Shown piece by piece: positions 1-64,000 of a DNA stretch of 64,000 bases. Each line of letters opens with the position of its first letter. Positions within the stretch are counted from its first letter, which is position 1. Made by a program: the position numbers and the translations under genes. A model generated the notes under the pieces. The model searched no databases and was not told the DNA's origin. It was given only the letters and a program-made list of their open reading frames with translations. Source of the stretch: Massilia rubra (GTDB lineage Bacteria > Pseudomonadota > Gammaproteobacteria > Burkholderiales > Burkholderiaceae_D); assembly GCF_011682065.1 (NCBI RefSeq), contig NZ_VUYU01000010.1, positions 62,001 through 126,000 of the forward strand. Direction: 5' to 3'.

Positions 1-44
1 GCGGGACGCGGCTGGCTGGGTTTGAAAGGCTGCATGGAATCCCC

Positions 45-356
45 CTAGGTAGGTTGGCCCGGCGTCGCGTGGCGCGGAGCGATGGTAATCAGGCTGACGG
101 CGTGTTGCAGATCCGCCGGAATCGCGAGCTCTGGTGTAGATGGTATATCGGATGCGAACCCGGATCTTACATTTGGAATTGGTCCGAATAAATTTTCTGC
201 CTGGGCCAGGGAGGTTTCGGCCGAGATGGTGGCCATGCCGCAGGCGGTCACATGCATGCCGTGCGCCTCGAGCAAGGCGCACAGGGCGGGGTCATCGCTG
301 CGATCGCGGGCGCGATCGCGCAGCAGGAGCTGGAGCTTGATCATGACGGTGCGCAC
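45..356 (-). CDS. Small hypothetical protein
   Basis: I do not recognise this protein of about 103 residues. It starts with GTG at 356; an in-frame ATG lies four codons further in at 344, and neither has a clear ribosome binding site. The sequence has no signal peptide or membrane segment. Its middle has a small-domain look (a GMATISAETS strand followed by an ENLFG turn), and the C-terminal part is rich in Pro and Ala. It reads like a short secreted-protease propeptide or inhibitor-type fold, but that is only an impression. Any operon partner would lie outside the window to the left. Real coding status is likely but not certain. Confidence 0.5.
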   Translation of the reverse strand: MRTVMIKLQLLLRDRARDRSDDPALCALLEAHGMHVTACGMATISAETSLAQAENLFGPIPNVRSGFASDIPSTPELAIPADLQHAVSLITIAPRHATPGQPT

Positions 357-455
357 AAGGGGACGCTGATGTCATCATAGTAAGGCTTTGGGGAAATCTT
401 TGCCCGGCAGATGCAATCGTGCGCGAGAGGCCGCTTGCCTGCGCCCTGCCCACCG

Positions 456-610
456 CCGGTGTCAGGTCTGACATTCGGACACAGACTGAACAGGTCCCCG
501 GTGTCTGTCATCCCCGGTGTCAGGTCTGACATTCGGACACAGACTGAACATTGGGTAAAGATTGTTGCCTGATACAGCCGTGCTCGTGTCCGAATGTCAG
601 ACCTGACACC
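456..610. repeat. Direct and inverted repeat cluster (GGTGTCAGGTCTGACA unit)
   Basis: A 36-bp unit beginning CCGGTGTCAGGTCTGAC occurs at 456-491 and again, identical, at 514-549. A 25-bp inverted copy lies at 586-610 and pairs perfectly with 458-482. The cluster sits just downstream of the trmL stop codon, so a transcript could fold into a long hairpin there. A diverged copy is at 25741-25765. This looks like a dispersed genomic repeat (REP-like) and not a gene. Confidence 0.8.
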
Positions 611-633
611 GCCTGTGACACTGCCTGGGAGGA

Positions 634-1104
634 TCAGGCGCCGCCGGCGTAGCCGTTCTGGCGCCAGGCTTCGAACACCACCACCGCGACCGTGTTGGAG
701 AGATTCAGGCTGCGGTTGTCCGGACGCATCGGCAGGCGGATGCGTTGTTGCGCCGGGAACGATTCGCGCAGGGCCGGCGCCAGGCCGCGCGTTTCGGCGC
801 CGAACACGAACACGTCGCCCGGCAGGAAGCTGGCCCCGGCGAACGGCGCCGAGCCGTGCGTGGTCAGCGCGAACATGCGCGCCGGGTCGGGCTGGCATGC
901 GCTGATATAGGCGTCCCAGTTCTTGTGGACCCGCATGCTGGCGTAATCGTGATAGTCGAGCCCGGCGCGCTTCATCTTGGCGTCGTCCAGCGGAAAACCT
1001 AGCGGTTCGATCAGGTGCAGTTGCGCGCCCGTGTTGGCGCACAGGCGGATGATGTTGCCGGTGTTCGGCGGGATTTCGGGTTCGACCAGTACGACGTGAA
1101 ACAA
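634..1104 (-). CDS. trmL: tRNA (cytidine(34)-2'-O)-methyltransferase TrmL
   Basis: This is a SPOUT-class methyltransferase that 2'-O-methylates the wobble nucleotide of certain leucine tRNAs in the cytoplasm. The sequence shows the family opening HVVLVEPEIPPNTGNIIRLC, the middle FGAETRGLAP motif and the C-terminal LPMRPDNRSLNLSNTVAVV knot region, in about 156 residues, a normal length. I place the start at the TTG at 1104 because AAGGAG lies exactly six bases before it and it matches the usual N-terminus (about one residue before the HVVLVEPEIP strand). A longer frame with ATG at 1125 is possible. It follows comF on the same strand with a 28-base gap, suggesting co-transcription. Confidence 0.93.
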   Translation of the reverse strand: MFHVVLVEPEIPPNTGNIIRLCANTGAQLHLIEPLGFPLDDAKMKRAGLDYHDYASMRVHKNWDAYISACQPDPARMFALTTHGSAPFAGASFLPGDVFVFGAETRGLAPALRESFPAQQRIRLPMRPDNRSLNLSNTVAVVVFEAWRQNGYAGGA

Positions 1105-1132
1105 TGTATTCTCCTTGGGTGGCATGTAGTCA

Positions 1133-1876
1133 TTAGTGCGGCGGCGTGCGCGCAAACACCATATTGCTCACGCGCGCGGCGCCGAAGCGCTTGAGGGTGG
1201 CCGCCAGCGCATCGAGGGTGTGGCCGCTGGTCATCACATCGTCGACCACGCCGATGTGCCGTCCGCGCACCACCGCCAGCATGTCGGGCGCGACCAGGAA
1301 TGCATGGCGCATATTGTGCTTGCGCTGGCCCGGCGCCACGCGCGATTGCGCCGGCGTGTCCAGCTGGCGCACGGCCAGCCGCGGGTACAGCGCAATGCCC
1401 AGCAACTTTGATAGCGGCCGGGCGATTTCGAGCGCCTGGTTAAACCCGCGCTCGGCCAGGCGCGCCGGTCCCAGCGGCACCGGACACAGCAATTCCGGCG
1501 GCGCGAAGCCGGGCGCGGCCAGCACGGCCCGGGCCAGCGCCCCGGCGCACCACGGCGCCAGCGCGAGCGCGCCGCCGAACTTGAGCCGCAGCACTAACTG
1601 GTCGAGCGGAACGGCATAGTCGCTCGCGGCCACGGTGGCGTCGTAGGCGGGCGCGTCGGCCAGGCAGGCGCCGCACAGGAGCCCACGGTCGGCGCTGCCG
1701 AGCGGATTGGCGCAGCAGCGGCAACGCGCGCCGCCGCCGCCGACGAAGCGGCGCGCGCACGGGGCGCAGACCGGCGCGTCGGCATCGCCTCCGCACAAGG
1801 CGCAGGCCGACGGTAGCCATGCGGCGGCGCATGCCCGCATCCGGGGCCGCAGCCAGCGGCGCAGAAATTCGCTCAT
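1133..1876 (-). CDS. comF: ComF family phosphoribosyltransferase-like protein
   Basis: ComF-family protein of about 247 residues, linked in other bacteria to DNA uptake and to utilisation of DNA as nutrient. The N-terminal third has two CxxC pairs (CALC...CAPC and CRCC...CGAC), a zinc-ribbon arrangement. The C-terminal part has the phosphoribosyltransferase signature VVDDVMTSGHT near the end. The start at 1876 is chosen because GGAAGGG lies seven bases upstream. The gene is divergent from bioC and is followed by trmL. The biochemical activity is not established for the family. Confidence 0.9.
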   Translation of the reverse strand: MSEFLRRWLRPRMRACAAAWLPSACALCGGDADAPVCAPCARRFVGGGGARCRCCANPLGSADRGLLCGACLADAPAYDATVAASDYAVPLDQLVLRLKFGGALALAPWCAGALARAVLAAPGFAPPELLCPVPLGPARLAERGFNQALEIARPLSKLLGIALYPRLAVRQLDTPAQSRVAPGQRKHNMRHAFLVAPDMLAVVRGRHIGVVDDVMTSGHTLDALAATLKRFGAARVSNMVFARTPPH

Positions 1877-1961
1877 CGGACAGCCCTTCCAAAATCGCAT
1901 CGCTGCAAACGGCAAGACGGCAAACGGGTACACTGCCGGCATTATCTCATCTCACAGTCCT

Positions 1962-2885
1962 ATGAACACGCCCGATACCTTGAGCGCGCCGATCGACCTG
2001 GCGCGCGTGCGTACCCTGTTCTCGCTCCCGCAGCGCGTGGAACGGTCCGATTTCCTGCGGCGCGAGATCGCCGCCCGCATGCATGAGCGGCTGATGTTGG
2101 TCAAAGTGGCACCCAGGCGCGTGCTCGACGCCGGCTGCGGCAGCGGCGCCGACCTGGCATTGTTGCAAAAAGATTATCCCGCTGCCCACATCGTCGGCCT
2201 CGACGCCGCCCTTGCCATGGTCGAGGCGGCCAAATCGCCGGCCTCGGCCATCAAGTCCCTGAACCAGCTGCTCAGCCGCCTGTTGCCCGGCAAGGCCGGG
2301 GTCGACCTGCTGTGCGGCGATTTCGGCAATCTGCCGCTGGGACCGAACTCGGTCGACCTGGTGTGGTCCAACCTGGCCTTGCACTGGCATCCGCAGCCCG
2401 ACCGCGTCTTTGCGGAATGGCGCCGGGTGCTGCGCCAGGATGGTTTGCTGATGTTTTCCAATTTCGGCCCGGACACCCTGCGCGAGCTGCGCACGGCCTT
2501 TGCCGAGGCCGACGCCGGCGGCCCTGCGTCGCCGCGCGTGCTGCCGTTCGTCGACATGCACGACTTCGGCGACCAGTTGGTGGGGGCCGGGTTTTCCACC
2601 CCGGTCATGGACATGGAGGTCATTACCGTCACGTACGACACGGCCGAGGCCTTGCTGGCCGATGCGCGCGCGCTGGGCGGCAATCCGCTGGCCACGCGCG
2701 CGCGCGGCTTGCTCGGGCGCGCGGCGTGGAGCCGCATGCTGGCGGCGCTGGAGCGCCAGCGCCGGCCGGACGGCAAGCTCGGCCTGACCTTCGAAGTGAT
2801 CTACGGCCACGCCTTCCGCCCGGCGCCGCGCGTGACGGCGGCGGGCGAGGCGATCATCCGCTTCGAGCCGCGCAAGGGGCGTTGA
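1962..2885 (+). CDS. bioC: Malonyl-ACP O-methyltransferase BioC
   Basis: SAM-dependent methyltransferase that methylates malonyl-ACP so it can enter fatty acid elongation towards the pimeloyl moiety of biotin. The 307-residue sequence has the SAM motif VLDAGCGSGADLALL near residue 50, the post-motif NLALHWHPQPDRVFAEWRRVL, and the FSNFGPDTLRELR segment diagnostic of BioC as opposed to generic methyltransferases. The ATG at 1962 opens the conserved part; a much longer upstream frame exists but lies antisense to comF. It stands alone here, without bioF, bioA, bioD or bioB nearby. Confidence 0.9.
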   Translation: MNTPDTLSAPIDLARVRTLFSLPQRVERSDFLRREIAARMHERLMLVKVAPRRVLDAGCGSGADLALLQKDYPAAHIVGLDAALAMVEAAKSPASAIKSLNQLLSRLLPGKAGVDLLCGDFGNLPLGPNSVDLVWSNLALHWHPQPDRVFAEWRRVLRQDGLLMFSNFGPDTLRELRTAFAEADAGGPASPRVLPFVDMHDFGDQLVGAGFSTPVMDMEVITVTYDTAEALLADARALGGNPLATRARGLLGRAAWSRMLAALERQRRPDGKLGLTFEVIYGHAFRPAPRVTAAGEAIIRFEPRKGR

Positions 2886-2977
2886 TGCTCCGTCAATGGT
2901 TTTGGCGCCGCGCTCGCCACTTGTACCCCGCATGGTACACAACGGCCGCGAAAGCGGGGCAAACAGGGGGGCGCTGA
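2885..2977 (+). CDS. Possible 30-residue peptide coupled to bioC
   Basis: An ATG overlaps the bioC stop codon (TGATG) and opens a 30-codon frame ending at 2977. The peptide is basic and Trp-rich (MLRQWFWRRARHLYPAWY at its start). The overlap would allow translational coupling, but the short length and the absence of any recognised family make this speculative. Confidence 0.25.
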   Translation: MLRQWFWRRARHLYPAWYTTAAKAGQTGGR

Positions 2978-2999
2978 CCCGTTACGGGAGGATTTTCCC

Positions 3000-3029
3000 T
3001 TGATGACGTTGGGCATACTTGAGTATAAT
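3000..3029 (+). promoter_or_regulatory. Predicted sigma70 promoter of the cox cluster
   Basis: TTGATG at 3000-3005 and TATAAT at 3024-3029 are separated by 18 bases, a good vegetative promoter. Transcription would begin near 3036, leaving a leader of about 260 bases before coxB at 3298. I see no gene in that leader; it ends with an A/T-rich stretch and a GGGGA ribosome binding site. The long untranslated region may carry regulation, but no known riboswitch was recognised. Confidence 0.55.
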
Positions 3030-3297
3030 CAAGGACTAATTTTATCGGCTGTGTTGATTCTGGTGCCAAGCGCACGAGTTTTTCAACGGTGCAGCAGCCG
3101 AAAGCGATAGCAAGTCAGCGTTCATCAGTGTGCTTTATGCGCCAATGGCCGATGTCAGGGTTCCAGTCGGGTCCGCCGTGCCGTGAGCGCGCCGGGACGG
3201 TATGGGCCCTTTTTGTGCGATGGTTTCGGAGCGCCGGGATCCGATCAGGATCACTGGCGTAGAAAAAATATTTTAATTTTGGGTGGTTGGGGAAAAC

Positions 3298-4482
3298 ATG
3301 ACATATGCAAAGCGACTTCAGGCCTTGATGTTCGGTCTGGCAATTTCGGCCAGCATCCCAGCGCTGGCCGCACCGGTGGAGGGACGTCCGGTGGATTACC
3401 AGCTGAACCTGCAAATGCCAGTGACGAAGATTGCGTCGGAAATCAACGACCTGCACACCTGGATGATGGTCGTCTGCCTGGTGATCTTCGTCGCGGTGTT
3501 CGGCGTGATGTTCTATTCGGTCTTCAAGCACCGCCGTTCGCTGGGCCACAAGCCAGCCACCTTCCACGAATCGACTGCCGTCGAGATCGCCTGGACCATC
3601 GTACCGTTCCTGATCGTCATCGTGATGGCGCTGCCAGCGACCAAAACAGTGGTCGCAATGAAAGATACCTCGAACGCCGACATCACCATCAAAGCCACCG
3701 GCATGCAGTGGAAATGGGGCTACGATTACCTGAAGGGCGAGGGCGAAGGCATTTCCTTCCTGTCGAGCCTGTCCACCCCGCGTTCGCAGGTCGGCGAGCC
3801 AGGCATTGCGCCAACCGCACCGCGCGGCGTGAACTACCTGATGGAAGTCGATAACGAAATCTACGTGCCGGTCAACAAGAAGATCCGCATCGTCCTGACC
3901 GCCAACGACGTCATCCACGCCTGGATGATCCCGGCCTTCGGCGTCAAGCAAGATGCGATTCCCGGTTTCGTGCGCGACACCTGGTTCAAGGCCGAGCAGA
4001 TCGGTGTCTACCGCGGTCAATGCGCCGAGCTGTGCGGTAAAGAACACGCCTTCATGCCGATCGTGGTCAATGTCGTCTCCGACGCCGACTACAGTGCGTG
4101 GGTCGCCAAGGAGAAAAAGAAAATGGCTGCCCTGGCCGACGATCCATCGAAAGTATGGACCATCGACGAACTGAAGATCAAAGGCGAAAAAGTCTACGCC
4201 ACCAATTGCGTGGTCTGCCACCAGGCCAACGGCAAGGGCGTGCCGAATGCGTTCGCCGCGCTGGACGGCTCCGCCGTTGTGACCGGTCCGAAAGCGGACC
4301 AGGTCAATGTGCTGCTGCATGGCCAGAAATCGGGCAAGTTCCCGACCGAGATGCCAGCCTGGAAACAATTGTCGGATTCCGATATTGCTGCGGTGATTAC
4401 CTACACCCGCAACAACTGGTCGAACAAGGCAGCGGAAAATATCGTTCAACCAGCCGAAGTCCTGGCTGCACGTAACAAGTAA
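3298..4482 (+). CDS. coxB: Cytochrome c oxidase subunit II with fused cytochrome c domain
   Basis: Subunit II of a caa3-type haem-copper oxidase in the inner membrane; it takes electrons from cytochrome c and passes them through CuA to subunit I. It has a signal peptide (about residues 1-25), two membrane helices (about 55-75 and 95-115), the CuA site C-AEL-C-GKEH-AFM and a C-terminal cytochrome c domain with CVVCH haem motif. The fused haem domain makes the 394-residue protein longer than plain CoxB. The ATG at 3298 follows GGGGA; a GTG five codons earlier is less likely. It leads the cox operon. Confidence 0.96.
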   Translation: MTYAKRLQALMFGLAISASIPALAAPVEGRPVDYQLNLQMPVTKIASEINDLHTWMMVVCLVIFVAVFGVMFYSVFKHRRSLGHKPATFHESTAVEIAWTIVPFLIVIVMALPATKTVVAMKDTSNADITIKATGMQWKWGYDYLKGEGEGISFLSSLSTPRSQVGEPGIAPTAPRGVNYLMEVDNEIYVPVNKKIRIVLTANDVIHAWMIPAFGVKQDAIPGFVRDTWFKAEQIGVYRGQCAELCGKEHAFMPIVVNVVSDADYSAWVAKEKKKMAALADDPSKVWTIDELKIKGEKVYATNCVVCHQANGKGVPNAFAALDGSAVVTGPKADQVNVLLHGQKSGKFPTEMPAWKQLSDSDIAAVITYTRNNWSNKAAENIVQPAEVLAARNK

Positions 4483-4495
4483 TCGGGAGTAACTC

Positions 4496-6091
4496 ATGAG
4501 CACAAGCACACTAGATCACGCACACGGCCATGACCACGATCATAGCCACGATCACCCGACGGGCCTGACCCGCTGGCTGTTCGCCACCAATCACAAGGAT
4601 ATCGGTACCCTGTACCTGTGGTTCTCGCTCATCATGCTGCTCTCCGGCGGCGTGCTGGCGCTGATGATCCGTACCGAACTGTTCAAACCGGGCCTGCAAT
4701 TCTTCCAGCCCGAGTTCTTCAACCAGCTGACCACGATGCACGGCCTGGTGATGGTGTTCGGCGCGATCATGCCGGCTTTCGTCGGCTACGCCAACTGGAT
4801 GATCCCGCTGCAAGTGGGCGCCTCCGACATGGCGTTCGCACGGATGAACAACTTCTCGTTCTGGCTGCTGCCGCCCGCGGCGATCCTGCTGGCGACCTCG
4901 TTCCTGGTGCCAGGCGGCGCAACCGCTGCCGGCTGGACCCTGTACGCACCGCTGTCGACCCAGATGGGACCGGGCATGGACATGGCGATTTTCGCGATGC
5001 ACCTGATGGGCGCGTCGTCGATCATGGGTTCGATCAACATCATCGTCACCATCCTGAACATGCGCGCTCCCGGCATGACCCTGATGAAAATGCCGATGTT
5101 CTGCTGGACCTGGCTCATTACCGCCTACCTGCTGATCGCCGTGATGCCTGTGTTGGCTGGCGCGATCACCATGACCCTGACCGACCGTCACTTCGGCACC
5201 TCGTTCTTTAACGCCGCCGGCGGCGGCGACCCAGTCATGTACCAGCACATCTTCTGGTTCTTCGGTCACCCCGAGGTGTACATCATGATTCTGCCGGCCT
5301 TCGGTATCGTTTCGCAGATCCTGCCGGCGTTTGCCCGCAAGCCACTGTTCGGCTATGCCTCGATGGTCTATGCAACCGCCTCGATCGCGATCCTGTCGTT
5401 CATCGTCTGGGCCCACCACATGTTCACCACCGGCATGCCAGTGACCAGCCAGCTGTTCTTCATGTACGCCACCATGCTGATCGCGGTGCCGACCGGCGTC
5501 AAAGTGTTTAACTGGATCGCCACGATGTGGAAGGGTTCGATGACGTTTGAGACCCCGATGCTGTTCTCGGTCGGCTTCATCTTCGTGTTCACGATGGGTG
5601 GTTTCACCGGCCTGATCCTGGCTGTGACCCCGATCGACATCCAGCTGCAAGACACCTACTACGTCGTGGCCCACTTCCACTACGTGCTGGTCGCAGGTTC
5701 CCTGTTCGCCCTGTTCGCCGGTTTCTACTACTGGTCGCCGAAGTGGACTGGCCACATGTACAACGAATTCCGCGGCAAGATGCACTTCTGGCTGTCGCTG
5801 ATCACGTTCAACATCACCTTCTTCCCGATGCACTTCCTGGGACTGGCGGGGATGCCGCGTCGTTATGCCGATTACCCGGCGCAGTTCACCGACTTCAACA
5901 CGATCGCCACCATCGGCGCCTTCGGTTTCGGCCTGTCGCAGGTGTACTTCCTGTTCTTCGTGATCCTGCCGACCATCCGTGGCGGCGCCAAAGCGGCCGA
6001 CAAGCCATGGGATGGCGCTGAAGGCCTGGAGTGGACCGTGCCGAGCCCGGCGCCGTTCCACACCTTCGAAGTACCGCCGACGGTTAAGTAA
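4496..6091 (+). CDS. coxA: Cytochrome c oxidase subunit I
   Basis: Catalytic subunit of the aa3-type oxidase, with twelve membrane helices carrying haem a and the haem a3-CuB centre where oxygen is reduced. The 531-residue protein shows [10 protein letters not shown] (CuB His and Tyr cross-link region), [10 protein letters not shown] (CuB His pair) and VVAHFHYVL (haem ligands). GGGAG precedes the ATG. The N-terminus before the first helix is unusually histidine-rich ([13 protein letters not shown], residues 8-20), which could bind metal. It lies 13 bases after coxB. Confidence 0.98.
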
Positions 6092-6157
6092 GTTAGTCAT
6101 ACAGCGGCGCGGGCAGCCAGCAAGGGGCCCGCGCTACTGAACTTGTAAGTAAATACC

Positions 6158-6262
6158 ATGTCTGATCCAAAAAAGCCGAACAATGCACGAACGGGCCTGA
6201 TTCTCGGCGCGCTGGCGGTATTTTTCTTCGCGATGGTGTTCATCAAACGCATCTGGCTGTGA
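6158..6262 (+). CDS. Cytochrome oxidase small assembly protein (34 residues)
   Basis: A 34-residue single-pass membrane peptide (MSDPKKPNNARTGLILG... ending FIKRIWL). A short polar N-terminus is followed by one helix at about residues 13-30. Burkholderiales carry a peptide of this type between coxA and ctaG, described as a small oxidase assembly protein; its mechanism is not known to me. It begins 66 bases after coxA and ends 6 bases before ctaG, so it is almost certainly translated in the operon. Confidence 0.8.
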   Translation: MSDPKKPNNARTGLILGALAVFFFAMVFIKRIWL

Positions 6263-6268
6263 GCTGAC

Positions 6269-6829
6269 GTGGCTAAAGAACAATCCGGCACGTTGAAACT
6301 GAATCGCACCATGCTCGGCAAGCTGCTGGTGGTGGCGGTGCTGATGTTCGGTTTCGGTTACGCCCTGATCCCCGTGTACAAGCACATGTGCGAACTGCTC
6401 GGTATCAATGTGCTGACCCAGGCCGATGGCACGGTGGCGTACGACAAGAATACCCAGATCGACAAGTCGCGCACGATCACGATCGAGTTCGACGGCAATG
6501 CGCAGGGGCCGTGGCGGTTCCGCCCGACCAAGCGCTCGGTCGAGGTCCATCCGGGCGAGCTGACCACCGTGTTGTACGAAGTGGTCAATACGCAGAACCG
6601 GACCGTGCAGGCGCAGGCGATTCCCAGCTTCGCGCCGCAATTGGTGATGCAGCATTTTAAGAAGGTCGAGTGTTTCTGCTTCAAGCAGCAAACCTTGCAG
6701 GCGAACGAGGCCAGGCAGATGCCGGTGGTGTTCTACATCGATCCGGCCCTGCCGCAGAACGTGAAGACGATGACGCTCTCGTACACGTTTTTTGAAGTTG
6801 CCGGCACCCAGGCAGTGGCGGCGAAGTAG
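6269..6829 (+). CDS. ctaG: Cytochrome c oxidase assembly protein CtaG (Cox11)
   Basis: Periplasm-facing, membrane-anchored copper chaperone that delivers copper to the CuB centre of subunit I. The 186-residue protein has one N-terminal helix (about residues 15-35, ending GYALIPVYKHMCELLG) and an immunoglobulin-like domain with the copper-binding pair C-F-C in KKVECFCFKQQ. The start is the GTG at 6269, directly after the small assembly peptide; no strong ribosome binding site is seen, suggesting coupling to the upstream gene. Confidence 0.95.
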   Translation: MAKEQSGTLKLNRTMLGKLLVVAVLMFGFGYALIPVYKHMCELLGINVLTQADGTVAYDKNTQIDKSRTITIEFDGNAQGPWRFRPTKRSVEVHPGELTTVLYEVVNTQNRTVQAQAIPSFAPQLVMQHFKKVECFCFKQQTLQANEARQMPVVFYIDPALPQNVKTMTLSYTFFEVAGTQAVAAK

Positions 6830-6837
6830 GGGCCGCC

Positions 6838-7050
6838 ATGACGGAATTGAACAAAGGTCCCGAACGCAATGCGTCGTTCGGCGCCACCATGAAAGCGGTG
6901 TTCTGGTCCTTCCTGGGCATCCGCAAGCGCAGCGATTACGAAAAAGATTCGGCCAGCCTGAATCCGGTGCATGTGGTAATTGCCGGATTGATTGGGGTGA
7001 TGTTGTTCATCGGCGTGCTGGTGGCATTGGTGAAATTTGCCGTGTCGTAA
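6838..7050 (+). CDS. DUF2970 single-pass membrane protein
   Basis: A 70-residue protein with a conserved amphipathic segment (VFWSFLGIRKRSDYEKD) and one C-terminal membrane helix (about residues 45-68). It fits DUF2970, regularly found between ctaG and the subunit III gene in betaproteobacterial oxidase clusters. Its role is unknown; position suggests oxidase assembly or stability. GGGG precedes the ATG by about five bases. Confidence 0.85.
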   Translation: MTELNKGPERNASFGATMKAVFWSFLGIRKRSDYEKDSASLNPVHVVIAGLIGVMLFIGVLVALVKFAVS

Positions 7051-7123
7051 ACCGGCCGCCGGATTGATGTTTTACAAAATTAGCAATAAATTCACCGCAT
7101 ACAGTTTGATTTAGGAGATGAAG

Positions 7124-7984
7124 ATGAGTTCACCACACGCCGCCGCACCGTATTATTTCGTGCCAGGCCCGTCCAAATGGCCAATGGCCGCCGGCTTGTC
7201 GCTGCTCATGACGATGATCGGCGCCTCGGCCTGGGTCAATGACGTGTCCTGGGGTCCGGCACTGAATATCGCCGGCATCCTGTCGACCTTGCTGGTCTTC
7301 TACTTCTGGTTCGGCGACGCCATCGGCGAATCCGAAGCCGGCCAGTACGGCAAGCGCATCGACCTGTCGTTCCGCTGGTCGATGAGCTGGTTCATCTTCT
7401 CCGAAATCATGTTCTTCGGCGCCTTCTTCGGCGCGCTGTTCTACGCCCGCACCATCAGCACGCCGTGGCTGGGCGACCTCGATCACAAGATCATCTGGCC
7501 CGATTTCGCAGCCCAGTGGGGCGGCGCCAGCCCGGCCGGCACCATCGAGAGCTTCACGACCATGGGCCCGTTCCCGATCCCGACCATCAACACCTGCCTG
7601 TTGCTGCTGTCCGGCGTGACCCTGACCATTTCGCACCACGCCCTGCGCGCCGGCCACCGTGCCAAGACCGCCTTCTGGCTGGCCGCGACCATCTTGCTGG
7701 GCGCCGTCTTCATGGGCTTCCAGGCCTACGAATACATGCACGCTTACAGCGAGCTGAACCTGAAACTGACCTCGGGTATCTACGGTTCGATCTTCTACCT
7801 GCTGACCGGCTTCCACGGTTTCCACGTGACGCTCGGCGCCATCATGCTGTCGGTGATCCTGTACCGTGTCATGAAGGGCCACTTCACCGCCGACAATCAC
7901 TTCGGCTTCGAAGGCGCCGCCTGGTACTGGCACTTTGTCGACGTCGTCTGGCTCGGCCTGTACGTCGTCGTCTACTGGCTGTAA
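7124..7984 (+). CDS. coxC: Cytochrome c oxidase subunit III
   Basis: Seven-helix subunit III of the aa3 oxidase, which stabilises subunit I and the proton uptake route. The 286-residue protein has FFGAFFGALFYAR, GFQAYEYMHA and LTGFHGFHVTLGAIML, all typical, and ends WYWHFVDVVWLGLYVVVYWL as in the family. I prefer the ATG at 7124 over 7118: TAGGAG touches the earlier ATG but sits six bases from the later one. It closes the first part of the cox cluster, followed by a strong terminator. Confidence 0.96.
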   Translation: MSSPHAAAPYYFVPGPSKWPMAAGLSLLMTMIGASAWVNDVSWGPALNIAGILSTLLVFYFWFGDAIGESEAGQYGKRIDLSFRWSMSWFIFSEIMFFGAFFGALFYARTISTPWLGDLDHKIIWPDFAAQWGGASPAGTIESFTTMGPFPIPTINTCLLLLSGVTLTISHHALRAGHRAKTAFWLAATILLGAVFMGFQAYEYMHAYSELNLKLTSGIYGSIFYLLTGFHGFHVTLGAIMLSVILYRVMKGHFTADNHFGFEGAAWYWHFVDVVWLGLYVVVYWL

Positions 7985-8029
7985 TGGCGGCAGGCGGGAG
8001 GGTGCGCCCTCCGGCAGGCTTGACATAAG

Positions 8030-8076
8030 AAAAACCGGGGACAGTCCACCAAGCGGTGGCCTGTCCCCGGTTTTTT
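8030..8076. terminator. Bidirectional terminator between coxC and DUF2909
   Basis: A long hairpin: ACCGGGGACAG-t-CCACC, loop aagc, GGTGG-c-CTGTCCCCGGT, preceded by five A and followed by six T. It lies between the convergent coxC and DUF2909 genes and should stop transcription from both sides. Confidence 0.9.
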
Positions 8077-8120
8077 GCGGCTGGGGTATAACCTTGCCGG
8101 GCGCAGGGTCGATCAGTGCG

Positions 8121-8321
8121 TCAGCGGATGCCGGTCGGCGCGATCCAGCCCATCTTGTAGCTGCCCAGCAGCATCAGGAACAGGGTGATCGACAAGCCCA
8201 CGCGCAGCGCCAGCGCGTGCACCGTGCGGTTGCTCTTGCCCTTGTCGCGCATCAGGAAGAACAGGGCCGAGCCCAGGCTCCCGAGGATCAGGATGAAGGC
8301 ACAGGCGACGAGGATTTTCAT
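8121..8321 (-). CDS. Twin-helix membrane protein, DUF2909 type
   Basis: A 66-residue protein with two membrane helices (about residues 4-24 and 40-60) joined by a basic loop (RDKGKSNRTVHALALR). This matches the small DUF2909 proteins found on the opposite strand within cytochrome oxidase clusters of betaproteobacteria. Its role is unknown. Its start codon is only 36 bases from that of the SURF1 gene, so the two divergent promoters must be very compact or overlap coding sequence. Confidence 0.8.
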   Translation of the reverse strand: MKILVACAFILILGSLGSALFFLMRDKGKSNRTVHALALRVGLSITLFLMLLGSYKMGWIAPTGIR

Positions 8322-8357
8322 AATGAGCTCGACTTTTTTGAGTAAGGCACCATTGTA

Positions 8358-9086
8358 ATGCGTATCGGCTTCCGCTTTCGGGCCATTCCCTTCGTGGCGA
8401 CCGTGCTGCTGGTGGCCCTCGGCATCGTCCTGGGGCGCTGGCAGGATGGCCGCGCCGCCCAGAAAATCGCCCTGCAGCAGCAGATGACGGCGCGCGCCGG
8501 CGCCGCCCCGCAAGTCGTGGGCGCGGCCCTGCTGGCGGCGGCCGATGTCGAACTGCGCCCGGTCACGGTGACCGGCACCTTCGTGCGCGAATGGCCGCTG
8601 TTCTTGAACAACCGTCCGCAGGAAGGCAAGGCCGGCTTTTACCTGTTGATGCCGCTGCGCATCGACGGCAGCAACACCCATGTGCTGGTGGCGCGCGGCT
8701 GGCTGCCGCGCTACACCGGCCAGTTCGACCGCCTGCCCGAGTTCGATACGCCGGCCGGCACGGTGACGATTACCGGCATGGCGCGCGCCGGCATGGGCCA
8801 TGTGATGCAGCTCGGTACGGCGGCGCCGGTGGCGCCCAAGGCCATCCTGCAAAACCTGGCCCCGGACGAATTCGCCCAGGCCAGCGGCCTGACGGTGCAA
8901 CCGTTCTTTATCGAGCAAAGCGGCCCGGCGCCCGCCGGCGACAAGCTGGTGCGCAACTGGCCGGCTCCCTCCCTGAATGTGGAAAAACACCAGGGTTATG
9001 CATTTCAATGGTATGCGCTGGCGGTCATGGCGCTGCTCTTTTTCGTGATTACAGGATTTCGACGTGGAACAAAACAAAACGACTGA
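8358..9086 (+). CDS. SURF1 family cytochrome oxidase assembly protein
   Basis: Inner-membrane assembly factor thought to help haem a insertion into subunit I. The 242-residue sequence has helices at both ends (about 10-28 and 215-233) and the typical periplasmic motifs FLNNRPQEGKAGFYLLMPL, VARGWLPR and NVEKHQGYAFQWYALA. The ATG at 8358 fits the family N-terminus (FRFRAIPFVATVLLVALGIVLGRWQ). Its end overlaps the next gene by 23 bases. Confidence 0.93.
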   Translation: MRIGFRFRAIPFVATVLLVALGIVLGRWQDGRAAQKIALQQQMTARAGAAPQVVGAALLAAADVELRPVTVTGTFVREWPLFLNNRPQEGKAGFYLLMPLRIDGSNTHVLVARGWLPRYTGQFDRLPEFDTPAGTVTITGMARAGMGHVMQLGTAAPVAPKAILQNLAPDEFAQASGLTVQPFFIEQSGPAPAGDKLVRNWPAPSLNVEKHQGYAFQWYALAVMALLFFVITGFRRGTKQND

Positions 9087-9681
9087 AGCAAATACGAACG
9101 CAAATCAGTGGAGCGGCCGCTGGAAACTGCTGGCCGTGGTCTTCGTGTGCGCGGCGCCGATGCTGTTTTCCTATCTCACCTATTACGTGATCAAGCCGAC
9201 CGGGCGCACCAACTACGGCACCCTGATCGAGCCGCAGAAGCACCCGATCCCGGCCGCCCTCGGCGCCACCACGCTCGACGGCAAGCCGACCGCGCTCGAC
9301 GCCTACAAGGGCAAATGGATCATGCTGCAGGTGGGCCCGGGCGAGTGTCCGCAAGCCTGCCGCGACCAGCTGGTCGCGATGCGCCAGCTGCGCCTGATGC
9401 AGGGCAAGGAAATGGAACGCATCGAACGGGTCTGGCTGGTGACGGACGCCAGCCCGATCGACACCATGCTCATGCGCGTGGTCGACGGCACCCACATGCT
9501 GCGCGTGCCGGCCGCGAATGTGGCGGCCTGGCTGCCGGTCGAGCCGGGCGGCAAGATCGAGGACCATACTTACCTGATCGACCCGATGGGCCACCTGATG
9601 ATGCGCTTCCCCAAGCAGCCCGATCCGTCCAAGGTGAAGAAGGATATGTACAAAGTGCTCAAAGCGTCCGCGATCGGCTAA
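9064..9681 (+). CDS. SCO-like thioredoxin-fold membrane protein
   Basis: A 205-residue membrane-anchored protein with one helix (about residues 23-43) and a thioredoxin-like domain. It has a C-x3-C pair (GECPQACR) in the position of the SCO copper site and a downstream DHT motif (EDHTYLIDPMG) where SCO proteins have their copper-binding His. It is therefore likely a redox or copper factor for CuA assembly. It starts with GTG at 9064 inside the SURF1 gene, which implies coupled translation, and is distinct from the clear SCO lipoprotein at 11714. Confidence 0.75.
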   Translation: MEQNKTTEANTNANQWSGRWKLLAVVFVCAAPMLFSYLTYYVIKPTGRTNYGTLIEPQKHPIPAALGATTLDGKPTALDAYKGKWIMLQVGPGECPQACRDQLVAMRQLRLMQGKEMERIERVWLVTDASPIDTMLMRVVDGTHMLRVPAANVAAWLPVEPGGKIEDHTYLIDPMGHLMMRFPKQPDPSKVKKDMYKVLKASAIG

Positions 9682-9684
9682 GCG

Positions 9685-10827
9685 ATGCAGCTCTCGTCCA
9701 TGGTGCAACTGGGCCTGACCGGCCTGCTGGCGGCCTGCCTGCCGCTGTCGATGGTGTGGATGTCGTCCGACCCGAACAAATACCGCAAGCTGGTCTGGAT
9801 CACGGTCTTCCTCACGTTCGACCTGATCGTGTTCGGCGCCTTTACGCGCCTGACCGATTCGGGGCTGGGCTGTCCGGACTGGCCGGGTTGCTACGGCGCC
9901 GCCAATCCCTTCCTGGCGCACGCCGAGATCATCAAGGCCGAAACGCTGATGCCGAGCGGACCGGTGACGCTCGTCAAAGCCTGGATCGAAATGATCCACC
10001 GCTACCTGGCGATGGGCATCGGCGTGCTGATCGTGGCCCTGATGGGCACCGCCTGGAACCAGTGGCGCAAGACGCGCCGCGCCGAATACGCGCCGGCGCT
10101 GCCGACCATGCTGTTCGTGTTCGTGCTGGTGCAGGGCGCTTTCGGCGCCTGGACCGTTACGCTCAAGCTGCAACCGGTGATCGTCACCATCCACCTGCTG
10201 CTGGGGATGGGATTGCTGGCTATGCTGGTGTGGCTGGGCGCGCGCCAGAACCGCGCCAGCGCGCTGGCGCACGGACGCTTCACCGCGCCCGACGCCAGCG
10301 CGGGCGCCGCGCCCGGCATGCCGGGCCGCCTGGCGCTGGCCGCTGCCGTGGTGCTGGCCATCCAGATCGCCCTGGGCGGGTGGGTGAGCACCAACTACGC
10401 CACGATGGCCTGCCTTGATTACCCGCTGTGTAACGGCAAGCTGGTGCCCGAGATGGACTTCGGGCACGGCTTCCACCTGTGGCGCGAGCTGGGCAAGACC
10501 GCCGCCGGACACTACCTGCCGTTCTCGGCCCTGACCGCGATCCACTGGGTGCACCGCAACTTCGCCTTCGTGGTGCTGGCGGTGCTGGGCCTGGCCGCCT
10601 GGCGCGCGCGGGCCCACCCCGGCGTGGCGCGGCATGCGCGCGGGATCGGCATCGTGCTCGCCGTGCAAGCGGTGAGCGGGATCGCCACCGTCTATCTGAA
10701 CTTTCCACTGACCATCGCCGTCCTGCATAACGCAGGCGCTGCGCTGCTGGTGCTGATGGTGACCATGTTAAACTACAAGATCAAGTACCCCTCCGGACCG
10801 GTACTGCAAGCAAGCCACCACCCATGA
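9685..10827 (+). CDS. ctaA: Haem A synthase (COX15/CtaA)
   Basis: Inner-membrane oxygenase converting haem O to haem A for the aa3 oxidase. The 380-residue protein has eight predicted helices and the family motifs [44 protein letters not shown] and [12 protein letters not shown], each with its haem-ligand His. It starts three bases after the preceding stop and overlaps ctaB by four bases (ATGA). Confidence 0.96.
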
Positions 10828-11717
10828 CAACCCAGACCGCAACACATAAATCCGCCAACCGCGTCGCCCAGTATTGGGCGCTGACCAAACCAAGAGTAAC
10901 CCAGCTGGCCGTGTTCTGCGCCGTCATCGGGATGCTGCTGGCCACCGAGGGCGTGCCGAGCTGGCGCATCCTGGTGCCGGCCACGATCGGCATCTGGCTG
11001 CTGGCCGGGGCCGCGTTCGCGGTCAACTGCCTGGTCGAGGCCGAGATCGACGCGCGCATGGCGCGCACCGCGCGCCGCGCCACCGCCATGGGCGAACTGA
11101 CCAAGACCCAGACCCTGATCTTTTCGGCCATCATCGGCGGCGCCGGCATGGCCGTGCTCTATACGATGGTCAACGCGCTGACCATGTGGCTCACCTTTGT
11201 CACCTTTGTCGGCTATGCGGTCATCTACACCATGATCCTGAAACCGGCCACGCCGCAGAACATCGTCATCGGCGGCCTGTCGGGCGCGATGCCGCCGGCG
11301 CTGGGCTGGGCGGCGGTCGCCAACGACGTGCCGATGCAAGCCTGGCTGCTGGTGCTGATCATTTTCGTGTGGACCCCGCCGCACTTCTGGGCGCTGGCCA
11401 TGTACCGGCGCGACGATTATGCGCGCTCGGGCTTGCCGATGTTGCCGGTCACGCATGGCATGAACTTCACCGGTTTCCATGTCTGGCTGTATTCCATCGT
11501 GCTGGCGGCGACGACCTTGCTGCCGTACGCGGTGCGCATGAGCGGGCACATCTACCTGGTGTCGGCGGTGCTGCTCAATGCCGTGTTCCTGTGGCATGGC
11601 TGGCAGGTGTACCGCCACTATTCCGACCAGGTGGCGCGTAAAGCGTTCACCTGGTCCATCATCTACCTGTCGCTGCTGTTTGCCGCGCTGTTGCTCGACC
11701 ACTACGTCAAAATATGA
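10824..11717 (+). CDS. ctaB: Protoheme IX farnesyltransferase (CtaB/CyoE)
   Basis: UbiA-family prenyltransferase that adds a farnesyl group to haem B to give haem O, the substrate of CtaA. The 297-residue membrane protein has two Asp-rich substrate sites ([15 protein letters not shown] and [21 protein letters not shown]), diagnostic of the protohaem branch. It overlaps ctaA upstream and sco downstream by four bases each, a tight operon. Confidence 0.96.
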
Positions 11718-12313
11718 TCAAGAAACTGCTTGCCCTGTGTATCCTTCCTGCGATGCTGACCCTGGCCGCCTGCGACAAGGCGGCCACGCCGCCTGCGCCG
11801 CCGAGTTTCCAGAACACCGACCTGACGGGACTGGACTACGCGCGCGACTTCGCCCTGCTTGATCACAACGGCAAGCCGCGCACCCTGGCCGACTTCAAGG
11901 GCAAGGTGGTGGTGATGTTTTTCGGCTTCACCCAGTGTCCCGACGTGTGCCCGACCACCATGGCCGAAATGGCGGCGGTGATGAAGGAACTCGGTCCCGA
12001 CGCCGACAAGGTGCAGGTGCTGTTCGTCACCATCGACCCGGCGCGCGATACCCAGGCGCTGCTGGCGCAATATGTGCCGGCCTTCGATCCGCGCTTCCTC
12101 GGCCTGTACGGCGACGCCGAAGCGACCGCGAAAGTGGCCAAGGAATTCAAGGTGTTCTACGCCAAGGTCAACGGCAAGACGGAAGGCAGCTATTCGATGG
12201 ACCACACCGCCGCCAGCTATGTGTTCGACCGCAACGGCAAGATCCGCCTGTTCGTGCGTCACGGAAAAGGCCCGGCGCCGATCGTGCACGACATCAAGCA
12301 ACTGTTGAACTGA
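11714..12313 (+). CDS. SCO family copper chaperone lipoprotein
   Basis: Copper-delivery protein for the CuA site of CoxB. The 199-residue precursor has a lipobox (LTLAAC, residues 15-20), so it is probably a membrane-anchored lipoprotein, then a thioredoxin fold with the copper motif CPDVCP and the ligand His in MDHTAAS. The DPARD motif is also present. It overlaps ctaB by four bases and closes the oxidase maturation operon. Confidence 0.95.
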
Positions 12314-12341
12314 CCCGCAACACTGACCTGACTGGGTGACC

Positions 12342-13403
12342 ATGGACCAAGAGCGCAGCGGCAAGAATTACGCATTCATGGGCGCGATCGCGCTGCTCAC
12401 CATCGGTTGCCTGTATGTCCTGCGCCCCTTCCTGGCGGCGATCCTGTTCGCCGCCGCCATCGTCATTTCCTCCTGGCCGATCTACCTGTACGTGCTGGCG
12501 CGCATGCGTGGCCGGCGCACCCTGGCCGCGCTGACGCTCACCTTGACCCTGACCTGCCTGGTGATCCTGCCGATCGCGCTGGTGGCCTACAACCTGGCCG
12601 ACGACGTCGGGCGCTTCTACGATCAATTGAAGGCCGCTGTCGCCACCGGGCATGTGGAGCCGCCGGGCTGGCTGCGCCAGGTTCCGGTGGTCGGCGAGAC
12701 GCTCTACAGCTACGTGGGCAACCTGGTTTCGAGCCGCGAACAGATGATGGAACTGGCCCAGCGCCTGCTGGAGCCGGCGCGCCACTACCTGCTTGGCGGC
12801 GGCATCGTGCTGGGCGCGGGTGTGGCGCAGATGAGCCTGGCGGCCTTTGTCAGCTTCTTCTTGTACCGCGACGGGCCGACCTTGCTGGTGGCCATCGGGG
12901 TTGCCATGAAACGCATCATCGGCGAGCGCTCCGAGCGCATCGCCACCACCGTCAGCCAGACCGTGCGCGGGGTCATGTACGGCTTGCTGGGAACGGCGCT
13001 GGCGCAGGCCGTGGTGGCCGCGATCGGGTTTGTGATCGCCGGCGTGCCGGGGGTGCCGCTGCTGGCGGTGGCCACGTTCGTGATGTCGCTGGTGCCGGTG
13101 GGTCCGCCGATCATCTGGGGCGGGGCGGCGATCTGGCTGTTCAACCAGGGCCAGACCGGCTGGGGCATCTTCATGGTGGTGTGGGGGCTGGTGCTCATCA
13201 GCGGGGTCGACAACGTGGTCAAGCCGATGCTGATCAGCCGCGGCAGCAGCCTGCCGTTCTTGCTGGTGTTGCTGGGGGTGTTGGGCGGGGTGCTGGCGTT
13301 CGGTTTCGTGGGCCTGTTCATCGGCCCGACCTTGCTGGCGGTGGGCTACTCGCTGATGCGCGAATGGACCGGCATCGAACCGGCCATCGTCAACGATATT
13401 TAG
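12342..13403 (+). CDS. AI-2E family transporter (YdiK-like permease)
   Basis: Inner-membrane protein of about 353 residues with eight predicted helices in the family's pattern: a pair at the N-terminus, a long periplasmic section (about 85-150), then a C-terminal bundle with VPLLAVATFVMSLVPVGPPIIWGG and FIGPTLLAVGYSLMREW. The family exports small molecules or ions; the substrate here cannot be told. ATG at 12342 is preferred over the in-frame GTG at 12336. It ends directly against the next start. Confidence 0.85.
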   Translation: MDQERSGKNYAFMGAIALLTIGCLYVLRPFLAAILFAAAIVISSWPIYLYVLARMRGRRTLAALTLTLTLTCLVILPIALVAYNLADDVGRFYDQLKAAVATGHVEPPGWLRQVPVVGETLYSYVGNLVSSREQMMELAQRLLEPARHYLLGGGIVLGAGVAQMSLAAFVSFFLYRDGPTLLVAIGVAMKRIIGERSERIATTVSQTVRGVMYGLLGTALAQAVVAAIGFVIAGVPGVPLLAVATFVMSLVPVGPPIIWGGAAIWLFNQGQTGWGIFMVVWGLVLISGVDNVVKPMLISRGSSLPFLLVLLGVLGGVLAFGFVGLFIGPTLLAVGYSLMREWTGIEPAIVNDI

Positions 13404-13832
13404 ATGGTGGAGATCAGGGCTGCCACCGTGGCCGACTATGAATTGCTGGTCGCGCTCGATACGGTGGCGTCCTGCGAACCTGGGCGACGTGCCCAGATAA
13501 GACAGTGGATCGACACAGGATGTTGCTATGTCGCCCGGACGGGCGAGTCTGTCGGCGCCTACGGCGTCCTGGGATACCATTTTTTCGGTAACGGCTTCAT
13601 TGAGATGGTCATGGTAGGCGAAGGTTTCCGCCGCCAGGGATTGGGAATGGCGCTGGTGCGTGATTTTCAGGCGCGCTGCACGACGCCGAAACTCTTTGCC
13701 TCGACAAACCTGTCCAACCAGCGCATGCAGGAACTGCTGAAGTCGGCCGGATTTCGACTCAGCGGATTCATCGACAATCTGGACGATAACGATCCGGAAA
13801 TTGTGTTCTTTTCACACTCCATGCATCATTGA
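13404..13832 (+). CDS. GNAT family N-acetyltransferase
   Basis: Cytoplasmic acetyltransferase of 142 residues. The acetyl-CoA binding motif is visible as VMVGEGFRRQGLGMALVRDF (about residues 70-90), followed by a typical C-terminal strand (STNLSNQRMQELLKSAGFRLSG). The substrate is unknown. The ATG follows the preceding stop codon without a gap, so it is probably translated from the same message. Confidence 0.88.
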   Translation: MVEIRAATVADYELLVALDTVASCEPGRRAQIRQWIDTGCCYVARTGESVGAYGVLGYHFFGNGFIEMVMVGEGFRRQGLGMALVRDFQARCTTPKLFASTNLSNQRMQELLKSAGFRLSGFIDNLDDNDPEIVFFSHSMHH

Positions 13833-14121
13833 TCGCGGCGGGCATATTAATCCTCTAAAGAAATATCGTCTGTCACTATGGCTATTCATGATGATCGGAA
13901 TGATCCTCATTGTCGCTATGCTCTATGTGCACAACGTGTTCATCGTTTTTTTTATTGCGCATCTTGTTTTCTCGTCGTGGTTTTTAAACAGCATCAAATG
14001 TGATCGATGCGGACACGCTTTAGCGCCCGCGATTGGCTCAACAGCGGTCGACGTATATAGGAGTTTTACCTCTTGCCAGTGTCGGAATTGTAAGGTGAAC
14101 TTCACAGAAACCGACGTTTGA
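13801..14121 (+). CDS. Hypothetical membrane protein with zinc-ribbon-like tail
   Basis: I do not recognise this protein of up to 106 residues. It has a long hydrophobic region (LWLFMMIGMILIVAMLYV then a second FIVFFIAHLVFSSWFL helix) and a tail with CDRC...CQCRNC, which could bind zinc. The start is unsure: the frame opens at a TTG inside the end of the acetyltransferase gene, and the first ATG lies within the first helix. The stretch is clearly richer in A and T than its neighbours, suggesting acquired DNA. Confidence 0.5.
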   Translation: MCSFHTPCIIDRGGHINPLKKYRLSLWLFMMIGMILIVAMLYVHNVFIVFFIAHLVFSSWFLNSIKCDRCGHALAPAIGSTAVDVYRSFTSCQCRNCKVNFTETDV

Positions 14122-14284
14122 CGAGTCATCGTGCAGAGCAATGATGATGGGAGCGTCGATTGCGGGCGGTCCGCCAGCAAGTCGGCCCTATCCAACGACA
14201 TCACGGCTGCGGCGGAGGCTCGGAAGGTCCAGGCCTGGACCGGGCGATGGCGGTAATACACATCCTATTTCCCAAGGCAACAGC

Positions 14285-14674
14285 ATGAAGTGTTTTCTGA
14301 AAGGGTCGCTGGGAGCGCTCTGCGTGCTTGTGCTGGCGGCAGCGCTAATTCCACAGTATTCGGATTATCGTGCGCGCGCAGAGACCAGCAAGATGCTTGC
14401 TCAGCTTGGCGCAGTGCAGCGCGCGATCGAGGCCGATGCCGTCAAGCGCGGCACTTTTGTCGGTACGGCAACAAAGCTCGCGCATGCGCTGCCGGTCCCA
14501 AGCAATGTCACGCTGTTCGAGGTGAACGACGCAGGCGTGATCGTCGCAAAAGGCGGCAGGAACGGACAGATGATTATTCTGTCGCCCTTATTCGTTGATG
14601 GAAAAATCCAGTGGCGTTGCATCGGGGCCCCCGACAAGGATATGCCCGACCGGTGCAAGGCCGTCGCGCGCTAA
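14285..14674 (+). CDS. Pilin-like protein lacking the prepilin peptidase motif
   Basis: A 129-residue exported or membrane-anchored protein. After a short basic start (MKCFLKGS) and a hydrophobic stretch it continues IPQYSDYRARAETSKMLAQL, which is the beginning of the mature type IV pilin helix, and it ends with a pilin-like disulfide region (IQWRCIGAPDKDMPDRCKAV). The usual G-FTLIE cleavage motif is absent. It may be a minor pilin relic or a pilin-derived protein with an ordinary signal peptide. Upstream bases 14122-14284 hold nothing I can identify. Confidence 0.6.
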   Translation: MKCFLKGSLGALCVLVLAAALIPQYSDYRARAETSKMLAQLGAVQRAIEADAVKRGTFVGTATKLAHALPVPSNVTLFEVNDAGVIVAKGGRNGQMIILSPLFVDGKIQWRCIGAPDKDMPDRCKAVAR

Positions 14675-14706
14675 GCAGGACGCGACAGCCGATCCCCCCG
14701 CGACGA

Positions 14707-16047
14707 TCAGTCCTGCTCGTCCGTATCAGGCGTGCGGTGCACCTGCGGAATCACCTTGATCAGCACGATGCGCGGACCGTTCATCTTCTTGACCACAATA
14801 TCGAAGTGAGGAAACTCGATCCGCTGGCCCTGCTTGGGAATGTCGCCTAGCTTCACCATCAGCAAGCCACCGACCGATTCGACTTCATCCAGGCCGAGCG
14901 TCTCGTTATCGATATCGATCCCCAGGATCCGCTCCAGCGAGAAGATCGGCAGGCTGGCCTTGCCGATCAGGGTGCCGTCCGGCTGGCGCAGCCAATCGTT
15001 CTCGTTCAAGCGGAATTCGTCGCGGATTTCGCCGACCATGGCGCCGAGCAGGTTGTCGAGCGTGATAAACCCGACCGGGCGCTTGCCCTTTTCGCCAATC
15101 AGCGCAAAGTGCGGCGCGCCGTCGCGAAAGCGGCGGAACATCTGCTGCGCCGGCGTGCGCGCCGACATGGTCTCAACCGGGCGCAAAAACTGGGTCAGAT
15201 CCTTGATCGGCCGCCCGGCCTGCTGCGCAAAGAACAAATCCTTCAAATGGATCACGCCCAGCACGTCTTCGCCATTGCTGTCGAAGTAGGGATAGCGGCT
15301 GAAACGGTTCCTCACCACGGTCTGCAAATTTTCTTCCAGCGATTTGTTCGCATGCAGCGCAATCACTTCATTGATCGGGCGCATCAGGTCGGCCACCGAC
15401 AGCTGGCTGAAGTCGAGCGACTGGGCCAGGATATGGCGCTCGTCGCGGGTAAATTTTTCGCCAGGCTGGCTGGTACGCAAGATCAGCTTGAGTTCTTCAG
15501 TCGAATAATGCGCGTCATGCCCGCCCGAACCGGACAGGCCCGCCAGGCGCAGCACCAGGTTGGCGCTGCCGTTGAGCAGGTAAATCGCGGGATACATCGA
15601 CCAGTAAAAAATATACAGCGCCGGCGCGGTCCACAAACCCACCACTTCCGGATTACGGATCGCCAGGGATTTCGGCGCCAGTTCGCCCACCACGATGTGC
15701 AGGAAAGAAATCACGCTGAAGGCGATGACGAACGACACCGTGTGGATGATCTTCACCGATTCGACGCCCAGCAGGCCGAACACCGGTTCGAGCAGGCTGG
15801 CAAAAGCCGGCTCGCCGACCCAGCCCAGGCCCAGCGACGCCAGGGTAATACCGAGCTGGCAGGCCGACAGGTAGGCGTCCAACTGGCCGTGGACCTTGCC
15901 CAGCAGGCGCCCACGCACCCCCTGGCTCTTGGCAATCGCGCGCACGCGGGTTTTTCGGAGGGTGACGATGCCGAATTCGGCCGCCACGAAAAAGCCGTTG
16001 AGCGCCACCAGGAACAGGGCGAGCAAGACCAGTAAGGCATTTTGCAT
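14707..16047 (-). CDS. CorC/HlyC (CNNM) family membrane protein
   Basis: Hemolysin-family protein of about 446 residues: an N-terminal DUF21/CNNM domain with four helices (ALLVLLALFLVALNGFFVAAEF at the start), a CBS domain pair in the middle (MRPINEVIALHANKSLEENL and VLGVIHLKDLFF) and a C-terminal CorC_HlyC domain. Such proteins are linked to magnesium or cobalt efflux. Despite the family name it is not a toxin. The ATG at 16047 fits the family N-terminus; a start at 16080 is also open. Confidence 0.9.
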   Translation of the reverse strand: MQNALLVLLALFLVALNGFFVAAEFGIVTLRKTRVRAIAKSQGVRGRLLGKVHGQLDAYLSACQLGITLASLGLGWVGEPAFASLLEPVFGLLGVESVKIIHTVSFVIAFSVISFLHIVVGELAPKSLAIRNPEVVGLWTAPALYIFYWSMYPAIYLLNGSANLVLRLAGLSGSGGHDAHYSTEELKLILRTSQPGEKFTRDERHILAQSLDFSQLSVADLMRPINEVIALHANKSLEENLQTVVRNRFSRYPYFDSNGEDVLGVIHLKDLFFAQQAGRPIKDLTQFLRPVETMSARTPAQQMFRRFRDGAPHFALIGEKGKRPVGFITLDNLLGAMVGEIRDEFRLNENDWLRQPDGTLIGKASLPIFSLERILGIDIDNETLGLDEVESVGGLLMVKLGDIPKQGQRIEFPHFDIVVKKMNGPRIVLIKVIPQVHRTPDTDEQD

Positions 16048-16105
16048 AAAGAGTAGGGTTAGTTTTTCGCTTGGCCACATGGGACCGGGATGGACATTGT
16101 ACCGT

Positions 16106-16999
16106 TCATGGCGTGCTGAACACACCTTGATGTACAGCCGAAAGGATTGCTTCGACGGCGGGATGCTTGATTTTGCGCTCGTTCGAGATGGCGTAGACGT
16201 GCTCGCGCACCTGCGGCACGTGGCCGGCCAGCACCGCGCCAAACTGGTCGGCCAGGTCGCCGGCCAGCGCCGCCGGCGCGAAAAACAGGCCGGCGCCGCG
16301 TCGCCCGAAAGTGTTGAGCAGGGCGTTATCTTCGAATTCGCCCACCACGTCCGGCCGCACATTGTGCAGCTCGAACCATTCGTCGATGCGTCCGCGCAAG
16401 GCGTTGTTGCGGGTGGGCAGCAGGAAGGGCGCGCCGTTCAGGCTGCCCGGAAAACCCTCGGCATAGGCCTCGGCCAGGGCCGGCGTGCCGACCACGATGG
16501 TGTCGCTTTCGAACAGCATGTGGCTGAACACGCGCAAAGTAGTGCCCGAGCGCACCGCGCGGTCGGTCAGCACCACGTCCAGCTTGTGCAGGGCCAGGTC
16601 GGCCAGCAGGGCTTCGAACTGGTCTTCGTAGCACACCAGGCGCACCGGGGTGGCCAGGTGCAGGGTCGCCTCCAACAGGCGGAAGGCGGTCAGCTTCGGC
16701 AAGGAGTCGGAAATGCCGACCGTGAGCCGGGTGCGCCCGCTGTCGGCTTCGCCCAGCGCTTCCTGCAGTTGCTCGCCCAGCAGGAAGATCTGGTCGGCGT
16801 AGGCCAGCGCCAGGCGCCCGGCCTCGGTCAGTTGCAGGCCGCGGCCCTGCTGCATGAAGAGCGCCTTGCCGACCGACTGCTCCAGCTGGCTGAGCTGGGT
16901 GCTGATGGTCTGGATCGCCAGTCCCAGCCGTTCGGCGGCGCGCGTCACGCCGCCCTCCTTGGCCACCACCCAGAAGTAGTACAGATGGCGGAAATTCAT
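16106..16999 (-). CDS. nhaR: LysR-type transcriptional regulator, NhaR type
   Basis: LysR-family regulator of 297 residues. The N-terminal helix-turn-helix reads NFRHLYYFWVVAKEGGVTRA followed by a QTISTQLSQLEQSVG recognition helix, the wording typical of NhaR, the sodium-responsive activator of nhaA in enterics. The C-terminal half is the ligand-binding domain. An alternative ATG lies at 17014. It is divergent from the DUF475 gene, with a 120-base gap holding an AATC-CTCA-GATT palindrome, so the neighbour may be its target. Confidence 0.85.
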   Translation of the reverse strand: MNFRHLYYFWVVAKEGGVTRAAERLGLAIQTISTQLSQLEQSVGKALFMQQGRGLQLTEAGRLALAYADQIFLLGEQLQEALGEADSGRTRLTVGISDSLPKLTAFRLLEATLHLATPVRLVCYEDQFEALLADLALHKLDVVLTDRAVRSGTTLRVFSHMLFESDTIVVGTPALAEAYAEGFPGSLNGAPFLLPTRNNALRGRIDEWFELHNVRPDVVGEFEDNALLNTFGRRGAGLFFAPAALAGDLADQFGAVLAGHVPQVREHVYAISNERKIKHPAVEAILSAVHQGVFSTP

Positions 17000-17119
17000 T
17001 CCAGTATTTTTCATGCTTCGGTTTTTCAGAAGTAATCCTCAGATTATCTCCTATTTTTAAAAGCATTGCTTGCGGCTACACTGCATCCATCAACAATAAC
17101 AAATGAGGGAAATCAACAC

Positions 17120-18157
17120 ATGAAGCATTTCAGAATTTCATTTTTAGTCACCTTCGTCTGCCTTGCGGTGGCCGGATGGTGGGGCTACCAGCACCACGGG
17201 ATCGGCGGCATGTTCTCGGCGCTGGGCGTGGCGGCCATCCTGGGCATCATGGAAGTGTCGCTGTCCTTCGATAACGCGGTCGTGAACGCCTCGGTGCTCA
17301 AGACCTGGGACGATTACTGGCAAAAGCTGTTCCTCGGCGTCGGTATCATCATCGCCGTGTTCGGTATGCGTTTGCTGTTCCCGCTGGTGATCGTGGCGCA
17401 AGCTGCCGACCTGGGCATTATTGAAGTGTGGAACCTGGCCCTGTCCGATCCTAAAGCGTACTCGGCGCACCTGACGGCGCACCATGCGGAAGTGGCGGCG
17501 TTTGGCGGTATGTTCCTGTTGCTGGTGTTCCTGAACTTCCTGCTGGACGATGAAAAAGAAACCCACTGGCTCGGCCGCATCGAAGAAAAGCTCGGCGCGC
17601 TCGGTAAAGTCGGCTCGATTTCGGTGATGATTGCACTCGGTACCTTGATGGCCAGCATGACGATGGTCGCCGAAGCGCAAAAGATGGTCGTGCTGATGGC
17701 CGGCCTGTGGGGTATCCTGATTTACGTTGGTGTCGACACGATCAGCAGCCTGCTCGAAGGCGATGAAGCCGAAGGCAGCAATGTCGGCGACATGGTCAAG
17801 CGCGGTGGTATCGGTGGCTTCCTGTACCTGGAAGTGCTGGACGCATCGTTCTCCTTCGACGGCGTGATCGGCGCGTTTGCGATCACCACCGACGTCGTGA
17901 TCATCATGCTCGGCCTGGCGATCGGTGCGATGTTCGTGCGTTCGATGACGGTGTTTTTGGTCAAGAAGGGCACGCTCGACGAATTCGTGTACCTGGAGCA
18001 CGGCGCACACTATGCGATCGGTATCCTGGCGCTGATTATGTTGGCAAGCATGAAGTTCCATGTACCTGAAATCTTCACCGGCCTGATTGGCGTGGCCTTT
18101 ATCGTCGCCTCGCTGTGGTCGTCGGTGCAGCACAAGAAACTGCAGCTGGCGGCGTAA
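17120..18157 (+). CDS. DUF475 integral membrane protein (TerC-like)
   Basis: Polytopic protein of 345 residues with about nine helices. It has two Asp-containing repeats, IMEVSLSFDNAVVNASVLK and LEVLDASFSFDGVIGAFAIT, the hallmark of the TerC/YkoY/DUF475 group, whose members affect manganese or tellurite handling. The ATG at 17120 follows GAGGGAAA. It heads a TerD-AIM24-TerD gene set. The short leader leaves no room for a yybP-ykoY manganese riboswitch. Confidence 0.88.
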   Translation: MKHFRISFLVTFVCLAVAGWWGYQHHGIGGMFSALGVAAILGIMEVSLSFDNAVVNASVLKTWDDYWQKLFLGVGIIIAVFGMRLLFPLVIVAQAADLGIIEVWNLALSDPKAYSAHLTAHHAEVAAFGGMFLLLVFLNFLLDDEKETHWLGRIEEKLGALGKVGSISVMIALGTLMASMTMVAEAQKMVVLMAGLWGILIYVGVDTISSLLEGDEAEGSNVGDMVKRGGIGGFLYLEVLDASFSFDGVIGAFAITTDVVIIMLGLAIGAMFVRSMTVFLVKKGTLDEFVYLEHGAHYAIGILALIMLASMKFHVPEIFTGLIGVAFIVASLWSSVQHKKLQLAA

Positions 18158-18188
18158 TTGACGTCGTTAAGCGCTGAGTAATACAAAG

Positions 18189-18236
18189 GCGGCAAACTGA
18201 AGAACACCAGTTTGCCGCGTCATTCCCCCGGTGTTC
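18189..18236 (+). promoter_or_regulatory. Structured leader with possible pseudoknot before terD
   Basis: A perfect 10-bp stem (GCGGCAAACT at 18189-18198 with AGTTTGCCGC at 18209-18218) encloses a 10-base loop. Seven loop bases, GAACACC (18202-18208), are exactly complementary to GGTGTTC at 18230-18236. The RNA could form an H-type pseudoknot or switch between two stems, about 20 bases before the TTTGGAG ribosome binding site of the TerD gene. No U-tract follows the first stem, so it is not a standard terminator. Confidence 0.5.
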
Positions 18237-18266
18237 ATTGTCTTAACAACTTTTGGAGAATAAAGT

Positions 18267-18842
18267 ATGCCTATCAGCTTGCAAAAAGGCGGTAACGTCA
18301 ACCTGAGTAAAGAAGCACCCGGCCTGACCAAGATGATCGTCGGCCTCGGCTGGGACACGCGCGCCACCGACGGCAGCGCGTTCGACCTGGACGGCGCTGT
18401 ATTCCTGCTCGGCGCCAGCGGCAAGGTCCGTTCCGACGCCGACTTCATCTTCTACAACAACCTGAAATCGGCTGACGGCTCGATCACCCACTCGGGCGAC
18501 AACAAAACCGGCGCCGGCGATGGCGACGACGAAAACGTGACCATCGACCTGGCCAATGTGCCGGCCGATATCGACAAGATCGTTCTGGCCGTGACGATTC
18601 ACGATGCCGAGACACGCCGCCAGAACTTCGGTATGGTATCGAAAGCGTTCGTCCGCTGCGTCAACGCCGCCGGCAACGCCGAAATCGCCCGCTACGACCT
18701 GTCGGAAGACGGCTCGACGGAAGCGGCCATGATCTTCGGTGAAGTCTACCGCGCAGGCAGCGACTGGAAATTCCGCGCCATCGGCCAGGGCTTCCAGGGT
18801 GGCCTGGGTCCTCTGGCAACGAGTTTCGGCGTCAACGTTTAA
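18267..18842 (+). CDS. TerD family calcium-binding stress protein
   Basis: TerD-fold protein of 191 residues. It has the family start [20 protein letters not shown], the GLGWD motif, the [10 protein letters not shown] strand and the acidic calcium-binding stretch [13 protein letters not shown]. TerD proteins form part of membrane-associated tellurite, phage and chemical stress complexes with TerC-like proteins. It has a clear GGAG ribosome binding site. It lies downstream of the DUF475 gene and upstream of an AIM24-like gene. Confidence 0.94.
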
Positions 18843-18899
18843 CTTTGCATGGTGGTCCGCGCAGGTAAGCAGCGGCGCGGGCTGCGATAAGGAGCCAGC

Positions 18900-19595
18900 A
18901 TGCCAGTTTTTACCATCACAGGCGATATCGATCCTTTCCTGCACGTGTCCATGACGCGCGGCGAGACGATTTACTGCGAATCGGGCGCGATGGTGATGAT
19001 GGAGTCCGCGCTTGACCTCAAGGGCAAGATGCAGGGCGGCATCGGCAGCGCGCTGATGCGGCGCTTCGCCAACGGTGAATCGTTCTTCCAGCAGCACATC
19101 GAAGCGCTGCGCGGCGATGGCGATTGCCTGCTCTCGCCGACCCTGCCGGGCGCGATGCAGATCATCGACGTCGGCCAGCGCCACTACCTGCTCAGCGATG
19201 GCGCCTTTGTCGCGGCCAGCGCCAGGGTCGAACTGAAGGTGCGCACCCAAAGCCTCGGCAATGCGCTGTTCGCCGACAGCGGCGGCTTTTTCGTCACGGA
19301 AACCAGCGGTACCGGCCAGGTGGTCGTGTCCGGCTTCGGCTCGATGCATGAGCTGGTGGTCGAGAAGGGCAAGGACGTCACGATCGACAATTCGCACGTG
19401 GTCGCCTGGGACAGCAGCCTGCAGTACACGCCGTCGATCACCACCGGCGCCAGCGCCGGCTTTTTAGGTAATCTGATCAACAGCCAGACCAGCGGGGAGG
19501 GCATCGTGCTACGCTTCTCCGGCAATGGCAAAGTCTATATTTGTTCGCGCAACCGTGCCTCGTTCCAAGCCTGGGCGGCAGGCCGCGCGCGCTAA
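18900..19595 (+). CDS. AIM24/TIGR00266 family protein
   Basis: Beta-rich protein of 231 residues of the AIM24-like family (TIGR00266). Typical segments are LHVSMTRGETIYCESGAMV near the start, the FANGESFFQ segment, and NSHVVAWDSSLQYTPSI with a Gly-rich SGEGIVLRFSGNGKVYICSRN end. The molecular role is unclear, but such genes recur with TerD genes in stress operons. AAGGAG precedes the ATG. It sits between two TerD genes with short gaps. Confidence 0.9.
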   Translation: MPVFTITGDIDPFLHVSMTRGETIYCESGAMVMMESALDLKGKMQGGIGSALMRRFANGESFFQQHIEALRGDGDCLLSPTLPGAMQIIDVGQRHYLLSDGAFVAASARVELKVRTQSLGNALFADSGGFFVTETSGTGQVVVSGFGSMHELVVEKGKDVTIDNSHVVAWDSSLQYTPSITTGASAGFLGNLINSQTSGEGIVLRFSGNGKVYICSRNRASFQAWAAGRAR

Positions 19596-19613
19596 AAACC
19601 AAGGAGTCATACC

Positions 19614-20195
19614 ATGTCAGTCAATCTGCAAAAAGGCCAGAAAATTTCTCTGGATAAAGAAGCCGGCAGCACCCTGACCCGCATTACCATGGGCCTGGGA
19701 TGGGATGCCATCAAGACCAAGGGCCTGTTCGGCTTTGGCGGCAAGACCCAGTCGGTCGATCTGGACGCTTCCTGCCTCTTGTTCGACGAGAGCGGCAGCC
19801 CGGTCGATGTGGTCTGGTTCCGCCAGCTCAAGAGCAAGGATGGCAGCATCGTGCACACGGGCGACAACCGCACCGGCGCCGGCGACGGCGACGACGAGCA
19901 GATCCTGGTCGACCTGACCCAGGTGCCGGCCAATGTCAAGTCGCTGGTGTTTACCGTGAACAGCTTCACCGGCCAGAACTTCGCCCAGGTCGAAAACGCT
20001 TACTGCCGCATCATCAACGGCGCCGACCAGAAGGAAGTGGCGCGCTTTAACCTGTCGGTGCAGGGCGAGCACACGGCCCAGATCATGGCCAAGCTGTACC
20101 GTCACGGCGGCGAGTGGAAGATGCACGCGATCGGCGAAAACGGCAGCGGCCAGACCTTCGATGAGCTGATGCCGAAGATCACGCCGCACCTGTAA
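19614..20195 (+). CDS. TerD family stress protein (second copy)
   Basis: A 193-residue TerD-fold protein, paralogous to the one at 18267. It has MSVNLQKGQKISLDKEAG, GLGWD, an insert KTKGLFGFGGKTQ and the calcium-binding [13 protein letters not shown]. The insert resembles TerZ-type or TerX-like members. AAGGAG precedes the ATG, 18 bases after the AIM24-like gene, so the three genes form one operon. Confidence 0.93.
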   Translation: MSVNLQKGQKISLDKEAGSTLTRITMGLGWDAIKTKGLFGFGGKTQSVDLDASCLLFDESGSPVDVVWFRQLKSKDGSIVHTGDNRTGAGDGDDEQILVDLTQVPANVKSLVFTVNSFTGQNFAQVENAYCRIINGADQKEVARFNLSVQGEHTAQIMAKLYRHGGEWKMHAIGENGSGQTFDELMPKITPHL

Positions 20196-20260
20196 TTGTT
20201 TGCGCCGGCCGGGTTCCATCCCGGCAAGGCGCCTTGCGCGACCGGCGCTCCGCACCAAGC

Positions 20261-20285
20261 CCATCCGTATGCGATACGGGTTTTT
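20261..20285 (+). terminator. Terminator after the Ter-type operon
   Basis: CCGTAT, loop gcg, ATACGG, followed by G and five T. A short intrinsic terminator 66 bases after the last TerD stop codon. Stem length is modest. Confidence 0.55.
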
Positions 20286-20329
20286 GGCGCGGGGTGCTTT
20301 TTTTGCGCATCGATCAACACCACGCTGCT

Positions 20330-20488
20330 AAGTAAGTGTGCAGAAATTATTGTGATTTATAGCGAACAGAAGCGGATGCCTTGCAAGGCGCACGCCGCGA
20401 CGCAGTGCGAGCACTGCTAGCGGTGGGCAACACAGCAAGGCGCCGCTTATGGCAGCTATAAATTACAAGAATTTATGCGCACTTACTT
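20330..20488. mobile_element. MITE-like element with 34-bp imperfect terminal inverted repeats
   Basis: AAGTAAGTG opens a 34-bp arm at 20330-20363 that pairs with 20455-20488 at 30 of 34 positions. The arms are A/T-rich while the roughly 90-base core is G/C-rich and has its own short inverted repeats (GCGGATGCCTTGC and GCAAGGCGCCGC). The 159-bp size, long inverted ends and lack of a gene fit a non-autonomous miniature element. It ends 69 bases upstream of the giant helicase gene. No target duplication could be confirmed. Confidence 0.6.
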
Positions 20489-20557
20489 AAAATCGCGCTC
20501 GGAACAGCAAGCGAGGAACACACCCGCGATGCGACCATTTTCATTGCAAAGCGTTGT

Positions 20558-23500
20558 ATGACCCTTGAAACGATCGGCGCGCCCGCGCGCCAGGAATCGC
20601 CATCGACCGGCGCCGCCACCGCCATCGCCCCGCGCTGCCTCTCGATCGACCTGGAAGTGGGCTTGAAAGACGGCCTGATCCACCAGTTCGCCGCCGTGCG
20701 CGGCGAAACCGGCGAGGCCTTCGTCTTCACCAACGGTGATTTGGAGCAGGCGCTGGCGCGGCTCGACGACTTTGCCGACCCGGCCGCCTTCCTGCTCGGC
20801 CACAACCTGCTCGCATTCGACGCGCCGCACCTGGCCGCCGTGGCGCCGCCACTACGCTTGCTCAAGCTGCCGATGGTCGACACCTTGCGCCTCAATCCGC
20901 TCGCCTTTCCGCGCCATCCTTACCATCACCTGGTCAAGCATTACAAGCAAGGCCAACTGCAGCGCGGCAAGCTCAACGACCCGGAGCGCGACGCCCGCCT
21001 GACCCTGCAAGTGTTCACCGACCAGCTGGCCGCCTTGCGCGAGATGCAGGACAGCGCGCCCGCCCTGCTGTTGGCCTGGCACTGGCTCACCACTGATGCC
21101 GGGACGCTATCGGGTCTCAATTCCCTGTTCATGATGGTGCGCCGCAACACGCGCCCGAACGATGCCGATGCCATTGCCGCCATCCTGAGCCGCCTCGACG
21201 GCCAGGCCTGCATGACCGAGGCGGCGGCGGTCGCCGCTGACGCGCCCACCCTCGGTTGGGCGCTGGCCTACGCACTGGCCTGGCTCTCGGTGGCTGGCGC
21301 CAGCTCCGTCCTGCCGCCCTGGGTGCGCCACCAGTTCCCGCAAGCGGCGCAACTGGTGCGACGCCTGCGCGACAAGGCCTGCAGCGACCCGGCCTGCGCC
21401 TGGTGCGGCGCGCGCCACAACCCGCTGGCGGAACTGAAGCGCTGGTTCCCGAGGATGACCGCCTTTCGCCCCGAACCGTGCGACGCCCACGGCCGCCCCT
21501 TGCAGGAAGCGATCGTCGACGCCGCCATGCGCGGACGCCACGTGCTCGGCATCCTCCCCACCGGCACCGGCAAGTCGCTGTGCTACCAGATTGCCGCCCT
21601 GTCGCGCTACGACAAGACTGGCGCGCTGACGGTCGTCATTTCGCCGCTGGTGGCGCTGATGGCCGACCAGGTGGCGGGCCTGGAAGCGCGCGGCATCGGC
21701 TGCGCGGTGGCGATTAACGGCCTGCTGTCGATTCCCGAACGGGCCGCCGCGCTGGAGCGGGTGCGCCTGGGCGACGCCGGCATCGTCATCGTCTCGCCCG
21801 AACAACTGCGCAGTCCCGGCGTGCGGCGCGTGCTCGAACAGCGCGAGATCGGTGCCTGGGTGCTCGACGAGGCGCACTGCATCTCGAAATGGGGCCACGA
21901 TTTCCGCCCCGACTACCGCTACGTCGGCCGCTTCATCCGCGAGCGCGCCGGGCAGGGCGACATTGCCCCGGTGCTGTGCCTGACCGCCACCGCCAAACCG
22001 GACGTGGTGGCCGACATGCTGGCCCACTTTCGCGACAAAGTCGGGATCGACCTGATGGTGCTCGATGGCGGTGCGCGCCGCGTCAACCTGTCGTTCTCGG
22101 TGGTGCCCACCACCCCGGCCGAAAAATTCGCGCACATCCATCAACTGCTCGACGCCGAACTGCCAGCGCATGCGCCCGGCGGCGCGATCGTCTACTGCGC
22201 CACCAAAAAACAGACCGAGGAAGTCGCCGCCTTCCTGCGCCAGAAAGAGGTAGGCGCGGCGCACTTCCATGCCGGCCTGCGCGGGCGCGACAAGAAAGAC
22301 CGCCAGCAAGCCTTCATCGCCGGCGAGCTCAAAGTCATGGTCGCCACCAACGCCTTCGGCATGGGCATCGACAAGCCGGACGTGCGCCTGGTGATCCATG
22401 CCGACATTCCCGGCTCGCTCGAAAACTACCTGCAGGAAGCCGGGCGCGCCGGGCGCGATTGCGGCGCGGCCCAGTGCGTGCTGCTCTACACGGTGGAGGA
22501 TGTGGAGCGCCAGTTCGCCATGTCGGCCCGCTCGCGCCTGTCGCAGCAGGATATCCAGGTGGTGCTCAAGGCGATCAAGCGCCTGGAGCGCAAAAAACAC
22601 GGCGACGCCGACATCATCGCCACCGCCGGCGAGATATTGACCGAAGACGCCGACGGCGACTTTGCGCGCGACTCGGCCACCGACGACACCCGCGTGCGCA
22701 CCGCCATCGCCTGGCTGGAAGAAGCCAGGCTGCTCACGCGCGAAGAAAACCAGGTGCAGATCTTCCCATCCTCGCTGCGCGTGGCCACGCTCGAGCAGGC
22801 GCGCGCGAAGCTGGCCGCCTATCCGCTGTTCCAGGAGCATCGCACGGCCTTGCTGGCGCTGGTGGAGGCCCTGATCGGCGCCGACGCCGACGAAGGCATC
22901 TCCACCGACGAATTGATGAACGCTTCGGGCCTGTCGGCCGAGAAGGTGCGCGCCGCCTTGTATGAGCTGGAGCAGTACAAGATCGCCAGCAACGACACCG
23001 CGCTGACCGCTTTCGTGCACGTGGCGGTGGAGATGTCGTCCAGGCGCCTGTTCGAACAAAGCTGCGCGCTCGAAGAAGCGTTGTTGGACGCCATGCGCGA
23101 AGGCGCGCCCGACCTGGCCAAGGGCGGCTCCTCGGTGCTGCACCTGCGCCACGCCAGCTCGCGCCTGAAAGACGCGGGCCTGGACTGGGCCTTGCCCGAC
23201 AAGCTGCTGCGCATCGTGCGCAGCATCGCCAACGACGGCCATGGCGACGATGGCGTCGGCAGTGTGGGCGTGCGCCAGCTCGACGCCGAAAACGTGCAGG
23301 TCACCCTGCAACGCAGCTGGCAGCAGATCGCCAGCACCGCCGCCCTGCGCCGCGACGGCGCTGGCGCGCTGCTGCGGCACCTGCTCGCCAGCCTGCCGCC
23401 CAGCGCGCGCGGCAACGACCAACTGGCCAGCACCACGCTCGGCCAGCTGCTCGCGGCCATCGAGGGCGACCTGGAACTGGCGGGCCGGGCCAAGTCATGC

Positions 23501-25720
23501 CCCAGGCTGGTCGACCGCGGCCTGCTGTGGCTGCACGAGCAGGGCGTGATCCGCCTGAACAAGGGCATGGCGGTGTTCCGCCCGGCGATGACGATTCGCC
23601 TGGCGCCCGAACGGCGCGGCTTCTACAAGGCCGACTTCGCGCCGCTGCAGCTGCACTACAGTGAACAGGTGGTGCAGATCCACGTCATGGCCGAATACGT
23701 GCAGCGCGGCCTGCAAAAGATGGCCGACGCGCTGCAACTGGCGATGGATTACTTCGGCATGGAGCGCGATCAGTTCATCGCGCAATGGCTGCCGGCGCGC
23801 GAAAAGGAACTGGAGCGCCAGACCACGCCGGCCTCGTGGCGCGCGATTGTCGAGAGCCTCAATAACAGCGCCCAGCAGCGCATCGTGGCCGACGACCGCG
23901 AACGCACCAACGTGCTGGCGCTGGCCGGCCCCGGCTCGGGCAAGACGCGCGTGCTGGTGCACCGCATCGCTTACCTGGTGCGGGTGCGGCGGGAGAATCC
24001 GCGCGCGATCCTGGTGCTGACCTATAATCGCCACGCCGCCGTCGAAATCCGGCGCCGTCTGGCCGCCCTGATCGGGCGCGAAGCCGCCGGCGTGATCGTA
24101 CTGACCTGCCACGCGCTGGCGATGCGCCTGGCCGGCATCAGCTTCGACAAGCACCCCGGCGCCGCCGACGACCTGCTCAGGCAAGTCATTCCGCAGGCGG
24201 TGGCCCTGTTGAACGGAACCGGCCTGGCGCCGCAGGAAGCGGACGAGCAGCGCGACCGCCTGCTCGGCGCCTTCCGTTGGATTCTGGTGGACGAATACCA
24301 GGACATCGGACCGGACCAGTACGCGCTCATCTCGGCGCTGGCGGGGCGCAACAGCGCCGACGAGGATGCGCGCCTGTCCCTGTTTGCGGTCGGCGACGAC
24401 GACCAGAACATCTACGCCTTCAACGGCGCCTCGGTCGACTTCATCCGCCGCTTCGAACAGGACTACAGCGCCAGGCCGGCCTACCTGACCGAGAACTACC
24501 GCTCGACGCGGCACATCATCGACGCGTCCAACCTGCTGATCGCGCCGGCTTGCGCGCGCATGAAAAACCAGAACCCGATCAGCATCGACCGCGCGCGCAG
24601 CAAGCTTGACGCGGGCGGTGCGTGGCATGCGCGCGACGCGGTCGGGCGCGGACGGGTGCAGATCATCGACGCCGGCGTGGATAACGCCAGCCAGGCGCTG
24701 GCCATCATGGCCGAATTGCAGCGCCTGGCCGCGCTCGATCCCGGCTGGGACTGGGCCGGTGTGGCGGTCATCGCGCGAGAATGGAAAACCCTGGAACCGG
24801 TGCGCACCTTTTGCATGATGAACGCCATCCCGGTGCAGCTGGCCAACGAAGAAGCCGCGCAATTCTGGCGCCTGCGCGAAACCCAGGCGCTGGTGCGCTG
24901 GCTGCGCCAGGACGCCGCTGCGCTGGTCGACACCGCGGCCATCGAGGCCTGGCTGGACACCCAGCCGCACGGCACCTGGCTTGCCCTGTTGCTCCAGGCG
25001 GTGCAGGAATACGCGCTCGAGACGGGCGGCGCCGAACTGCCGGTGGCGCACTTCATCGAATGGCTGGCCGAATGGGGCCGCGAAGCGCGCCGGCGCCAGA
25101 CTGGCTTACTGCTGCTGACGGCGCACCGCGCCAAGGGGCTCGAGTTCGAGCACGTCGCCGTGGCCGATGGCGATTGGACCGCGCTCAGTAGCAACGACGA
25201 CGCCGATGCGCCGCGCCGCCTTTACTACGTGGCGATGACGCGCGCACGCCAGACGCTGACGCTGGCGCGCTTTGCGCCATCGCGCAGCCGTCCGGCCAGC
25301 CTGCTCGACGCACTGGACGACGCCCCATGCCTGCTGCGCCGCGCGCCAGTGGCGCTGGCTGCGCCGCCGGGTGCGCTGCGGCGCCGCTATCTGCAGCTAA
25401 GCTTGGAAGATGTCGACATCGGCTTCGTCGGCCGGATGGCGGCGGGCGACCCGGTCCACCGCGCCATCGGGGCGCTGCGGATCGACGATCCGCTGCTGCT
25501 ACGCGAGGGCAAAGCCAAGTGGGAGCTGGTCACGCTCGATGGGGTGGTGGTGGGCCAGCTGGCCCGCTCATTCAAGCCGCCGCACAATCTGCGCTGGAGC
25601 GCGGGACGGGTCGCGGCCATCCTGGTACGCCAGGCTGCCGACGACGACACTGATTACCGTCGTCTGGCCCGCTGCGACCAATGGGAAGTGGTGCTGCCGG
25701 AACTCGTCTTCGACATCTGA
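20558..25720 (+). CDS. Giant DEDD exonuclease-RecQ-UvrD helicase fusion
   Basis: A 1720-residue protein joining three DNA-processing units. Residues about 25-155 look like a DnaQ-type 3'-5' exonuclease (D31-x-E33, H82-N83 with D88, and D145). Residues about 310-760 are a RecQ superfamily 2 helicase with Walker A GILPTGTGKS (K339), DEAH at 437-440 and a QEAGRAGRD motif; the RecQ zinc site is not evident. Residues about 1100-1610 are a UvrD/Rep superfamily 1 helicase with AGPGSGKT (K1129), VDEYQD (1244-1249) and TAHRAKGLEFEHV (about 1521-1533). It stands alone after the Ter locus. A repair or anti-phage role is inference. The ATG lacks a strong ribosome binding site. Confidence 0.88.
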   Translation: MTLETIGAPARQESPSTGAATAIAPRCLSIDLEVGLKDGLIHQFAAVRGETGEAFVFTNGDLEQALARLDDFADPAAFLLGHNLLAFDAPHLAAVAPPLRLLKLPMVDTLRLNPLAFPRHPYHHLVKHYKQGQLQRGKLNDPERDARLTLQVFTDQLAALREMQDSAPALLLAWHWLTTDAGTLSGLNSLFMMVRRNTRPNDADAIAAILSRLDGQACMTEAAAVAADAPTLGWALAYALAWLSVAGASSVLPPWVRHQFPQAAQLVRRLRDKACSDPACAWCGARHNPLAELKRWFPRMTAFRPEPCDAHGRPLQEAIVDAAMRGRHVLGILPTGTGKSLCYQIAALSRYDKTGALTVVISPLVALMADQVAGLEARGIGCAVAINGLLSIPERAAALERVRLGDAGIVIVSPEQLRSPGVRRVLEQREIGAWVLDEAHCISKWGHDFRPDYRYVGRFIRERAGQGDIAPVLCLTATAKPDVVADMLAHFRDKVGIDLMVLDGGARRVNLSFSVVPTTPAEKFAHIHQLLDAELPAHAPGGAIVYCATKKQTEEVAAFLRQKEVGAAHFHAGLRGRDKKDRQQAFIAGELKVMVATNAFGMGIDKPDVRLVIHADIPGSLENYLQEAGRAGRDCGAAQCVLLYTVEDVERQFAMSARSRLSQQDIQVVLKAIKRLERKKHGDADIIATAGEILTEDADGDFARDSATDDTRVRTAIAWLEEARLLTREENQVQIFPSSLRVATLEQARAKLAAYPLFQEHRTALLALVEALIGADADEGISTDELMNASGLSAEKVRAALYELEQYKIASNDTALTAFVHVAVEMSSRRLFEQSCALEEALLDAMREGAPDLAKGGSSVLHLRHASSRLKDAGLDWALPDKLLRIVRSIANDGHGDDGVGSVGVRQLDAENVQVTLQRSWQQIASTAALRRDGAGALLRHLLASLPPSARGNDQLASTTLGQLLAAIEGDLELAGRAKSCPRLVDRGLLWLHEQGVIRLNKGMAVFRPAMTIRLAPERRGFYKADFAPLQLHYSEQVVQIHVMAEYVQRGLQKMADALQLAMDYFGMERDQFIAQWLPAREKELERQTTPASWRAIVESLNNSAQQRIVADDRERTNVLALAGPGSGKTRVLVHRIAYLVRVRRENPRAILVLTYNRHAAVEIRRRLAALIGREAAGVIVLTCHALAMRLAGISFDKHPGAADDLLRQVIPQAVALLNGTGLAPQEADEQRDRLLGAFRWILVDEYQDIGPDQYALISALAGRNSADEDARLSLFAVGDDDQNIYAFNGASVDFIRRFEQDYSARPAYLTENYRSTRHIIDASNLLIAPACARMKNQNPISIDRARSKLDAGGAWHARDAVGRGRVQIIDAGVDNASQALAIMAELQRLAALDPGWDWAGVAVIAREWKTLEPVRTFCMMNAIPVQLANEEAAQFWRLRETQALVRWLRQDAAALVDTAAIEAWLDTQPHGTWLALLLQAVQEYALETGGAELPVAHFIEWLAEWGREARRRQTGLLLLTAHRAKGLEFEHVAVADGDWTALSSNDDADAPRRLYYVAMTRARQTLTLARFAPSRSRPASLLDALDDAPCLLRRAPVALAAPPGALRRRYLQLSLEDVDIGFVGRMAAGDPVHRAIGALRIDDPLLLREGKAKWELVTLDGVVVGQLARSFKPPHNLRWSAGRVAAILVRQAADDDTDYRRLARCDQWEVVLPELVFDI

Positions 25721-25740
25721 ACCGGCTGACGTCAAACGCC

Positions 25741-25848
25741 GGTGCCAGGCCTGACAAACGGACACGGCCTCTGCAGGAAGCCTCGGGCGCGCATTGCCAC
25801 TGTTCAGCCCGTGGCGAAATGTTAACACCTGACACCAAATATGACACA
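25741..25848. repeat. Degenerate copies of the GGTGTCAGGTCTGACA repeat
   Basis: GGTGCCAGGCCTGACA at 25741 is a diverged copy of the repeat at 456-610, differing at about four of 25 positions. A further loose inverted match (CACCTGACACC and then TGACAC) lies at 25826-25846. They fill part of the 194-base gap between the helicase and the PEP-CTERM gene. Confidence 0.5.
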
Positions 25849-25914
25849 GACAACGCATGGGTGCCGTGGCATCGTCGCTATAATGAATATTTTTACAACA
25901 TTAAAGGATTGAAA

Positions 25915-26448
25915 ATGTTACGTTATCTCGCGTGCGCAGCAACCGCTTTCATGTTCCTTAGCCCGGCCCAAGCGGCCCTGCAATCCTACGACTGGAGTTT
26001 CACTGGCGGCTTCTCCTATCCCGGCCTTGATGGATTTCCGCGCGACACCACGCTCAAGGGCACTTTCACGGTGGATGACTTGAACGCCGACGGCAAGTTC
26101 GACAAATCCGAATTGCAGTCGCTTTCCTATTTTGGCCACGAATATACGAACTGTGCTGAGTGCACAATCGACAGCTTCTTGTGGGTACCGGGCAGTGCGC
26201 CGAAGTTCGACCTTTCCCGTTCAAACTATACTGGGCCGTACTATTATTCCCATTCCTTACAAACGGGGGTCAAGTTCCGCGACTTCGGAGGCGTCTATGG
26301 TCAAGGCGAGCCGTACAGTAGCGGTGGTGACTGGACCCCGGACGTCACCTGGAAAGTGAGCGCGGTGCCCGAGCCGCAAACCTGGCTGATGCTGGGCGCG
26401 GGCCTGCTGGCCATTGGCGCTGCCGTGCGCCGCCGCAAGGTTGGTTGA
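25915..26448 (+). CDS. PEP-CTERM protein with EF-hand-like loop (copy 1)
   Basis: Exported 177-residue protein. A signal peptide (ending SPAQA, about residue 20) is followed by a beta-rich body, a canonical 12-residue EF-hand-type calcium loop DLNADGKFDKSE (about residues 51-62), a Cys pair (CAEC) and a PEP-CTERM tail: VPEPQTW, a helix, then RRRK. The tail marks it for exosortase sorting to the cell surface. AAAGGA precedes the ATG, and TATAAT is at 25879-25884. A close paralogue lies at 29535. Confidence 0.88.
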   Translation: MLRYLACAATAFMFLSPAQAALQSYDWSFTGGFSYPGLDGFPRDTTLKGTFTVDDLNADGKFDKSELQSLSYFGHEYTNCAECTIDSFLWVPGSAPKFDLSRSNYTGPYYYSHSLQTGVKFRDFGGVYGQGEPYSSGGDWTPDVTWKVSAVPEPQTWLMLGAGLLAIGAAVRRRKVG

Positions 26449-26703
26449 GCCTTCCGGGCGCACTTGAAGAAGTTGCCGGCGCAATCCGGCAACCGGGTAA
26501 GGCCCCGACCGTGCGCTGCTGGCCGAAAGCGTTAGCGGTGTAGCGTTGCCTTCCCTGGTAAATCCGAACCCGCCGCCAGATCTGGCTTTCCGTGGGTTCG
26601 CCCCGCCTTCTGCTGCACGCGTGCGACAGAAGCGCCCCGTCAGGCCTGATACCAAACAAGAAGATTGCCGGAAACACTTGACCGGGCAGTTTGCTCCGTA
26701 TAC

Positions 26704-26723
26704 TGTATTAGTTAATTAATACA
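26704..26723. promoter_or_regulatory. Palindromic operator TGTATTA-N6-TAATACA
   Basis: A perfect 7-bp inverted repeat TGTATTA-GTTAAT-TAATACA ends 10 bases before the GntR start codon. Its position over the promoter start region and the YtrA-like regulator directly downstream suggest autoregulation of the GntR-ABC operon. The upstream gap 26449-26703 holds only a small TTGCCGG-CCGGCAA hairpin. Confidence 0.6.
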
Positions 26724-26733
26724 CTAGACTGAT

Positions 26734-27132
26734 ATGACCAGCCCTTTAGCCCATCTGTTCTCGATCGCCACCGGGTCATCCGAGCCGATCTACCGCCAAC
26801 TGGTGGACCAGGCACGGCGCCTGATCGCCGGCGGCCAGCTCGCTCCCGGCGACGCCATGCCGTCCGTGCGCGAAGTCGCGCTGGCCCTGGCCGTCAATCC
26901 CATGACGGTCTCGAAAGCCTGGGGCCTGCTCGAAACCGAAGGCGTGCTCACGCGCCGGCGCGGCCTCGGCATGACGGTGGCCGACGCGCCGCCGTCCGGC
27001 CACAGCCTGGCGCAGCGCGCCCAGTTGCTGCGTCCGACCCTGGAACGCGCCGCGCTCGAAGCGCGCCAGCTCGAACTCGATCCCGCTACCGTCCTTGCCC
27101 TGTTCACCCAAATAATGAAAGACACCCCATGA
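26734..27132 (+). CDS. GntR family transcriptional regulator, YtrA type
   Basis: A 132-residue repressor-type protein: a winged helix-turn-helix (PIYRQLVDQARRLIAGGQL, then PSVREVALALAVNPMTVSKAW) followed by a short C-terminal helical tail with no large effector domain, the mark of the YtrA subfamily. Such regulators control the ABC transporter genes next to them, often in response to envelope-active compounds. It overlaps the ABC ATPase gene by four bases. Confidence 0.92.
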   Translation: MTSPLAHLFSIATGSSEPIYRQLVDQARRLIAGGQLAPGDAMPSVREVALALAVNPMTVSKAWGLLETEGVLTRRRGLGMTVADAPPSGHSLAQRAQLLRPTLERAALEARQLELDPATVLALFTQIMKDTP

Positions 27133-28007
27133 CCGCCCCCATCCTGCACGCCTCGGCGCTGACCAAGCACGTCGGCGACCAACCCGTCCTCAATGCGCTC
27201 GACTGGCAAGTGCGGCCGGGCCAGGTGATCGGCCTGCTGGGCCGCAACGGCGCCGGCAAGTCGACCCTGCTCGAATGCCTGCTCGGCCTGCGCGAGAGCG
27301 ATGGCGGCAACGTCACCGCCTTCGGCGAAGCGGTCGCCGACCTGTCGTCCGCCGCGCGCGCCCGCATCGGCTACGTGCCGCAGGCGAGCGACTTGTTCGA
27401 ATGGATGACGGCGCGCCAGATGCTGGCGTACTTCGCAGCGCTGTACCCGCGCTGGAACGGGGCGCGCGTGACGCAGTTGCTGGCGCGCTGGGGTTTTGAT
27501 GCGCCCATGTGCGACAAGGCGATCAGCACTTTGTCGGGCGGCGAGAAGCAGCGCCTGTCGATCATCCGCGCCCTGGCGCACGACCCGGACCTGCTGGTTC
27601 TGGACGAACCGGTGTCGGCGCTCGATCCGGTCGGCCGGCGCGACTTTTTGCGCGAGCTGGTCGACGATGTGATCGAGCGCGGCACCACGGTGGTGTTCTC
27701 GACGCACATTTTGTCGGACCTGGAACGGGTGGCGCCGGATGTGGCATTTCTCAAAGATGGAAAGATCGCGCTGCAGGGTGCGCTCGACGAGTTGCTGGAG
27801 AATGCGCGCCGGGTCAGCGGCCCGAGCGCACTGCTGGCATCGATCAAGGTCGACGGCGAACTGCGCCGCACCAGCACGCAAGATGGCTTCACCCAAGTCA
27901 TCACAAGCACGGCCGGCGCAGGCTTGCAGGCCCGGGCCGCGCGCGAGCCGGCGCTGCGGGTGGAGGCGCTCAGCCTGGAAGACCTGTTCGTGGCGGTGAC
28001 CCAATGA
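27129..28007 (+). CDS. ABC transporter ATP-binding protein
   Basis: Nucleotide-binding subunit of 292 residues. Walker A is GRNGAGKST (about residues 38-46), the signature is TLSGGEKQRLS, Walker B is LLVLDEPVSALDP and the switch His is in VVFSTHILSDLERVA. It resembles exporters of the YtrB/CcmA group that act on peptides, antibiotics or lipids. It is translationally coupled on both sides (four-base overlaps) to the GntR and permease genes. Confidence 0.95.
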   Translation: MTAPILHASALTKHVGDQPVLNALDWQVRPGQVIGLLGRNGAGKSTLLECLLGLRESDGGNVTAFGEAVADLSSAARARIGYVPQASDLFEWMTARQMLAYFAALYPRWNGARVTQLLARWGFDAPMCDKAISTLSGGEKQRLSIIRALAHDPDLLVLDEPVSALDPVGRRDFLRELVDDVIERGTTVVFSTHILSDLERVAPDVAFLKDGKIALQGALDELLENARRVSGPSALLASIKVDGELRRTSTQDGFTQVITSTAGAGLQARAAREPALRVEALSLEDLFVAVTQ

Positions 28008-29389
28008 GCGCGCTGCGCATCGACGATGCCGGCGCCGAGTGGCGCGCCAGCGGCGCCATCGCGATGGCCGCCATCCGCGGCCGCACCAGCCTCGGCGGCA
28101 ATGGGCTGAGCTGGCTGTTCCTGGCGGCGATGCTGGTGACGCCGCTCGTGGCCGGCGCGCTGAGCGGACAGTGGCGGCGCTCCATCGGACTGGGCGCGGG
28201 CATTCCGCTGGCGCTCCTGTCGCTGTTGTGGTGGGGCCTGCTGTTGGCGTCGATGGCCCAGCAAAACCATGTCGCGAGCAAGCTGGTGCCTGATCTGGCG
28301 CGGCGTTCGGTGCGCTTGCTGGCGCTGGTCTATCTGTCGGTCGCCAGCGTGCTGACAGGGCTGTTCGTGCTGGCCGGCGCCCCCCTGATTCCGACCCTGG
28401 TGATCGTCTGTACGGTCATGAGCTATTTCGCGCTCATGGTGGTGTTCCCGCTGCTGGGCTACCTCGTTTGCGCCACGCTGTTCCTGCCCGGCGTGGTGTC
28501 ATGGCTGGTTCCCGGATTGCCGGAGCAGGTGTTGAGCGTGGACTTGCTGAGCGCCGTCGGGGCCCTGTTTTGTGTCGTCGTGGGGTACGCCTTGCCGCGC
28601 CGCCTGTTGCGCAGCCCATGGCCGCTGCGCGCGCCGGCGCTGGCCGGCCGCGCGCCAGTCGGGCGGGCCGGGGGCGCCTATGCGCGCGCACTGCGGCGCG
28701 ATTGCGCACGCGGCGCGGCTGGCCCTTTGCTGTTGCATGCGCTCGGCCCGGCGCTGCGCCTGGAGCGCGGCTGGTTGATCGGGGCCGTCTGCGTCAGCGC
28801 CATCGGCGTGGTGGCCGGGGCGCTCGGCTGGTCAAAGGGAAAAACGTTCGTGCTCCCGATGCCGGCGCTGATGGCGGCCGCGCTGTTGTTGCAGGCGGCG
28901 GTGCCGCACGCCCTGGTGTGGGCGTTCCGGCGAACCCGCGCCCAACAGTCCTTGCTGCGCCTGGCGCCGCGCGCTCCCGGCGCCGCCGCCATGAACGCGG
29001 TGCTGGCGCGCGCCTTGCTCGGTCGCCTGGCCGGCTGCTGGGCCATCATCAGCGTGCTCACCCTGGCATTGGCGTTCGGTATCGGCGCCAGCCTGGCGGA
29101 AGTGGCGCGGCTGCTGCCGGCATGTTGCCTCGGTATTGGCGCCAGCGCCCTGGCCTTGCGTAACTACGCGGGGGACGCCGGTGCGCGGAACGGTGTGTTG
29201 GGTGCTTGCACGCTCTGGCTGCTTCCCGCCGCGGCACTGCAATACGCCGCCCTGAGCGGTCGCTTCGACAACGCCACCTGGTGCATGATCGGGGCCGTGA
29301 CGCTGCTGGCCGGCGCCGCCTGGGCGCGCCATTGCTGGCTGCGCATGGTGACGGCGCCGCCCGCCTTCCCGGCCGGGCGCCTGGCCTGA
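28004..29389 (+). CDS. ABC transporter membrane subunit (unassigned family)
   Basis: A 461-residue integral membrane protein with about twelve hydrophobic segments and no enzymatic motif. It starts four bases inside the end of the ATPase gene, so it is the predicted permease of the GntR-regulated exporter. The segment after residue about 200 has a basic cytoplasmic stretch (YALPRRLLRSPWPLRAPAL). Family membership is not clear by eye; its role is inferred from position. Confidence 0.75.
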   Translation: MSALRIDDAGAEWRASGAIAMAAIRGRTSLGGNGLSWLFLAAMLVTPLVAGALSGQWRRSIGLGAGIPLALLSLLWWGLLLASMAQQNHVASKLVPDLARRSVRLLALVYLSVASVLTGLFVLAGAPLIPTLVIVCTVMSYFALMVVFPLLGYLVCATLFLPGVVSWLVPGLPEQVLSVDLLSAVGALFCVVVGYALPRRLLRSPWPLRAPALAGRAPVGRAGGAYARALRRDCARGAAGPLLLHALGPALRLERGWLIGAVCVSAIGVVAGALGWSKGKTFVLPMPALMAAALLLQAAVPHALVWAFRRTRAQQSLLRLAPRAPGAAAMNAVLARALLGRLAGCWAIISVLTLALAFGIGASLAEVARLLPACCLGIGASALALRNYAGDAGARNGVLGACTLWLLPAAALQYAALSGRFDNATWCMIGAVTLLAGAAWARHCWLRMVTAPPAFPAGRLA

Positions 29390-29498
29390 TTGGCGCTTTT
29401 CCGCACCAGCTCGCTCAGCCCATCGTGACGCAGGCCCAGGCGCGCGGCACCGCCCTGGCATCGCATTTATTGTTGCGTGTGCAATATATTTTCGCTGA

Positions 29499-29504
29499 TA
29501 TAAT
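29499..29504 (+). promoter_or_regulatory. Extended -10 promoter of PEP-CTERM copy 2
   Basis: TATAAT at 29499-29504 with TG one base upstream (TGATATAAT) forms an extended -10 element 30 bases before the start codon. No good -35 box is seen. The leader TTTTACAATGTTATAGGA closely matches that of the paralogue at 25915, so both genes may share a regulator. Confidence 0.5.
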
Positions 29505-29534
29505 GTAAACTTTTACAATGTTATAGGAACAAAA

Positions 29535-30074
29535 ATGTTACGTTATATCGCATGCGCAGCAACCGCTTTCATGTTCCTTAGTCCGGCCCAGGCAGCCATC
29601 CAGTCCTATGACTGGACTTTTACTGGCGGCTTCCTCGGTCTCGAAAGTGGCAGTCCTTTCGACAACACGCTCAAGGGCAGTTTTTCGGTGAACGACTTGA
29701 ACGCCGACGGCAAGTTCGACAAATCCGAATTGCAGTCGTTGACCTATCTTGGTCACGATTATCCGAGCTGCGCTCAGTGTACGATCAGCAGTTTCTCGTG
29801 GGTGCCGGGCAGTGCGCCGCAGTTCGACATTCGCCGCTACGAAAGTACCGAGTCGTATTATTCTTCCGAGTCTGTCACCACCGGGCAAAGTTACGGATTC
29901 TACGCAAGCTATAATGGCGGCGGCGAGCCGTACATTGCCGGTGGTCGCTGGACCTCGGACGTGACCTTTACCGTGAGCGAAGTGAGCGCCGTGCCCGAAC
30001 CGCAATCCTGGCTGATGCTGGGCGCGGGCCTGCTGGCCATCGGCGCTGTCGCGCGTCGCCGCAAGTCCGTTTAA
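29535..30074 (+). CDS. PEP-CTERM protein with EF-hand-like loop (copy 2)
   Basis: A 179-residue paralogue of the protein at 25915. The signal peptide is nearly identical, the EF-hand-type loop DLNADGKFDKSE is fully conserved, and the Cys pair (CAQC) and WVPGSAP motif are kept. The region after it differs more, with an insert rich in Tyr and Ser. It ends with VPEPQSW, a helix and ARRRK, a PEP-CTERM sorting signal. AGGAAC lies before the ATG. The two copies flank the GntR-ABC operon. Confidence 0.88.
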   Translation: MLRYIACAATAFMFLSPAQAAIQSYDWTFTGGFLGLESGSPFDNTLKGSFSVNDLNADGKFDKSELQSLTYLGHDYPSCAQCTISSFSWVPGSAPQFDIRRYESTESYYSSESVTTGQSYGFYASYNGGGEPYIAGGRWTSDVTFTVSEVSAVPEPQSWLMLGAGLLAIGAVARRRKSV

Positions 30075-30119
30075 GAGCTGAGGTCGGCGGCGGCCTGTGC
30101 GGCCGGCCGCCTGCCTGCG

Positions 30120-31868
30120 CTAGTTCGCGCTCTTCTGCACCAGCGCGCTGCCCACGCCGTGGCGCTTGCCTTCGCTCACGGCCGTCACGGTGCCGTCGGC
30201 ATTGAACACGATGGCGTTGGCCGCGCCGATTTCTTCCGGCTTGGCGGCCCACTTGTAGCCGAGCTTTTCCAGCGCCAGCGCCTGCGCGCTGCCGGCAAAG
30301 CCCGGCTCGATCTCGGTGCTCGCATCGTTGCGCTGGCTCAGGCGCGCAGCGTTGATGGCCTTGTCCATCGGCATGCCGAAATCGATGTGGTTGACGATGG
30401 TTTGCAGCACCGTCGTGATGATGCTTGCGCCGCCCGGGCTGCCGACCGTAAAGGCCGGCTTGCCATTCTTGAACGCCATCGTCGGCGCCATGCTGCTGCG
30501 CGGGCGCTTGCCCGCTTCCGGCACGTTGGGGTGCGGGCCGCCGAAGTCGAAATCGGTCATTTCGTTGTTGAGCAAAAAACCATAACCGGGCACCACGATG
30601 CCGCTGCCGCCCCACGATTCGATGGTGAAGGTGTAGGCGACGATATTGCCTTCCTTGTCGGACACGGCCAGGTGGGTGGTGTGGGCATTCTCGGCCATCA
30701 GGCGCGCCGCTTGCGGACGCTGCGGCACGCTGGGGTCGCTCTGGAAGGGATACGGGTCGCCCGCCAGCACCTTGGGACCGGCGCGCTCGGCGTTCATGGC
30801 GGTGCGCCGGCGCGCCGCGTATTCCTTGCTGAGCAGGCCGGCCACCGGCGCGTCCACATACTCGGGATCGGCCAGGTAGGCGTTGCGGTCGGCAAAGGCC
30901 AGGCGGCTCGCTTCCATGTACAGGTGTTCGGCGCTGGCGCGCGGCAGTGTCTTGAGCTTGTAGCCTTCGAGCAGGTTGAGCGCTTCGCCGATGGCGATGC
31001 CGCCGCTGCTCGGCAAGGGCATGCCATAGATGTCGTAGCCGCGGTACGTGGTCTTGACCGGCTGGCGGATGCGCGCTTCGTAGTTGGCCAGGTCGGCCAT
31101 GCTCATCGCGCCGGCGCGCACGCGCACCCCGGGGGCCACCGGCGGCCGGGCCACGGCCTCGACGATGGCGCGCGCCATCGGGCCCTGGTAAAACGCTTTC
31201 TGGCCTTGCGCGCCGATGTCGCGGTAGGCCTTGGCCAGGCCCGGGTTTTTCAGCACGGCGCCGAGCGCCAGCGGCTTGCCATCCTTGAAGTACAAGGCGC
31301 TGCTGCTGGTAAACATCTGGAGTTTTTTCTGGTTCTCGGCGCTGAGGCGCCTGAAGTTCTCGCTCACCGGAAAACCCTTGCTGGCCACGCCGATGGCGGG
31401 CGCCAGCACCTGCTTGAACGACATGGTGCCGTAGCGGCTCAGTGCTTCATGCCAGCCGCGCACGGTGCCGGGCACGCCGACCGAGGCGCCGCTGGCGATG
31501 GTGGTGTCGAGGTCGCTGTCCTTGCCGTTTTCCTGGAATACGCCGGGAGTCACGCTGCCTGGCGCCGATTCGCGGTGGTCGACCGTGATCACGCGCTTGT
31601 CCTTGGCCAGGTAAATCATCATGAAGCCGCCGCCGCCGATGCCGCAGCTGTAGGGATCGGTCACGCCCAGGGTGGCGGCCGCCGCAACGGCCGCGTCGAC
31701 CGCGTTGCCGCCCTTGTCGAGGATCGCCATGGCCGACTGCGACGCTTGTTCGCTGATGGTGGCGACCGCGCCGCCGGTGCCGCTTGCCACCGGGGTCCTG
31801 GCATGGCCCAGGGGAATGATCAGGACGATGGTGCAGGCGAGGGCGAAGCGGCGGGCGGCGTGGCTCAT
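30120..31868 (-). CDS. ggt: Gamma-glutamyltransferase
   Basis: Periplasmic enzyme that hydrolyses or transfers the gamma-glutamyl group of glutathione. The 582-residue precursor has a signal peptide (ending around HARTP) and the Ntn-hydrolase cleavage site NAH-TTHLAVSDKEGN, where the second chain starts at the catalytic Thr. Substrate-binding motifs DHRESAPG, PLPSSGGIAIGEALN and RPRSSMAPT are present. It lies seven bases after the lipoprotein gene on the same strand. Confidence 0.95.
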   Translation of the reverse strand: MSHAARRFALACTIVLIIPLGHARTPVASGTGGAVATISEQASQSAMAILDKGGNAVDAAVAAAATLGVTDPYSCGIGGGGFMMIYLAKDKRVITVDHRESAPGSVTPGVFQENGKDSDLDTTIASGASVGVPGTVRGWHEALSRYGTMSFKQVLAPAIGVASKGFPVSENFRRLSAENQKKLQMFTSSSALYFKDGKPLALGAVLKNPGLAKAYRDIGAQGQKAFYQGPMARAIVEAVARPPVAPGVRVRAGAMSMADLANYEARIRQPVKTTYRGYDIYGMPLPSSGGIAIGEALNLLEGYKLKTLPRASAEHLYMEASRLAFADRNAYLADPEYVDAPVAGLLSKEYAARRRTAMNAERAGPKVLAGDPYPFQSDPSVPQRPQAARLMAENAHTTHLAVSDKEGNIVAYTFTIESWGGSGIVVPGYGFLLNNEMTDFDFGGPHPNVPEAGKRPRSSMAPTMAFKNGKPAFTVGSPGGASIITTVLQTIVNHIDFGMPMDKAINAARLSQRNDASTEIEPGFAGSAQALALEKLGYKWAAKPEEIGAANAIVFNADGTVTAVSEGKRHGVGSALVQKSAN

Positions 31869-31874
31869 GGGGAC

Positions 31875-32309
31875 TTATCGGTTTTCGCTGGGTTGGCTGA
31901 TGGTCAGGCGCACCGCTGACGGCGGGGCCGGCGGCGCATTGGTGGGCCGCGGTGGCGGCGGGGTCGTGGCCAGGGCAATGACCAGGTCGGGCCGCTGCAC
32001 CGAGATGTAGGTCGGCTTGGCCGGTTCCAGGTCGAACGGTTCTTGGCCGGTGGGAAAGATCAGGGTGAAGTGGTAGACGATCTTTCCGGCCGTGATGCAG
32101 AACACGTCGGGCGGGCAACGGCTGTCATCGACGCGCTCGAAGCGCAGGACGGTGTCCGGCGCCAGCGTGGTGCTGGTCTGCGGCAGCAAGGCAACAGTCT
32201 GGTTGTTCTTGTGGTGCATCGGCGGTTCCTTGGGCGATTCCTTCATTGGCGCGGCGGTGCATCCGGTAAACACACAGGTGGCGGCGAACGCGAAAAGCAG
32301 CTTGTTCAT
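31875..32309 (-). CDS. Hypothetical lipoprotein
   Basis: A 144-residue precursor with a lipobox (VFTGC, Cys at about residue 16), so probably membrane-anchored. The body includes a disulfide-capable pair (SRCPPDVFC), a beta-rich domain and a Pro-rich stretch (TTPPPPRPTNAPPAPP) near the end. GAGGAG precedes the ATG at 32309, which is therefore preferred to an upstream ATG at 32342. I do not recognise a family. It probably shares a transcript with ggt. Confidence 0.75.
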   Translation of the reverse strand: MNKLLFAFAATCVFTGCTAAPMKESPKEPPMHHKNNQTVALLPQTSTTLAPDTVLRFERVDDSRCPPDVFCITAGKIVYHFTLIFPTGQEPFDLEPAKPTYISVQRPDLVIALATTPPPPRPTNAPPAPPSAVRLTISQPSENR

Positions 32310-32464
32310 AATGGGCTCCTCAGTAGTGGGAAAGCCGATCATAGATCATATCAATTTCGCCACTGTGTGGCCGCGCAATTGACGAGTCGGCGCGCGCCAG
32401 GGCTGCCGCGCGCTTGCCTTGCGATGGATAAACGCCGGGCCAGCCGGAGCTGGCCCGTGGGCAA

Positions 32465-33187
32465 TTACGCCTGCGCGGCGCGGCCTTGCCGGCGACGGCG
32501 GGTCAGGCCGATCACGGCCAGGCCCAGCGCCAGCATGGCGTAGGTTTCCGGTTCCGGCACGGCGCTGGTGTAGATGGTCAGGGTCGGGTTCAGCAGGGTC
32601 AGGCCGGCCAGGGAATCCTGGCTGTGGACGACGCCGTCCGGCGTGGTCCAGCTGGCCGGCGTGGCGAACACGGTCATGCTGCCGTTCAGGGACATGCTCA
32701 TCTGCGTGAGCATGATGTTGCCCGCGTTGAAGACGAAGGCGTCGTTCCCATTGAGCAGTTTGACCTGGCGGTTGCCGTTGCGGCTCCAGTTGTCGGCGCC
32801 GCTGGCGAACAGGCTGACCGAGCCGCGGTTGCTCGCTGTGCCGGCTCCGGCCAGTCCGCCCGGCGGCACGGCGGCGTCGAGCGTGCCGGCGAAGGTGGCG
32901 GAAAAGGAATAGCCGGTGATCAGGTAGCCCGAACGCGCGGCAAAGCTCATCTCGCCCGAGTAGTCAGTGCCGTCGGCCTCGCTGCTTTTGACGGCCATGC
33001 TGCTGGCAAAATCGCTGAAACGGATGGTCGTCGCGCTGCCGGTGTCGGATACCAGCACGTCGGCCAGCTGCGAATCAGGATTGCTGAAAGTGAAGGTTTT
33101 AGCTTCGATGACGGTCGGCGCCGCCGTTGCGGTAGCGGACGCGAAAGCCAGCGCGACCGCACCCAACTGCAATGTAATCAAGTTCAT
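32465..33187 (-). CDS. PEP-CTERM protein
   Basis: Exported 240-residue protein with a signal peptide (ending ATATA, about residue 23), a beta-rich, Ser/Thr-rich body without known catalytic motif, and a C-terminal PEP-CTERM signal: VPEPETYAMLALGLAVIGL followed by TRRRRQ. The ATG at 33187 is preferred because AAAGGA lies nine bases upstream, whereas it touches the ATG at 33196. The function of the body is unknown. Confidence 0.85.
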   Translation of the reverse strand: MNLITLQLGAVALAFASATATAAPTVIEAKTFTFSNPDSQLADVLVSDTGSATTIRFSDFASSMAVKSSEADGTDYSGEMSFAARSGYLITGYSFSATFAGTLDAAVPPGGLAGAGTASNRGSVSLFASGADNWSRNGNRQVKLLNGNDAFVFNAGNIMLTQMSMSLNGSMTVFATPASWTTPDGVVHSQDSLAGLTLLNPTLTIYTSAVPEPETYAMLALGLAVIGLTRRRRQGRAAQA

Positions 33188-33344
33188 TGGTCCCATTCCT
33201 TTTCATGTCATCACATCGGTGAACGCCCCACGGCGTTTTCAGGTTGCCATCATAATCGAGGGCCACCCGCACGTCATAGGACAACATTGTAAGAAAGGTA
33301 TTGGGGCCAACAGGCGCCGCCGGCAGGATCGCGGCGGCCCGGCC

Positions 33345-33836
33345 TTACGCGTCGAGACTGTCCTGCAGGCGCTTGCGGGTGCCGCGCGTGAGGACGATGA
33401 CGGCCACGCCGACGGCGAGCATGACGTAGGTTTCCGGTTCCGGCACCGATTGCGAGGCCACGCTGGCGCGCGTGCCGGCCGTGTCGAAGGCGCTGCGCGC
33501 TTGCTTGTCGAAGCTGGTGCGCACGTCCGGGTAAGCCTGGCGCAGGGTGGGTGTGCTCCAGGCGCTCAGATTGCTGTTGGCAACCACGCTCAGGGCGCTG
33601 GCGACATCGTGATTGTTTTCGCCCAGCACGTCGCCCGGGCGCAGGTGCATGGCGCGGGTGACGTCGGCCAGTCCGCGGCTGGAACGCACGTCGGCCAGTT
33701 CGATGCCGGCATGGCTGGCATAGTGTTTGCTCACATTATTCAGGGCAGGGGACTCGATCAGGGCCGGAGCGGCGCCGGCCAGGCCGGGCGCCAGCAGCAG
33801 GGCGGCCAGAGGTCGTGTCCATGTTGAGTATTTCAT
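33345..33836 (-). CDS. PEP-CTERM protein, short
   Basis: A 163-residue exported protein: signal peptide (ending LAGAA), a mostly helical polar middle (LIESPALNNVSKHYASHAG onward) and a C-terminal VPEPETYVMLAVGVAVIVL helix followed by a basic TRKR. No family is recognised. It lies upstream of the other minus-strand PEP-CTERM gene with a 157-base gap, so the two may be transcribed separately. Confidence 0.8.
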   Translation of the reverse strand: MKYSTWTRPLAALLLAPGLAGAAPALIESPALNNVSKHYASHAGIELADVRSSRGLADVTRAMHLRPGDVLGENNHDVASALSVVANSNLSAWSTPTLRQAYPDVRTSFDKQARSAFDTAGTRASVASQSVPEPETYVMLAVGVAVIVLTRGTRKRLQDSLDA

Positions 33837-34014
33837 TTGCAGACTACCTATTCATGTTGAGCTGTGAAAAAGGCTGTGACGGCGCGCAGGGCAGCGCTCG
33901 GGGCCCAGTATTGCCGCGCTAGCACATCGGCACGGTATGCATGATACGTCAAAGTCGAATTATAAATATGTAATCAAGTGTATTGACTTGTACAAGCTTG
34001 ATGAATTGTACCGA

Positions 34015-34050
34015 CAAAAAAAATGCCGCCTAGTCTACACCAGGCGGCAT
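34015..34050 (-). terminator. rpoH terminator
   Basis: On the minus strand the hairpin ATGCCGCCT...AGGCGGCAT is followed by a run of eight T, 30 to 65 bases after the rpoH stop codon. A strong intrinsic terminator. The rest of the 33837-34079 gap is A/T-rich in the middle and shows no gene. Confidence 0.9.
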
Positions 34051-34079
34051 CGGCGCGGGGCGCCGGACGTGCACTGTTC

Positions 34080-34979
34080 TCAGATAAATGCGGAAAGCGC
34101 CGTTTTCATCTTCTTGAGCGCCGCGCTTTCGATCTGGCGGATGCGCTCGGCCGAGACGCCGAATTCGTCGGCCAGGGCGTGCAGGGTCGCACCCGAGCCG
34201 TCGTCGTTGGCCAGCCAGCGCGCTTCGACGATGCGACGCGAACGGGCGTCGAGCTTGCCCAGCGCGGTTTCCAGGCCTTCGGACTGCAATCGCGTGACCT
34301 GTTCGGCTTCGAGCACCTTGGTCGGCTCGGACAGGTCCGACGACAGGTAGGCGATCGGCGAGAACTTGTCGTCTTCGTCGTCGGTCGGCGCTTCGAGCGC
34401 GATGTCGCGGCCCGACAGGCGCGTTTCCATCTCGATCACTTCTTCGCGCTTGACGTCAAGCAGCTTGGCCAGCGCATCGATCTGGCTCGGGCTCATGGCG
34501 TCGAGCCCCTGCTTGTTGCTGCGCAGGTTGAAGAACAGCTTGCGCTGGGCCTTGGTGGTCGCCACCTTGACCAGGCGCCAGTTCTTCAGGATGTACTCAT
34601 GCATCTCGGCCTTGATCCAGTGCATCGCGTACGACACCAGGCGCACGCCCTGGTCAGGGTCGAAACGCTTGACCGCTTTCATCAGGCCGATATTGCCTTC
34701 CTGGATCAGGTCGGCGTGCGGCAAGCCATAGCCGAGGTAACCGCGCGCGATCGACACCACCAGGCGCAGGTGCGACAGCACCAGCTCCTGCGCGGCGGCC
34801 AGGTCGTTGTTCGTTTGCAGGCGCTGGGCCAGGGAAATCTCTTCTTCGTGGGTCAGCATCGGCAGGCGGTTCACCGCCGAGATATAGGCGTCGATATTGC
34901 CCAGGTTGCCGGTGAAACCGAGTCCTAAAGCACGATTGCCGGTCGGAACCAATGCGGATTGTGCGGACAACGTCATCAT
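34080..34979 (-). CDS. rpoH: RNA polymerase sigma factor RpoH (sigma32)
   Basis: Heat-shock sigma factor of 299 residues. Region 2 is visible as HLRLVVSIARGYLGYGLPHADLIQEG and QGVRLVSYAMHWIKAEM, the RpoH box as QRKLFFNLR, and region 4.2 as LHALADEFGVSAERIRQIE. The ATG at 34979 follows GAGGAAA. Its promoter at about 35101-35130 overlaps a CIRCE element, and the leader of about 115 bases holds a strong G/C hairpin (CCCCGGAGCC with GGCCCGGG region near 35020-35042). Confidence 0.97.
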   Translation of the reverse strand: MMTLSAQSALVPTGNRALGLGFTGNLGNIDAYISAVNRLPMLTHEEEISLAQRLQTNNDLAAAQELVLSHLRLVVSIARGYLGYGLPHADLIQEGNIGLMKAVKRFDPDQGVRLVSYAMHWIKAEMHEYILKNWRLVKVATTKAQRKLFFNLRSNKQGLDAMSPSQIDALAKLLDVKREEVIEMETRLSGRDIALEAPTDDEDDKFSPIAYLSSDLSEPTKVLEAEQVTRLQSEGLETALGKLDARSRRIVEARWLANDDGSGATLHALADEFGVSAERIRQIESAALKKMKTALSAFI

Positions 34980-35100
34980 GTATTTCCTCGTAGAGTTCTG
35001 TGCTGCATCATCGAATGCCCGGGCCGGAGACGGCTCCGGGGCGACTGTTGCGATCTGATGCCAGCGGTGGCTTCGGGTCTTCCCCGCCATGCAAGTCCCT

Positions 35101-35130
35101 ATATTAGCACTCTCTGCGGAGGAGTGCCAA
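35101..35130 (-). promoter_or_regulatory. CIRCE element overlapping the rpoH promoter
   Basis: TTAGCACTC-N9-GAGTGCCAA (35104-35130) matches the HrcA operator consensus TTAGCACTC-N9-GAGTGCTAA at all but one base. On the minus strand the same bases contain TTGGCA (-35, 35130-35125) and TAATAT (-10, 35106-35101) 18 bases apart, pointing at rpoH. HrcA binding would block this promoter. The arrangement copies that of groESL-type HrcA targets. Confidence 0.85.
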
Positions 35131-35384
35131 TGTGCAGAATGTATGGCAGTGATAGCGAAATGTTATTACTTGTAGGCAACCATAAATTGGCAAGTTTCAC
35201 TCTAGTGGAGGACTGCATTGACGTCTTGATACGGATCAAGCAAAGCCTGGGGCGGATCGCCAGTTGTTTGCGCCGGCGCAGCCCTCCCATGCCATGCACC
35301 AGTATCGCGCAGCGCGACGCGGGCCTCTGTACGGTCACACACGCTGGCGGCGCGCCGGCGTCGTTGCGTACCCGCGACGGATAA
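35130..35384 (+). CDS. Doubtful 84-residue reading frame
   Basis: An ATG at 35130 with GGAGGAG placed about six bases upstream opens an 84-codon frame. The first half (MLLLVGNHKLASFTLVEDC, then VLIRIKQSLGRIASCLRRR) could be a folded protein; the second half looks random. The ribosome binding site is part of the CIRCE element, so it may be coincidence. I list it because the start signals are good. Confidence 0.3.
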   Translation: MCRMYGSDSEMLLLVGNHKLASFTLVEDCIDVLIRIKQSLGRIASCLRRRSPPMPCTSIAQRDAGLCTVTHAGGAPASLRTRDG

Positions 35385-35405
35385 ATCCAAATGTAGCAAG
35401 TTGTA

Positions 35406-35434
35406 TTGACAGAGTGAAAGAATTTCTTTAAAAC
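35406..35434 (+). promoter_or_regulatory. Predicted promoter of the first RTX gene
   Basis: TTGACA at 35406-35411 and TAAAAC at 35429-35434, 17 bases apart, in an A/T-rich stretch. The layout (TTGACA, then ATTTCT just before an A-run) recurs upstream of the second RTX gene at 58010. Confidence 0.5.
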
Positions 35435-35464
35435 AATGACATCTCAACATTTTTGAAAGACACC

Positions 35465-38400
35465 ATGACTCCGATCATCATCATTGACGGCGACGACAAT
35501 AATAACCAACTGAATGGCGGATCGGGGCCGGACCTGATCAACGGAAAAGGCGGTGACGACTTCCTGTTCGGCGGCGACGGCAACGACACTCTCGACGGCG
35601 GCGCCGGCAAGGATATCCTGGACGGCTGGCTCGGCGCCAATACCTACCGCTGGGGGCGCGGCGCCGGCGAGGACGTCATCGTCCACGGGGGGCCGCGCGA
35701 TGCCGGCATGAACGTGCTGCAACTGGGCGAGGGCGTGTCCGCGTCCGACCTGCGCCTGACCCGCTACAACGACGATCTGGTGCTCGGCATCGCCGGCACC
35801 GAGGACCGCTTGACAATGCACCGTTTTTTTGGTGTGGACATGTCGTACAACGGCGGCGTGACATGGGGCTATCCGATCAGCACCATCCGCTTCGCCGACG
35901 GCGCCGGCTGGGATATCCAGGCGATCCAGGCCAGGGTGCTGACGCAGGACCGGCCGATGCTGGTGCTCGACGAGCAGGATAATACGATGGGCGGCCCGTT
36001 CCTCGACGGCGCCGGCGGCAATGACACGCTGTACGCCAACGGCCCGTCCGTGCTGCTCGGCGGCAGCGGCAACGATACCCTGATGGGTTCCTACGGCAAC
36101 GATGTGCTGCTTGGCGGTAGCGGCGACGACAGCCTGGCCGGCGGCTTCGGCAACGATATGCTCGATGGCGGCGCCGGCAACGACCTGCTCAACGGCGAAG
36201 GCGGGTACGACACCTACCGCTTCGGTTATGGCAGCGGCCAGGATACCGTCGTCGCGCCCAAGTACGGCCAGGGGGATGTGCTGACCATCGATATGACGGC
36301 CGGGGTCCAGGCCGCTACCCTGACGGTGCTGCGTACCAGCCCGGACAGCCCGGACCTGGTGCTGGAACTGCCGCTGAGCGGCGAGCGCCTGACGGTCAAG
36401 GATTATTTCATTGCGCCGCGCACGGTGAGCATCCACTTCGCCGACGGCAGCGTAATGAACAAGTCGATGATCGACATGCGGGCCTACGGCGGCATGCCGG
36501 TCAACACCGTCACCGGTACCGAGGGCGCCGATTCCCTGAATGGCACCTATGGCAGTGACATCCTGCGCGGCGGCGGCGGCGACGATACCCTGTCCGGCCA
36601 GAACGGCGACGACCTGCTGATCGGCGGCGACGGCAATGACATGCTCGATGTCTTCCAGGGCAACGATGTCGCCGACGGCGGCGCCGGCAACGACCGCATC
36701 ATGCTCGGCGAGGGCAACGCCACGCTGCTGTTCGGCCGCGCCTCCGGGCATGACGAGCTGTTCCCGATGTACGGGGTCGGCGGCGTCACCACGGTGCTGC
36801 TGGAAGCGGGCATCGGCGCGGCCGATATCGTACTGACCCGCGGCAATGGCGGCCAGGGCCCCGAGTTGCTGATCAACGTAGGCGGCGCCGAGGCCAGCCT
36901 GCGGGTGGCCGCCTATTTTCCACCGATGGACATGCAAGGGCCTGCCATCGCGCTGCAGTTCGCCGACGGCACCCGCTGGGACAACGCAATCATCAACAGT
37001 GTGCTGCTGACCGGTAATGAGGAACGTAATGAGATTCGCGGCACCGCCGGCCATGACCGTATCGACGGTCGTGGCGGCAACGACATGCTCTATGGCATGC
37101 AGGGCAACGACCTGATGCTGGGCGGCGCGGGTTTCGATTTGCTGATCGGCGGCGAGGGCGACGATACCCTCAACGGCGGCCAGGACGACGACATCCTGGA
37201 CGATAACTTCGGCAACAATACGTATGTGTTCGCGCGCGGCGACGGCCGTGACATGATCATCAACAATATGAGGACGCCGGAGCTGCGCTACCACACCATC
37301 GCGTTTGCCGACGGCATCCGCCCCGAGGAAGTGCATCTGCAGCGCATCAACCGCGGCGGCTTTGACGACCTGGTGCTGACGGTCGACGGCGCGCCGGGCC
37401 AGCAAATCACGCTGCAGGCCTACGTCTGGGCCGATCCGATGTACGACACCAATATGCGGTTGAAAGAAATCCGCTTCGCCGACGGCAGCAAGTGGGACGC
37501 GGCGGCCATCGCGCTGCGCTCGAACCAGGGCACCGACATGGGCGATACCATGAGCGGCGGCGAGGGCAATGACGTCCTCGACGCCCGGGGCGGCGACGAC
37601 ATCTTGTACGGCAAAGGCGGCGACGACACCCTGATCGGCGGACGCGGCAACGACCAGTTGTCCGGCGGCAGCGGCTCCGATACCTATGTGTTCAACCTGG
37701 GCGACGGGCGCGACTTGCTGATCGACACGCGCGAGACCAGCGGCGTGGGCAACACGCTGCGCTTCGGCGCCGGCATCACGTCCGCCGACCTGCGCCTGAC
37801 GCCGATGGGCAACAGTCTCGAGCTCGCCTATGGCAAGCAGGGCGACGTCATCCTGCTCAGCACTGGTGGCGCGCCGGGCACGGAGAGCGCCATCAAGCGC
37901 ATCGACTTTGCCGATGGCAGCGTCGGCTACCCAAGCGATTACCTCAACCAGGCGCCCCAGCTCAAGCTGCCGCTGGCCGACCAAGCTATGACGCCGGGCA
38001 AGTATTTCAAGCTGAACCTGCCACTGGGCATGTTCACCGATCCCAACGCGGGCGACGTGCTGAGCCTGATGATGGCGCAAAGCAATGGCCTGGCGCTGCC
38101 CGACTGGCTCCATTTCGATGCGGCCAGCGGCATCCTGGAGGGCATGGTCCCGCAGGGCGTGCAGTCCAGCTACCCGCTGCGCGTGACCGCGAAAGACCCG
38201 GCCGGGCTGCATGCCACGGATGACTTCATCCTGGCCGTGGGCGCAGGCAACAGGGCGCCGACCGTCGCGCTGGCGCTCAAGCCCGTCACGACCTACGAAA
38301 ACAGCGGCTTCAGCGTGCGCACGCCGACCTTTGCCGACGCCGACATCGGCGACACCCTGAGCGTCAAGCTGCGCATGGCGGACGGCAGCGCGCTGCCCTC

Positions 38401-39958
38401 GTGGCTCTGGTTCGACGGCAAGGAAACGCTGAGGGCCGTGACCGATTACGACCGCGCCGGCAACTACCAGCTGGTGGCGACGGCCACCGACCAAGGTGGC
38501 CTGACGGTCTCGAGCAACATCGATATCGTCGTCAAAAATACCAACCGGGCGCCGCAAGCGACCGAGGCGCCCGGCACCCTCAACGCCGCGCTCGATACGG
38601 CGTTTTCCAGCGTGCTGCCGGCCCGCACCCTGGTCGACCCGGACGGCGATGCCGTCACCTACAAGCTGAGCCAGTCGGGCGGCGCCGCCTTGCCGTCGTG
38701 GCTCAGCTTCGATCCGCTCACCCGCACCCTGTCCGGCACGCCCCTGGCCGGGGCCGCGGCAAGCCTGTCGCTGGTGCTGGGCGCGACCGATAGTGTCGGC
38801 TTGACCGGCGCCATCGGCTTCAAGCTCAACATCGCGGCCGATGCGGTGCGCAACCTGGCCGGCACGATCGATGCCGATGTGCTCAACGGCTTGTCGGCCG
38901 GCGACACTTTGTCGGGCCAGGCCGGCAATGACCAGCTCAACGGCCTGGGCGGCAACGACGTGCTCGACGGCGGCCTGGGCGCCGACCGCATGGCCGGCGG
39001 CACCGGCGACGACCGCTACCTGGTCGATGCGGCGGGCGACCAGGTGGTCGAACTGGCGAACGAAGGGCGCGACACGGTGGTGGTCTCGGTCGGCTACACC
39101 CTGCCCGTCAATGCCGAGGTACTGGTATTGGGCGGCGCTGGCGCGCTGGCCGGCTACGGCAACGGCACCGACAACGTTTTGTACGGCAATAGCGGGAATA
39201 ACTTCCTCAACGGCAACGGCGGCAACGACCTGTTGCAGGGCGGCGCCGGCAATGACAGCCTGGTCGATACGATGGGCAAGGGCTTGTTCGACGGCGGCAG
39301 CGGCGTCGACACGCTCAGCGGCGGTGCGGGTAACGAGATGTACATCGGCGGCGCCGGCAACGATATCATCACGACCGGCAACGGGATCGACATCATCGCC
39401 TTCAACCGTGGCGACGGCAGCGATACGGTCACCCCAGGCAGCGTTGCCGACAATGTGATTTCGCTGGGCCGCGGCATCACCTATGCCGATTTGACGTTCA
39501 AGAAAGTGGGCAGCGACCTGGTGTTCGGTACCGGCGCCGGCGAGCAGATCAACCTGAAGAACTGGTTCGCATCGGCCAGCAGCCACAGCGTGGGCAAGTT
39601 GCAGATCTTCATCGACGGCACCAGCGATTTCCTGGCAGCTTCACCGCTGGCCATGAACAGCCAGAAAATCCAGCTGTTCAACTTCGATGCGCTGGCCGCC
39701 AAGTTCGAGCAGGCGCTGCTGGCCGATCCGGCGCTGGTCAGCTGGAGCCTGGCGCCCGAGCTGGCCGGCGCCTGGATCAAGGCGAGCGGCAACATGGCCG
39801 TCGGCGGCGACCTGGCGCAGCAGTACGCCACGGCCGGCACCCTGGCCAACGTGGCCCAGGTACCGGCCTTGAACATCATCGGCAGCAGCAGCTTCGGCGA
39901 CGGCCAGTACCTGACCTCGGCGATCAACCTGGCCGATGGTTCCGGGTTCCTGATCTAA
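35465..39958 (+). CDS. Giant RTX calcium-binding protein with cadherin-like domains (RTX1)
   Basis: Secreted protein of about 1497 residues. Five blocks of nonapeptide repeats (GGxGxDxLx) start near residues 8, 180, 347, 515 and 690, each followed by a beta segment of the haemolysin-type related kind (YxFxxGxGxD then IxFADG). Three cadherin-like/He_PIG domains follow (each with ALPSWL or ALPDWL) at about 827-1120, then more repeats and a C-terminal region from about 1337 with no repeat, ending GSGFLI. No signal peptide; type I secretion is expected, but no transporter genes are here. A surface adhesin or matrix role is inference. ATG at 35465 preferred over TTG at 35453. Confidence 0.88.
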   Translation: MTPIIIIDGDDNNNQLNGGSGPDLINGKGGDDFLFGGDGNDTLDGGAGKDILDGWLGANTYRWGRGAGEDVIVHGGPRDAGMNVLQLGEGVSASDLRLTRYNDDLVLGIAGTEDRLTMHRFFGVDMSYNGGVTWGYPISTIRFADGAGWDIQAIQARVLTQDRPMLVLDEQDNTMGGPFLDGAGGNDTLYANGPSVLLGGSGNDTLMGSYGNDVLLGGSGDDSLAGGFGNDMLDGGAGNDLLNGEGGYDTYRFGYGSGQDTVVAPKYGQGDVLTIDMTAGVQAATLTVLRTSPDSPDLVLELPLSGERLTVKDYFIAPRTVSIHFADGSVMNKSMIDMRAYGGMPVNTVTGTEGADSLNGTYGSDILRGGGGDDTLSGQNGDDLLIGGDGNDMLDVFQGNDVADGGAGNDRIMLGEGNATLLFGRASGHDELFPMYGVGGVTTVLLEAGIGAADIVLTRGNGGQGPELLINVGGAEASLRVAAYFPPMDMQGPAIALQFADGTRWDNAIINSVLLTGNEERNEIRGTAGHDRIDGRGGNDMLYGMQGNDLMLGGAGFDLLIGGEGDDTLNGGQDDDILDDNFGNNTYVFARGDGRDMIINNMRTPELRYHTIAFADGIRPEEVHLQRINRGGFDDLVLTVDGAPGQQITLQAYVWADPMYDTNMRLKEIRFADGSKWDAAAIALRSNQGTDMGDTMSGGEGNDVLDARGGDDILYGKGGDDTLIGGRGNDQLSGGSGSDTYVFNLGDGRDLLIDTRETSGVGNTLRFGAGITSADLRLTPMGNSLELAYGKQGDVILLSTGGAPGTESAIKRIDFADGSVGYPSDYLNQAPQLKLPLADQAMTPGKYFKLNLPLGMFTDPNAGDVLSLMMAQSNGLALPDWLHFDAASGILEGMVPQGVQSSYPLRVTAKDPAGLHATDDFILAVGAGNRAPTVALALKPVTTYENSGFSVRTPTFADADIGDTLSVKLRMADGSALPSWLWFDGKETLRAVTDYDRAGNYQLVATATDQGGLTVSSNIDIVVKNTNRAPQATEAPGTLNAALDTAFSSVLPARTLVDPDGDAVTYKLSQSGGAALPSWLSFDPLTRTLSGTPLAGAAASLSLVLGATDSVGLTGAIGFKLNIAADAVRNLAGTIDADVLNGLSAGDTLSGQAGNDQLNGLGGNDVLDGGLGADRMAGGTGDDRYLVDAAGDQVVELANEGRDTVVVSVGYTLPVNAEVLVLGGAGALAGYGNGTDNVLYGNSGNNFLNGNGGNDLLQGGAGNDSLVDTMGKGLFDGGSGVDTLSGGAGNEMYIGGAGNDIITTGNGIDIIAFNRGDGSDTVTPGSVADNVISLGRGITYADLTFKKVGSDLVFGTGAGEQINLKNWFASASSHSVGKLQIFIDGTSDFLAASPLAMNSQKIQLFNFDALAAKFEQALLADPALVSWSLAPELAGAWIKASGNMAVGGDLAQQYATAGTLANVAQVPALNIIGSSSFGDGQYLTSAINLADGSGFLI

Positions 39959-39967
39959 GCCATGCAA

Positions 39968-40029
39968 AAGGGGCCGCATGGCGCGGCCCCTTCGATTGTC
40001 TTGATGGCCGCGCAAGCGGCCATTTTTTT
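39968..40029 (+). terminator. Double terminator after RTX1
   Basis: Two hairpins in series. AAGGGGCCGC-atggc-GCGGCCCCTT at 39968-39992, then ATGGCCGC-gcaa-GCGGCCAT followed by a T-run at 40004-40029. The second is a textbook intrinsic terminator. Confidence 0.9.
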
Positions 40030-40131
40030 CTTTTTCGTCTGCGTCTTTTATAGCCGCTCACGCTGCAAAAACCCGCTTTTTATGTGGCTTTTAACGTAAA
40101 ATTGTCTCTAAGTTAATTTCAAGGAGGCATG

Positions 40132-40935
40132 ATGTTGAAGCAAACCTGTATGTTTGGACTCATCTGTGGTCTGGTATCCGGCGCGGCCAGCGCCCACATG
40201 ACGGCCACGAGCACCATTTCCAATTTTTCATATCAGTTGATTGATCTGAATCCCGACGACGGGGTTGTGGCATCGCTGAGCTGGCAAGCCGTAGCGCCTG
40301 CAGGGCACCGCATGGATTCCACGGTCTATGTGCTCGGCGACATTCCAGCACTGCAGGTTTACGATGAGGCATTCGCACGCGGAACCCGCCTGCTCGAACC
40401 TTTATCCGTGAGCATGACCAAGCTGCACGGCAGCGGATCGGCCAGCGTCACTGGCGCACTGGAGAAGGAACTGACACTGCACACGTCGGTGACGTCCGCG
40501 ACAGAGGCACCGGGTACGGAAAGCCCCTCGCGCTGGACTGCAGAATCGTCGACTGGCGCGATTCCTTTCATATTGTCACCCAATACGGCTGTCATTTTTT
40601 CCGCCGACCTTAGCGGCGGTGGAACGCAAGGTATACCCGGGGGTATTTCGGACGGCGGCTTGGGAGCACGAACTAATCTGGGAGGCAACTGGCAACACCT
40701 AACAGATCGGGGAAGCTGGTATTCAGACTCAGGGCCAAGCTATATGAAGCGGCTTCAACTCACAGTATCGAATGCCTACGCCTACAGCACCACAAATTTC
40801 GTGGAGGTAAACGCCAGGAGTTTTCTCTACGACTCGGCGGGCGCGGTACCGGAACCGTCTTCCTGGATGATGCTTCTGGCCGGACTCGGCATTGCCGGTT
40901 TTGCAAGCCTCCGCGCCAGTCGGATGGGGCGATAA
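40132..40935 (+). CDS. PEP-CTERM protein
   Basis: Exported 267-residue protein: signal peptide ending SGAASA (about residue 21), a beta-rich body starting HMTATSTISNFSYQLIDLNP, and a C-terminal VPEPSSWMMLLAGLGIAGF helix followed by RASRMGR. No catalytic motif is seen. AAGGAGG precedes two adjacent ATG codons (40129 and 40132); the second has the better spacing. Codon use is less G/C-rich than in the neighbours. Confidence 0.85.
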   Translation: MLKQTCMFGLICGLVSGAASAHMTATSTISNFSYQLIDLNPDDGVVASLSWQAVAPAGHRMDSTVYVLGDIPALQVYDEAFARGTRLLEPLSVSMTKLHGSGSASVTGALEKELTLHTSVTSATEAPGTESPSRWTAESSTGAIPFILSPNTAVIFSADLSGGGTQGIPGGISDGGLGARTNLGGNWQHLTDRGSWYSDSGPSYMKRLQLTVSNAYAYSTTNFVEVNARSFLYDSAGAVPEPSSWMMLLAGLGIAGFASLRASRMGR

Positions 40936-41085
40936 AGACGTCCTTGCCTGCTTCCAAACACTGTTTTTTTCTCAACGGCGCCTTCGATGCGTCTCAGGAT
41001 AGTTGTCGCGTTCAATAGTTTGAAAGTGCGTTTTTCCTGCTGCTTAGACAGCAAGCTCCTGTTATCGTCAGGCTAGTCATAAGAG

Positions 41086-41126
41086 AAAGACCCGTGTGGG
41101 CAAAAGCCACGCGGTTCTTTTTCTTC
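41086..41126. terminator. Bidirectional terminator between PEP-CTERM gene and ftsX
   Basis: ACCCGTGTGGGC-aaaa-GCCACGCGGT with a T-rich run on the right (plus strand) and, read on the minus strand, GGGTCTTTCTCTT on the other side. It serves the convergent PEP-CTERM and ftsX genes. The gap 40936-41085 shows nothing else. Confidence 0.7.
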
Positions 41127-41129
41127 GAC

Positions 41130-42050
41130 TTAGCGCAGGCGCGCCAAATGCCTGCGCACCGACAGCACCGCCCCGGCCAGGCCGAGCGCGGCGCTGACCG
41201 CCAGCAGCAAGCCCATGAACACAGGATTGAGCGGCGCCAGCTGGAACGCGGAGCCGTACAGGCGCGCGAATTCGCCGATGGCCGTATTGAGCGGTTGCAG
41301 CGACAAGGTCACCGCGCCGAGCGCCACGGCGCCGGCGCACAAGCCCAGCAAACCGCCGGTGTAATAAAAGGGGCGGTGGATAAAGCCGTCGGTCGCGCCG
41401 ATGAGCTTGCTCACGGCGATCTCGTCGCGCTGGGTCAGCACTTGCAGGCGGATCGTATTGAACACCACCGCAATGACCACCATCCCGAGCGTGACGGCCA
41501 GCAGTAGCAAGATCAGGCGCAGCACGCGCAGCAGGGCGGCCAGGCGCTTGACCCAGGCCGAATCGACCTGCACCGCGTCCACGCCGGGCAAGGTGCGCAG
41601 GCGCGCGGCGATGGCGTCGACGCTGCCCGCTTCGCTCACCGTCCTGAAACTGTCGAGTTTGAGCACATAGCCGTCCGGCAGGGGATTTTCGCCCAGGGTG
41701 GCCAGCACGTCGGTCAGCCCGGTTTTGCTGTTCAAGCTCTCGAGCGCCTGTTCGCGCGGCACGAACACGATGCGCGACTTGGGATCGGCCAGGATGGCGC
41801 GGATCGCCGGTTCCATGGCCAGCGCCTGCGCGCGCGTGGTCTCGGCTTTGGCGAACACGCTGATTTCGGGCTCGACCGAGAGCTGCTCGGACATCGGGCG
41901 CACATTGTCGAGCAGGGTCAGTCCGGCGAACGGGAGCGTGAGCGCGATGGCCACCACGATCACATTGAACAGGAAACTGAGCGGCGACTTGCCCAGCTGG
42001 CCGAGCGCCGAGCCGATGGCGAAACTGTGTTGGCGGAACCAGCGCTTCAT
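41130..42050 (-). CDS. ftsX: Cell division protein FtsX
   Basis: Inner-membrane partner of FtsE; the complex links septum constriction to activation of peptidoglycan hydrolases. The 306-residue protein has four helices (about 25-45, 175-200, 225-245, 270-290), an N-terminal periplasmic domain between the first two, and family segments TQRDEIAVSKLIGATDGFIHRP and GLAGAVLSVRRHLARLR. It overlaps ftsE by four bases. Confidence 0.95.
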   Translation of the reverse strand: MKRWFRQHSFAIGSALGQLGKSPLSFLFNVIVVAIALTLPFAGLTLLDNVRPMSEQLSVEPEISVFAKAETTRAQALAMEPAIRAILADPKSRIVFVPREQALESLNSKTGLTDVLATLGENPLPDGYVLKLDSFRTVSEAGSVDAIAARLRTLPGVDAVQVDSAWVKRLAALLRVLRLILLLLAVTLGMVVIAVVFNTIRLQVLTQRDEIAVSKLIGATDGFIHRPFYYTGGLLGLCAGAVALGAVTLSLQPLNTAIGEFARLYGSAFQLAPLNPVFMGLLLAVSAALGLAGAVLSVRRHLARLR

Positions 42051-42721
42051 GTGGCGTCTCCCACCACGGCGCCATGGTCGAGCCGGATCACGCGCGCGCT
42101 GTTCTGGCGCGCGGCGTCGTACAGCACCAGTTCATCGTGGGTGGCGATCAGGCAGGTCACGCCCACCGAATGAAAGGCGCGCAGGGCGTCGAGCACCTTG
42201 TCGGCGCTGGCGCGGTCCAGGTTGGCGGTCGGTTCGTCGGCCAGGATGATCTGCGGGCGGTTGACGATGGCGCGCGCGATCGCCACGCGCTGCTGCTCGC
42301 CGCCCGACAGTTCGAGCGGGCGCGCCAGCGCGCGTGCTTCCAGTCCGACTTTCTCGAGCGCGGCGCGGGCGCGCAGTTCGGCCTCGGCCTTCGAGGCCCC
42401 GGTCACCAGCAGCGGCAGCATGGTGTTGGCCAGGATCGAGCGGTCGGTCAGCAGGCGCTGCTGCTGGAAAATCAGGCCGAGGTTACGCCGCAGGTAGGGC
42501 AGGCTGGCGTTTTTCATGCGCCCGATATCCTGATCGTTGACCAGCACGCTGCCCGAGGTGGGGCGTTCCATGGCCGCGATCATTTTCAGCAGGGTCGACT
42601 TGCCGGCGCCGGACGGGCCGGCCAGGTAGACCAGTTCGCCGCGGGCGATGTTCAGGGTTACTTCGCGCAGGGCGATGGCGTCGCCCGGGTAGGTCTTGGA
42701 AACAAGCCGGAATTCGATCAT
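42047..42721 (-). CDS. ftsE: Cell division ATP-binding protein FtsE
   Basis: ABC-type ATPase of 224 residues that drives FtsX. Walker A is AGPSGAGKSTLLK (about residues 34-46), the signature is LSGGEQQRVAIARAI, and Walker B is IILADEPTANLD. The N-terminus MIEFRLVSKTYPG is typical. It sits six bases after ftsY, and its end overlaps ftsX, giving the usual ftsY-ftsE-ftsX order. Confidence 0.97.
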   Translation of the reverse strand: MIEFRLVSKTYPGDAIALREVTLNIARGELVYLAGPSGAGKSTLLKMIAAMERPTSGSVLVNDQDIGRMKNASLPYLRRNLGLIFQQQRLLTDRSILANTMLPLLVTGASKAEAELRARAALEKVGLEARALARPLELSGGEQQRVAIARAIVNRPQIILADEPTANLDRASADKVLDALRAFHSVGVTCLIATHDELVLYDAARQNSARVIRLDHGAVVGDAT

Positions 42722-42727
42722 GGATGC

Positions 42728-43885
42728 TTATCCCAGCAGCGCCTCGACGAATTCGTCGGCGCTGAACGGTTGCAGGTCTTCGATTTTTTCGCCGACCCCG
42801 ATGAAGTACACGGGAATCGGGCGGGTGCGGGCAATCGCGGCCAGCACGCCGCCCTTGGCGGTGCCGTCGAGCTTGGTGATGACCAGGCCGGTCAGTTGCA
42901 GGGCGTCGTCGAAGGCCTTGACCTGGGCCAGCGCATTCTGGCCGGTGTTGCCGTCAATGACCAGCAGCACTTCGTGCGGGGCGCCATCCATGCCCTTGCC
43001 GATCACGCGCTTGATCTTTTTCAGTTCTTCCATCAGGTGCAGCTGGGTCGGCAGGCGGCCGGCCGTGTCGACCATGACCACGTCCATCTTGCGCGCCTTG
43101 CCCGACTGGACCGCGTCGAAGGCCACGGCGGCCGGGTCGCCCGACTCCTGGGCGATCACGGTGACGTTGTTGCGCTGGCCCCAGACCATCAATTGTTCGC
43201 GCGCGGCGGCGCGGAAGGTGTCGCCGGCGGCCAGCAGCACCGATTGCTCGTACTTCTGCATGTGCTTGGCGAGTTTGCCGATGGTGGTGGTCTTGCCGGC
43301 GCCGTTCACGCCCGCGATCATCATCACCAGCGGTTGGTGGCGGCCCAGTTCGAGCGGCTTGACCAGCGGGCGCAGCATGTCGGTCATGAGCACCTTCAGT
43401 GCCGCCTTCACGGCGGCGGCGTCGACCAGCTTGTCTTCCTTGACCTTGCGGCGCAGCTCGGTGAGCAGGTAATCGGTGGCGTCCATGCCGGCGTCGGACA
43501 TGAGCAGCGCCGCTTCGAGTTCCTCGTACAGGTCTTCGTCGATGCGCGCGCCGACGAACAGCAGGCTCAGGTTGCTGGAGGTCTTGGACAGGCCCGCTTT
43601 CAGGCGCGCCATCCAGGAACTCTTGCTGTCGGCGTCGTTGCCGAGGCGTTCGGCGGTTTCGGCGATCAGTTCGGTGCCGAAGGCCGGCACCGGCGGCGCC
43701 ACGAAGGTCGAGGTGGCGCCGTAGCGGCGCGTTGGCGCCGGGACGGGAGTGGCGGCGGGCGGCGACTCGGCAACGGCGGCGGCCACGGGCGTGACTGGCA
43801 CGGCTGGTGCGGGCGGAGAGGGAGCTGCGGGCGTTGGCGGCGGAAGATCGGGAGCGGGTGGTTTTTTCTTAAAAAAACTAAACAT
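42728..43885 (-). CDS. ftsY: Signal recognition particle receptor FtsY
   Basis: SRP-type GTPase that docks nascent membrane protein complexes at the inner membrane. The 385-residue protein has a short, Pro/Ala-rich N-terminal domain (about residues 8-60), the helical N domain, and the G domain with G1 GVNGAGKTTTIGKLA, G3 VDTAGRLPTQ, and the closing TKLDGTAKGG and FIGVGEKIEDL. The acidic A domain of the E. coli protein is replaced by the Pro-rich stretch. Confidence 0.97.
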   Translation of the reverse strand: MFSFFKKKPPAPDLPPPTPAAPSPPAPAVPVTPVAAAVAESPPAATPVPAPTRRYGATSTFVAPPVPAFGTELIAETAERLGNDADSKSSWMARLKAGLSKTSSNLSLLFVGARIDEDLYEELEAALLMSDAGMDATDYLLTELRRKVKEDKLVDAAAVKAALKVLMTDMLRPLVKPLELGRHQPLVMMIAGVNGAGKTTTIGKLAKHMQKYEQSVLLAAGDTFRAAAREQLMVWGQRNNVTVIAQESGDPAAVAFDAVQSGKARKMDVVMVDTAGRLPTQLHLMEELKKIKRVIGKGMDGAPHEVLLVIDGNTGQNALAQVKAFDDALQLTGLVITKLDGTAKGGVLAAIARTRPIPVYFIGVGEKIEDLQPFSADEFVEALLG

Positions 43886-43994
43886 GGGAATGTGGTGGAG
43901 GGCGCAGCATGCTGATGCCCGGCGGCGCCGGGCACGACGAAATCGATGCCGCGTATTTTACCAGAGCAGGGCGGGGTTTCCCCGGCCGGACTGC

Positions 43995-44948
43995 CTAACT
44001 CGCAACGGCCGTGTTTTGCGCCCGCCAGCGTTCCACCGCCGCATCGATATCGTGCAGGTCGAGCACCCGGTTCGGGCCGAGCTGGCGCCGCGCCAGCGCC
44101 GCGCAGCTGCCGCCGGCCCACACCTGCACCCGTTCGCCCAGCCGGCTTTGCAGCTCGATCACATTGTCGACCGCCGCGCGCGGCGACATCACGCTCGAAA
44201 ACGACAGCGCCACGATGTCGGCGCGCTGCACCCGCGCCGCTTCGACGATGTCGGCCAGCGGGGTCTGCACGCCCAGCGAAACGCAGTGCGCTCCTTCCAG
44301 CGCGAACAGGGCCTCGGCCATCAACAGGCCCAGTCCGTGGCGCTCCTGGGGCACGGTGGTGAGCAGGATGCGCGGGGTGGCGTCGCTCTGGCCCACCTGC
44401 TGGTTGGCCGAAAAGATGGCATTTCTCATCACGCTTTGCAGCAATTCTGCGAACAGGTGTTCTTCGAAGATGGCCAGGCCGCCGGCGGCCCAGGTTTCGC
44501 CGACCAGCGTGGTCAGGGGCGCCACCAGTTCCAGCACGAAGCGGCGCAGCCCCAGTTGCAGCAGGGACTGGGCCATTTTCTGGCGCAGCTCGTGCATCTG
44601 GTGCGCCTTGATCATGGCCAGGCACTGGCGCAGCACCGGGTCGTCGGCGTCGCCGGCGATCGAGCCGGCGCCGGACTTGCTGGCCATGTCGCTCAGCTCA
44701 TCGGTACTCAAATGCATGATCTTGCCGGGCCGGTAGCCCATGTCGAGCAGGCGCTTGACCACCCGCAGGCGCGCCACCTGGTCGAGCGGATACAGGCGCT
44801 CGCCGTTGGCGTCGCGCTGCGGCTGCGGAAAGTGATAGCGCCGTTCCCACACGCGCAGGGTTTCCTTGGGGATGCCGGTGTCCCGTTCCACGTCGCTGAT
44901 GCTGCTGAAAACGGCAGTGGTCGATGCTTGGCTCATTGTCGCATTCAT
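43995..44948 (-). CDS. MerR-type regulator with B12-binding domain (LitR/CarH-like)
   Basis: A 317-residue regulator: N-terminal MerR helix-turn-helix (SSISDVERDTGIPKETLRVW, then WERRYHFPQPQRD) and a C-terminal cobalamin-binding pair of domains. The four-helix domain has W153 followed after nine residues by E163-H164, and the Rossmann part has E202-x-H204-x-x-G207, the pattern of adenosyl-B12 photoreceptors in which the second His binds cobalt. In such proteins dark DNA binding is lost in light. It is divergent from the lipid operon at 45239, its probable target. Confidence 0.88.
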   Translation of the reverse strand: MNATMSQASTTAVFSSISDVERDTGIPKETLRVWERRYHFPQPQRDANGERLYPLDQVARLRVVKRLLDMGYRPGKIMHLSTDELSDMASKSGAGSIAGDADDPVLRQCLAMIKAHQMHELRQKMAQSLLQLGLRRFVLELVAPLTTLVGETWAAGGLAIFEEHLFAELLQSVMRNAIFSANQQVGQSDATPRILLTTVPQERHGLGLLMAEALFALEGAHCVSLGVQTPLADIVEAARVQRADIVALSFSSVMSPRAAVDNVIELQSRLGERVQVWAGGSCAALARRQLGPNRVLDLHDIDAAVERWRAQNTAVAS

Positions 44949-44956
44949 GGTTTGTT

Positions 44957-44971
44957 CAGGACATCGTCCTG
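44957..44971. promoter_or_regulatory. Palindrome upstream of the MerR/B12 regulator gene
   Basis: CAGGAC-ATC-GTCCTG, a perfect inverted repeat with a three-base centre, lies nine bases before the regulator start codon. The spacing equals that of the operators at 45141 and 45203, but the half-sites differ. It may be an autoregulatory site or an RNA hairpin in the leader. Confidence 0.4.
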
Positions 44972-45140
44972 ATTGTAAGTTGAAATGATATACAGAAAAC
45001 TACTCTTTGTATCAGCTTGTTTTCATGCCGTGACTCAGGCCCGACATGATGCCATGCCTCGCAATGTTGCGGCTTCGTACGAAATCGCATTTCTTGAATC
45101 CAATTTTCTACCCGCTGCGTATAAATCCATACTAACTCAG

Positions 45141-45217
45141 TTTGTCATGGACAAACAGTTGACATCGCTCATTATTTGCCGGATTATCCGTCAGGTGGCG
45201 AGTTTGTCCTAGACAAA
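45141..45217 (+). promoter_or_regulatory. Promoter with twin TTTGTC-N3-GACAAA operators
   Basis: Two palindromes with the same arms, TTTGTC-ATG-GACAAA (45141-45155) and TTTGTC-CTA-GACAAA (45203-45217), flank a promoter: TTGACA at 45159-45164 and GATTAT at 45182-45187, 17 bases apart. The first site touches the -35 box; the second covers about +10 to +24. Binding by the divergent MerR/B12 regulator at both would close the promoter. The A/T-rich region 44985-45140 has only a frame I consider spurious. Confidence 0.7.
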
Positions 45218-45238
45218 ACAAGAAAACAGGTGGATGTG

Positions 45239-46537
45239 ATGAAGATAGCAGTGATTGGGGCGGGGATTTCCGGTTTGTCGTGTGCGTACCGGCTTGTCCA
45301 TGGCGGGGCGGAGGTGACCCTGTATGAGGCGGGGACTTACTTTGGCGGCCACAGCAACACCGTGGACGTGACCCTGGACGGCGTCACGCACGGCGTGGAC
45401 ACCGGCTTTTTGGTGTTCAACGAGCGCACCTACCCGCAGCTGATCGCCCTGTTCGCCGAGCTTGGCGTGGAAACGGCGCCGAGCGACATGTCGTTCTCGG
45501 TCAAGCTGCCGCTCGGGCCGGAAGCCGGCGCGCGCGTGCTGGAATGGGCCGGCAGCAATCTCGACACCCTGTTCGCCCAGCGCGGCAACCTGCTGCGCCC
45601 GCGCTTTTTGCGCATGGTGCGCGACATCCTGCGCTTCAACCGCCAGGCCACCAGCCTGGCCACGGCCAATCGCATGCCGGCCATGTCGCTCGGCGAGTTC
45701 CTCGACCAGCACCATTACAGCGAGCAGTTCCGCGCCTGGTACCTGCTGCCGATGGCCGCCTGCATCTGGTCGTGTCCATCCGAGCAGATGCTGGCCTTCC
45801 CGGTCGCCACTTTCATCCGCTTCTGCCACAACCACGGCCTGCTGCAGGTGAGCGACCGCCCGCAGTGGCATACGGTGCGCGGCGGCTCGCGCAATTACGT
45901 CGACAAGCTGCTGGCCGCGATTGCCCAGCGCCGCCTCGGCACGCCGGTAACAAGCGTCACGCGCAACCCGGCCGGCGGCGCGCGTTCGGTGCGGGTCGAT
46001 ACGGCCAATGACAGCGAACAGTTCGACCATGTCGTCATGGCCTGCCACAGCGACCAGTCGCTGGCGCTGCTGGCCGACGCGCGCGACGACGAACGCTCGG
46101 TCCTGTCGGCGGTGCGCTACCAGCCCAACCGCGCCGTGCTGCACACCGACGCGAGCTGCCTGCCGCGCCGCCGCAAGGCCTGGTCGGCCTGGAATTACCA
46201 GAGCACGGCGTCGGCCACGCCGCAGGTGTGCGTGCACTACCTGCTCAACCAGTTGCAGCCGCTGCCCTTCAAGACGCCGCTGATCGTCTCGCTCAACCCG
46301 ATCGACGAGCCGAATCGGGCGCGCATCATCAAGTCCTTCGACTATGCGCACCCGGTGTTCGACGACGCCGCCGTGGCCGCGCAAGGGCGCCTGGCAAGCT
46401 TCCAGGGCCGCCAGAACACCTGGTTCGCCGGCGCCTGGACCGGCTACGGCTTCCATGAAGATGGCCTCAAGTCGGGCCTGGCCGCCGCCGCCGCCTTGAT
46501 GCGCCTGATGCAGGGCACGCAGCATGCGGCGGCCTGA
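45239..46537 (+). CDS. FAD-dependent oxidoreductase (amine-oxidase type)
   Basis: Flavin enzyme of 432 residues. The dinucleotide fold is at the N-terminus (KIAVIGAGISGLSCAYRLVHGG with the acidic end of strand two in VTLYEAG), and the C-terminus has the FAD-binding end WFAGAWTGYGFHEDGLKSGL. It matches the NAD(P)/FAD-binding proteins encoded with DUF1365 and Cfa-like genes, where a role in fatty acid modification is suspected. AGGTGG precedes the ATG. First gene of the operon; it overlaps the next by 14 bases. Confidence 0.9.
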   Translation: MKIAVIGAGISGLSCAYRLVHGGAEVTLYEAGTYFGGHSNTVDVTLDGVTHGVDTGFLVFNERTYPQLIALFAELGVETAPSDMSFSVKLPLGPEAGARVLEWAGSNLDTLFAQRGNLLRPRFLRMVRDILRFNRQATSLATANRMPAMSLGEFLDQHHYSEQFRAWYLLPMAACIWSCPSEQMLAFPVATFIRFCHNHGLLQVSDRPQWHTVRGGSRNYVDKLLAAIAQRRLGTPVTSVTRNPAGGARSVRVDTANDSEQFDHVVMACHSDQSLALLADARDDERSVLSAVRYQPNRAVLHTDASCLPRRRKAWSAWNYQSTASATPQVCVHYLLNQLQPLPFKTPLIVSLNPIDEPNRARIIKSFDYAHPVFDDAAVAAQGRLASFQGRQNTWFAGAWTGYGFHEDGLKSGLAAAAALMRLMQGTQHAAA

Positions 46538-47330
46538 ACCCGCGTCCGAGCCGCGCGCGCAGCTGTGCTTCGGCCAGGTGCGCCACACGCGCCTGCGACC
46601 CGTCTTCAACGCCTTCGCCTACGCCACGTATTACGTGCGCCTGCCGCTGCGCGCGATGGCCGCGCAGGGCTTCGGCTGCGCGCTGTTCTCGCGCAACCGC
46701 TTCAATTTGCTGTCGTTTTCCGACGCCGACCATGGCGACGGCAAGGCCCCGCTGGTCGACTGGATCGACGCCCTGCTGCGCCAGGAAGGCATTCTCGACG
46801 CCGATGGCGAAGTCTGGCTGCAAACCATGCCGCGCGTGCTCGGCTTCGTGTTCAATCCGGTCTCGTTCTGGTTTTGCCACCGGCGCGACGGCGCCCTGCG
46901 CGCGCTGGTGTGCGACGTGCGCAATACCTTCGGCGAACGCCACTTCTATGTGCTCGATACCGGCGCCGACATCGCCAACGGCCAGGAACTGCACGCGCGC
47001 AAGGTGTTCCACGTCTCGCCGTTCTGCGAAGTGCAGGGCGGCTACCGCTTCCGCTTCACCCACCTGCTGCGCATGAACGAGGGCCAGGCCCTTGAGAGCA
47101 CGCTGGCCTGCATCGACTACGACGACGCCGACGGCGCGCTGTTGCGAACGAGCCTGTCCGGCAGCGCCGCGCCGATCACCAGCGCCAGCGTGGCGCGCGC
47201 CTTCTTCGGCTTTCCGCTGATGACGGCCGGCGTGGTGGCGCGCATCCATATTCAAGCGCTGCGCCTGTGGCTGCGGCGCGTTCCCTTCTTTTCCAAACCG
47301 ACTCCACCCCAACATAAGGTAACCCGATGA
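46524..47330 (+). CDS. DUF1365 family protein
   Basis: A 268-residue protein of DUF1365. Typical segments are GQVRHTRLRPVFNAFAYATYY near the start, GFVFNPVSFWFCHRRDG, EVRNTFGERH-like (DVRNTFGERHFYVL), KVFHVSPFCEVQGGYRFRF and the late YFGFPL-like AFFGFPLMTAGVVARIHIQAL. The activity is unknown; it always travels with the FAD enzyme and the Cfa-like methyltransferase. It overlaps both neighbours. Confidence 0.92.
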   Translation: MRRPEPASEPRAQLCFGQVRHTRLRPVFNAFAYATYYVRLPLRAMAAQGFGCALFSRNRFNLLSFSDADHGDGKAPLVDWIDALLRQEGILDADGEVWLQTMPRVLGFVFNPVSFWFCHRRDGALRALVCDVRNTFGERHFYVLDTGADIANGQELHARKVFHVSPFCEVQGGYRFRFTHLLRMNEGQALESTLACIDYDDADGALLRTSLSGSAAPITSASVARAFFGFPLMTAGVVARIHIQALRLWLRRVPFFSKPTPPQHKVTR

Positions 47331-48559
47331 GCTCCCAATCCCTGCCATCGCTTGTTCCGGCCGCGCCGCGCCTGCGCGCCGCCACGCCCGCGCCGTCGTC
47401 CGCCAAAGTCATTCTCAAGCTGCTCGAGAACCTGAAACACGGCGCGCTGACCTTGATTACGCCTGACGGCGCGCAGCGTCACTACGGCGACGCGTCGGTG
47501 CCGGTATTGCTGGAGCTGAATAACTGGAACTGCTTTTCGGCGGCCCTGCGTTCGGGCGACATCGGCTTTGCCGAAACCTATATCGACGGCGACTGGCAGA
47601 CCAACAACCTGACCGGCCTGATCGCGCTGCTGGCGCGCAACCGCGCCGCCATTGAAACGCTGGTTTACGGCAGCTGGTGGGGCAGCCTGGCGTACCGCAT
47701 CAAGCACCTGTTGAACCGCAACAGCAAGTCCGGCAGCCGCAAGAACATCCACGCGCACTACGACATCGGCAACGCGTTCTACAGATTGTGGCTCGACCCG
47801 TCGATGACCTATTCGAGCGCCTTGTATACAGAGGCCAGTGGGCGCGACCTGGAACAGGCGCAGAAGGCCAAGTACCGCCGCATCCTGCACCAGCTGGAGG
47901 TTTCGCCCGGCCAGAAGGTGCTGGAAATCGGTTGCGGCTGGGGAGGCTTCGCCGAACTGGCCGCGCGCGACGGCGAGGTGCACGTCACCGGACTGACCCT
48001 GTCGGAGCAGCAGCTGGCCTACGCCAAAGCGCGCCTGGAACAAGCCGGCCTGGCGGAGAAAACCGACCTGCGCCTGTGCGACTACCGCGACAGCGACGGC
48101 CAGTACGATGCGATCGCCTCGATCGAAATGTTCGAAGCGGTGGGCGAGAGCTACTGGCCGAGCTACTTCGAGTGCATCGCGCGCAACCTCAAGCCGGGCG
48201 GGCGCGCCTGCATCCAGACCATCGTGATCGCCGACGAACTGTTCGAGCGCTATCGCAAGGGTACGGACTTCATCCAGCAGTTCATCTTCCCGGGCGGGAT
48301 GCTGCCGTCGCCATCGGTGTTCGAGCGCATGGCCTTCGAACATGGCTTGAGCGTGACCAGCCAACACCGTTTCGGCATCGATTACGCCGACACCCTGGTT
48401 GAATGGCGCCAGGCGTTCCACGCGCGCCTGGACGAGGTGCGCGCGCAGGGTTTCGACGAGCGCTTCATTCGCACCTGGGAGTTCTACCTGTGCTACTGCG
48501 AGGCCGCGTTCCGTGAAAAGAACACCGACGTCATGCACTTCACCCTGACGAAAGCCTGA
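47327..48559 (+). CDS. Cyclopropane-fatty-acyl-phospholipid synthase family methyltransferase
   Basis: SAM-dependent methyltransferase of 410 residues acting on unsaturated acyl chains in the membrane. The SAM motif is VLEIGCGWGGFAELAAR; other family segments are NIHAHYDIGNAFYRLWLD, SMTYSSALY, ASIEMFEAVGESYWPSYF and EFYLCYCEAAFREKNTDV. In this operon context it could make cyclopropane or methyl/furan fatty acids; the product cannot be told from the sequence. It overlaps DUF1365 by four bases. Confidence 0.92.
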   Translation: MSSQSLPSLVPAAPRLRAATPAPSSAKVILKLLENLKHGALTLITPDGAQRHYGDASVPVLLELNNWNCFSAALRSGDIGFAETYIDGDWQTNNLTGLIALLARNRAAIETLVYGSWWGSLAYRIKHLLNRNSKSGSRKNIHAHYDIGNAFYRLWLDPSMTYSSALYTEASGRDLEQAQKAKYRRILHQLEVSPGQKVLEIGCGWGGFAELAARDGEVHVTGLTLSEQQLAYAKARLEQAGLAEKTDLRLCDYRDSDGQYDAIASIEMFEAVGESYWPSYFECIARNLKPGGRACIQTIVIADELFERYRKGTDFIQQFIFPGGMLPSPSVFERMAFEHGLSVTSQHRFGIDYADTLVEWRQAFHARLDEVRAQGFDERFIRTWEFYLCYCEAAFREKNTDVMHFTLTKA

Positions 48560-48560
48560 G

Positions 48561-49103
48561 ATGCGGCGCCGCCAGCTCCTGCTGTCCGCCTGTGCGCTGA
48601 TGGTCGTCAAGTCCGCCGGCGCCGCGCCGGGCCATATCGAAGAACACCTGGCGCAGGCGCGCGTGGCCGGCAAAGGCACCTTTACCTGGTTCGGGCTGGC
48701 GATCTACCAGGCCGAACTGTGGGTGGGCGAGAAGGGCTACCGGCCCGACGCTCCCGCCGCCGCGCCGTTTGTGCTCGACCTGCGCTACGCGCGCAAGCTC
48801 GATGGCGTCAAGATCGCCGAGGCCAGCGCCGAGCAGATGGAAAAAACCGGCGCCGGCACGCCCGCCCAACGCGCCCAGTGGCTGGCCACCATGAAGACCA
48901 TCTTCCCGGATGTAAAGGAAGGCACGCATATCAGCGGCGTGTTCCTGCCCGGCGCCGGCGCACGGTTCTACCTCGATGGCAAGGCGCTGGCCACGGTGCC
49001 CGACCAGCAATTCGCGCGCGCGTTTTTCGGCATCTGGTTCGATCCCGCCACCAGCGCGCGCGCGCTGCGCACCGCACTGCTCAAAGACGCCGCCCCGCGA
49101 TGA
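48561..49103 (+). CDS. Chalcone-isomerase-like exported protein
   Basis: A 180-residue protein with a signal peptide (ending KSAGAA, about residue 22) and a chalcone-isomerase-like fold recognisable from GKGTFTWFGLAIYQAELWV, LDLRYARKLDG and FFGIWFDPATSARALRTALL. Bacterial members of this fold bind fatty acids rather than flavonoids as far as known. It begins one base after the methyltransferase gene and overlaps the MFS gene by four bases. Confidence 0.85.
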   Translation: MRRRQLLLSACALMVVKSAGAAPGHIEEHLAQARVAGKGTFTWFGLAIYQAELWVGEKGYRPDAPAAAPFVLDLRYARKLDGVKIAEASAEQMEKTGAGTPAQRAQWLATMKTIFPDVKEGTHISGVFLPGAGARFYLDGKALATVPDQQFARAFFGIWFDPATSARALRTALLKDAAPR

Positions 49104-50335
49104 GCCGCCTGTCGCTGGCGAAGCTGCTCGCGTACGGCCTGTTCGGCCTGCCGCTGGCGATGGTCGCGTTGCCGATCTATGTTTACCTGCCCCAGTTTTA
49201 CGCCGAGCGCGCCGGCCTGTCGCTGGCGCTGATCGGCGCCGTGCTGCTGGCCGCGCGCGTGGCCGCCGCCTTTATCGACCCGCTGCTCGGCTGGTGGATC
49301 GAGCGCGGGCATGGCGCTTACGCGCGCTACGTGGCGCTGGCGCTGCCGCTGCTGCTGGCCGGTTTTGTGGCGCTGTTCCATCCGCCGGCGCTGGGCGGGC
49401 TGGCGACCATGGCCTGGTTTCTCGGCACGCTGATGCTGGTCTACCTGGGCTTCAGCATCGCCACCATCGCGCACCAGAGCTGGGGCGCGGCGCTCACGCA
49501 AGCCCCGCTCGAGCGCGCGCGCGTGACCGGCGTGCGCGAAGCTTGCGGCCTGGCGGGCGTGGTGCTGGCGGCCGCAGTCACCGGCGCGGCCGGCTACGAC
49601 GCATTGAGTCTCGCCTTCGCCGCAACGCTGGCGGCGGGCGGCGCGCTGCTGCTGGCCCGTTCGCCGCGCCCGCTGGTCAAGGCGGCGCTGGAAACGCGGC
49701 CCGGCTGGCGCGCCATGGCCGCGCCGTTTCGGGAAGCGCCGTTCCGTTCCCTGTTCGCGGTGTTGATCGTCAATGGCGTCGCCTCGTCGATTCCGGCCAC
49801 GCTGTTTCTGTTTTTCACGGCCGACCGGCTCAAGCTGGGGGCCATGTCGTCCCTGTTCCTGATCATTTACTTCGCTGCGGCGGCCTGCTCGATGCCGCTG
49901 TGGATAGCCGCCGCCGCCCGCTTCGGCGAAGCGCGCGCGTGGGCGGCCGGCATGCTGCTGGCGGCCGCCGTTTTTGTCTGGGCGTTCGGGCTGGGCGCGG
50001 GCGCGAGCATCGCCTTCGGCGTCATCTGCCTGCTGTCAGGGCTGGCGCTGGGGGCCGACCTGGCGCTGCCGCCAGCGCTGCTGGCCGGCGTGATCGCCGG
50101 CGCCGGTCACGCGGGCGGACGCGAAGCGGCTTACTTCGGCGTGTGGAACTGGGGCGTGCAAATGACCCTGGCGCTGGCCGCCGGCATCGCCCTGCCGCTG
50201 CTGGCCTGGCTCGGCTACGTGCCCGGCGCGGGCGGCGGCACCACCGCGCTGGCGGCGGCTTACGCGCTGCTGCCGTGCGCCCTCAAATTGCTGGCCGCCG
50301 CCATGTTGTGGCGCGCGCCGCTGCGTCACTGTTAA
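49100..50335 (+). CDS. MFS transporter (GPH-like)
   Basis: Twelve-helix permease of 411 residues. The opening KLLAYGLFGLPLAMVALPIYVYLPQFY and the loop DPLLGWWIERGHG are those of glycoside-pentoside-hexuronide type carriers. Its substrate is unknown; position in the lipid operon suggests a lipid-linked or sterol-like compound. The ATG at 49100 overlaps the preceding stop codon. Confidence 0.85.
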   Translation: MSRLSLAKLLAYGLFGLPLAMVALPIYVYLPQFYAERAGLSLALIGAVLLAARVAAAFIDPLLGWWIERGHGAYARYVALALPLLLAGFVALFHPPALGGLATMAWFLGTLMLVYLGFSIATIAHQSWGAALTQAPLERARVTGVREACGLAGVVLAAAVTGAAGYDALSLAFAATLAAGGALLLARSPRPLVKAALETRPGWRAMAAPFREAPFRSLFAVLIVNGVASSIPATLFLFFTADRLKLGAMSSLFLIIYFAAAACSMPLWIAAAARFGEARAWAAGMLLAAAVFVWAFGLGAGASIAFGVICLLSGLALGADLALPPALLAGVIAGAGHAGGREAAYFGVWNWGVQMTLALAAGIALPLLAWLGYVPGAGGGTTALAAAYALLPCALKLLAAAMLWRAPLRHC

Positions 50336-50352
50336 CCACCAAAGGATAGCCC

Positions 50353-50901
50353 ATGAAACTCCACCAGATTTTTGCCGCCGGCGCCCTGGCGCTGGCCATT
50401 GCCGGCTGCAGCACGCCCACGCCCGAAACCTATGCAAAACAGACTCCGGCGCTCGACATCACCAAGTACTTCAACGGCACCCTCGACGCGCACGGCATGT
50501 TCCAGGACCGCTCCGGCGAAGTCATCAAGCGTTTCGTGGTGCAGATGCGCTGCACCTGGAATGGCGACACGGGCGTACTCGATGAAGATTTTGTCTACTC
50601 GGACGGCACGCGCCAGAAGCGCATCTGGACCCTGACCCGCACCGGGCCGGGAACGTTTACGGCGACTGCGGCGGACGTCGTCGGCAGCGCGCGCGGCACC
50701 GTGTCGGGCAATGCGCTGCGCTGGCAGTACGTGCTGGCGCTGCCGGTCGACGGCAAGGTGATTAACATGGACATGGACGACTGGATGTTCCTGATCGACG
50801 ACAAGGTCATGTTGAACCGCACGGCGATGAGCAAGTTCGGCGTGAACCTGGGCAGCGTGACCTTGTCGTTCACCAAGCGCACGGGCGCGGCGCCGCAATG
50901 A
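50353..50901 (+). CDS. DUF3833 lipoprotein
   Basis: A 182-residue protein with a lipobox (AIAGC, Cys at about residue 19) and the DUF3833 body, seen in YFNGTLDAHGMFQDRSGEV, FVVQMRCTWNGD and LDEDFVYSDGTRQKRIW. It is probably a periplasmic, membrane-anchored lipid-binding protein, but no function is proven. AAAGGA precedes the ATG. It overlaps the SDR gene by four bases. Confidence 0.9.
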   Translation: MKLHQIFAAGALALAIAGCSTPTPETYAKQTPALDITKYFNGTLDAHGMFQDRSGEVIKRFVVQMRCTWNGDTGVLDEDFVYSDGTRQKRIWTLTRTGPGTFTATAADVVGSARGTVSGNALRWQYVLALPVDGKVINMDMDDWMFLIDDKVMLNRTAMSKFGVNLGSVTLSFTKRTGAAPQ

Positions 50902-51665
50902 ACCCGCGCATCAAGCAGTGGCGCGGGCAGCGCGTGTGGATGATCGGCGCCTCGACCGGAATCGGCGAGGCGGCGGCGCACCTGCTGCTCGACCTGGGGG
51001 CGCGCGTGGCGTTTTCCGCGCGCAGCGCCGACAAGCTGGAACAGACGGTGGCGGGCGAGCCGCGCGCGCTGGCGCTGGCGCTCGACGTGACCGACCGGTC
51101 CAGCGTGGACGAGGCCTGCCAGCGCATCGTGGCCGAGTGGGGCGGCGTCGACCTGGTGCTGATCGTCGCCGGCGGCTACAACGAGATGCGGGCCGACGCG
51201 ATCGACCTGGCGGCGGCCAACCGGATGATCGACCTGAATCTGCGCGGCGCCTTCAACTGCCTGGACGTGGCGCTGCCAGTCTTGCTCAGGCAGGGCGCCG
51301 GCGGGATCGGCATTGTCGCGTCGGTGGCCGGTTTCGGCGGGCTGCCCAAGGCGCTGGTGTACGGCCCGACCAAGGCGGCGCTGATCAATCTGTCGGAATC
51401 GCTGTACCTGGACTTGCGCTCGCGCGGGATCGCGGTGTACCAGATTAATCCGGGGTTTGTCGACACCCCGCTCACGGCCGGTAACGACTTCAAGATGCCG
51501 GCGTTGATGAGCGCCGCCGATGCCGCGTATGCGATGGTGGACGGGATCGAGCGTGGCCACTTTCATATCCATTTTCCGAAGCGCTTCACCAACAGCATGC
51601 GCCTGGCGCGCCTGCTGCCGTACCGCCTGTATTTCTGGCTGATCCACAAGGTGACCGGATTATGA
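50898..51665 (+). CDS. Short-chain dehydrogenase/reductase
   Basis: NAD(P)-dependent oxidoreductase of 255 residues. The cofactor motif is IGASTGIGEAAAHLL (TGxxxGxG type), the catalytic set is NLRGAFN for the Asn, VASVAGFGG for the Ser and YGPTKAAL for Tyr-x3-Lys. The C-terminal KRFTNSMRLARLLPYRLYFWL is hydrophobic, suggesting membrane association. Its substrate is probably a modified acyl chain, by context only. Confidence 0.92.
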   Translation: MNPRIKQWRGQRVWMIGASTGIGEAAAHLLLDLGARVAFSARSADKLEQTVAGEPRALALALDVTDRSSVDEACQRIVAEWGGVDLVLIVAGGYNEMRADAIDLAAANRMIDLNLRGAFNCLDVALPVLLRQGAGGIGIVASVAGFGGLPKALVYGPTKAALINLSESLYLDLRSRGIAVYQINPGFVDTPLTAGNDFKMPALMSAADAAYAMVDGIERGHFHIHFPKRFTNSMRLARLLPYRLYFWLIHKVTGL

Positions 51666-52096
51666 ACCGCGCGCCGGAGCTGGCACGGCTGGTGCGCTTT
51701 TACGAAGGCATCGAACGCGCGTCGCTGCGCGCCCAGATCGAGCGGATCTACGCGCCCGATGCGCAGTTCAAGGATCCGTTCAACGAGGTGTGCGGGGCCG
51801 GGCCGATCGTCGCCATCTTCGAGCATATGTTCGAGCAGGTCGCGCAGCCGCGGTTTGTGGTGACGTCAACCGTGCTGCAGGGCGACGAGGCCTTTTTGAC
51901 GTGGGAGTTCCTGTTTCGGATGAAACGCTTTTCCACGGCGCCGCAATGCATTCGCGGCGCGACCCGGATCCGCTTTGATGCGAGCGGGGCAGTGATGATG
52001 CATCGGGATTATTGGGATGCCGCCGAGGAGCTTTACGAGAAGCTGCCGATACTCGGAAGCGTGATGCGCTGGCTCAAGCGGGCAGCAAATAAATAG
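51662..52096 (+). CDS. NTF2-like (SnoaL-type) protein
   Basis: A 144-residue protein of the nuclear-transport-factor-2-like fold: an N-terminal helix pair (LARLVRFYEGIERASLRAQIERIYAPDA), then the curved sheet with FKDPFNEV and RIRFDASGAVMMHRDYWDAAEELY. Members are small-molecule enzymes or binding proteins. It is the last gene of the operon, overlapping the SDR gene by four bases. Confidence 0.88.
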   Translation: MNRAPELARLVRFYEGIERASLRAQIERIYAPDAQFKDPFNEVCGAGPIVAIFEHMFEQVAQPRFVVTSTVLQGDEAFLTWEFLFRMKRFSTAPQCIRGATRIRFDASGAVMMHRDYWDAAEELYEKLPILGSVMRWLKRAANK

Positions 52097-52198
52097 GCTG
52101 TATGGACTGACCCACATATGCATCAATCCGGCGCAAGATTAACTAGGCTTTTATCGAAAAAGGGTATAAATTATTACAAAACTATGACAGGAGGCAGT

Positions 52199-52426
52199 GT
52201 GAAAAGCCCAGACAATTTCAGCTTGTTGATTTCGCCGGAGACAATTCATGTGGCAGGGTCGATGTGGATACGCAATGTCATCGGTTTGGCGTTTATCGCC
52301 ACCGTGGCATGTTTCTTTACAGCACCGGTAACCGAAGCCAAGAGTGCTTATGACCGCCCGCTGCCTCTGCCAGCCGAGCTTGGTCTTGAACTGCTGCCGC
52401 AGGCGCAGTTGCTTAGTTCGCAGTAA
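52199..52426 (+). CDS. Small exported protein of unknown function
   Basis: A 75-residue protein starting at a GTG with AGGAGG placed four bases upstream, which decides the start over an earlier ATG. The middle has a membrane or signal segment (WIRNVIGLAFIATVACFFTAP, then a likely cleavage after EAKSA), followed by a short Leu/Pro-rich tail (PLPLPAELGLELLPQAQLL). No family is recognised. It is 102 bases after the lipid operon. Confidence 0.55.
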   Translation: MKSPDNFSLLISPETIHVAGSMWIRNVIGLAFIATVACFFTAPVTEAKSAYDRPLPLPAELGLELLPQAQLLSSQ

Positions 52427-52471
52427 TTCCCAATTCCCCGGCCTGCCACGGTCGTCGTTACACAGATACAG

Positions 52472-52550
52472 CGTCGTTCCCGCGACGGCGGGAACCCAAG
52501 TTTCCAGAAGTTGCTAAGAAACTTGGGTTCCCGCCGTCGCGGGAACGACG
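52472..52550. repeat. REP-like perfect inverted repeat
   Basis: Two 33-base arms (52472-52504 and 52518-52550) are perfectly complementary around a 13-base centre. Each arm also contains its own hairpin TTCCCGC-gacg-GCGGGAA. The structure sits between convergent genes and may act as a bidirectional terminator or a dispersed REP/BIME element. Confidence 0.85.
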
Positions 52551-52574
52551 GTTTTGCGGGTAGCGCTTCCTTGA

Positions 52575-54287
52575 TTACTTGATCGCTTTCGCCGCCTTTG
52601 TCGCTTCCGCCGTCTTGCGTATCGTCTCCAAGGTCGCATTCGGGGTAATCAAATTCCCGTCGTAACGCAACTCGATCACCGCCGGCAAGGCATTGTCCCG
52701 GGTGTGCGCCAGCGCGCGCGCCAGGGCCGGGCCGAATTCCGCCGTGGCATTGACTACCTCGCCATGCGCGCCATACGCCTTGGCCAGTTCCGCAAAGTCC
52801 GGGTTATGCAATCCGGTGCCCGATACGCGGCCCGGATAATCCCTTTCCTGGTGCATGCGGATGGTGCCGAACATGCCATTATTGAAAACAATAATAATCA
52901 CGCCGGCCTTGTATTGCACCGCGGTCGCCAGTTCTTGTCCATTCATCATGAATTCGCCATCGCCGGCAAACGTCACCACCGTGCGTGAGGGATCGACAAT
53001 CTTGGCCGCGATGCCGGACGGCACGCTGTAACCCATCGCGCCATTGGTCGGCGCCAGCTGGGTGCGCATGCCGCCATACCGATAAAAGCGGTGCGCCCAC
53101 GAGGCGTAATTGCCGGCGCCATTCGTGATAATCGTATCGCGCGGAACTTGCGCCATCAGTTCCTGCACCACTTGCCACAGGTCGAGCGGGGCCGCGCCAT
53201 CCTTGAAAATCGGCGGCTGTTCCTGATAAGCGGCCAGCTCGGCCTTCGCCTCGGCGACCGTGCCGCGCCAGGCGGACGGGTCAACCGGCTCCATCGCGGC
53301 CAGCATGGCGCAGGCTTGCGCGGCGCCGCTGTTGATCATCAGCTCGGCCTGGTACACGCTGCCCAGTTCCTCGGCGTCCGCATGGAAATGCACCAGGCGC
53401 TGGCTTGGCACGGGCGAGGCCAGCAGGGTGTAGCCGCCGGTGGTCATTTCGCCCAGGCGCGGGCCGATGGCGATGACCAGGTCGGCGTTTTTGACGCGCG
53501 CGGCCAGCTTCGGATTGATGCCGATCCCGACATCACCTATATAGTGAGGGTGGGCGTTGTCGAGCAGGTCCTGGAAGCGGAAGGTGCAGCCGACCGGCAG
53601 CGCATTGGCTTCGGCAAACCGTTGCAGGTCGGCGCAGGCCTGGGCGTTCCAGCTGGCGCCGCCAAGCAGCACCACCGGACGTGTTGCTGCGGCCAGCATC
53701 TCGCGCAGGGTGGCGATCTGGGCGGCGGACGGCGACGCCTGCACCGGCTGGTAGCGGCGGGTGTCGGCCACGGCGGCGGTGTCGATCAGCATGTCTTCCG
53801 GCAGCGCCAGCACCACCGGGCCGGGACGGCCGCTGGTGGCGACCTGGAAGGCGCGCGCGATGTATTCGGGAATGCGGTCGGCGCGGTCGATCTGGGTGAC
53901 CCACTTGGCCATCTGGCCGTACATGCGGCGGTAGTCGATCTCCTGGAACGCTTCGCGGTCGATGAAATCGTTGCCGACCTGGCCGATGAACAGGATCATC
54001 GGGGTCGAGTCCTGGTAGGCCGTGTGCACGCCGATCGAGGCATTGGTGGCGCCGGGGCCGCGCGTGACGAAGCAGATGCCGGGTTTGCCGGTCAGCTTGC
54101 CATAGGCTTCGGCCATGAACGCGGCGCCGCCTTCCTGGCGGTTGATGATGAAGCGGATATCGGAGTCGTGCAGGGCGTCGAGCACGTCGAGGTAGCTTTC
54201 GCCGGGAACCCCGAAGGCGGTGTCGACGCCGTGAATGTTGAGCGCATCGACCAGAATCTGGCCGCCACTGCGGGAAGGGTGCGTCAT
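52575..54287 (-). CDS. Thiamine diphosphate-dependent enzyme, acetolactate synthase-like
   Basis: A 570-residue enzyme with the three-domain layout of the acetolactate synthase group. The catalytic Glu lies in INRQEGGAAFMAEAYGK (about residue 52), and the cofactor motif is GDGEFMMNGQELAT ending in NN (about residues 440-470). No small regulatory subunit gene is adjacent, so it is likely a related decarboxylase or ligase with another substrate instead of the IlvB of branched-chain synthesis. It stands alone on the minus strand. Confidence 0.85.
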   Translation of the reverse strand: MTHPSRSGGQILVDALNIHGVDTAFGVPGESYLDVLDALHDSDIRFIINRQEGGAAFMAEAYGKLTGKPGICFVTRGPGATNASIGVHTAYQDSTPMILFIGQVGNDFIDREAFQEIDYRRMYGQMAKWVTQIDRADRIPEYIARAFQVATSGRPGPVVLALPEDMLIDTAAVADTRRYQPVQASPSAAQIATLREMLAAATRPVVLLGGASWNAQACADLQRFAEANALPVGCTFRFQDLLDNAHPHYIGDVGIGINPKLAARVKNADLVIAIGPRLGEMTTGGYTLLASPVPSQRLVHFHADAEELGSVYQAELMINSGAAQACAMLAAMEPVDPSAWRGTVAEAKAELAAYQEQPPIFKDGAAPLDLWQVVQELMAQVPRDTIITNGAGNYASWAHRFYRYGGMRTQLAPTNGAMGYSVPSGIAAKIVDPSRTVVTFAGDGEFMMNGQELATAVQYKAGVIIIVFNNGMFGTIRMHQERDYPGRVSGTGLHNPDFAELAKAYGAHGEVVNATAEFGPALARALAHTRDNALPAVIELRYDGNLITPNATLETIRKTAEATKAAKAIK

Positions 54288-54478
54288 GGAGTCTCTGCCT
54301 GGATGGTTGAGTATGCGTCATTCTATGCGAGCCGATTCGGGCAAGCTTTTGAAATTACGACATTAAATATCACAATTTCTATCCCCGCTGGACCGCGTGC
54401 GACATTGTGCTGCCTCAAACCCACGCAATATGGCAGGGCTAAGGTGGATATTTCCTTGACCTTCACCAGCCGCTTTCC

Positions 54479-55804
54479 ATGGAATTGCTGATCATCCTCG
54501 TCCTGATCCTGCTCAACGGCGTGTTTGCCATGTCCGAGCTGGCGCTGGTGTCGGCCAAGCGGGTGCGGCTCGAAAAAATGGCCGCCCGGGGCCGGGGCGG
54601 GGCGCGCACCGCCATGCGGCTGGCCGATGACCCGGGCGCCTTTCTTTCCACGGTCCAGGTCGGCATTACCCTGATTGCCATCTTCAACGGCGCCTTCGGC
54701 GAAGCGTCGCTGACCGAGCGCCTGGCGCCGCAACTGGCCACGCTGCCGGTGCTGGCGCCCTATGCGCGCCAGGCGGCGCTGGCGCTGGTGGTGGCCGGCA
54801 TTACGCTGGCGTCGATCCTGCTCGGCGAGCTGGTGCCCAAGCGCATTGCGATGCAGTATCCGGAAGCTGTGGCGGCCATCATCGCGCCGCCGCTGCAGGC
54901 GCTTGCGCGCGCAATGGCGCCGTTGGTGCGCGTGTTGTCGGCTTTGAGCGAGCTGATCATGCGGGTGCTGGGGATGGGGCGCGCCCCCGCCAGCGCCCCC
55001 ACCGCCGACGAGATCAGCGGCATGCTGCGCGAGGGCGCCGACGCGGGCGTGCTCGACAAGACCGAATCGGACATCGCCGCGCGCGCCCTGCGCCTCGACG
55101 ACCAGCGCATCGATGCGCTGATGACGCCACGCGCCGCGCTGCAACTGATCGACCTCGATGGCGAGCGCGGCGCCAACCTGGCGCGCATCGCGGCCAGCCC
55201 GTTCAGCCGCTTTCCGGTGGTGCGCGGCGACGCCTCGCAGGTGCTGGGCGTGGTCGACGCGGGCGAGCTGTTCGCCCAGGCGGTCGCCCATGGCGCGCTG
55301 GACGCCATCGATATCGGCGCGGCCACGCGCGCGGCGCTGCTGGTGCCGCACACGGTCAGCGCGCGCGGCCTGCTGGAACAGTTGCGCCAACAGCAGGCCG
55401 AACTGGCGCTGGTGGTTGACGAGCATGGCGAACTGAAGGGCATGGTGACCCTGGTCGACCTGATGGTGGCCCTGATCGGCGCGCTGCCCGGCGACGAGGC
55501 GGGCGAGCCGGACGCGGTGCGACGCGAGGACGGCAGCTGGCTGCTCGATGGCGCCATGCCCCTGCCACGCCTGCGCGCGGTGCTCGACATCGCTGATGCG
55601 CTGCCCGGCGAAGCGAGCGGGGCCTACCAGACCCTGGCCGGTTTCGTGCTGGAGCAAATCGGGCATGTGCCGGCCGCGTCCGACCGTTTTGTGTGGGAGC
55701 GTTTTCGTTTCGAGGTGGTTGATATGGACAGACACCGGATCGACCGGGTGCTGGTGACGCAGCTGGAACAGGCCGGCGGCGCTGCGCCGGCCATCCCAGG
55801 CTGA
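54479..55804 (+). CDS. CorC/HlyC (CNNM) family membrane protein, second copy
   Basis: A 441-residue protein with an N-terminal CNNM/DUF21 domain (ELLIILVLILLNGVFAMSELALV, then ILLGELVPKRIAM), a CBS pair (MTPRAALQLIDLDG and LALVVDEHGELKGMVTLVDL) and a CorC_HlyC domain at the end. It is related to but distinct from the protein at 14707. A role in divalent-metal handling is expected. The ATG at 54479 has no strong ribosome binding site. Confidence 0.9.
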   Translation: MELLIILVLILLNGVFAMSELALVSAKRVRLEKMAARGRGGARTAMRLADDPGAFLSTVQVGITLIAIFNGAFGEASLTERLAPQLATLPVLAPYARQAALALVVAGITLASILLGELVPKRIAMQYPEAVAAIIAPPLQALARAMAPLVRVLSALSELIMRVLGMGRAPASAPTADEISGMLREGADAGVLDKTESDIAARALRLDDQRIDALMTPRAALQLIDLDGERGANLARIAASPFSRFPVVRGDASQVLGVVDAGELFAQAVAHGALDAIDIGAATRAALLVPHTVSARGLLEQLRQQQAELALVVDEHGELKGMVTLVDLMVALIGALPGDEAGEPDAVRREDGSWLLDGAMPLPRLRAVLDIADALPGEASGAYQTLAGFVLEQIGHVPAASDRFVWERFRFEVVDMDRHRIDRVLVTQLEQAGGAAPAIPG

Positions 55805-55809
55805 TTTAC

Positions 55810-55850
55810 CGCATCGCGCCGCAGCCGGGAGCGGGCTGCGGCGCGATGCG
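55810..55850. terminator. Perfect 17-bp hairpin between convergent genes
   Basis: CGCATCGCGCCGCAGCC, a seven-base loop, then its exact complement. It lies six bases after the CorC-like stop codon and 14 bases before the pectate lyase stop codon. There is no T-run, so it may act as a roadblock or need Rho. Confidence 0.6.
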
Positions 55851-55863
55851 GGACGTGCCCGGC

Positions 55864-57336
55864 TTACCTGACGCTGAGCTTGCCGGCGCCCGCGTTGCGC
55901 AGGACCGACTCGCGCACTTTGGACGCATCGAGCACGACCGGGGTGTACGGCAGGGTCCAGCCGACCGCGGTGCTGAACTTGCAGCTCTCGCCGCCCAGGC
56001 CCAGCGCTACGCCGTTCAGCAAGGAACCGCTGTCGACGATGGCGCCGGTTTTGCCGGACGAGCCCGATGCCTCGACCACATCGCCGCATTCCTTGGCGCC
56101 GATGATGTCGAACGCGTTGTGCTGCGACACGATCTTGGCCTTGTAGCCGACGCCGATGCTGTAGTGGTGCGGATACAGCTTGGCGTCGCGGTCGCCCTGG
56201 TAGTAATTGTTGTACACGTGAACCTTGCCGAAACGCACGCGCGGCGAGCGGCCGGTGATGTCGTGGTACAGATTGCCGTGGAAAGTGACGGTCAGGTGGC
56301 CATCGTCGGACGTGGTGCTGTCGGACGAGCCGACCAAGGTGTTTTTCTCGTGCAGCTTGAACACATTGTTCGACACGGTGACGTAGTCGGCGCCGTTCTT
56401 GATGTCGAGCGAGCCATCGTGGCACTGCTTGAGTTTGCCGTTTTCTTTCGGGAACTGGTCATCGGTGCGCGGCGCATCGGTGAAGGTGTTGTGGTCGATC
56501 CAGACGTGGGTCGCCTGGTCGACGTTCAGGCCGTCGTAGCGCGAGTTCCAGTTGCCGGTGCTGGTGTCTTTCGGATCCCACACCGGGGCGATATCGCAGG
56601 GGTTGGCGATGGTCAGGTTGCGTACGATGACGTTATCGACGCCCTTGATCATGATGCGGCCGTTGACAATGCCCGCGTCGGCGCCGACGCCGATCAGGGT
56701 GGTGTTCGATGGCAGCGAAATCAGGCTGCGCACGCCCTGGTCGGTGGCATTCTTGAACGGGCCGTCGGCGGCCATGTCGATGGTGCCGTAGATCTTGACC
56801 TGGGTCGGCTTGCCGCCCGTGTTCTTGAGCACTCCCTGCAGTTGTGAAGCCGAGCTGACCAGGAAGACCTCTTTCTGCGTCGCCGCCGCGCCGCCGCGGG
56901 TGCCGCTGCTGTAGCTGGCCCAGCCCGTTGCGGGCGCTGCTTGCGTGAGCGGATCGGTGCCGGCCGGCGGGGTGGTTGGCGGCGTTGTCGGCGGGGTGGT
57001 CGGCGGGGTGGTCGGCGGCGTCGTCGGTGGGGTGGTTGGTGGGGTGGTCGGTGGCGTGGTGGCGCCGTCCAGCGGGCCTACCGCGCATTTCTTGGCGACG
57101 CCGGGATACGGATCGCTGCCGAAGGTGGCGGCGGTGCAGGCCACTTTGCCGCTGAGCGACTTGACCACCCATTTGTTCTTGATGCCGAACGAAACCTGGC
57201 GCTTGGCGGCGCCGACGTCGCAGGTGCCGCCCTGGGCGGCGCATTTCGAAAAACTCGCCGGCCAGTCGGCGGCATTGGCGGCGGAGGTGGCGAACAAAGC
57301 GGTGCTGATCAGTGCGGCAAGAGGCAACAGTTTCAT
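55864..57336 (-). CDS. Pectate lyase (PL1 type) with N-terminal accessory domain
   Basis: Secreted polysaccharide lyase of 490 residues. A signal peptide ends around ANA (residue 22). Residues about 24-85 form a small Cys-containing accessory domain (WPASFSKCAAQGGTCDVG onward), followed by a linker of eight TTPP units (about 94-124). The rest is a PL1 parallel beta-helix with the calcium and substrate motifs WIDHNTFTD, DGSLDIKNGADYVTVSNN and RSPRVRFGKVHVYNNYY. It cleaves pectate by beta-elimination. AAGGAAA precedes the ATG. Confidence 0.92.
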   Translation of the reverse strand: MKLLPLAALISTALFATSAANAADWPASFSKCAAQGGTCDVGAAKRQVSFGIKNKWVVKSLSGKVACTAATFGSDPYPGVAKKCAVGPLDGATTPPTTPPTTPPTTPPTTPPTTPPTTPPTTPPAGTDPLTQAAPATGWASYSSGTRGGAAATQKEVFLVSSASQLQGVLKNTGGKPTQVKIYGTIDMAADGPFKNATDQGVRSLISLPSNTTLIGVGADAGIVNGRIMIKGVDNVIVRNLTIANPCDIAPVWDPKDTSTGNWNSRYDGLNVDQATHVWIDHNTFTDAPRTDDQFPKENGKLKQCHDGSLDIKNGADYVTVSNNVFKLHEKNTLVGSSDSTTSDDGHLTVTFHGNLYHDITGRSPRVRFGKVHVYNNYYQGDRDAKLYPHHYSIGVGYKAKIVSQHNAFDIIGAKECGDVVEASGSSGKTGAIVDSGSLLNGVALGLGGESCKFSTAVGWTLPYTPVVLDASKVRESVLRNAGAGKLSVR

Positions 57337-57490
57337 TAAAGTTTCCTTGTTAAAAATTGTCTATATTGTAATAGTTAGTATGTACGTTGGGTAACGCAAC
57401 TGCGATCACTTTTTTTGCAATAATGATATCGAAATCGGTATCGATCACATGGCCGCTGGTGGAAACTTGGTGGCGTGCGCGCTGGCGCGG

Positions 57491-57496
57491 TACAAT
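57491..57496 (+). promoter_or_regulatory. Promoter -10 box of rnpB
   Basis: TACAAT at 57491-57496 lies about eight bases before the predicted start of the RNase P RNA. A TTGGTG 18 bases upstream (57467-57472) could be the -35 box. The 57337-57466 stretch before it holds the divergent pectate lyase leader and no gene. Confidence 0.55.
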
Positions 57497-57502
57497 GGCG
57501 GG

Positions 57503-57857
57503 GTGAAGCAGGCCAGACAGTCGCTGGCTGGCGCGTAATGCGTCGGCGGGAGGAAGGTCCGGACTCCATAGAGCAGGGTGACGGTTAATGGCCGTCCGCT
57601 GAAAGCCGACCGGCGTAAGCCGGGGAGTATAAGGCGAGGAATAGGGCCACAGAGACGAGCGTATTAAGTTACGGTGAAACGCGGTAACCTCCACCTGGAG
57701 CAATCCCAAATAGGCACGCGTTGAGGCGGCTCGCGGAGCGTGCGGGTAGGGAGCTTGAGCGCAGGAGTAATTCTGCGCCTAGAGGAATGGCTGTCATAGC
57801 GATTGCCCGCAAGGGTCGTCGCCGTAACAAAATCCGGCCTATCGGCCTGCTTCACAC
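57503..57857 (+). ncRNA. rnpB: RNase P RNA, class A
   Basis: The catalytic RNA of ribonuclease P. The ends pair (GAAGCAGGCC at 57505 with GGCCTGCTTC at 57844-57853). The conserved cores are present in order: GGAGGAAGGTCCGGACTCC, GGGCCACAGAGACGAG, GGTGAAACGCGGTAACCTCC, CCTGGAGCAATCCCAAATAGG and, near the 3' end, TAGAGGAATGGCTGTCA and ACAAAATCCGGCCTATCGG. End positions are within a few bases. Any protein frame here is spurious. Confidence 0.96.
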
Positions 57858-58009
57858 TGAATAATCCGGCGCGCAAGGCGCCGCTGAAACATCCTGCCTC
57901 GCCTCCGGCGAGGACATTCCCAAGGGATCCGCATGCGGGTCGGCCCTACTACGGCCCTGGCGCCGGCGCCATGCCGGCCTGCTGAGGGACGACCTCACAT
58001 TTTCATATG

Positions 58010-58038
58010 TTGACACTCATTAATTATTTCTATAAAAG
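58010..58038 (+). promoter_or_regulatory. Predicted promoter of RTX2
   Basis: TTGACA at 58010-58015 with TAAAAG at 58033-58038 (17 bases apart) or TATAAA at 58031. The stretch TATAAAAG also occurs upstream of RTX3 near 62155. The region between rnpB and this promoter (57858-58009) has short G/C hairpins and no gene. Confidence 0.5.
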
Positions 58039-58070
58039 AAATGTTTCCTCATTCTTAATGGAATTTTTTG

Positions 58071-61000
58071 ATGATCTCCGTATTTCGCAGCAGTGATAAT
58101 GCCGGTTTCCTGACCGGAAGCGCCGACAAAGACTATCTGTTCGGCATGGGTGGTGACGACCGCCTCGACGGCGGCGCCGGTAACGATACCCTCGTTGGCG
58201 GCACGGGCAACGACATGCTCAACGGCGGCGCCGGCGACGATACCTATTTTTTCGGGCGCGGCCACGGCCGCGACGAGATTAGTGCGGACTGGGGCGCCGC
58301 AAAGGAACGTAACCTGATCCGCTTCGCCGAAGGCATCAATCCGGCCGACATCGTCCTTTCCAGGGCCGGCTACGAGGACTTGACCTTGTCGATTCGCCAT
58401 AGCGACGACAGCATCACCGTCAAGGGGTATTTTGGTCCGGGCGTGAACTTGTCGAGCGGCGAAGCGCGCCCCGCGCCGGTCGCGGATATCCGCTTCGCCG
58501 ACGGCACCAGCTGGGACCACGCGGCCGTGTTCGGCCTGCTCAACCCGCTTCAAACCCTGTCCGCTGGCGCCGACTGGTTCGCGGGAATCAATCTGGACGG
58601 CGGCGATGGCAACGACAGCCTGACGGGTGCGCGCTCGGGCAGCCAGCTCGCCGGCGGCAACGGTAACGACCGCCTCGACGGCGGCGATGGCGACGACCTG
58701 CTGACCGGCGGCGCCGGCGACGACTGGCTGTCGGGCGCGGAGGGCGTCAACACCTACCGTTTCAATGGCGACTGGGGGCACGACACGATCGTGGCAAATA
58801 ACTACGGCATGCGGGTCGATCTGATCGCGCTGCCCGATCTGCTGGCGGGCGCGCTGAGCTTCGCGCGCGCGGTTGGAGGGCAGGGCAATGACCTGCTGAT
58901 CGGGGTCAAGGGCGCGACGCAAAGCATTACCGTGACCAACTACTTCAACCCGCAATCGCCCGAGATCGCCGCGCGCATGCGCATCGTGCTGGCCGACGGC
59001 GCCAACTGGAACGCCGAGCAACTGCGCCAGGAGATGACCTATGCCAACGGTCTCGCACTGAGCGGCACCGACGCCAACAACTGGCTTAAGGGCGATGCGC
59101 GCAACGACTTTCTCAGCGGCGGCAATGGCAACGACACGCTCGTGGGCGGCAATGGCAACGATGTCCTGGTCGGCGGCGCCGGCAATGACCTCTTGTTTGA
59201 CGACGCAGGCGACAACCTCTTCGACGCGGGTGCGGGCGACGCCAGGTTGATTGGCGGATCGGGGGGCAACCTGTACAAGTTCGGCCGTGATGCGGGAACC
59301 TATGTGCTCGAACCCGGCGCCGGCGGTACCCATATCGTGCTGCTGGGCGCGGATGTACGGCCAGCCGATGTGAGCTTTGCGGTTAGTGGGTCCAGCCAGC
59401 TGAACATTGCCATTACCGGCACCAGCGCGCTGCTGCAACTGCCCTTCAACGCGTGGCCCGACGTCGAGCCTGGCATGCGGATGCGCGTGCAATTCCAGTT
59501 TGCCGATGGCAGCGTGTGGGGCGAGGATGACATTCTCGGCCGGCTGTACCGCGGGGATGCGCGCGATAACCTCATCAAAGGCGGCAACGGGCTCGACGTG
59601 CTGCACGGCCTGGATGGCAATGACACGCTCGAGGGCTACCGCGGCGACGACACTGTGTATGGCGGCAACGGCGATGACAGCCTGGACGGCGGCGACGGCT
59701 ACGATCTCCTGGTGGGCGGGGAGGGGCGCGACGTGCTCTTGGGCGGCGAGGGCAATGACCTGCTTCAAGGCGGGGCTGGCAACGACAGGTTGTTCGGCAG
59801 CAGTGGCGACGATACCGTGCGCGGCGGCGCTGGCGACGACGAGATCTGGGAACAGGATGGCAGCAATACCTTCGTGTTTGCGCCCGGCGACGGCAACGAC
59901 GTGCTGCAAATTGCGCAGGAAGAGGCCAACCAGAAAAATGTGATCGCCTTCGAGGGCGACCTCAAGCCGCAGGATGTCTGGGTCGGCCTGGTGAATGCGG
60001 GCGGGGGTGTCAATCGCAGCGAACTGATCCTGGAGTCGGGGGCGGACCGTATTACCATCCCGAATTACGTCTATCGTTACTACGGAGCTACGTCTGTGCA
60101 CGAAATCCGCTTTCCCGACGGCACGGTGTGGGATAGGGACGCCATCTTCGCCCGCTCGCTGATCGGCAACGAGCGCGACAATATGCTGTTTGGCGACGTC
60201 CGCGACGATGTCCTCGAAGGTCATGGGGGCAACGATCATCTGTACGGGAAAAATGGCCATGACACCTTGTCGGGAGGCAAAGGCGACGACACGCTCGAGG
60301 GCGGCTACTATGAGGCCAATACCTATCTGCTGAACCGGGGCGACGGCGCCGACGTCATCCGGGACTGGAGCGCCGGCAGCGTGATCCGTTTCGGCGCCGG
60401 CATCGGCCGCGCCGATATCGTCGCCGCGCCAGCCAGCGGTTCCCTCATGCGCCTGAGCTACGGCGGCGACTCGGTCGTGATCAACCAGGGCTACAGTGGC
60501 GATGGGGCCAGCGTCCTCGCGCAGAGTTACCTTGAATTTGCCGATGGTACGCGCGTTCCCTTGTCGGCCTTCGACAACCATGCACCGGTCCCGGCGTATG
60601 TGCCGACGCCGCCGGCGGCTGAAGAATCGCTGCCCTTCCATATTGTGCTGCCTCGCGACATGTTCTCCGATCCGGATCAGGGCGATGCCGGCGTGATGAG
60701 CGTCAGCGGGCTGCCGGCATGGCTGAGCTTCGATCCGTTCACCCGGATGTTGAGCGGCACCCCCTCGTCCAGCGATACCGGCACGGTGCCGCTGACCGTG
60801 ACCTGGACCGACAAGGGCGGCTTGCATGCCAGTCTCGTCATGGATCTGGCGGTCAAGCCGGCCGCCAGCGTGACGTTGAGCGGCGGGCCGGAGGCCGACA
60901 TTCTCACCGGCAAATCGAATCACGACGACTTGCGTGGCTTCGATGGCGACGACCAGCTCAACGGCATGGGCGGCAACGATACCCTCGACGGCGGCGCCGG

Positions 61001-61976
61001 CAAGGACACCCTGGCTGGCGGCAGCGGCAACGACAGCTACCTGGCCGACGCGGCCGATGTCATCGTCGAAGACGCCGCCGCCGGCCTGGACCAGGTGACG
61101 TCCGCGGCCAGCCTGACCCTGGCCGAGCATGTTGAAATCCTGACCCTGTCCGGGACCGCGCCGGCCGACGGCGTCGGCAACGCGCTCGACAATCTGCTCA
61201 AGGGCAACGCCGGCGTCAATCTGCTGCAAGGCCTGGATGGCTTCGACCTGTTGCAGGGCGGCGCCGGCGACGACGGCTTGACCGATGCGCTGGGCCGCGC
61301 CAGTCTGCTCGACGGCGGGGCCGGCATCGACCGCCTGGTGGGCGGCAGCGGCAACGACATGTTCATCGGCGGCAAGGGCGCCGATGCCATCACCACCGGC
61401 ACGGGCGCCGACCTGATCGTCTTTAACCGGGGCGACGGCGTCGACACCGTGCTTGGCACGACCGGCGCCGACAACACCCTGTCGCTGGGCGGCGGCATCC
61501 GCTATGCCGACCTGCTGCTGACCAAGTCCGGCAACGACCTGGTCCTGACCACCGGGGTGGCCGAGCAGATCGTCCTCAAGAGCTGGTACGCGGCACCGGG
61601 CAACGCGGGCATCTCGACCTTGCAAGTGATCACCGCCGCTTCCACGGATTACCATCCTGGCGCGCTGAGCCCGATCAACGACAACAAGGTCGAGCAGTTC
61701 GACTTTATCGGCATCGTGGCGCGCTTCGACCAGGCGCGCGCCGCCGGCGCGACCGCCTGGAGCGCGTGGACCACGCTCGAGCAATTCCAGCGCGGCGGCA
61801 GCGACACGGCGGCCATCGGCGGCGACCTGGCTTACCAGTACGGGCTCAACGGCAACCTGGCCAATATCGGCGCGGGGACGGCGCTGGCCATCGTCGGTAG
61901 CAGCGGTTTCGGCGGCGCAGCGCAGGAATTCCTGCCCGGCGCCAGCCTGAACGACGGCTCGCCGCTGCTGTTCTAA
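58071..61976 (+). CDS. Giant RTX calcium-binding protein (RTX2)
   Basis: About 1301 residues, built like RTX1 but with one cadherin-like domain. Nonapeptide repeat blocks begin near residues 10, 165, 335, 500 and 700, each followed by a haemolysin-type related beta segment (RFADGTSWD style). A He_PIG domain at about 835-930 contains GLPAWLSFDPFTRMLSGTP. A repeat block from about 935 and a C-terminal module from about 1140 closely follow those of RTX1 and RTX3, ending NDGSPLLF. No signal peptide; type I export expected. The ATG at 58071 is preferred to the TTG before it. Confidence 0.88.
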   Translation: MISVFRSSDNAGFLTGSADKDYLFGMGGDDRLDGGAGNDTLVGGTGNDMLNGGAGDDTYFFGRGHGRDEISADWGAAKERNLIRFAEGINPADIVLSRAGYEDLTLSIRHSDDSITVKGYFGPGVNLSSGEARPAPVADIRFADGTSWDHAAVFGLLNPLQTLSAGADWFAGINLDGGDGNDSLTGARSGSQLAGGNGNDRLDGGDGDDLLTGGAGDDWLSGAEGVNTYRFNGDWGHDTIVANNYGMRVDLIALPDLLAGALSFARAVGGQGNDLLIGVKGATQSITVTNYFNPQSPEIAARMRIVLADGANWNAEQLRQEMTYANGLALSGTDANNWLKGDARNDFLSGGNGNDTLVGGNGNDVLVGGAGNDLLFDDAGDNLFDAGAGDARLIGGSGGNLYKFGRDAGTYVLEPGAGGTHIVLLGADVRPADVSFAVSGSSQLNIAITGTSALLQLPFNAWPDVEPGMRMRVQFQFADGSVWGEDDILGRLYRGDARDNLIKGGNGLDVLHGLDGNDTLEGYRGDDTVYGGNGDDSLDGGDGYDLLVGGEGRDVLLGGEGNDLLQGGAGNDRLFGSSGDDTVRGGAGDDEIWEQDGSNTFVFAPGDGNDVLQIAQEEANQKNVIAFEGDLKPQDVWVGLVNAGGGVNRSELILESGADRITIPNYVYRYYGATSVHEIRFPDGTVWDRDAIFARSLIGNERDNMLFGDVRDDVLEGHGGNDHLYGKNGHDTLSGGKGDDTLEGGYYEANTYLLNRGDGADVIRDWSAGSVIRFGAGIGRADIVAAPASGSLMRLSYGGDSVVINQGYSGDGASVLAQSYLEFADGTRVPLSAFDNHAPVPAYVPTPPAAEESLPFHIVLPRDMFSDPDQGDAGVMSVSGLPAWLSFDPFTRMLSGTPSSSDTGTVPLTVTWTDKGGLHASLVMDLAVKPAASVTLSGGPEADILTGKSNHDDLRGFDGDDQLNGMGGNDTLDGGAGKDTLAGGSGNDSYLADAADVIVEDAAAGLDQVTSAASLTLAEHVEILTLSGTAPADGVGNALDNLLKGNAGVNLLQGLDGFDLLQGGAGDDGLTDALGRASLLDGGAGIDRLVGGSGNDMFIGGKGADAITTGTGADLIVFNRGDGVDTVLGTTGADNTLSLGGGIRYADLLLTKSGNDLVLTTGVAEQIVLKSWYAAPGNAGISTLQVITAASTDYHPGALSPINDNKVEQFDFIGIVARFDQARAAGATAWSAWTTLEQFQRGGSDTAAIGGDLAYQYGLNGNLANIGAGTALAIVGSSGFGGAAQEFLPGASLNDGSPLLF

Positions 61977-61992
61977 GCACGCCCGGCATGAA

Positions 61993-62027
61993 CCGCCATT
62001 CCCGCGCATCCAGCGCGGAAGTGGCGG
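61993..62027. terminator. Hairpin after RTX2
   Basis: CCGCCA-TTCC-CGCGC pairs with GCGCG-GAAG-TGGCGG across a short loop, 16 bases after the RTX2 stop codon. No T-run follows. The remaining 62028-62229 is an A/T-rich leader, with TATAAAAG near 62155 as a possible -10 region for RTX3. Confidence 0.45.
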
Positions 62028-62229
62028 CTTGTCCGGCGCGCCGTTCCAACCCGGCGCCGGGGCAAGCATCGCATCTGGCCGGTGGCGGTTGGCGAAACCC
62101 GCCGTTGCGCAATCCTCTACCCATGCGCAAAAAATGGACTCTGGTTAACCAATTGTATAAAAGTAAGCGTTCTTTCGTAGGGACAGGTCAAGTACGTGTT
62201 CCTTTTCAATTTTCTTCTCAAAAACGGAT

Positions 62230-64000
62230 ATGCCCATGGTTCTGCAAACGCATTACGATCCTTCCATCGTTGTCATCGGTAGCCATATTGGGGACAAGCT
62301 CACTGGATTAAGCAATAGCGACCAGCTATATGGCAACGGTGGCGACGATACCTTGATTGGTGCCGGCGGCAACGATACGCTGCTTGGCGGCGAGGACAAC
62401 GATCTTCTGCAGGGCGGCAGCGGCGACGATCGCCTCGATGGCGGCGAAGGCAATGATGTACTGCAGGGCGGCGACGGCAATGATGTGCTGCAAGGAGGCG
62501 ACGGCAGCGACGACCTGCATGGCGGCAGCGGCGTCGACCTGCTCAATGGCGGACGGGGCGACGATATTCTGCGCCAGGGGTCGAACGCCGACATGGATAC
62601 GTTTGTGTTCAACCAGGGCGATGGGACGGACACGATCCTCGAGGCGGGATTCAATACGATGATCGCGTTCGGCCCTGGCATTCAGGCCAGCGATATCGTG
62701 CCGGTCAATTTCGCGCCGACGATGGCGTTTGCCTATGCCAGCGTCAACGGCGCCATCGATCGCCTGGTGCTGGCCGACCACGCATGGCAGGCGGATTTTG
62801 TGGATGTCAGGTTCGCCGACCAGACAGTCAGGCCGCTCTCCGATTTCATCCGCCATGCGCCGAAGGTGGGCATTGGCATGTTCGACTTTGCGGTGCAAGA
62901 GGGCGACAGCATCGCGCTGACTATCCCCGATGATGCTTTTGTGGATGTCGATGCCGGCGATATACTGCGCTACGAGCTGCGCACGGAACAGGGCGGCGCG
63001 CTTCCCGCCTGGCTCAGCTTCGATGCCGACGCCCGCGTCATGCTGCTCAGTCCGGGGTATCGCGACGCCGGCGACCTCAGGCTGATCCTCACCGCGACCG
63101 ACAGCTCGGGCCAGTCGGCCAGCACCGGTTTCACGCTGCAAGTAGGCGACCTTCCGCTCGCCCCGGTCGTCGGCACGCCCATGGCCGACCAGACGGTCGA
63201 GGAACAGCGCCCGTTCAGCCTGGTCCTGCCTTCCGATATGTTCGTCGACGAGGATGACGACGGCGCCGGCGTCATGACGGTCGGCGCGTTGCCGGCCTGG
63301 CTGGGCTTCGATGCGCTCAGCCGTACCCTGAGCGGCACCCCGGCCACTCCCGGCGCCGGCCCGCTCGCCATCGACGTTACCTGGACCGACAGCGCCGGCG
63401 CCAGCGCCAGCACCAGCTTCAATCTGAACGTGGCCGCGGCCGGCAGCATCGCCCTGCGCGGCACGGCGCAGGCCGACATCCTGCATGGCAAGTCGAATGA
63501 CGACCACCTGGCCGGCCTGGGCGGCAACGACCAGCTGTACGGCCATCTGGGCAACGATGTGCTCGACGGCGGTGCCGGCAGGGACACGCTGGCCGGCGGC
63601 GCCGGCAACGATAGCTACTTTGTCGATGCCCAGGATGTCGTGACCGAAGAGGCCGATGCGGGGCTGGACCAGATCAGCAGCGCGGCCGGCCTGACCCTGC
63701 CGGCGCACGTCGAGATACTGAGCTTGACGGGCAGCGCGGCGGTAAACGGCCGTGGCAATGCGCTCGACAACCTGCTCAAGGGCAATGTCGGCGCCAACCA
63801 GCTGAATGGGCAGGACGGGGTCGACCTGCTGCAGGGTGGGGCGGGCAACGATACCCTGACCGATACGGCCGGCCATGCCAACCTGCTCGATGGCGGCGCC
63901 GGGGCCGACCGCCTGAGCGGCGGCGACGGCAACGAGCTGTTTTTTGGCGGCAAGGGCGCCGACAACATCGCCACCGGGGCGGGCGCCGACCTGATCGTGT
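62230..64000 (+). CDS. RTX calcium-binding protein (RTX3), cut by window end
   Basis: An open frame of 590 codons that continues past the window. It starts at ATG 62230 or 62236 (MVLQTHYDP), with no clear ribosome binding site. Residues about 20-115 are nonapeptide repeats (GGSGDDRLDGGEGNDVLQGG style), residues about 205-400 hold two He_PIG domains (ALPAWLSFDADAR and ALPAWLGFDALSRTLSGTP), and from about 410 the sequence matches the C-terminal repeat module of RTX2. It is in tandem with RTX2 and shorter in its N-terminal repeat part. Confidence 0.85.
   Translation, partial: MPMVLQTHYDPSIVVIGSHIGDKLTGLSNSDQLYGNGGDDTLIGAGGNDTLLGGEDNDLLQGGSGDDRLDGGEGNDVLQGGDGNDVLQGGDGSDDLHGGSGVDLLNGGRGDDILRQGSNADMDTFVFNQGDGTDTILEAGFNTMIAFGPGIQASDIVPVNFAPTMAFAYASVNGAIDRLVLADHAWQADFVDVRFADQTVRPLSDFIRHAPKVGIGMFDFAVQEGDSIALTIPDDAFVDVDAGDILRYELRTEQGGALPAWLSFDADARVMLLSPGYRDAGDLRLILTATDSSGQSASTGFTLQVGDLPLAPVVGTPMADQTVEEQRPFSLVLPSDMFVDEDDDGAGVMTVGALPAWLGFDALSRTLSGTPATPGAGPLAIDVTWTDSAGASASTSFNLNVAAAGSIALRGTAQADILHGKSNDDHLAGLGGNDQLYGHLGNDVLDGGAGRDTLAGGAGNDSYFVDAQDVVTEEADAGLDQISSAAGLTLPAHVEILSLTGSAAVNGRGNALDNLLKGNVGANQLNGQDGVDLLQGGAGNDTLTDTAGHANLLDGGAGADRLSGGDGNELFFGGKGADNIATGAGADLIV

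Follow-up and report, generated by a model that had tools for sequence, protein, structure and literature searches.

A repressor of the LitR/CarH type, active in the dark, probably controls an operon for furan fatty acids in Massilia rubra, a reading built on sequence comparison that we hold with moderate confidence. The window, meaning the whole stretch of DNA that was analyzed, comprises 64,000 nt (assembly GCF_011682065.1, contig NZ_VUYU01000010.1, positions 62,001–126,000 of the forward strand), and the locus occupies its positions 43995–52096. A MerR regulator gene on the minus strand (43995–44948) is divergent from a set of eight genes on the plus strand (45239–52096), which are separated by successive gaps of −14, −4, +1, −4, +17, −4, and −4 bp. 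A preliminary description of this DNA had recognized the divergent arrangement and the tight packing of genes for an FAD enzyme, a DUF1365 protein, a Cfa-type methyltransferase, and a short-chain dehydrogenase (SDR), and the coordinates, Pfam families, and gaps all agree with it. An Rfam scan of positions 43500–52600 detected no cobalamin riboswitch or other element at the gathering score.

The first three genes are the putative counterparts of ufaD, ufaO, and ufaM, judged by their families, order, and sizes and by what has been published on annotation. The first (45239–46537) encodes a putative FAD-dependent acyl desaturase (Pfam Amino_oxidase/NAD_binding_8) whose order and annotation resemble those of RSP1091 and RPA2571. 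The product of the second (46524–47330) matches DUF1365 with an E-value of 2.9e-79; UfaO carries this domain and is the proposed O2-dependent furan-forming enzyme. The third gene (47327–48559) specifies a SAM methyltransferase of the Pfam CMAS family. There follow genes for a chalcone-isomerase-like protein (48561–49103, Pfam Chalcone_3), an MFS_2 transporter of 411 aa (49100–50335), a DUF3833 protein of 182 aa (50353–50901), an SDR of 255 aa (50898–51665), and, at the end of the packed set, a SnoaL_2/NTF2-like protein (51662–52096), with these families likewise assigned by Pfam. The transporter and the DUF3833 protein are close in size to RSP1089 (402 aa) and RSP1088 (186 aa), and the SDR is the counterpart of RSP1087 (245 aa) by family and size. 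The Pseudomonas syringae homolog of RSP1088 is annotated as a lipoprotein.

According to one study (PMC7380195), ufaD, ufaO, and ufaM make methylated furan fatty acids in Rhodopseudomonas and Rhodobacter, the furan oxygen comes from O2, the UfaD product was seen only in aerobic cells, and the cofactor of UfaO is reported as unknown. The consecutively numbered Rhodopseudomonas palustris genes RPA2571-2570-2569 (ufaD-ufaO-ufaM) are described there as sufficient for 9M5-FuFA. Likened by family and annotation, they have the same functions and order as the first three genes of the window, which differs in adding five genes and a LitR. A model of the window's UfaO (mean pLDDT 71.6) gave no PDB match at E ≤ 0.001.

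The preliminary description had left the product as either a cyclopropane or a furan fatty acid. In Cfa, a Cys and two His residues, which would be numbers 139, 240, and 266 of the native protein, presumably bind bicarbonate. The Cys, His, and His of Escherichia coli Cfa (6bqc) are replaced by Ser, Ala, and Gln in the methyltransferase of the window, whereas another CMAS protein encoded by this genome retains all three. The pattern used could read 55 of the 73 CMAS rows taken from the window and the loci, leaving 18 unread, and in all 55 the FE is followed by Ala or Ser. These observations, along with the match of the collinear DUF1365 and FAD genes to ufaO and ufaD, argue against the idea that the enzyme makes a cyclopropane fatty acid and that the genes form a general stress-lipid operon. 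We regard that idea as improbable, even though the enzyme belongs to the CMAS family, it matches cyclopropane synthases best in NCBIfam (with every score falling far short of the cut-off), and two class-level relatives each retain a single Cfa residue, the Cys in L214 and a His in L221. Because the genes correspond to ufaD-ufaO-ufaM and the methyltransferase lacks the cyclopropane-synthase residues, furan rather than cyclopropane lipid is the likely output. Thus, the furan half of the earlier proposal fits the enzymes and the cyclopropane half does not, while lipid modification as the operon's output is supported.

The regulator has 317 aa and is a class I LitR/CarH-like protein in which MerR_1, B12-binding_2, and B12-binding domains all exceed their Pfam cut-offs, B12-binding_2 only barely (24.9 versus 23). 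TtCarH, the class I protein of Thermus thermophilus, aligns with residues 12–302 and provides the top PDB matches in Foldseek, at 27–28% identity and with a TMt of 0.75–0.80 for the cobalamin-binding domain. Both proteins combine a MerR DNA-binding domain, a four-helix bundle, and a Rossmann B12 domain, both carry the Wx9EH and ExHxxG motifs, and repression in the dark at an overlapping promoter would be expected of the regulator as well. Its residues were compared with those of 120 proteins, with those at the best 80 related loci (33 of which are linked to ufaD), and with 19 family-sample and 15 class-sample rows. The Wx9EH residues W153, E163, and H164 are kept in 120/120 proteins and in 80/80 loci. 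ExHxxG reads E202-R-H204-G-L-G, and the lower axial H204 is kept in all 120 proteins, in 76 of the 80 loci, and in every one of the 33 ufaD-linked loci. The genome also encodes a BtuR/CobA-type adenosyltransferase for the supply of AdoCbl.

The preliminary description had called the cobalamin-photoreceptor residues intact. Those it named (W153, E163-H164, and E202xH204) are indeed present, but the statement does not hold as worded, since the regulator departs from the expected residues at two other places. In the alignment, His132 of TtCarH, the upper ligand in the light state, faces Ala154, and no His occurs there in any of the 120 proteins, the 80 loci, or the 19 family-sample and 15 class-sample rows that cover this position. 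The other departure concerns the SignatureFinder motifs: GETW, EH, and GVQTP match, and the GxxH position reads QERH, with Gln for Gly. Furthermore, the regulator scores 111 bits against a cut-off of 400 for the NCBIfam CarH equivalog NF052513, which is still its best NCBIfam match.

Because Ala154 replaces the light-state His and none of the relatives examined has it, light control through the regulator is graded only as plausible. Two sources indicate that this residue is His in many CarH proteins and that capping of the adenosyl group by Wx9EH is a mark of CarH (PMC9304148, PMC8156234). A third states that the residue varies among proven light-responsive B12 proteins, and that CtMerR and two others with a residue other than His respond to light (PMC11796333). 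TtCarH H132A was mostly tetrameric in light in a 2023 study, whereas an earlier report described disassembly (PMC10442372).

The same substitution fits a sensor for which photolysis is not the main signal, so that the regulator might bind cobalamin and report cobalamin supply or the redox state of cobalt, or oxygen, instead of light. Oxygen or B12 status would then switch the furan pathway, which needs O2 (PMC7380195). We consider this unlikely in view of the invariance of the adenosyl-capping Wx9EH motif among close relatives and of the light-responsive proteins without His just cited. Furthermore, an exact copy of the operator described below lies 11 bp before folE2 in one relative (L164), and folE of Pseudomonas mendocina is weakly induced by light (1.6–3.3-fold; PMC9758184). 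A second alternative, that light is perceived by a partner protein in the manner of a class II LitR and a short LOV protein and that the B12 domains serve as a scaffold, has a precedent in PmlR2 of the related P. mendocina system (PMC9758184). Class II LitR proteins lack the second B12-binding domain, though, and both domains of the window's regulator exceed their Pfam cut-offs, with the axial His kept throughout the ufaD-linked loci. This makes scaffolding quite improbable, and a B12-based light response of the regulator itself stays the preferred reading.

The intergenic region carries two predicted operators. One, on the litR side (operator P, 45141–45155), reads TTTGTC-ATG-GACAAA, and the other, on the operon side (operator D, 45203–45217), reads TTTGTC-CTA-GACAAA and ends 21 bp before the ufaD start. 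Both are exact palindromes and are spaced 62 bp apart, or about six helical turns. Between them lies a predicted sigma-70-like promoter for the operon (45159–45187, plus strand; TTGACA-N17-GATTAT), such that operator P is just upstream of the −35 element and operator D is downstream of the −10 element. This confirms the twin palindromes that the preliminary description had placed at the promoter. Three promoter-like sites were found in the region, compared with 0.5 expected, and an unaltered TTGACA occurs in 30 of the 34 rows of the alignment (the 33 ufaD-linked loci and the window).

Exact copies of TTTGTC-N3-GACAAA are rare. The 7.57-Mb genome holds three, two of them at this locus, and an independent-base estimate with the window's composition predicts 0.08. 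Chance was rejected as the origin of the exact pair. Palindromes with up to three mismatches number 15 in the window versus 11.75 expected; this total is not above chance, and therefore only the exact pair counts. Likewise, 11 places in the genome match with at most one mismatch and a reversed control pattern also finds 11, and chance is the right view of these one-mismatch sites.

Copies of the palindrome before photolyase, folE, or carotenoid genes had been suggested as something to look for, and none of the three exact copies in the genome is so placed. The third is situated between a malate synthase gene and a gene that looks LysR-like by eye, and its spacer recurs in a site of one of 16 other genus genomes (G181). 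The reported lack of a photolyase gene describes the locus; the genome has one elsewhere, and the 500 bp preceding it contain no operator with up to three mismatches. Two adjacent SQS_PSY matches in the genome resemble a hopanoid HpnC/HpnD pair, as against carotenoid genes.

Comparison across relatives ties the palindrome to litR and ufaD, and supports the earlier view that a CarH/LitR-like repressor goes with these operators. In 59 of the best 80 related loci, paired operators lie 62–63 bp apart with no more than five mismatches in total, compared with a best total of eight mismatches in a control with one base shuffle per locus. Of the 33 ufaD-linked loci, 31 have an exact operator no more than 60 bp before ufaD; the copy there has one mismatch in L061 and three in L047. 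The second operator is absent from 16 of these 33 loci, and 15 of those 16 are from Janthinobacterium. Among more distant LitR relatives of 31–53% identity, 13 of 19 have an operator with zero or one mismatch within 500 bp upstream, and the other six have none nearby. Across 17 genus genomes, the present one included, the gap between litR and ufaD accounts for 26 of the 33 exact sites, which does not agree with a palindrome that is widespread and unrelated to LitR targets, the case that the preliminary description had set against itself. The seven remaining sites compare with six matches to the reversed control, and chance is the right view for most exact sites away from the litR region in these genomes.

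In the wider family sample, 40 of 294 genomes contain the twin-operator pattern and one contains the reversed pattern. The pattern occurs only away from a LitR match in five of the 40 (G033, G086, G105, G287, and G057), and G015 combines one such match with a true one. Of these six off-LitR places, four fall in open frames of 555–604 codons and that of G057 in one of 194, although an open frame by itself is no proof of coding. G287 is outside the 195 family genomes in which searches for LitR, UfaO, and ChrR were made, and its match resembles those of G033, G086, and G105. Several more twin-pattern matches are in genomes beyond this LitR sample and have no LitR assignment.

The gene linkage is frequent without being obligatory. 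LitR and UfaO occur together in 53 of the 195 family genomes and are within 6 kb of each other in 43 of these. UfaO without such a LitR is found in 61 genomes and LitR without UfaO in 15; therefore, neither needs the other. Similarly, litR has no adjoining ufaD in 47 of the 80 LitR loci. A class-level sample of 369 genomes yielded DUF1365 matches in 106, and ufaD-ufaO-ufaM are collinear in 36 of 40 loci fetched from it. The layout recurs on plasmid pAZKH of Azoarcus sp. KH32C (AZKH_RS26025–RS25985), where a MerR gene is divergent from eight genes in identical family order and the gap between them holds operators with zero and one mismatch. That plasmid is typed as mobilizable, belongs to another order, and is annotated by family names only.

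Similar enzymes are known under other control. The RpoE-ChrR singlet-oxygen core regulon (Rhodobacter sphaeroides RSP1087-1091 and RSP2144, with homologs in P. syringae) includes an FAD enzyme, RSP1090/DUF1365, RSP2144 (UfaM, annotated as cfaS), an SDR, and a lipoprotein. Control there is by a sigma/anti-sigma pair, whereas no ChrR (TIGR02451) exceeds the cut-off in the 195 family genomes; the best score in the M. rubra genome is 26.5 bits versus a cut-off of 124.5. Weaker ChrR-like matches occur in 57 of the 195 and may represent a diverged anti-sigma factor. Burkholderia anthina has ufaD-O-M-type genes behind a sigma-70-family/anti-sigma pair, and therefore sigma control exists nearby.

Another parallel is the PmlR1/PmlR2-PmSB-LOV system of P. 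mendocina, in which class II LitR proteins control a light-induced FAD oxidoreductase, an SDR, and ufaM, the last induced 25–33-fold by light within the LitR-controlled gene region (PMC9758184). In that system, sensing falls to a LOV protein and the LitR has no complete B12 unit, the operator is TGTACA-N12-TGTACA, and the region includes phrB. The link drawn earlier to gene sets with light or singlet-oxygen responses in other bacteria is supported. TtCarH differs in adjoining carotenoid genes, as opposed to lipid genes, and characterized CarH operators are tandem 11-bp direct repeats, unlike the palindromes seen here. PMC9304148 and PMC8156234 describe CarH operators as plastic between species. 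Among the papers listed in literature searches, none connected furan lipids to B12/MerR photoreceptors and none dealt with LitR/CarH in Massilia-group genera, which does not prove absence.

In the mechanism we propose, the AdoCbl-bound regulator would sit on both operators in the dark and shut off the operon promoter and the divergent litR gene. Light would cleave the Co-C bond and release the repressor from the DNA. With Ala in place of CarH His132, release would need a route other than bis-His ligation, for example a shift of the Wx9EH Glu as reported for CtMerR. UfaM, UfaD, and UfaO would then successively methylate, desaturate, and oxidize acyl chains of existing phospholipids. The resulting methylated furan fatty acid would shield the membrane when light and oxygen are present. 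More tentatively, and with somewhat less than even confidence, we suggest that the regulator represents a proteobacterial branch of B12 photoreceptors that has no bis-His state, uses palindromic twin operators, and replaces ChrR-type control of furan synthesis, such that one protein would both sense light and set the furan lipid content.

In Pseudomonas, a LitR relative is already known to place ufaM under the control of light. The present case differs in its LitR, which is of full length and of the B12 type, in its palindromic operator, and in involving the whole operon. If this proposal is correct, furan fatty acids would gain a direct B12-based switch, and similar protective lipid genes would be under three inputs: RpoE-ChrR, LOV-LitR, and B12-LitR. 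CarH relatives that naturally lack the light-state His would provide a testing ground for B12 photoreceptor signaling, a compact palindromic operator and promoter would be on offer, and many UfaO homologs would be available within this family.

The litR-like regulator gene of Massilia rubra (43995-44948, minus strand; hereafter litR) codes for a protein with an N-terminal MerR DNA-binding domain and, after it, the Pfam domains B12-binding_2 and B12-binding. It diverges from eight packed plus-strand genes (45239-52096; intergenic gaps of -14 to +17 bp), which match, in order, an FAD enzyme (ufaD), DUF1365 (ufaO), a CMAS methyltransferase, Chalcone_3, MFS_2, DUF3833, SDR and SnoaL_2. The gap between litR and the operon holds two exact TTTGTC-N3-GACAAA palindromes whose starts are 62 bp apart (litR side, 45141-45155; operon side, 45203-45217), and a motif scan places a promoter, TTGACA-N17-GATTAT, between them. 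The preliminary description of a MerR gene divergent from eight packed genes with twin palindromes is thus borne out by the Pfam matches, gap lengths and exact motif matches. A weak third site with three mismatches lies directly ahead of the litR start (44951-44965); relatives carry a better copy close by, with one mismatch in locus L021 and two in L020 and L088.

The 7.57-Mb genome, of which the window is C10:62001-126000, holds three exact copies of the palindrome versus 0.08 expected from an independent-base estimate using the window's composition. At three mismatches the window holds 15 sites versus 11.75 expected, and at up to one mismatch the whole genome holds 11, versus 11 for a reversed control pattern. 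Allowing mismatches therefore swamps the signal, and conservation is the stronger argument against chance. A single scan of named genomes found 118 relatives of the regulator, the best 80 of which were taken as loci; among these the nearest named relatives are Massilia, with 93% identity in M. aquatica and M. mucilaginosa. Site pairs 62-63 bp apart with at most five summed mismatches occur in 59 of the 80 loci (17 with ufaD, 42 without), versus a best sum of eight when each locus was base-shuffled once. Of 34 aligned promoters, 30 have an exact TTGACA.

The two sites differ in how they are kept. In the 33 of 80 loci where ufaD adjoins litR, an operator within 60 bp upstream of ufaD is exact in 31 (one mismatch in L061, three in L047), and the litR-side copy is absent from 16, 15 of them Janthinobacterium. 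In the 47 loci lacking ufaD beside litR, two of which (L032 and L094) retain other genes of the operon set there, the litR-side copy is one to three mismatches from consensus in 44, and just eight have an exact operon-side copy. This pattern suggests that the operon-side site would serve the operon and the litR-side site litR itself. The two groups of loci also differ in genus, and lineage could account for part of the difference.

The twin pattern occurs in 40 of 294 family genomes, versus one for the reversed control; in five of the 40 it is present solely away from LitR matches. Among 19 regulator relatives at 31-53% identity with fetched surroundings, 13 have a site with zero or one mismatch within 500 bp upstream, and six have none there. 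Of the 33 exact sites found in genomes of the genus, 26 lie between litR and ufaD, and the seven elsewhere are close to the control level of six matches, so the system looks like a local switch more than a broad regulon. The third exact copy in M. rubra lies not ahead of a photolyase, folE or carotenoid gene but between a LysR-like gene (judged by eye) and malate synthase (C41:171324; L007 5325). In one relative, an exact operator precedes folE2 by 11 bp (L164, 8763-8777); three genomes sharing that locus's genus code (L157-L159) have ufaD in its place. Operators also precede methyl-accepting chemotaxis protein genes in L160 (9471-9547) and L168 (9976). The L160 pair is an exact twin with 62-bp spacing, and no LitR was found in the fetched 19 kb.

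The CMAS enzyme of the operon has Ser, Ala and Gln at the positions of Cys, His and His in E. coli Cfa (native numbers 139, 240 and 266, which we take to function in bicarbonate binding). A second CMAS protein of the same genome retains all three, and one is retained in each of two class-level relatives (Cys in L214, His in L221). A DUF1365 match occurs in 106 of 369 class-level genomes, M. rubra included, and 40 such loci were fetched (all but one of the 21 best others, plus 20 picked lower down). The order ufaD-ufaO-ufaM is collinear in 36 of these, the exceptions being L205 (a short contig), L215, L228 and L231. Because it lacks the Cfa residues and lies in this context, the enzyme is called UfaM-like, and its predicted product is a furan fatty acid. 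Lemke et al. (PMC7380195) describe conversion of vaccenate chains to a methylated furan fatty acid via UfaM, UfaD and UfaO, name DUF1365 as the domain of UfaO, and identify RPA2571-2569 as ufaD, ufaO and ufaM. The conserved RpoE-ChrR core regulon is reported to include RSP1087, RSP1091, phrB and RSP2144 (PMC5507510); the SDR, DUF3833 and MFS genes here are near RSP1087-1089 in reported size, a likeness drawn from published descriptions. UfaO (46524-47330) has many invariant residues across 20 homologues, and its model, of middling quality, matched no fold in the PDB at E <=0.001. In Massilia frigida (L019, operon strand, locus ~9022-9017), ufaO is missing through an internal deletion that leaves the front of ufaD fused with the rear of ufaM; litR and both operators are kept. 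Judged by contig coordinates, the UfaO-lacking genome G181 is probably the same genome.

Among 195 family genomes, the regulator occurs in 68, UfaO in 114 and both in 53 (each at E 1e-30), with 61 having UfaO without the regulator and 15 the reverse. The two lie within 6 kb in 43 of the 53 (Fisher p = 6e-5, uncorrected for kinship). A profile search of these 195 genomes for ChrR, the anti-sigma factor of the singlet-oxygen regulon, gave none above cut-off and weaker matches in 57. In 11 of the 40 class-level UfaO loci, the fetched stretch includes a B12-type LitR with Wx9EH. On a Burkholderia anthina plasmid, ufa-type genes follow a sigma-70-family/anti-sigma pair, and relatives of this sigma factor occur in six of the 40. 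On Azoarcus sp. KH32C plasmid pAZKH (L192), the regulator and operators accompany eight genes from the same families; the plasmid is typed as mobilizable, and the unit there would fit horizontal transfer.

The regulator model (mean pLDDT 85.5) has TtCarH of Thermus thermophilus as its best Foldseek matches, with TMt 0.75-0.80 for the cobalamin-binding domain. Full-length TtCarH chains fit more poorly (TMt 0.52-0.60 for most), as would be expected if domain placement differs between model and structure. The claim of intact photoreceptor residues stands in part. W153, E163 and H164 are invariant in the 120 best homologues and the 80 loci, and H204 is retained in 120 of 120, 76 of 80 and all 33 ufaD-linked loci; the exceptions (L040, L046, L072 and L074, from Duganella, Rugamonas, Massilia and Pseudoduganella) carry Asp or Gln and lack an adjacent ufaD. 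However, Ala154 occupies the position of TtCarH His132, which becomes the upper ligand of cobalt on illumination, and His is absent there from every row examined (120, 80, 19 and 16 rows, partly overlapping, the last set with one gap and some distant rows lacking the whole motif). TtCarH H132A was mostly tetrameric under light in a 2023 study, with which an earlier report disagrees (PMC10442372), and CtMerR, with Arg at this position, is described as light-responsive, a Glu shifting in its light structure (PMC11796333). The operators of TtCarH and BmCarH are reported as 11-bp direct repeats, CarH operators being plastic (PMC8156234, PMC9304148), whereas the operator here is a palindrome, as is typical of MerR proteins. 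The genome also encodes an adenosyltransferase.

In P. mendocina, ufaM is reported to be light-induced 25-33-fold within a LitR-controlled region (PMC9758184), and the V. cholerae Cfa homologue VC1122 to rise in blue light (PMC5241685); light control of such genes is therefore already known. Among the papers that our searches brought up, covering part of the literature, we saw none describing a full B12-type LitR together with palindromic twin operators, a missing light-state His and a whole ufa operon. From sequence comparison, the case for the predicted operator-regulator pairing and for the identity of the ufa operon is strong. Control of the ufa operon by light and B12 through the regulator is a plausible prediction.
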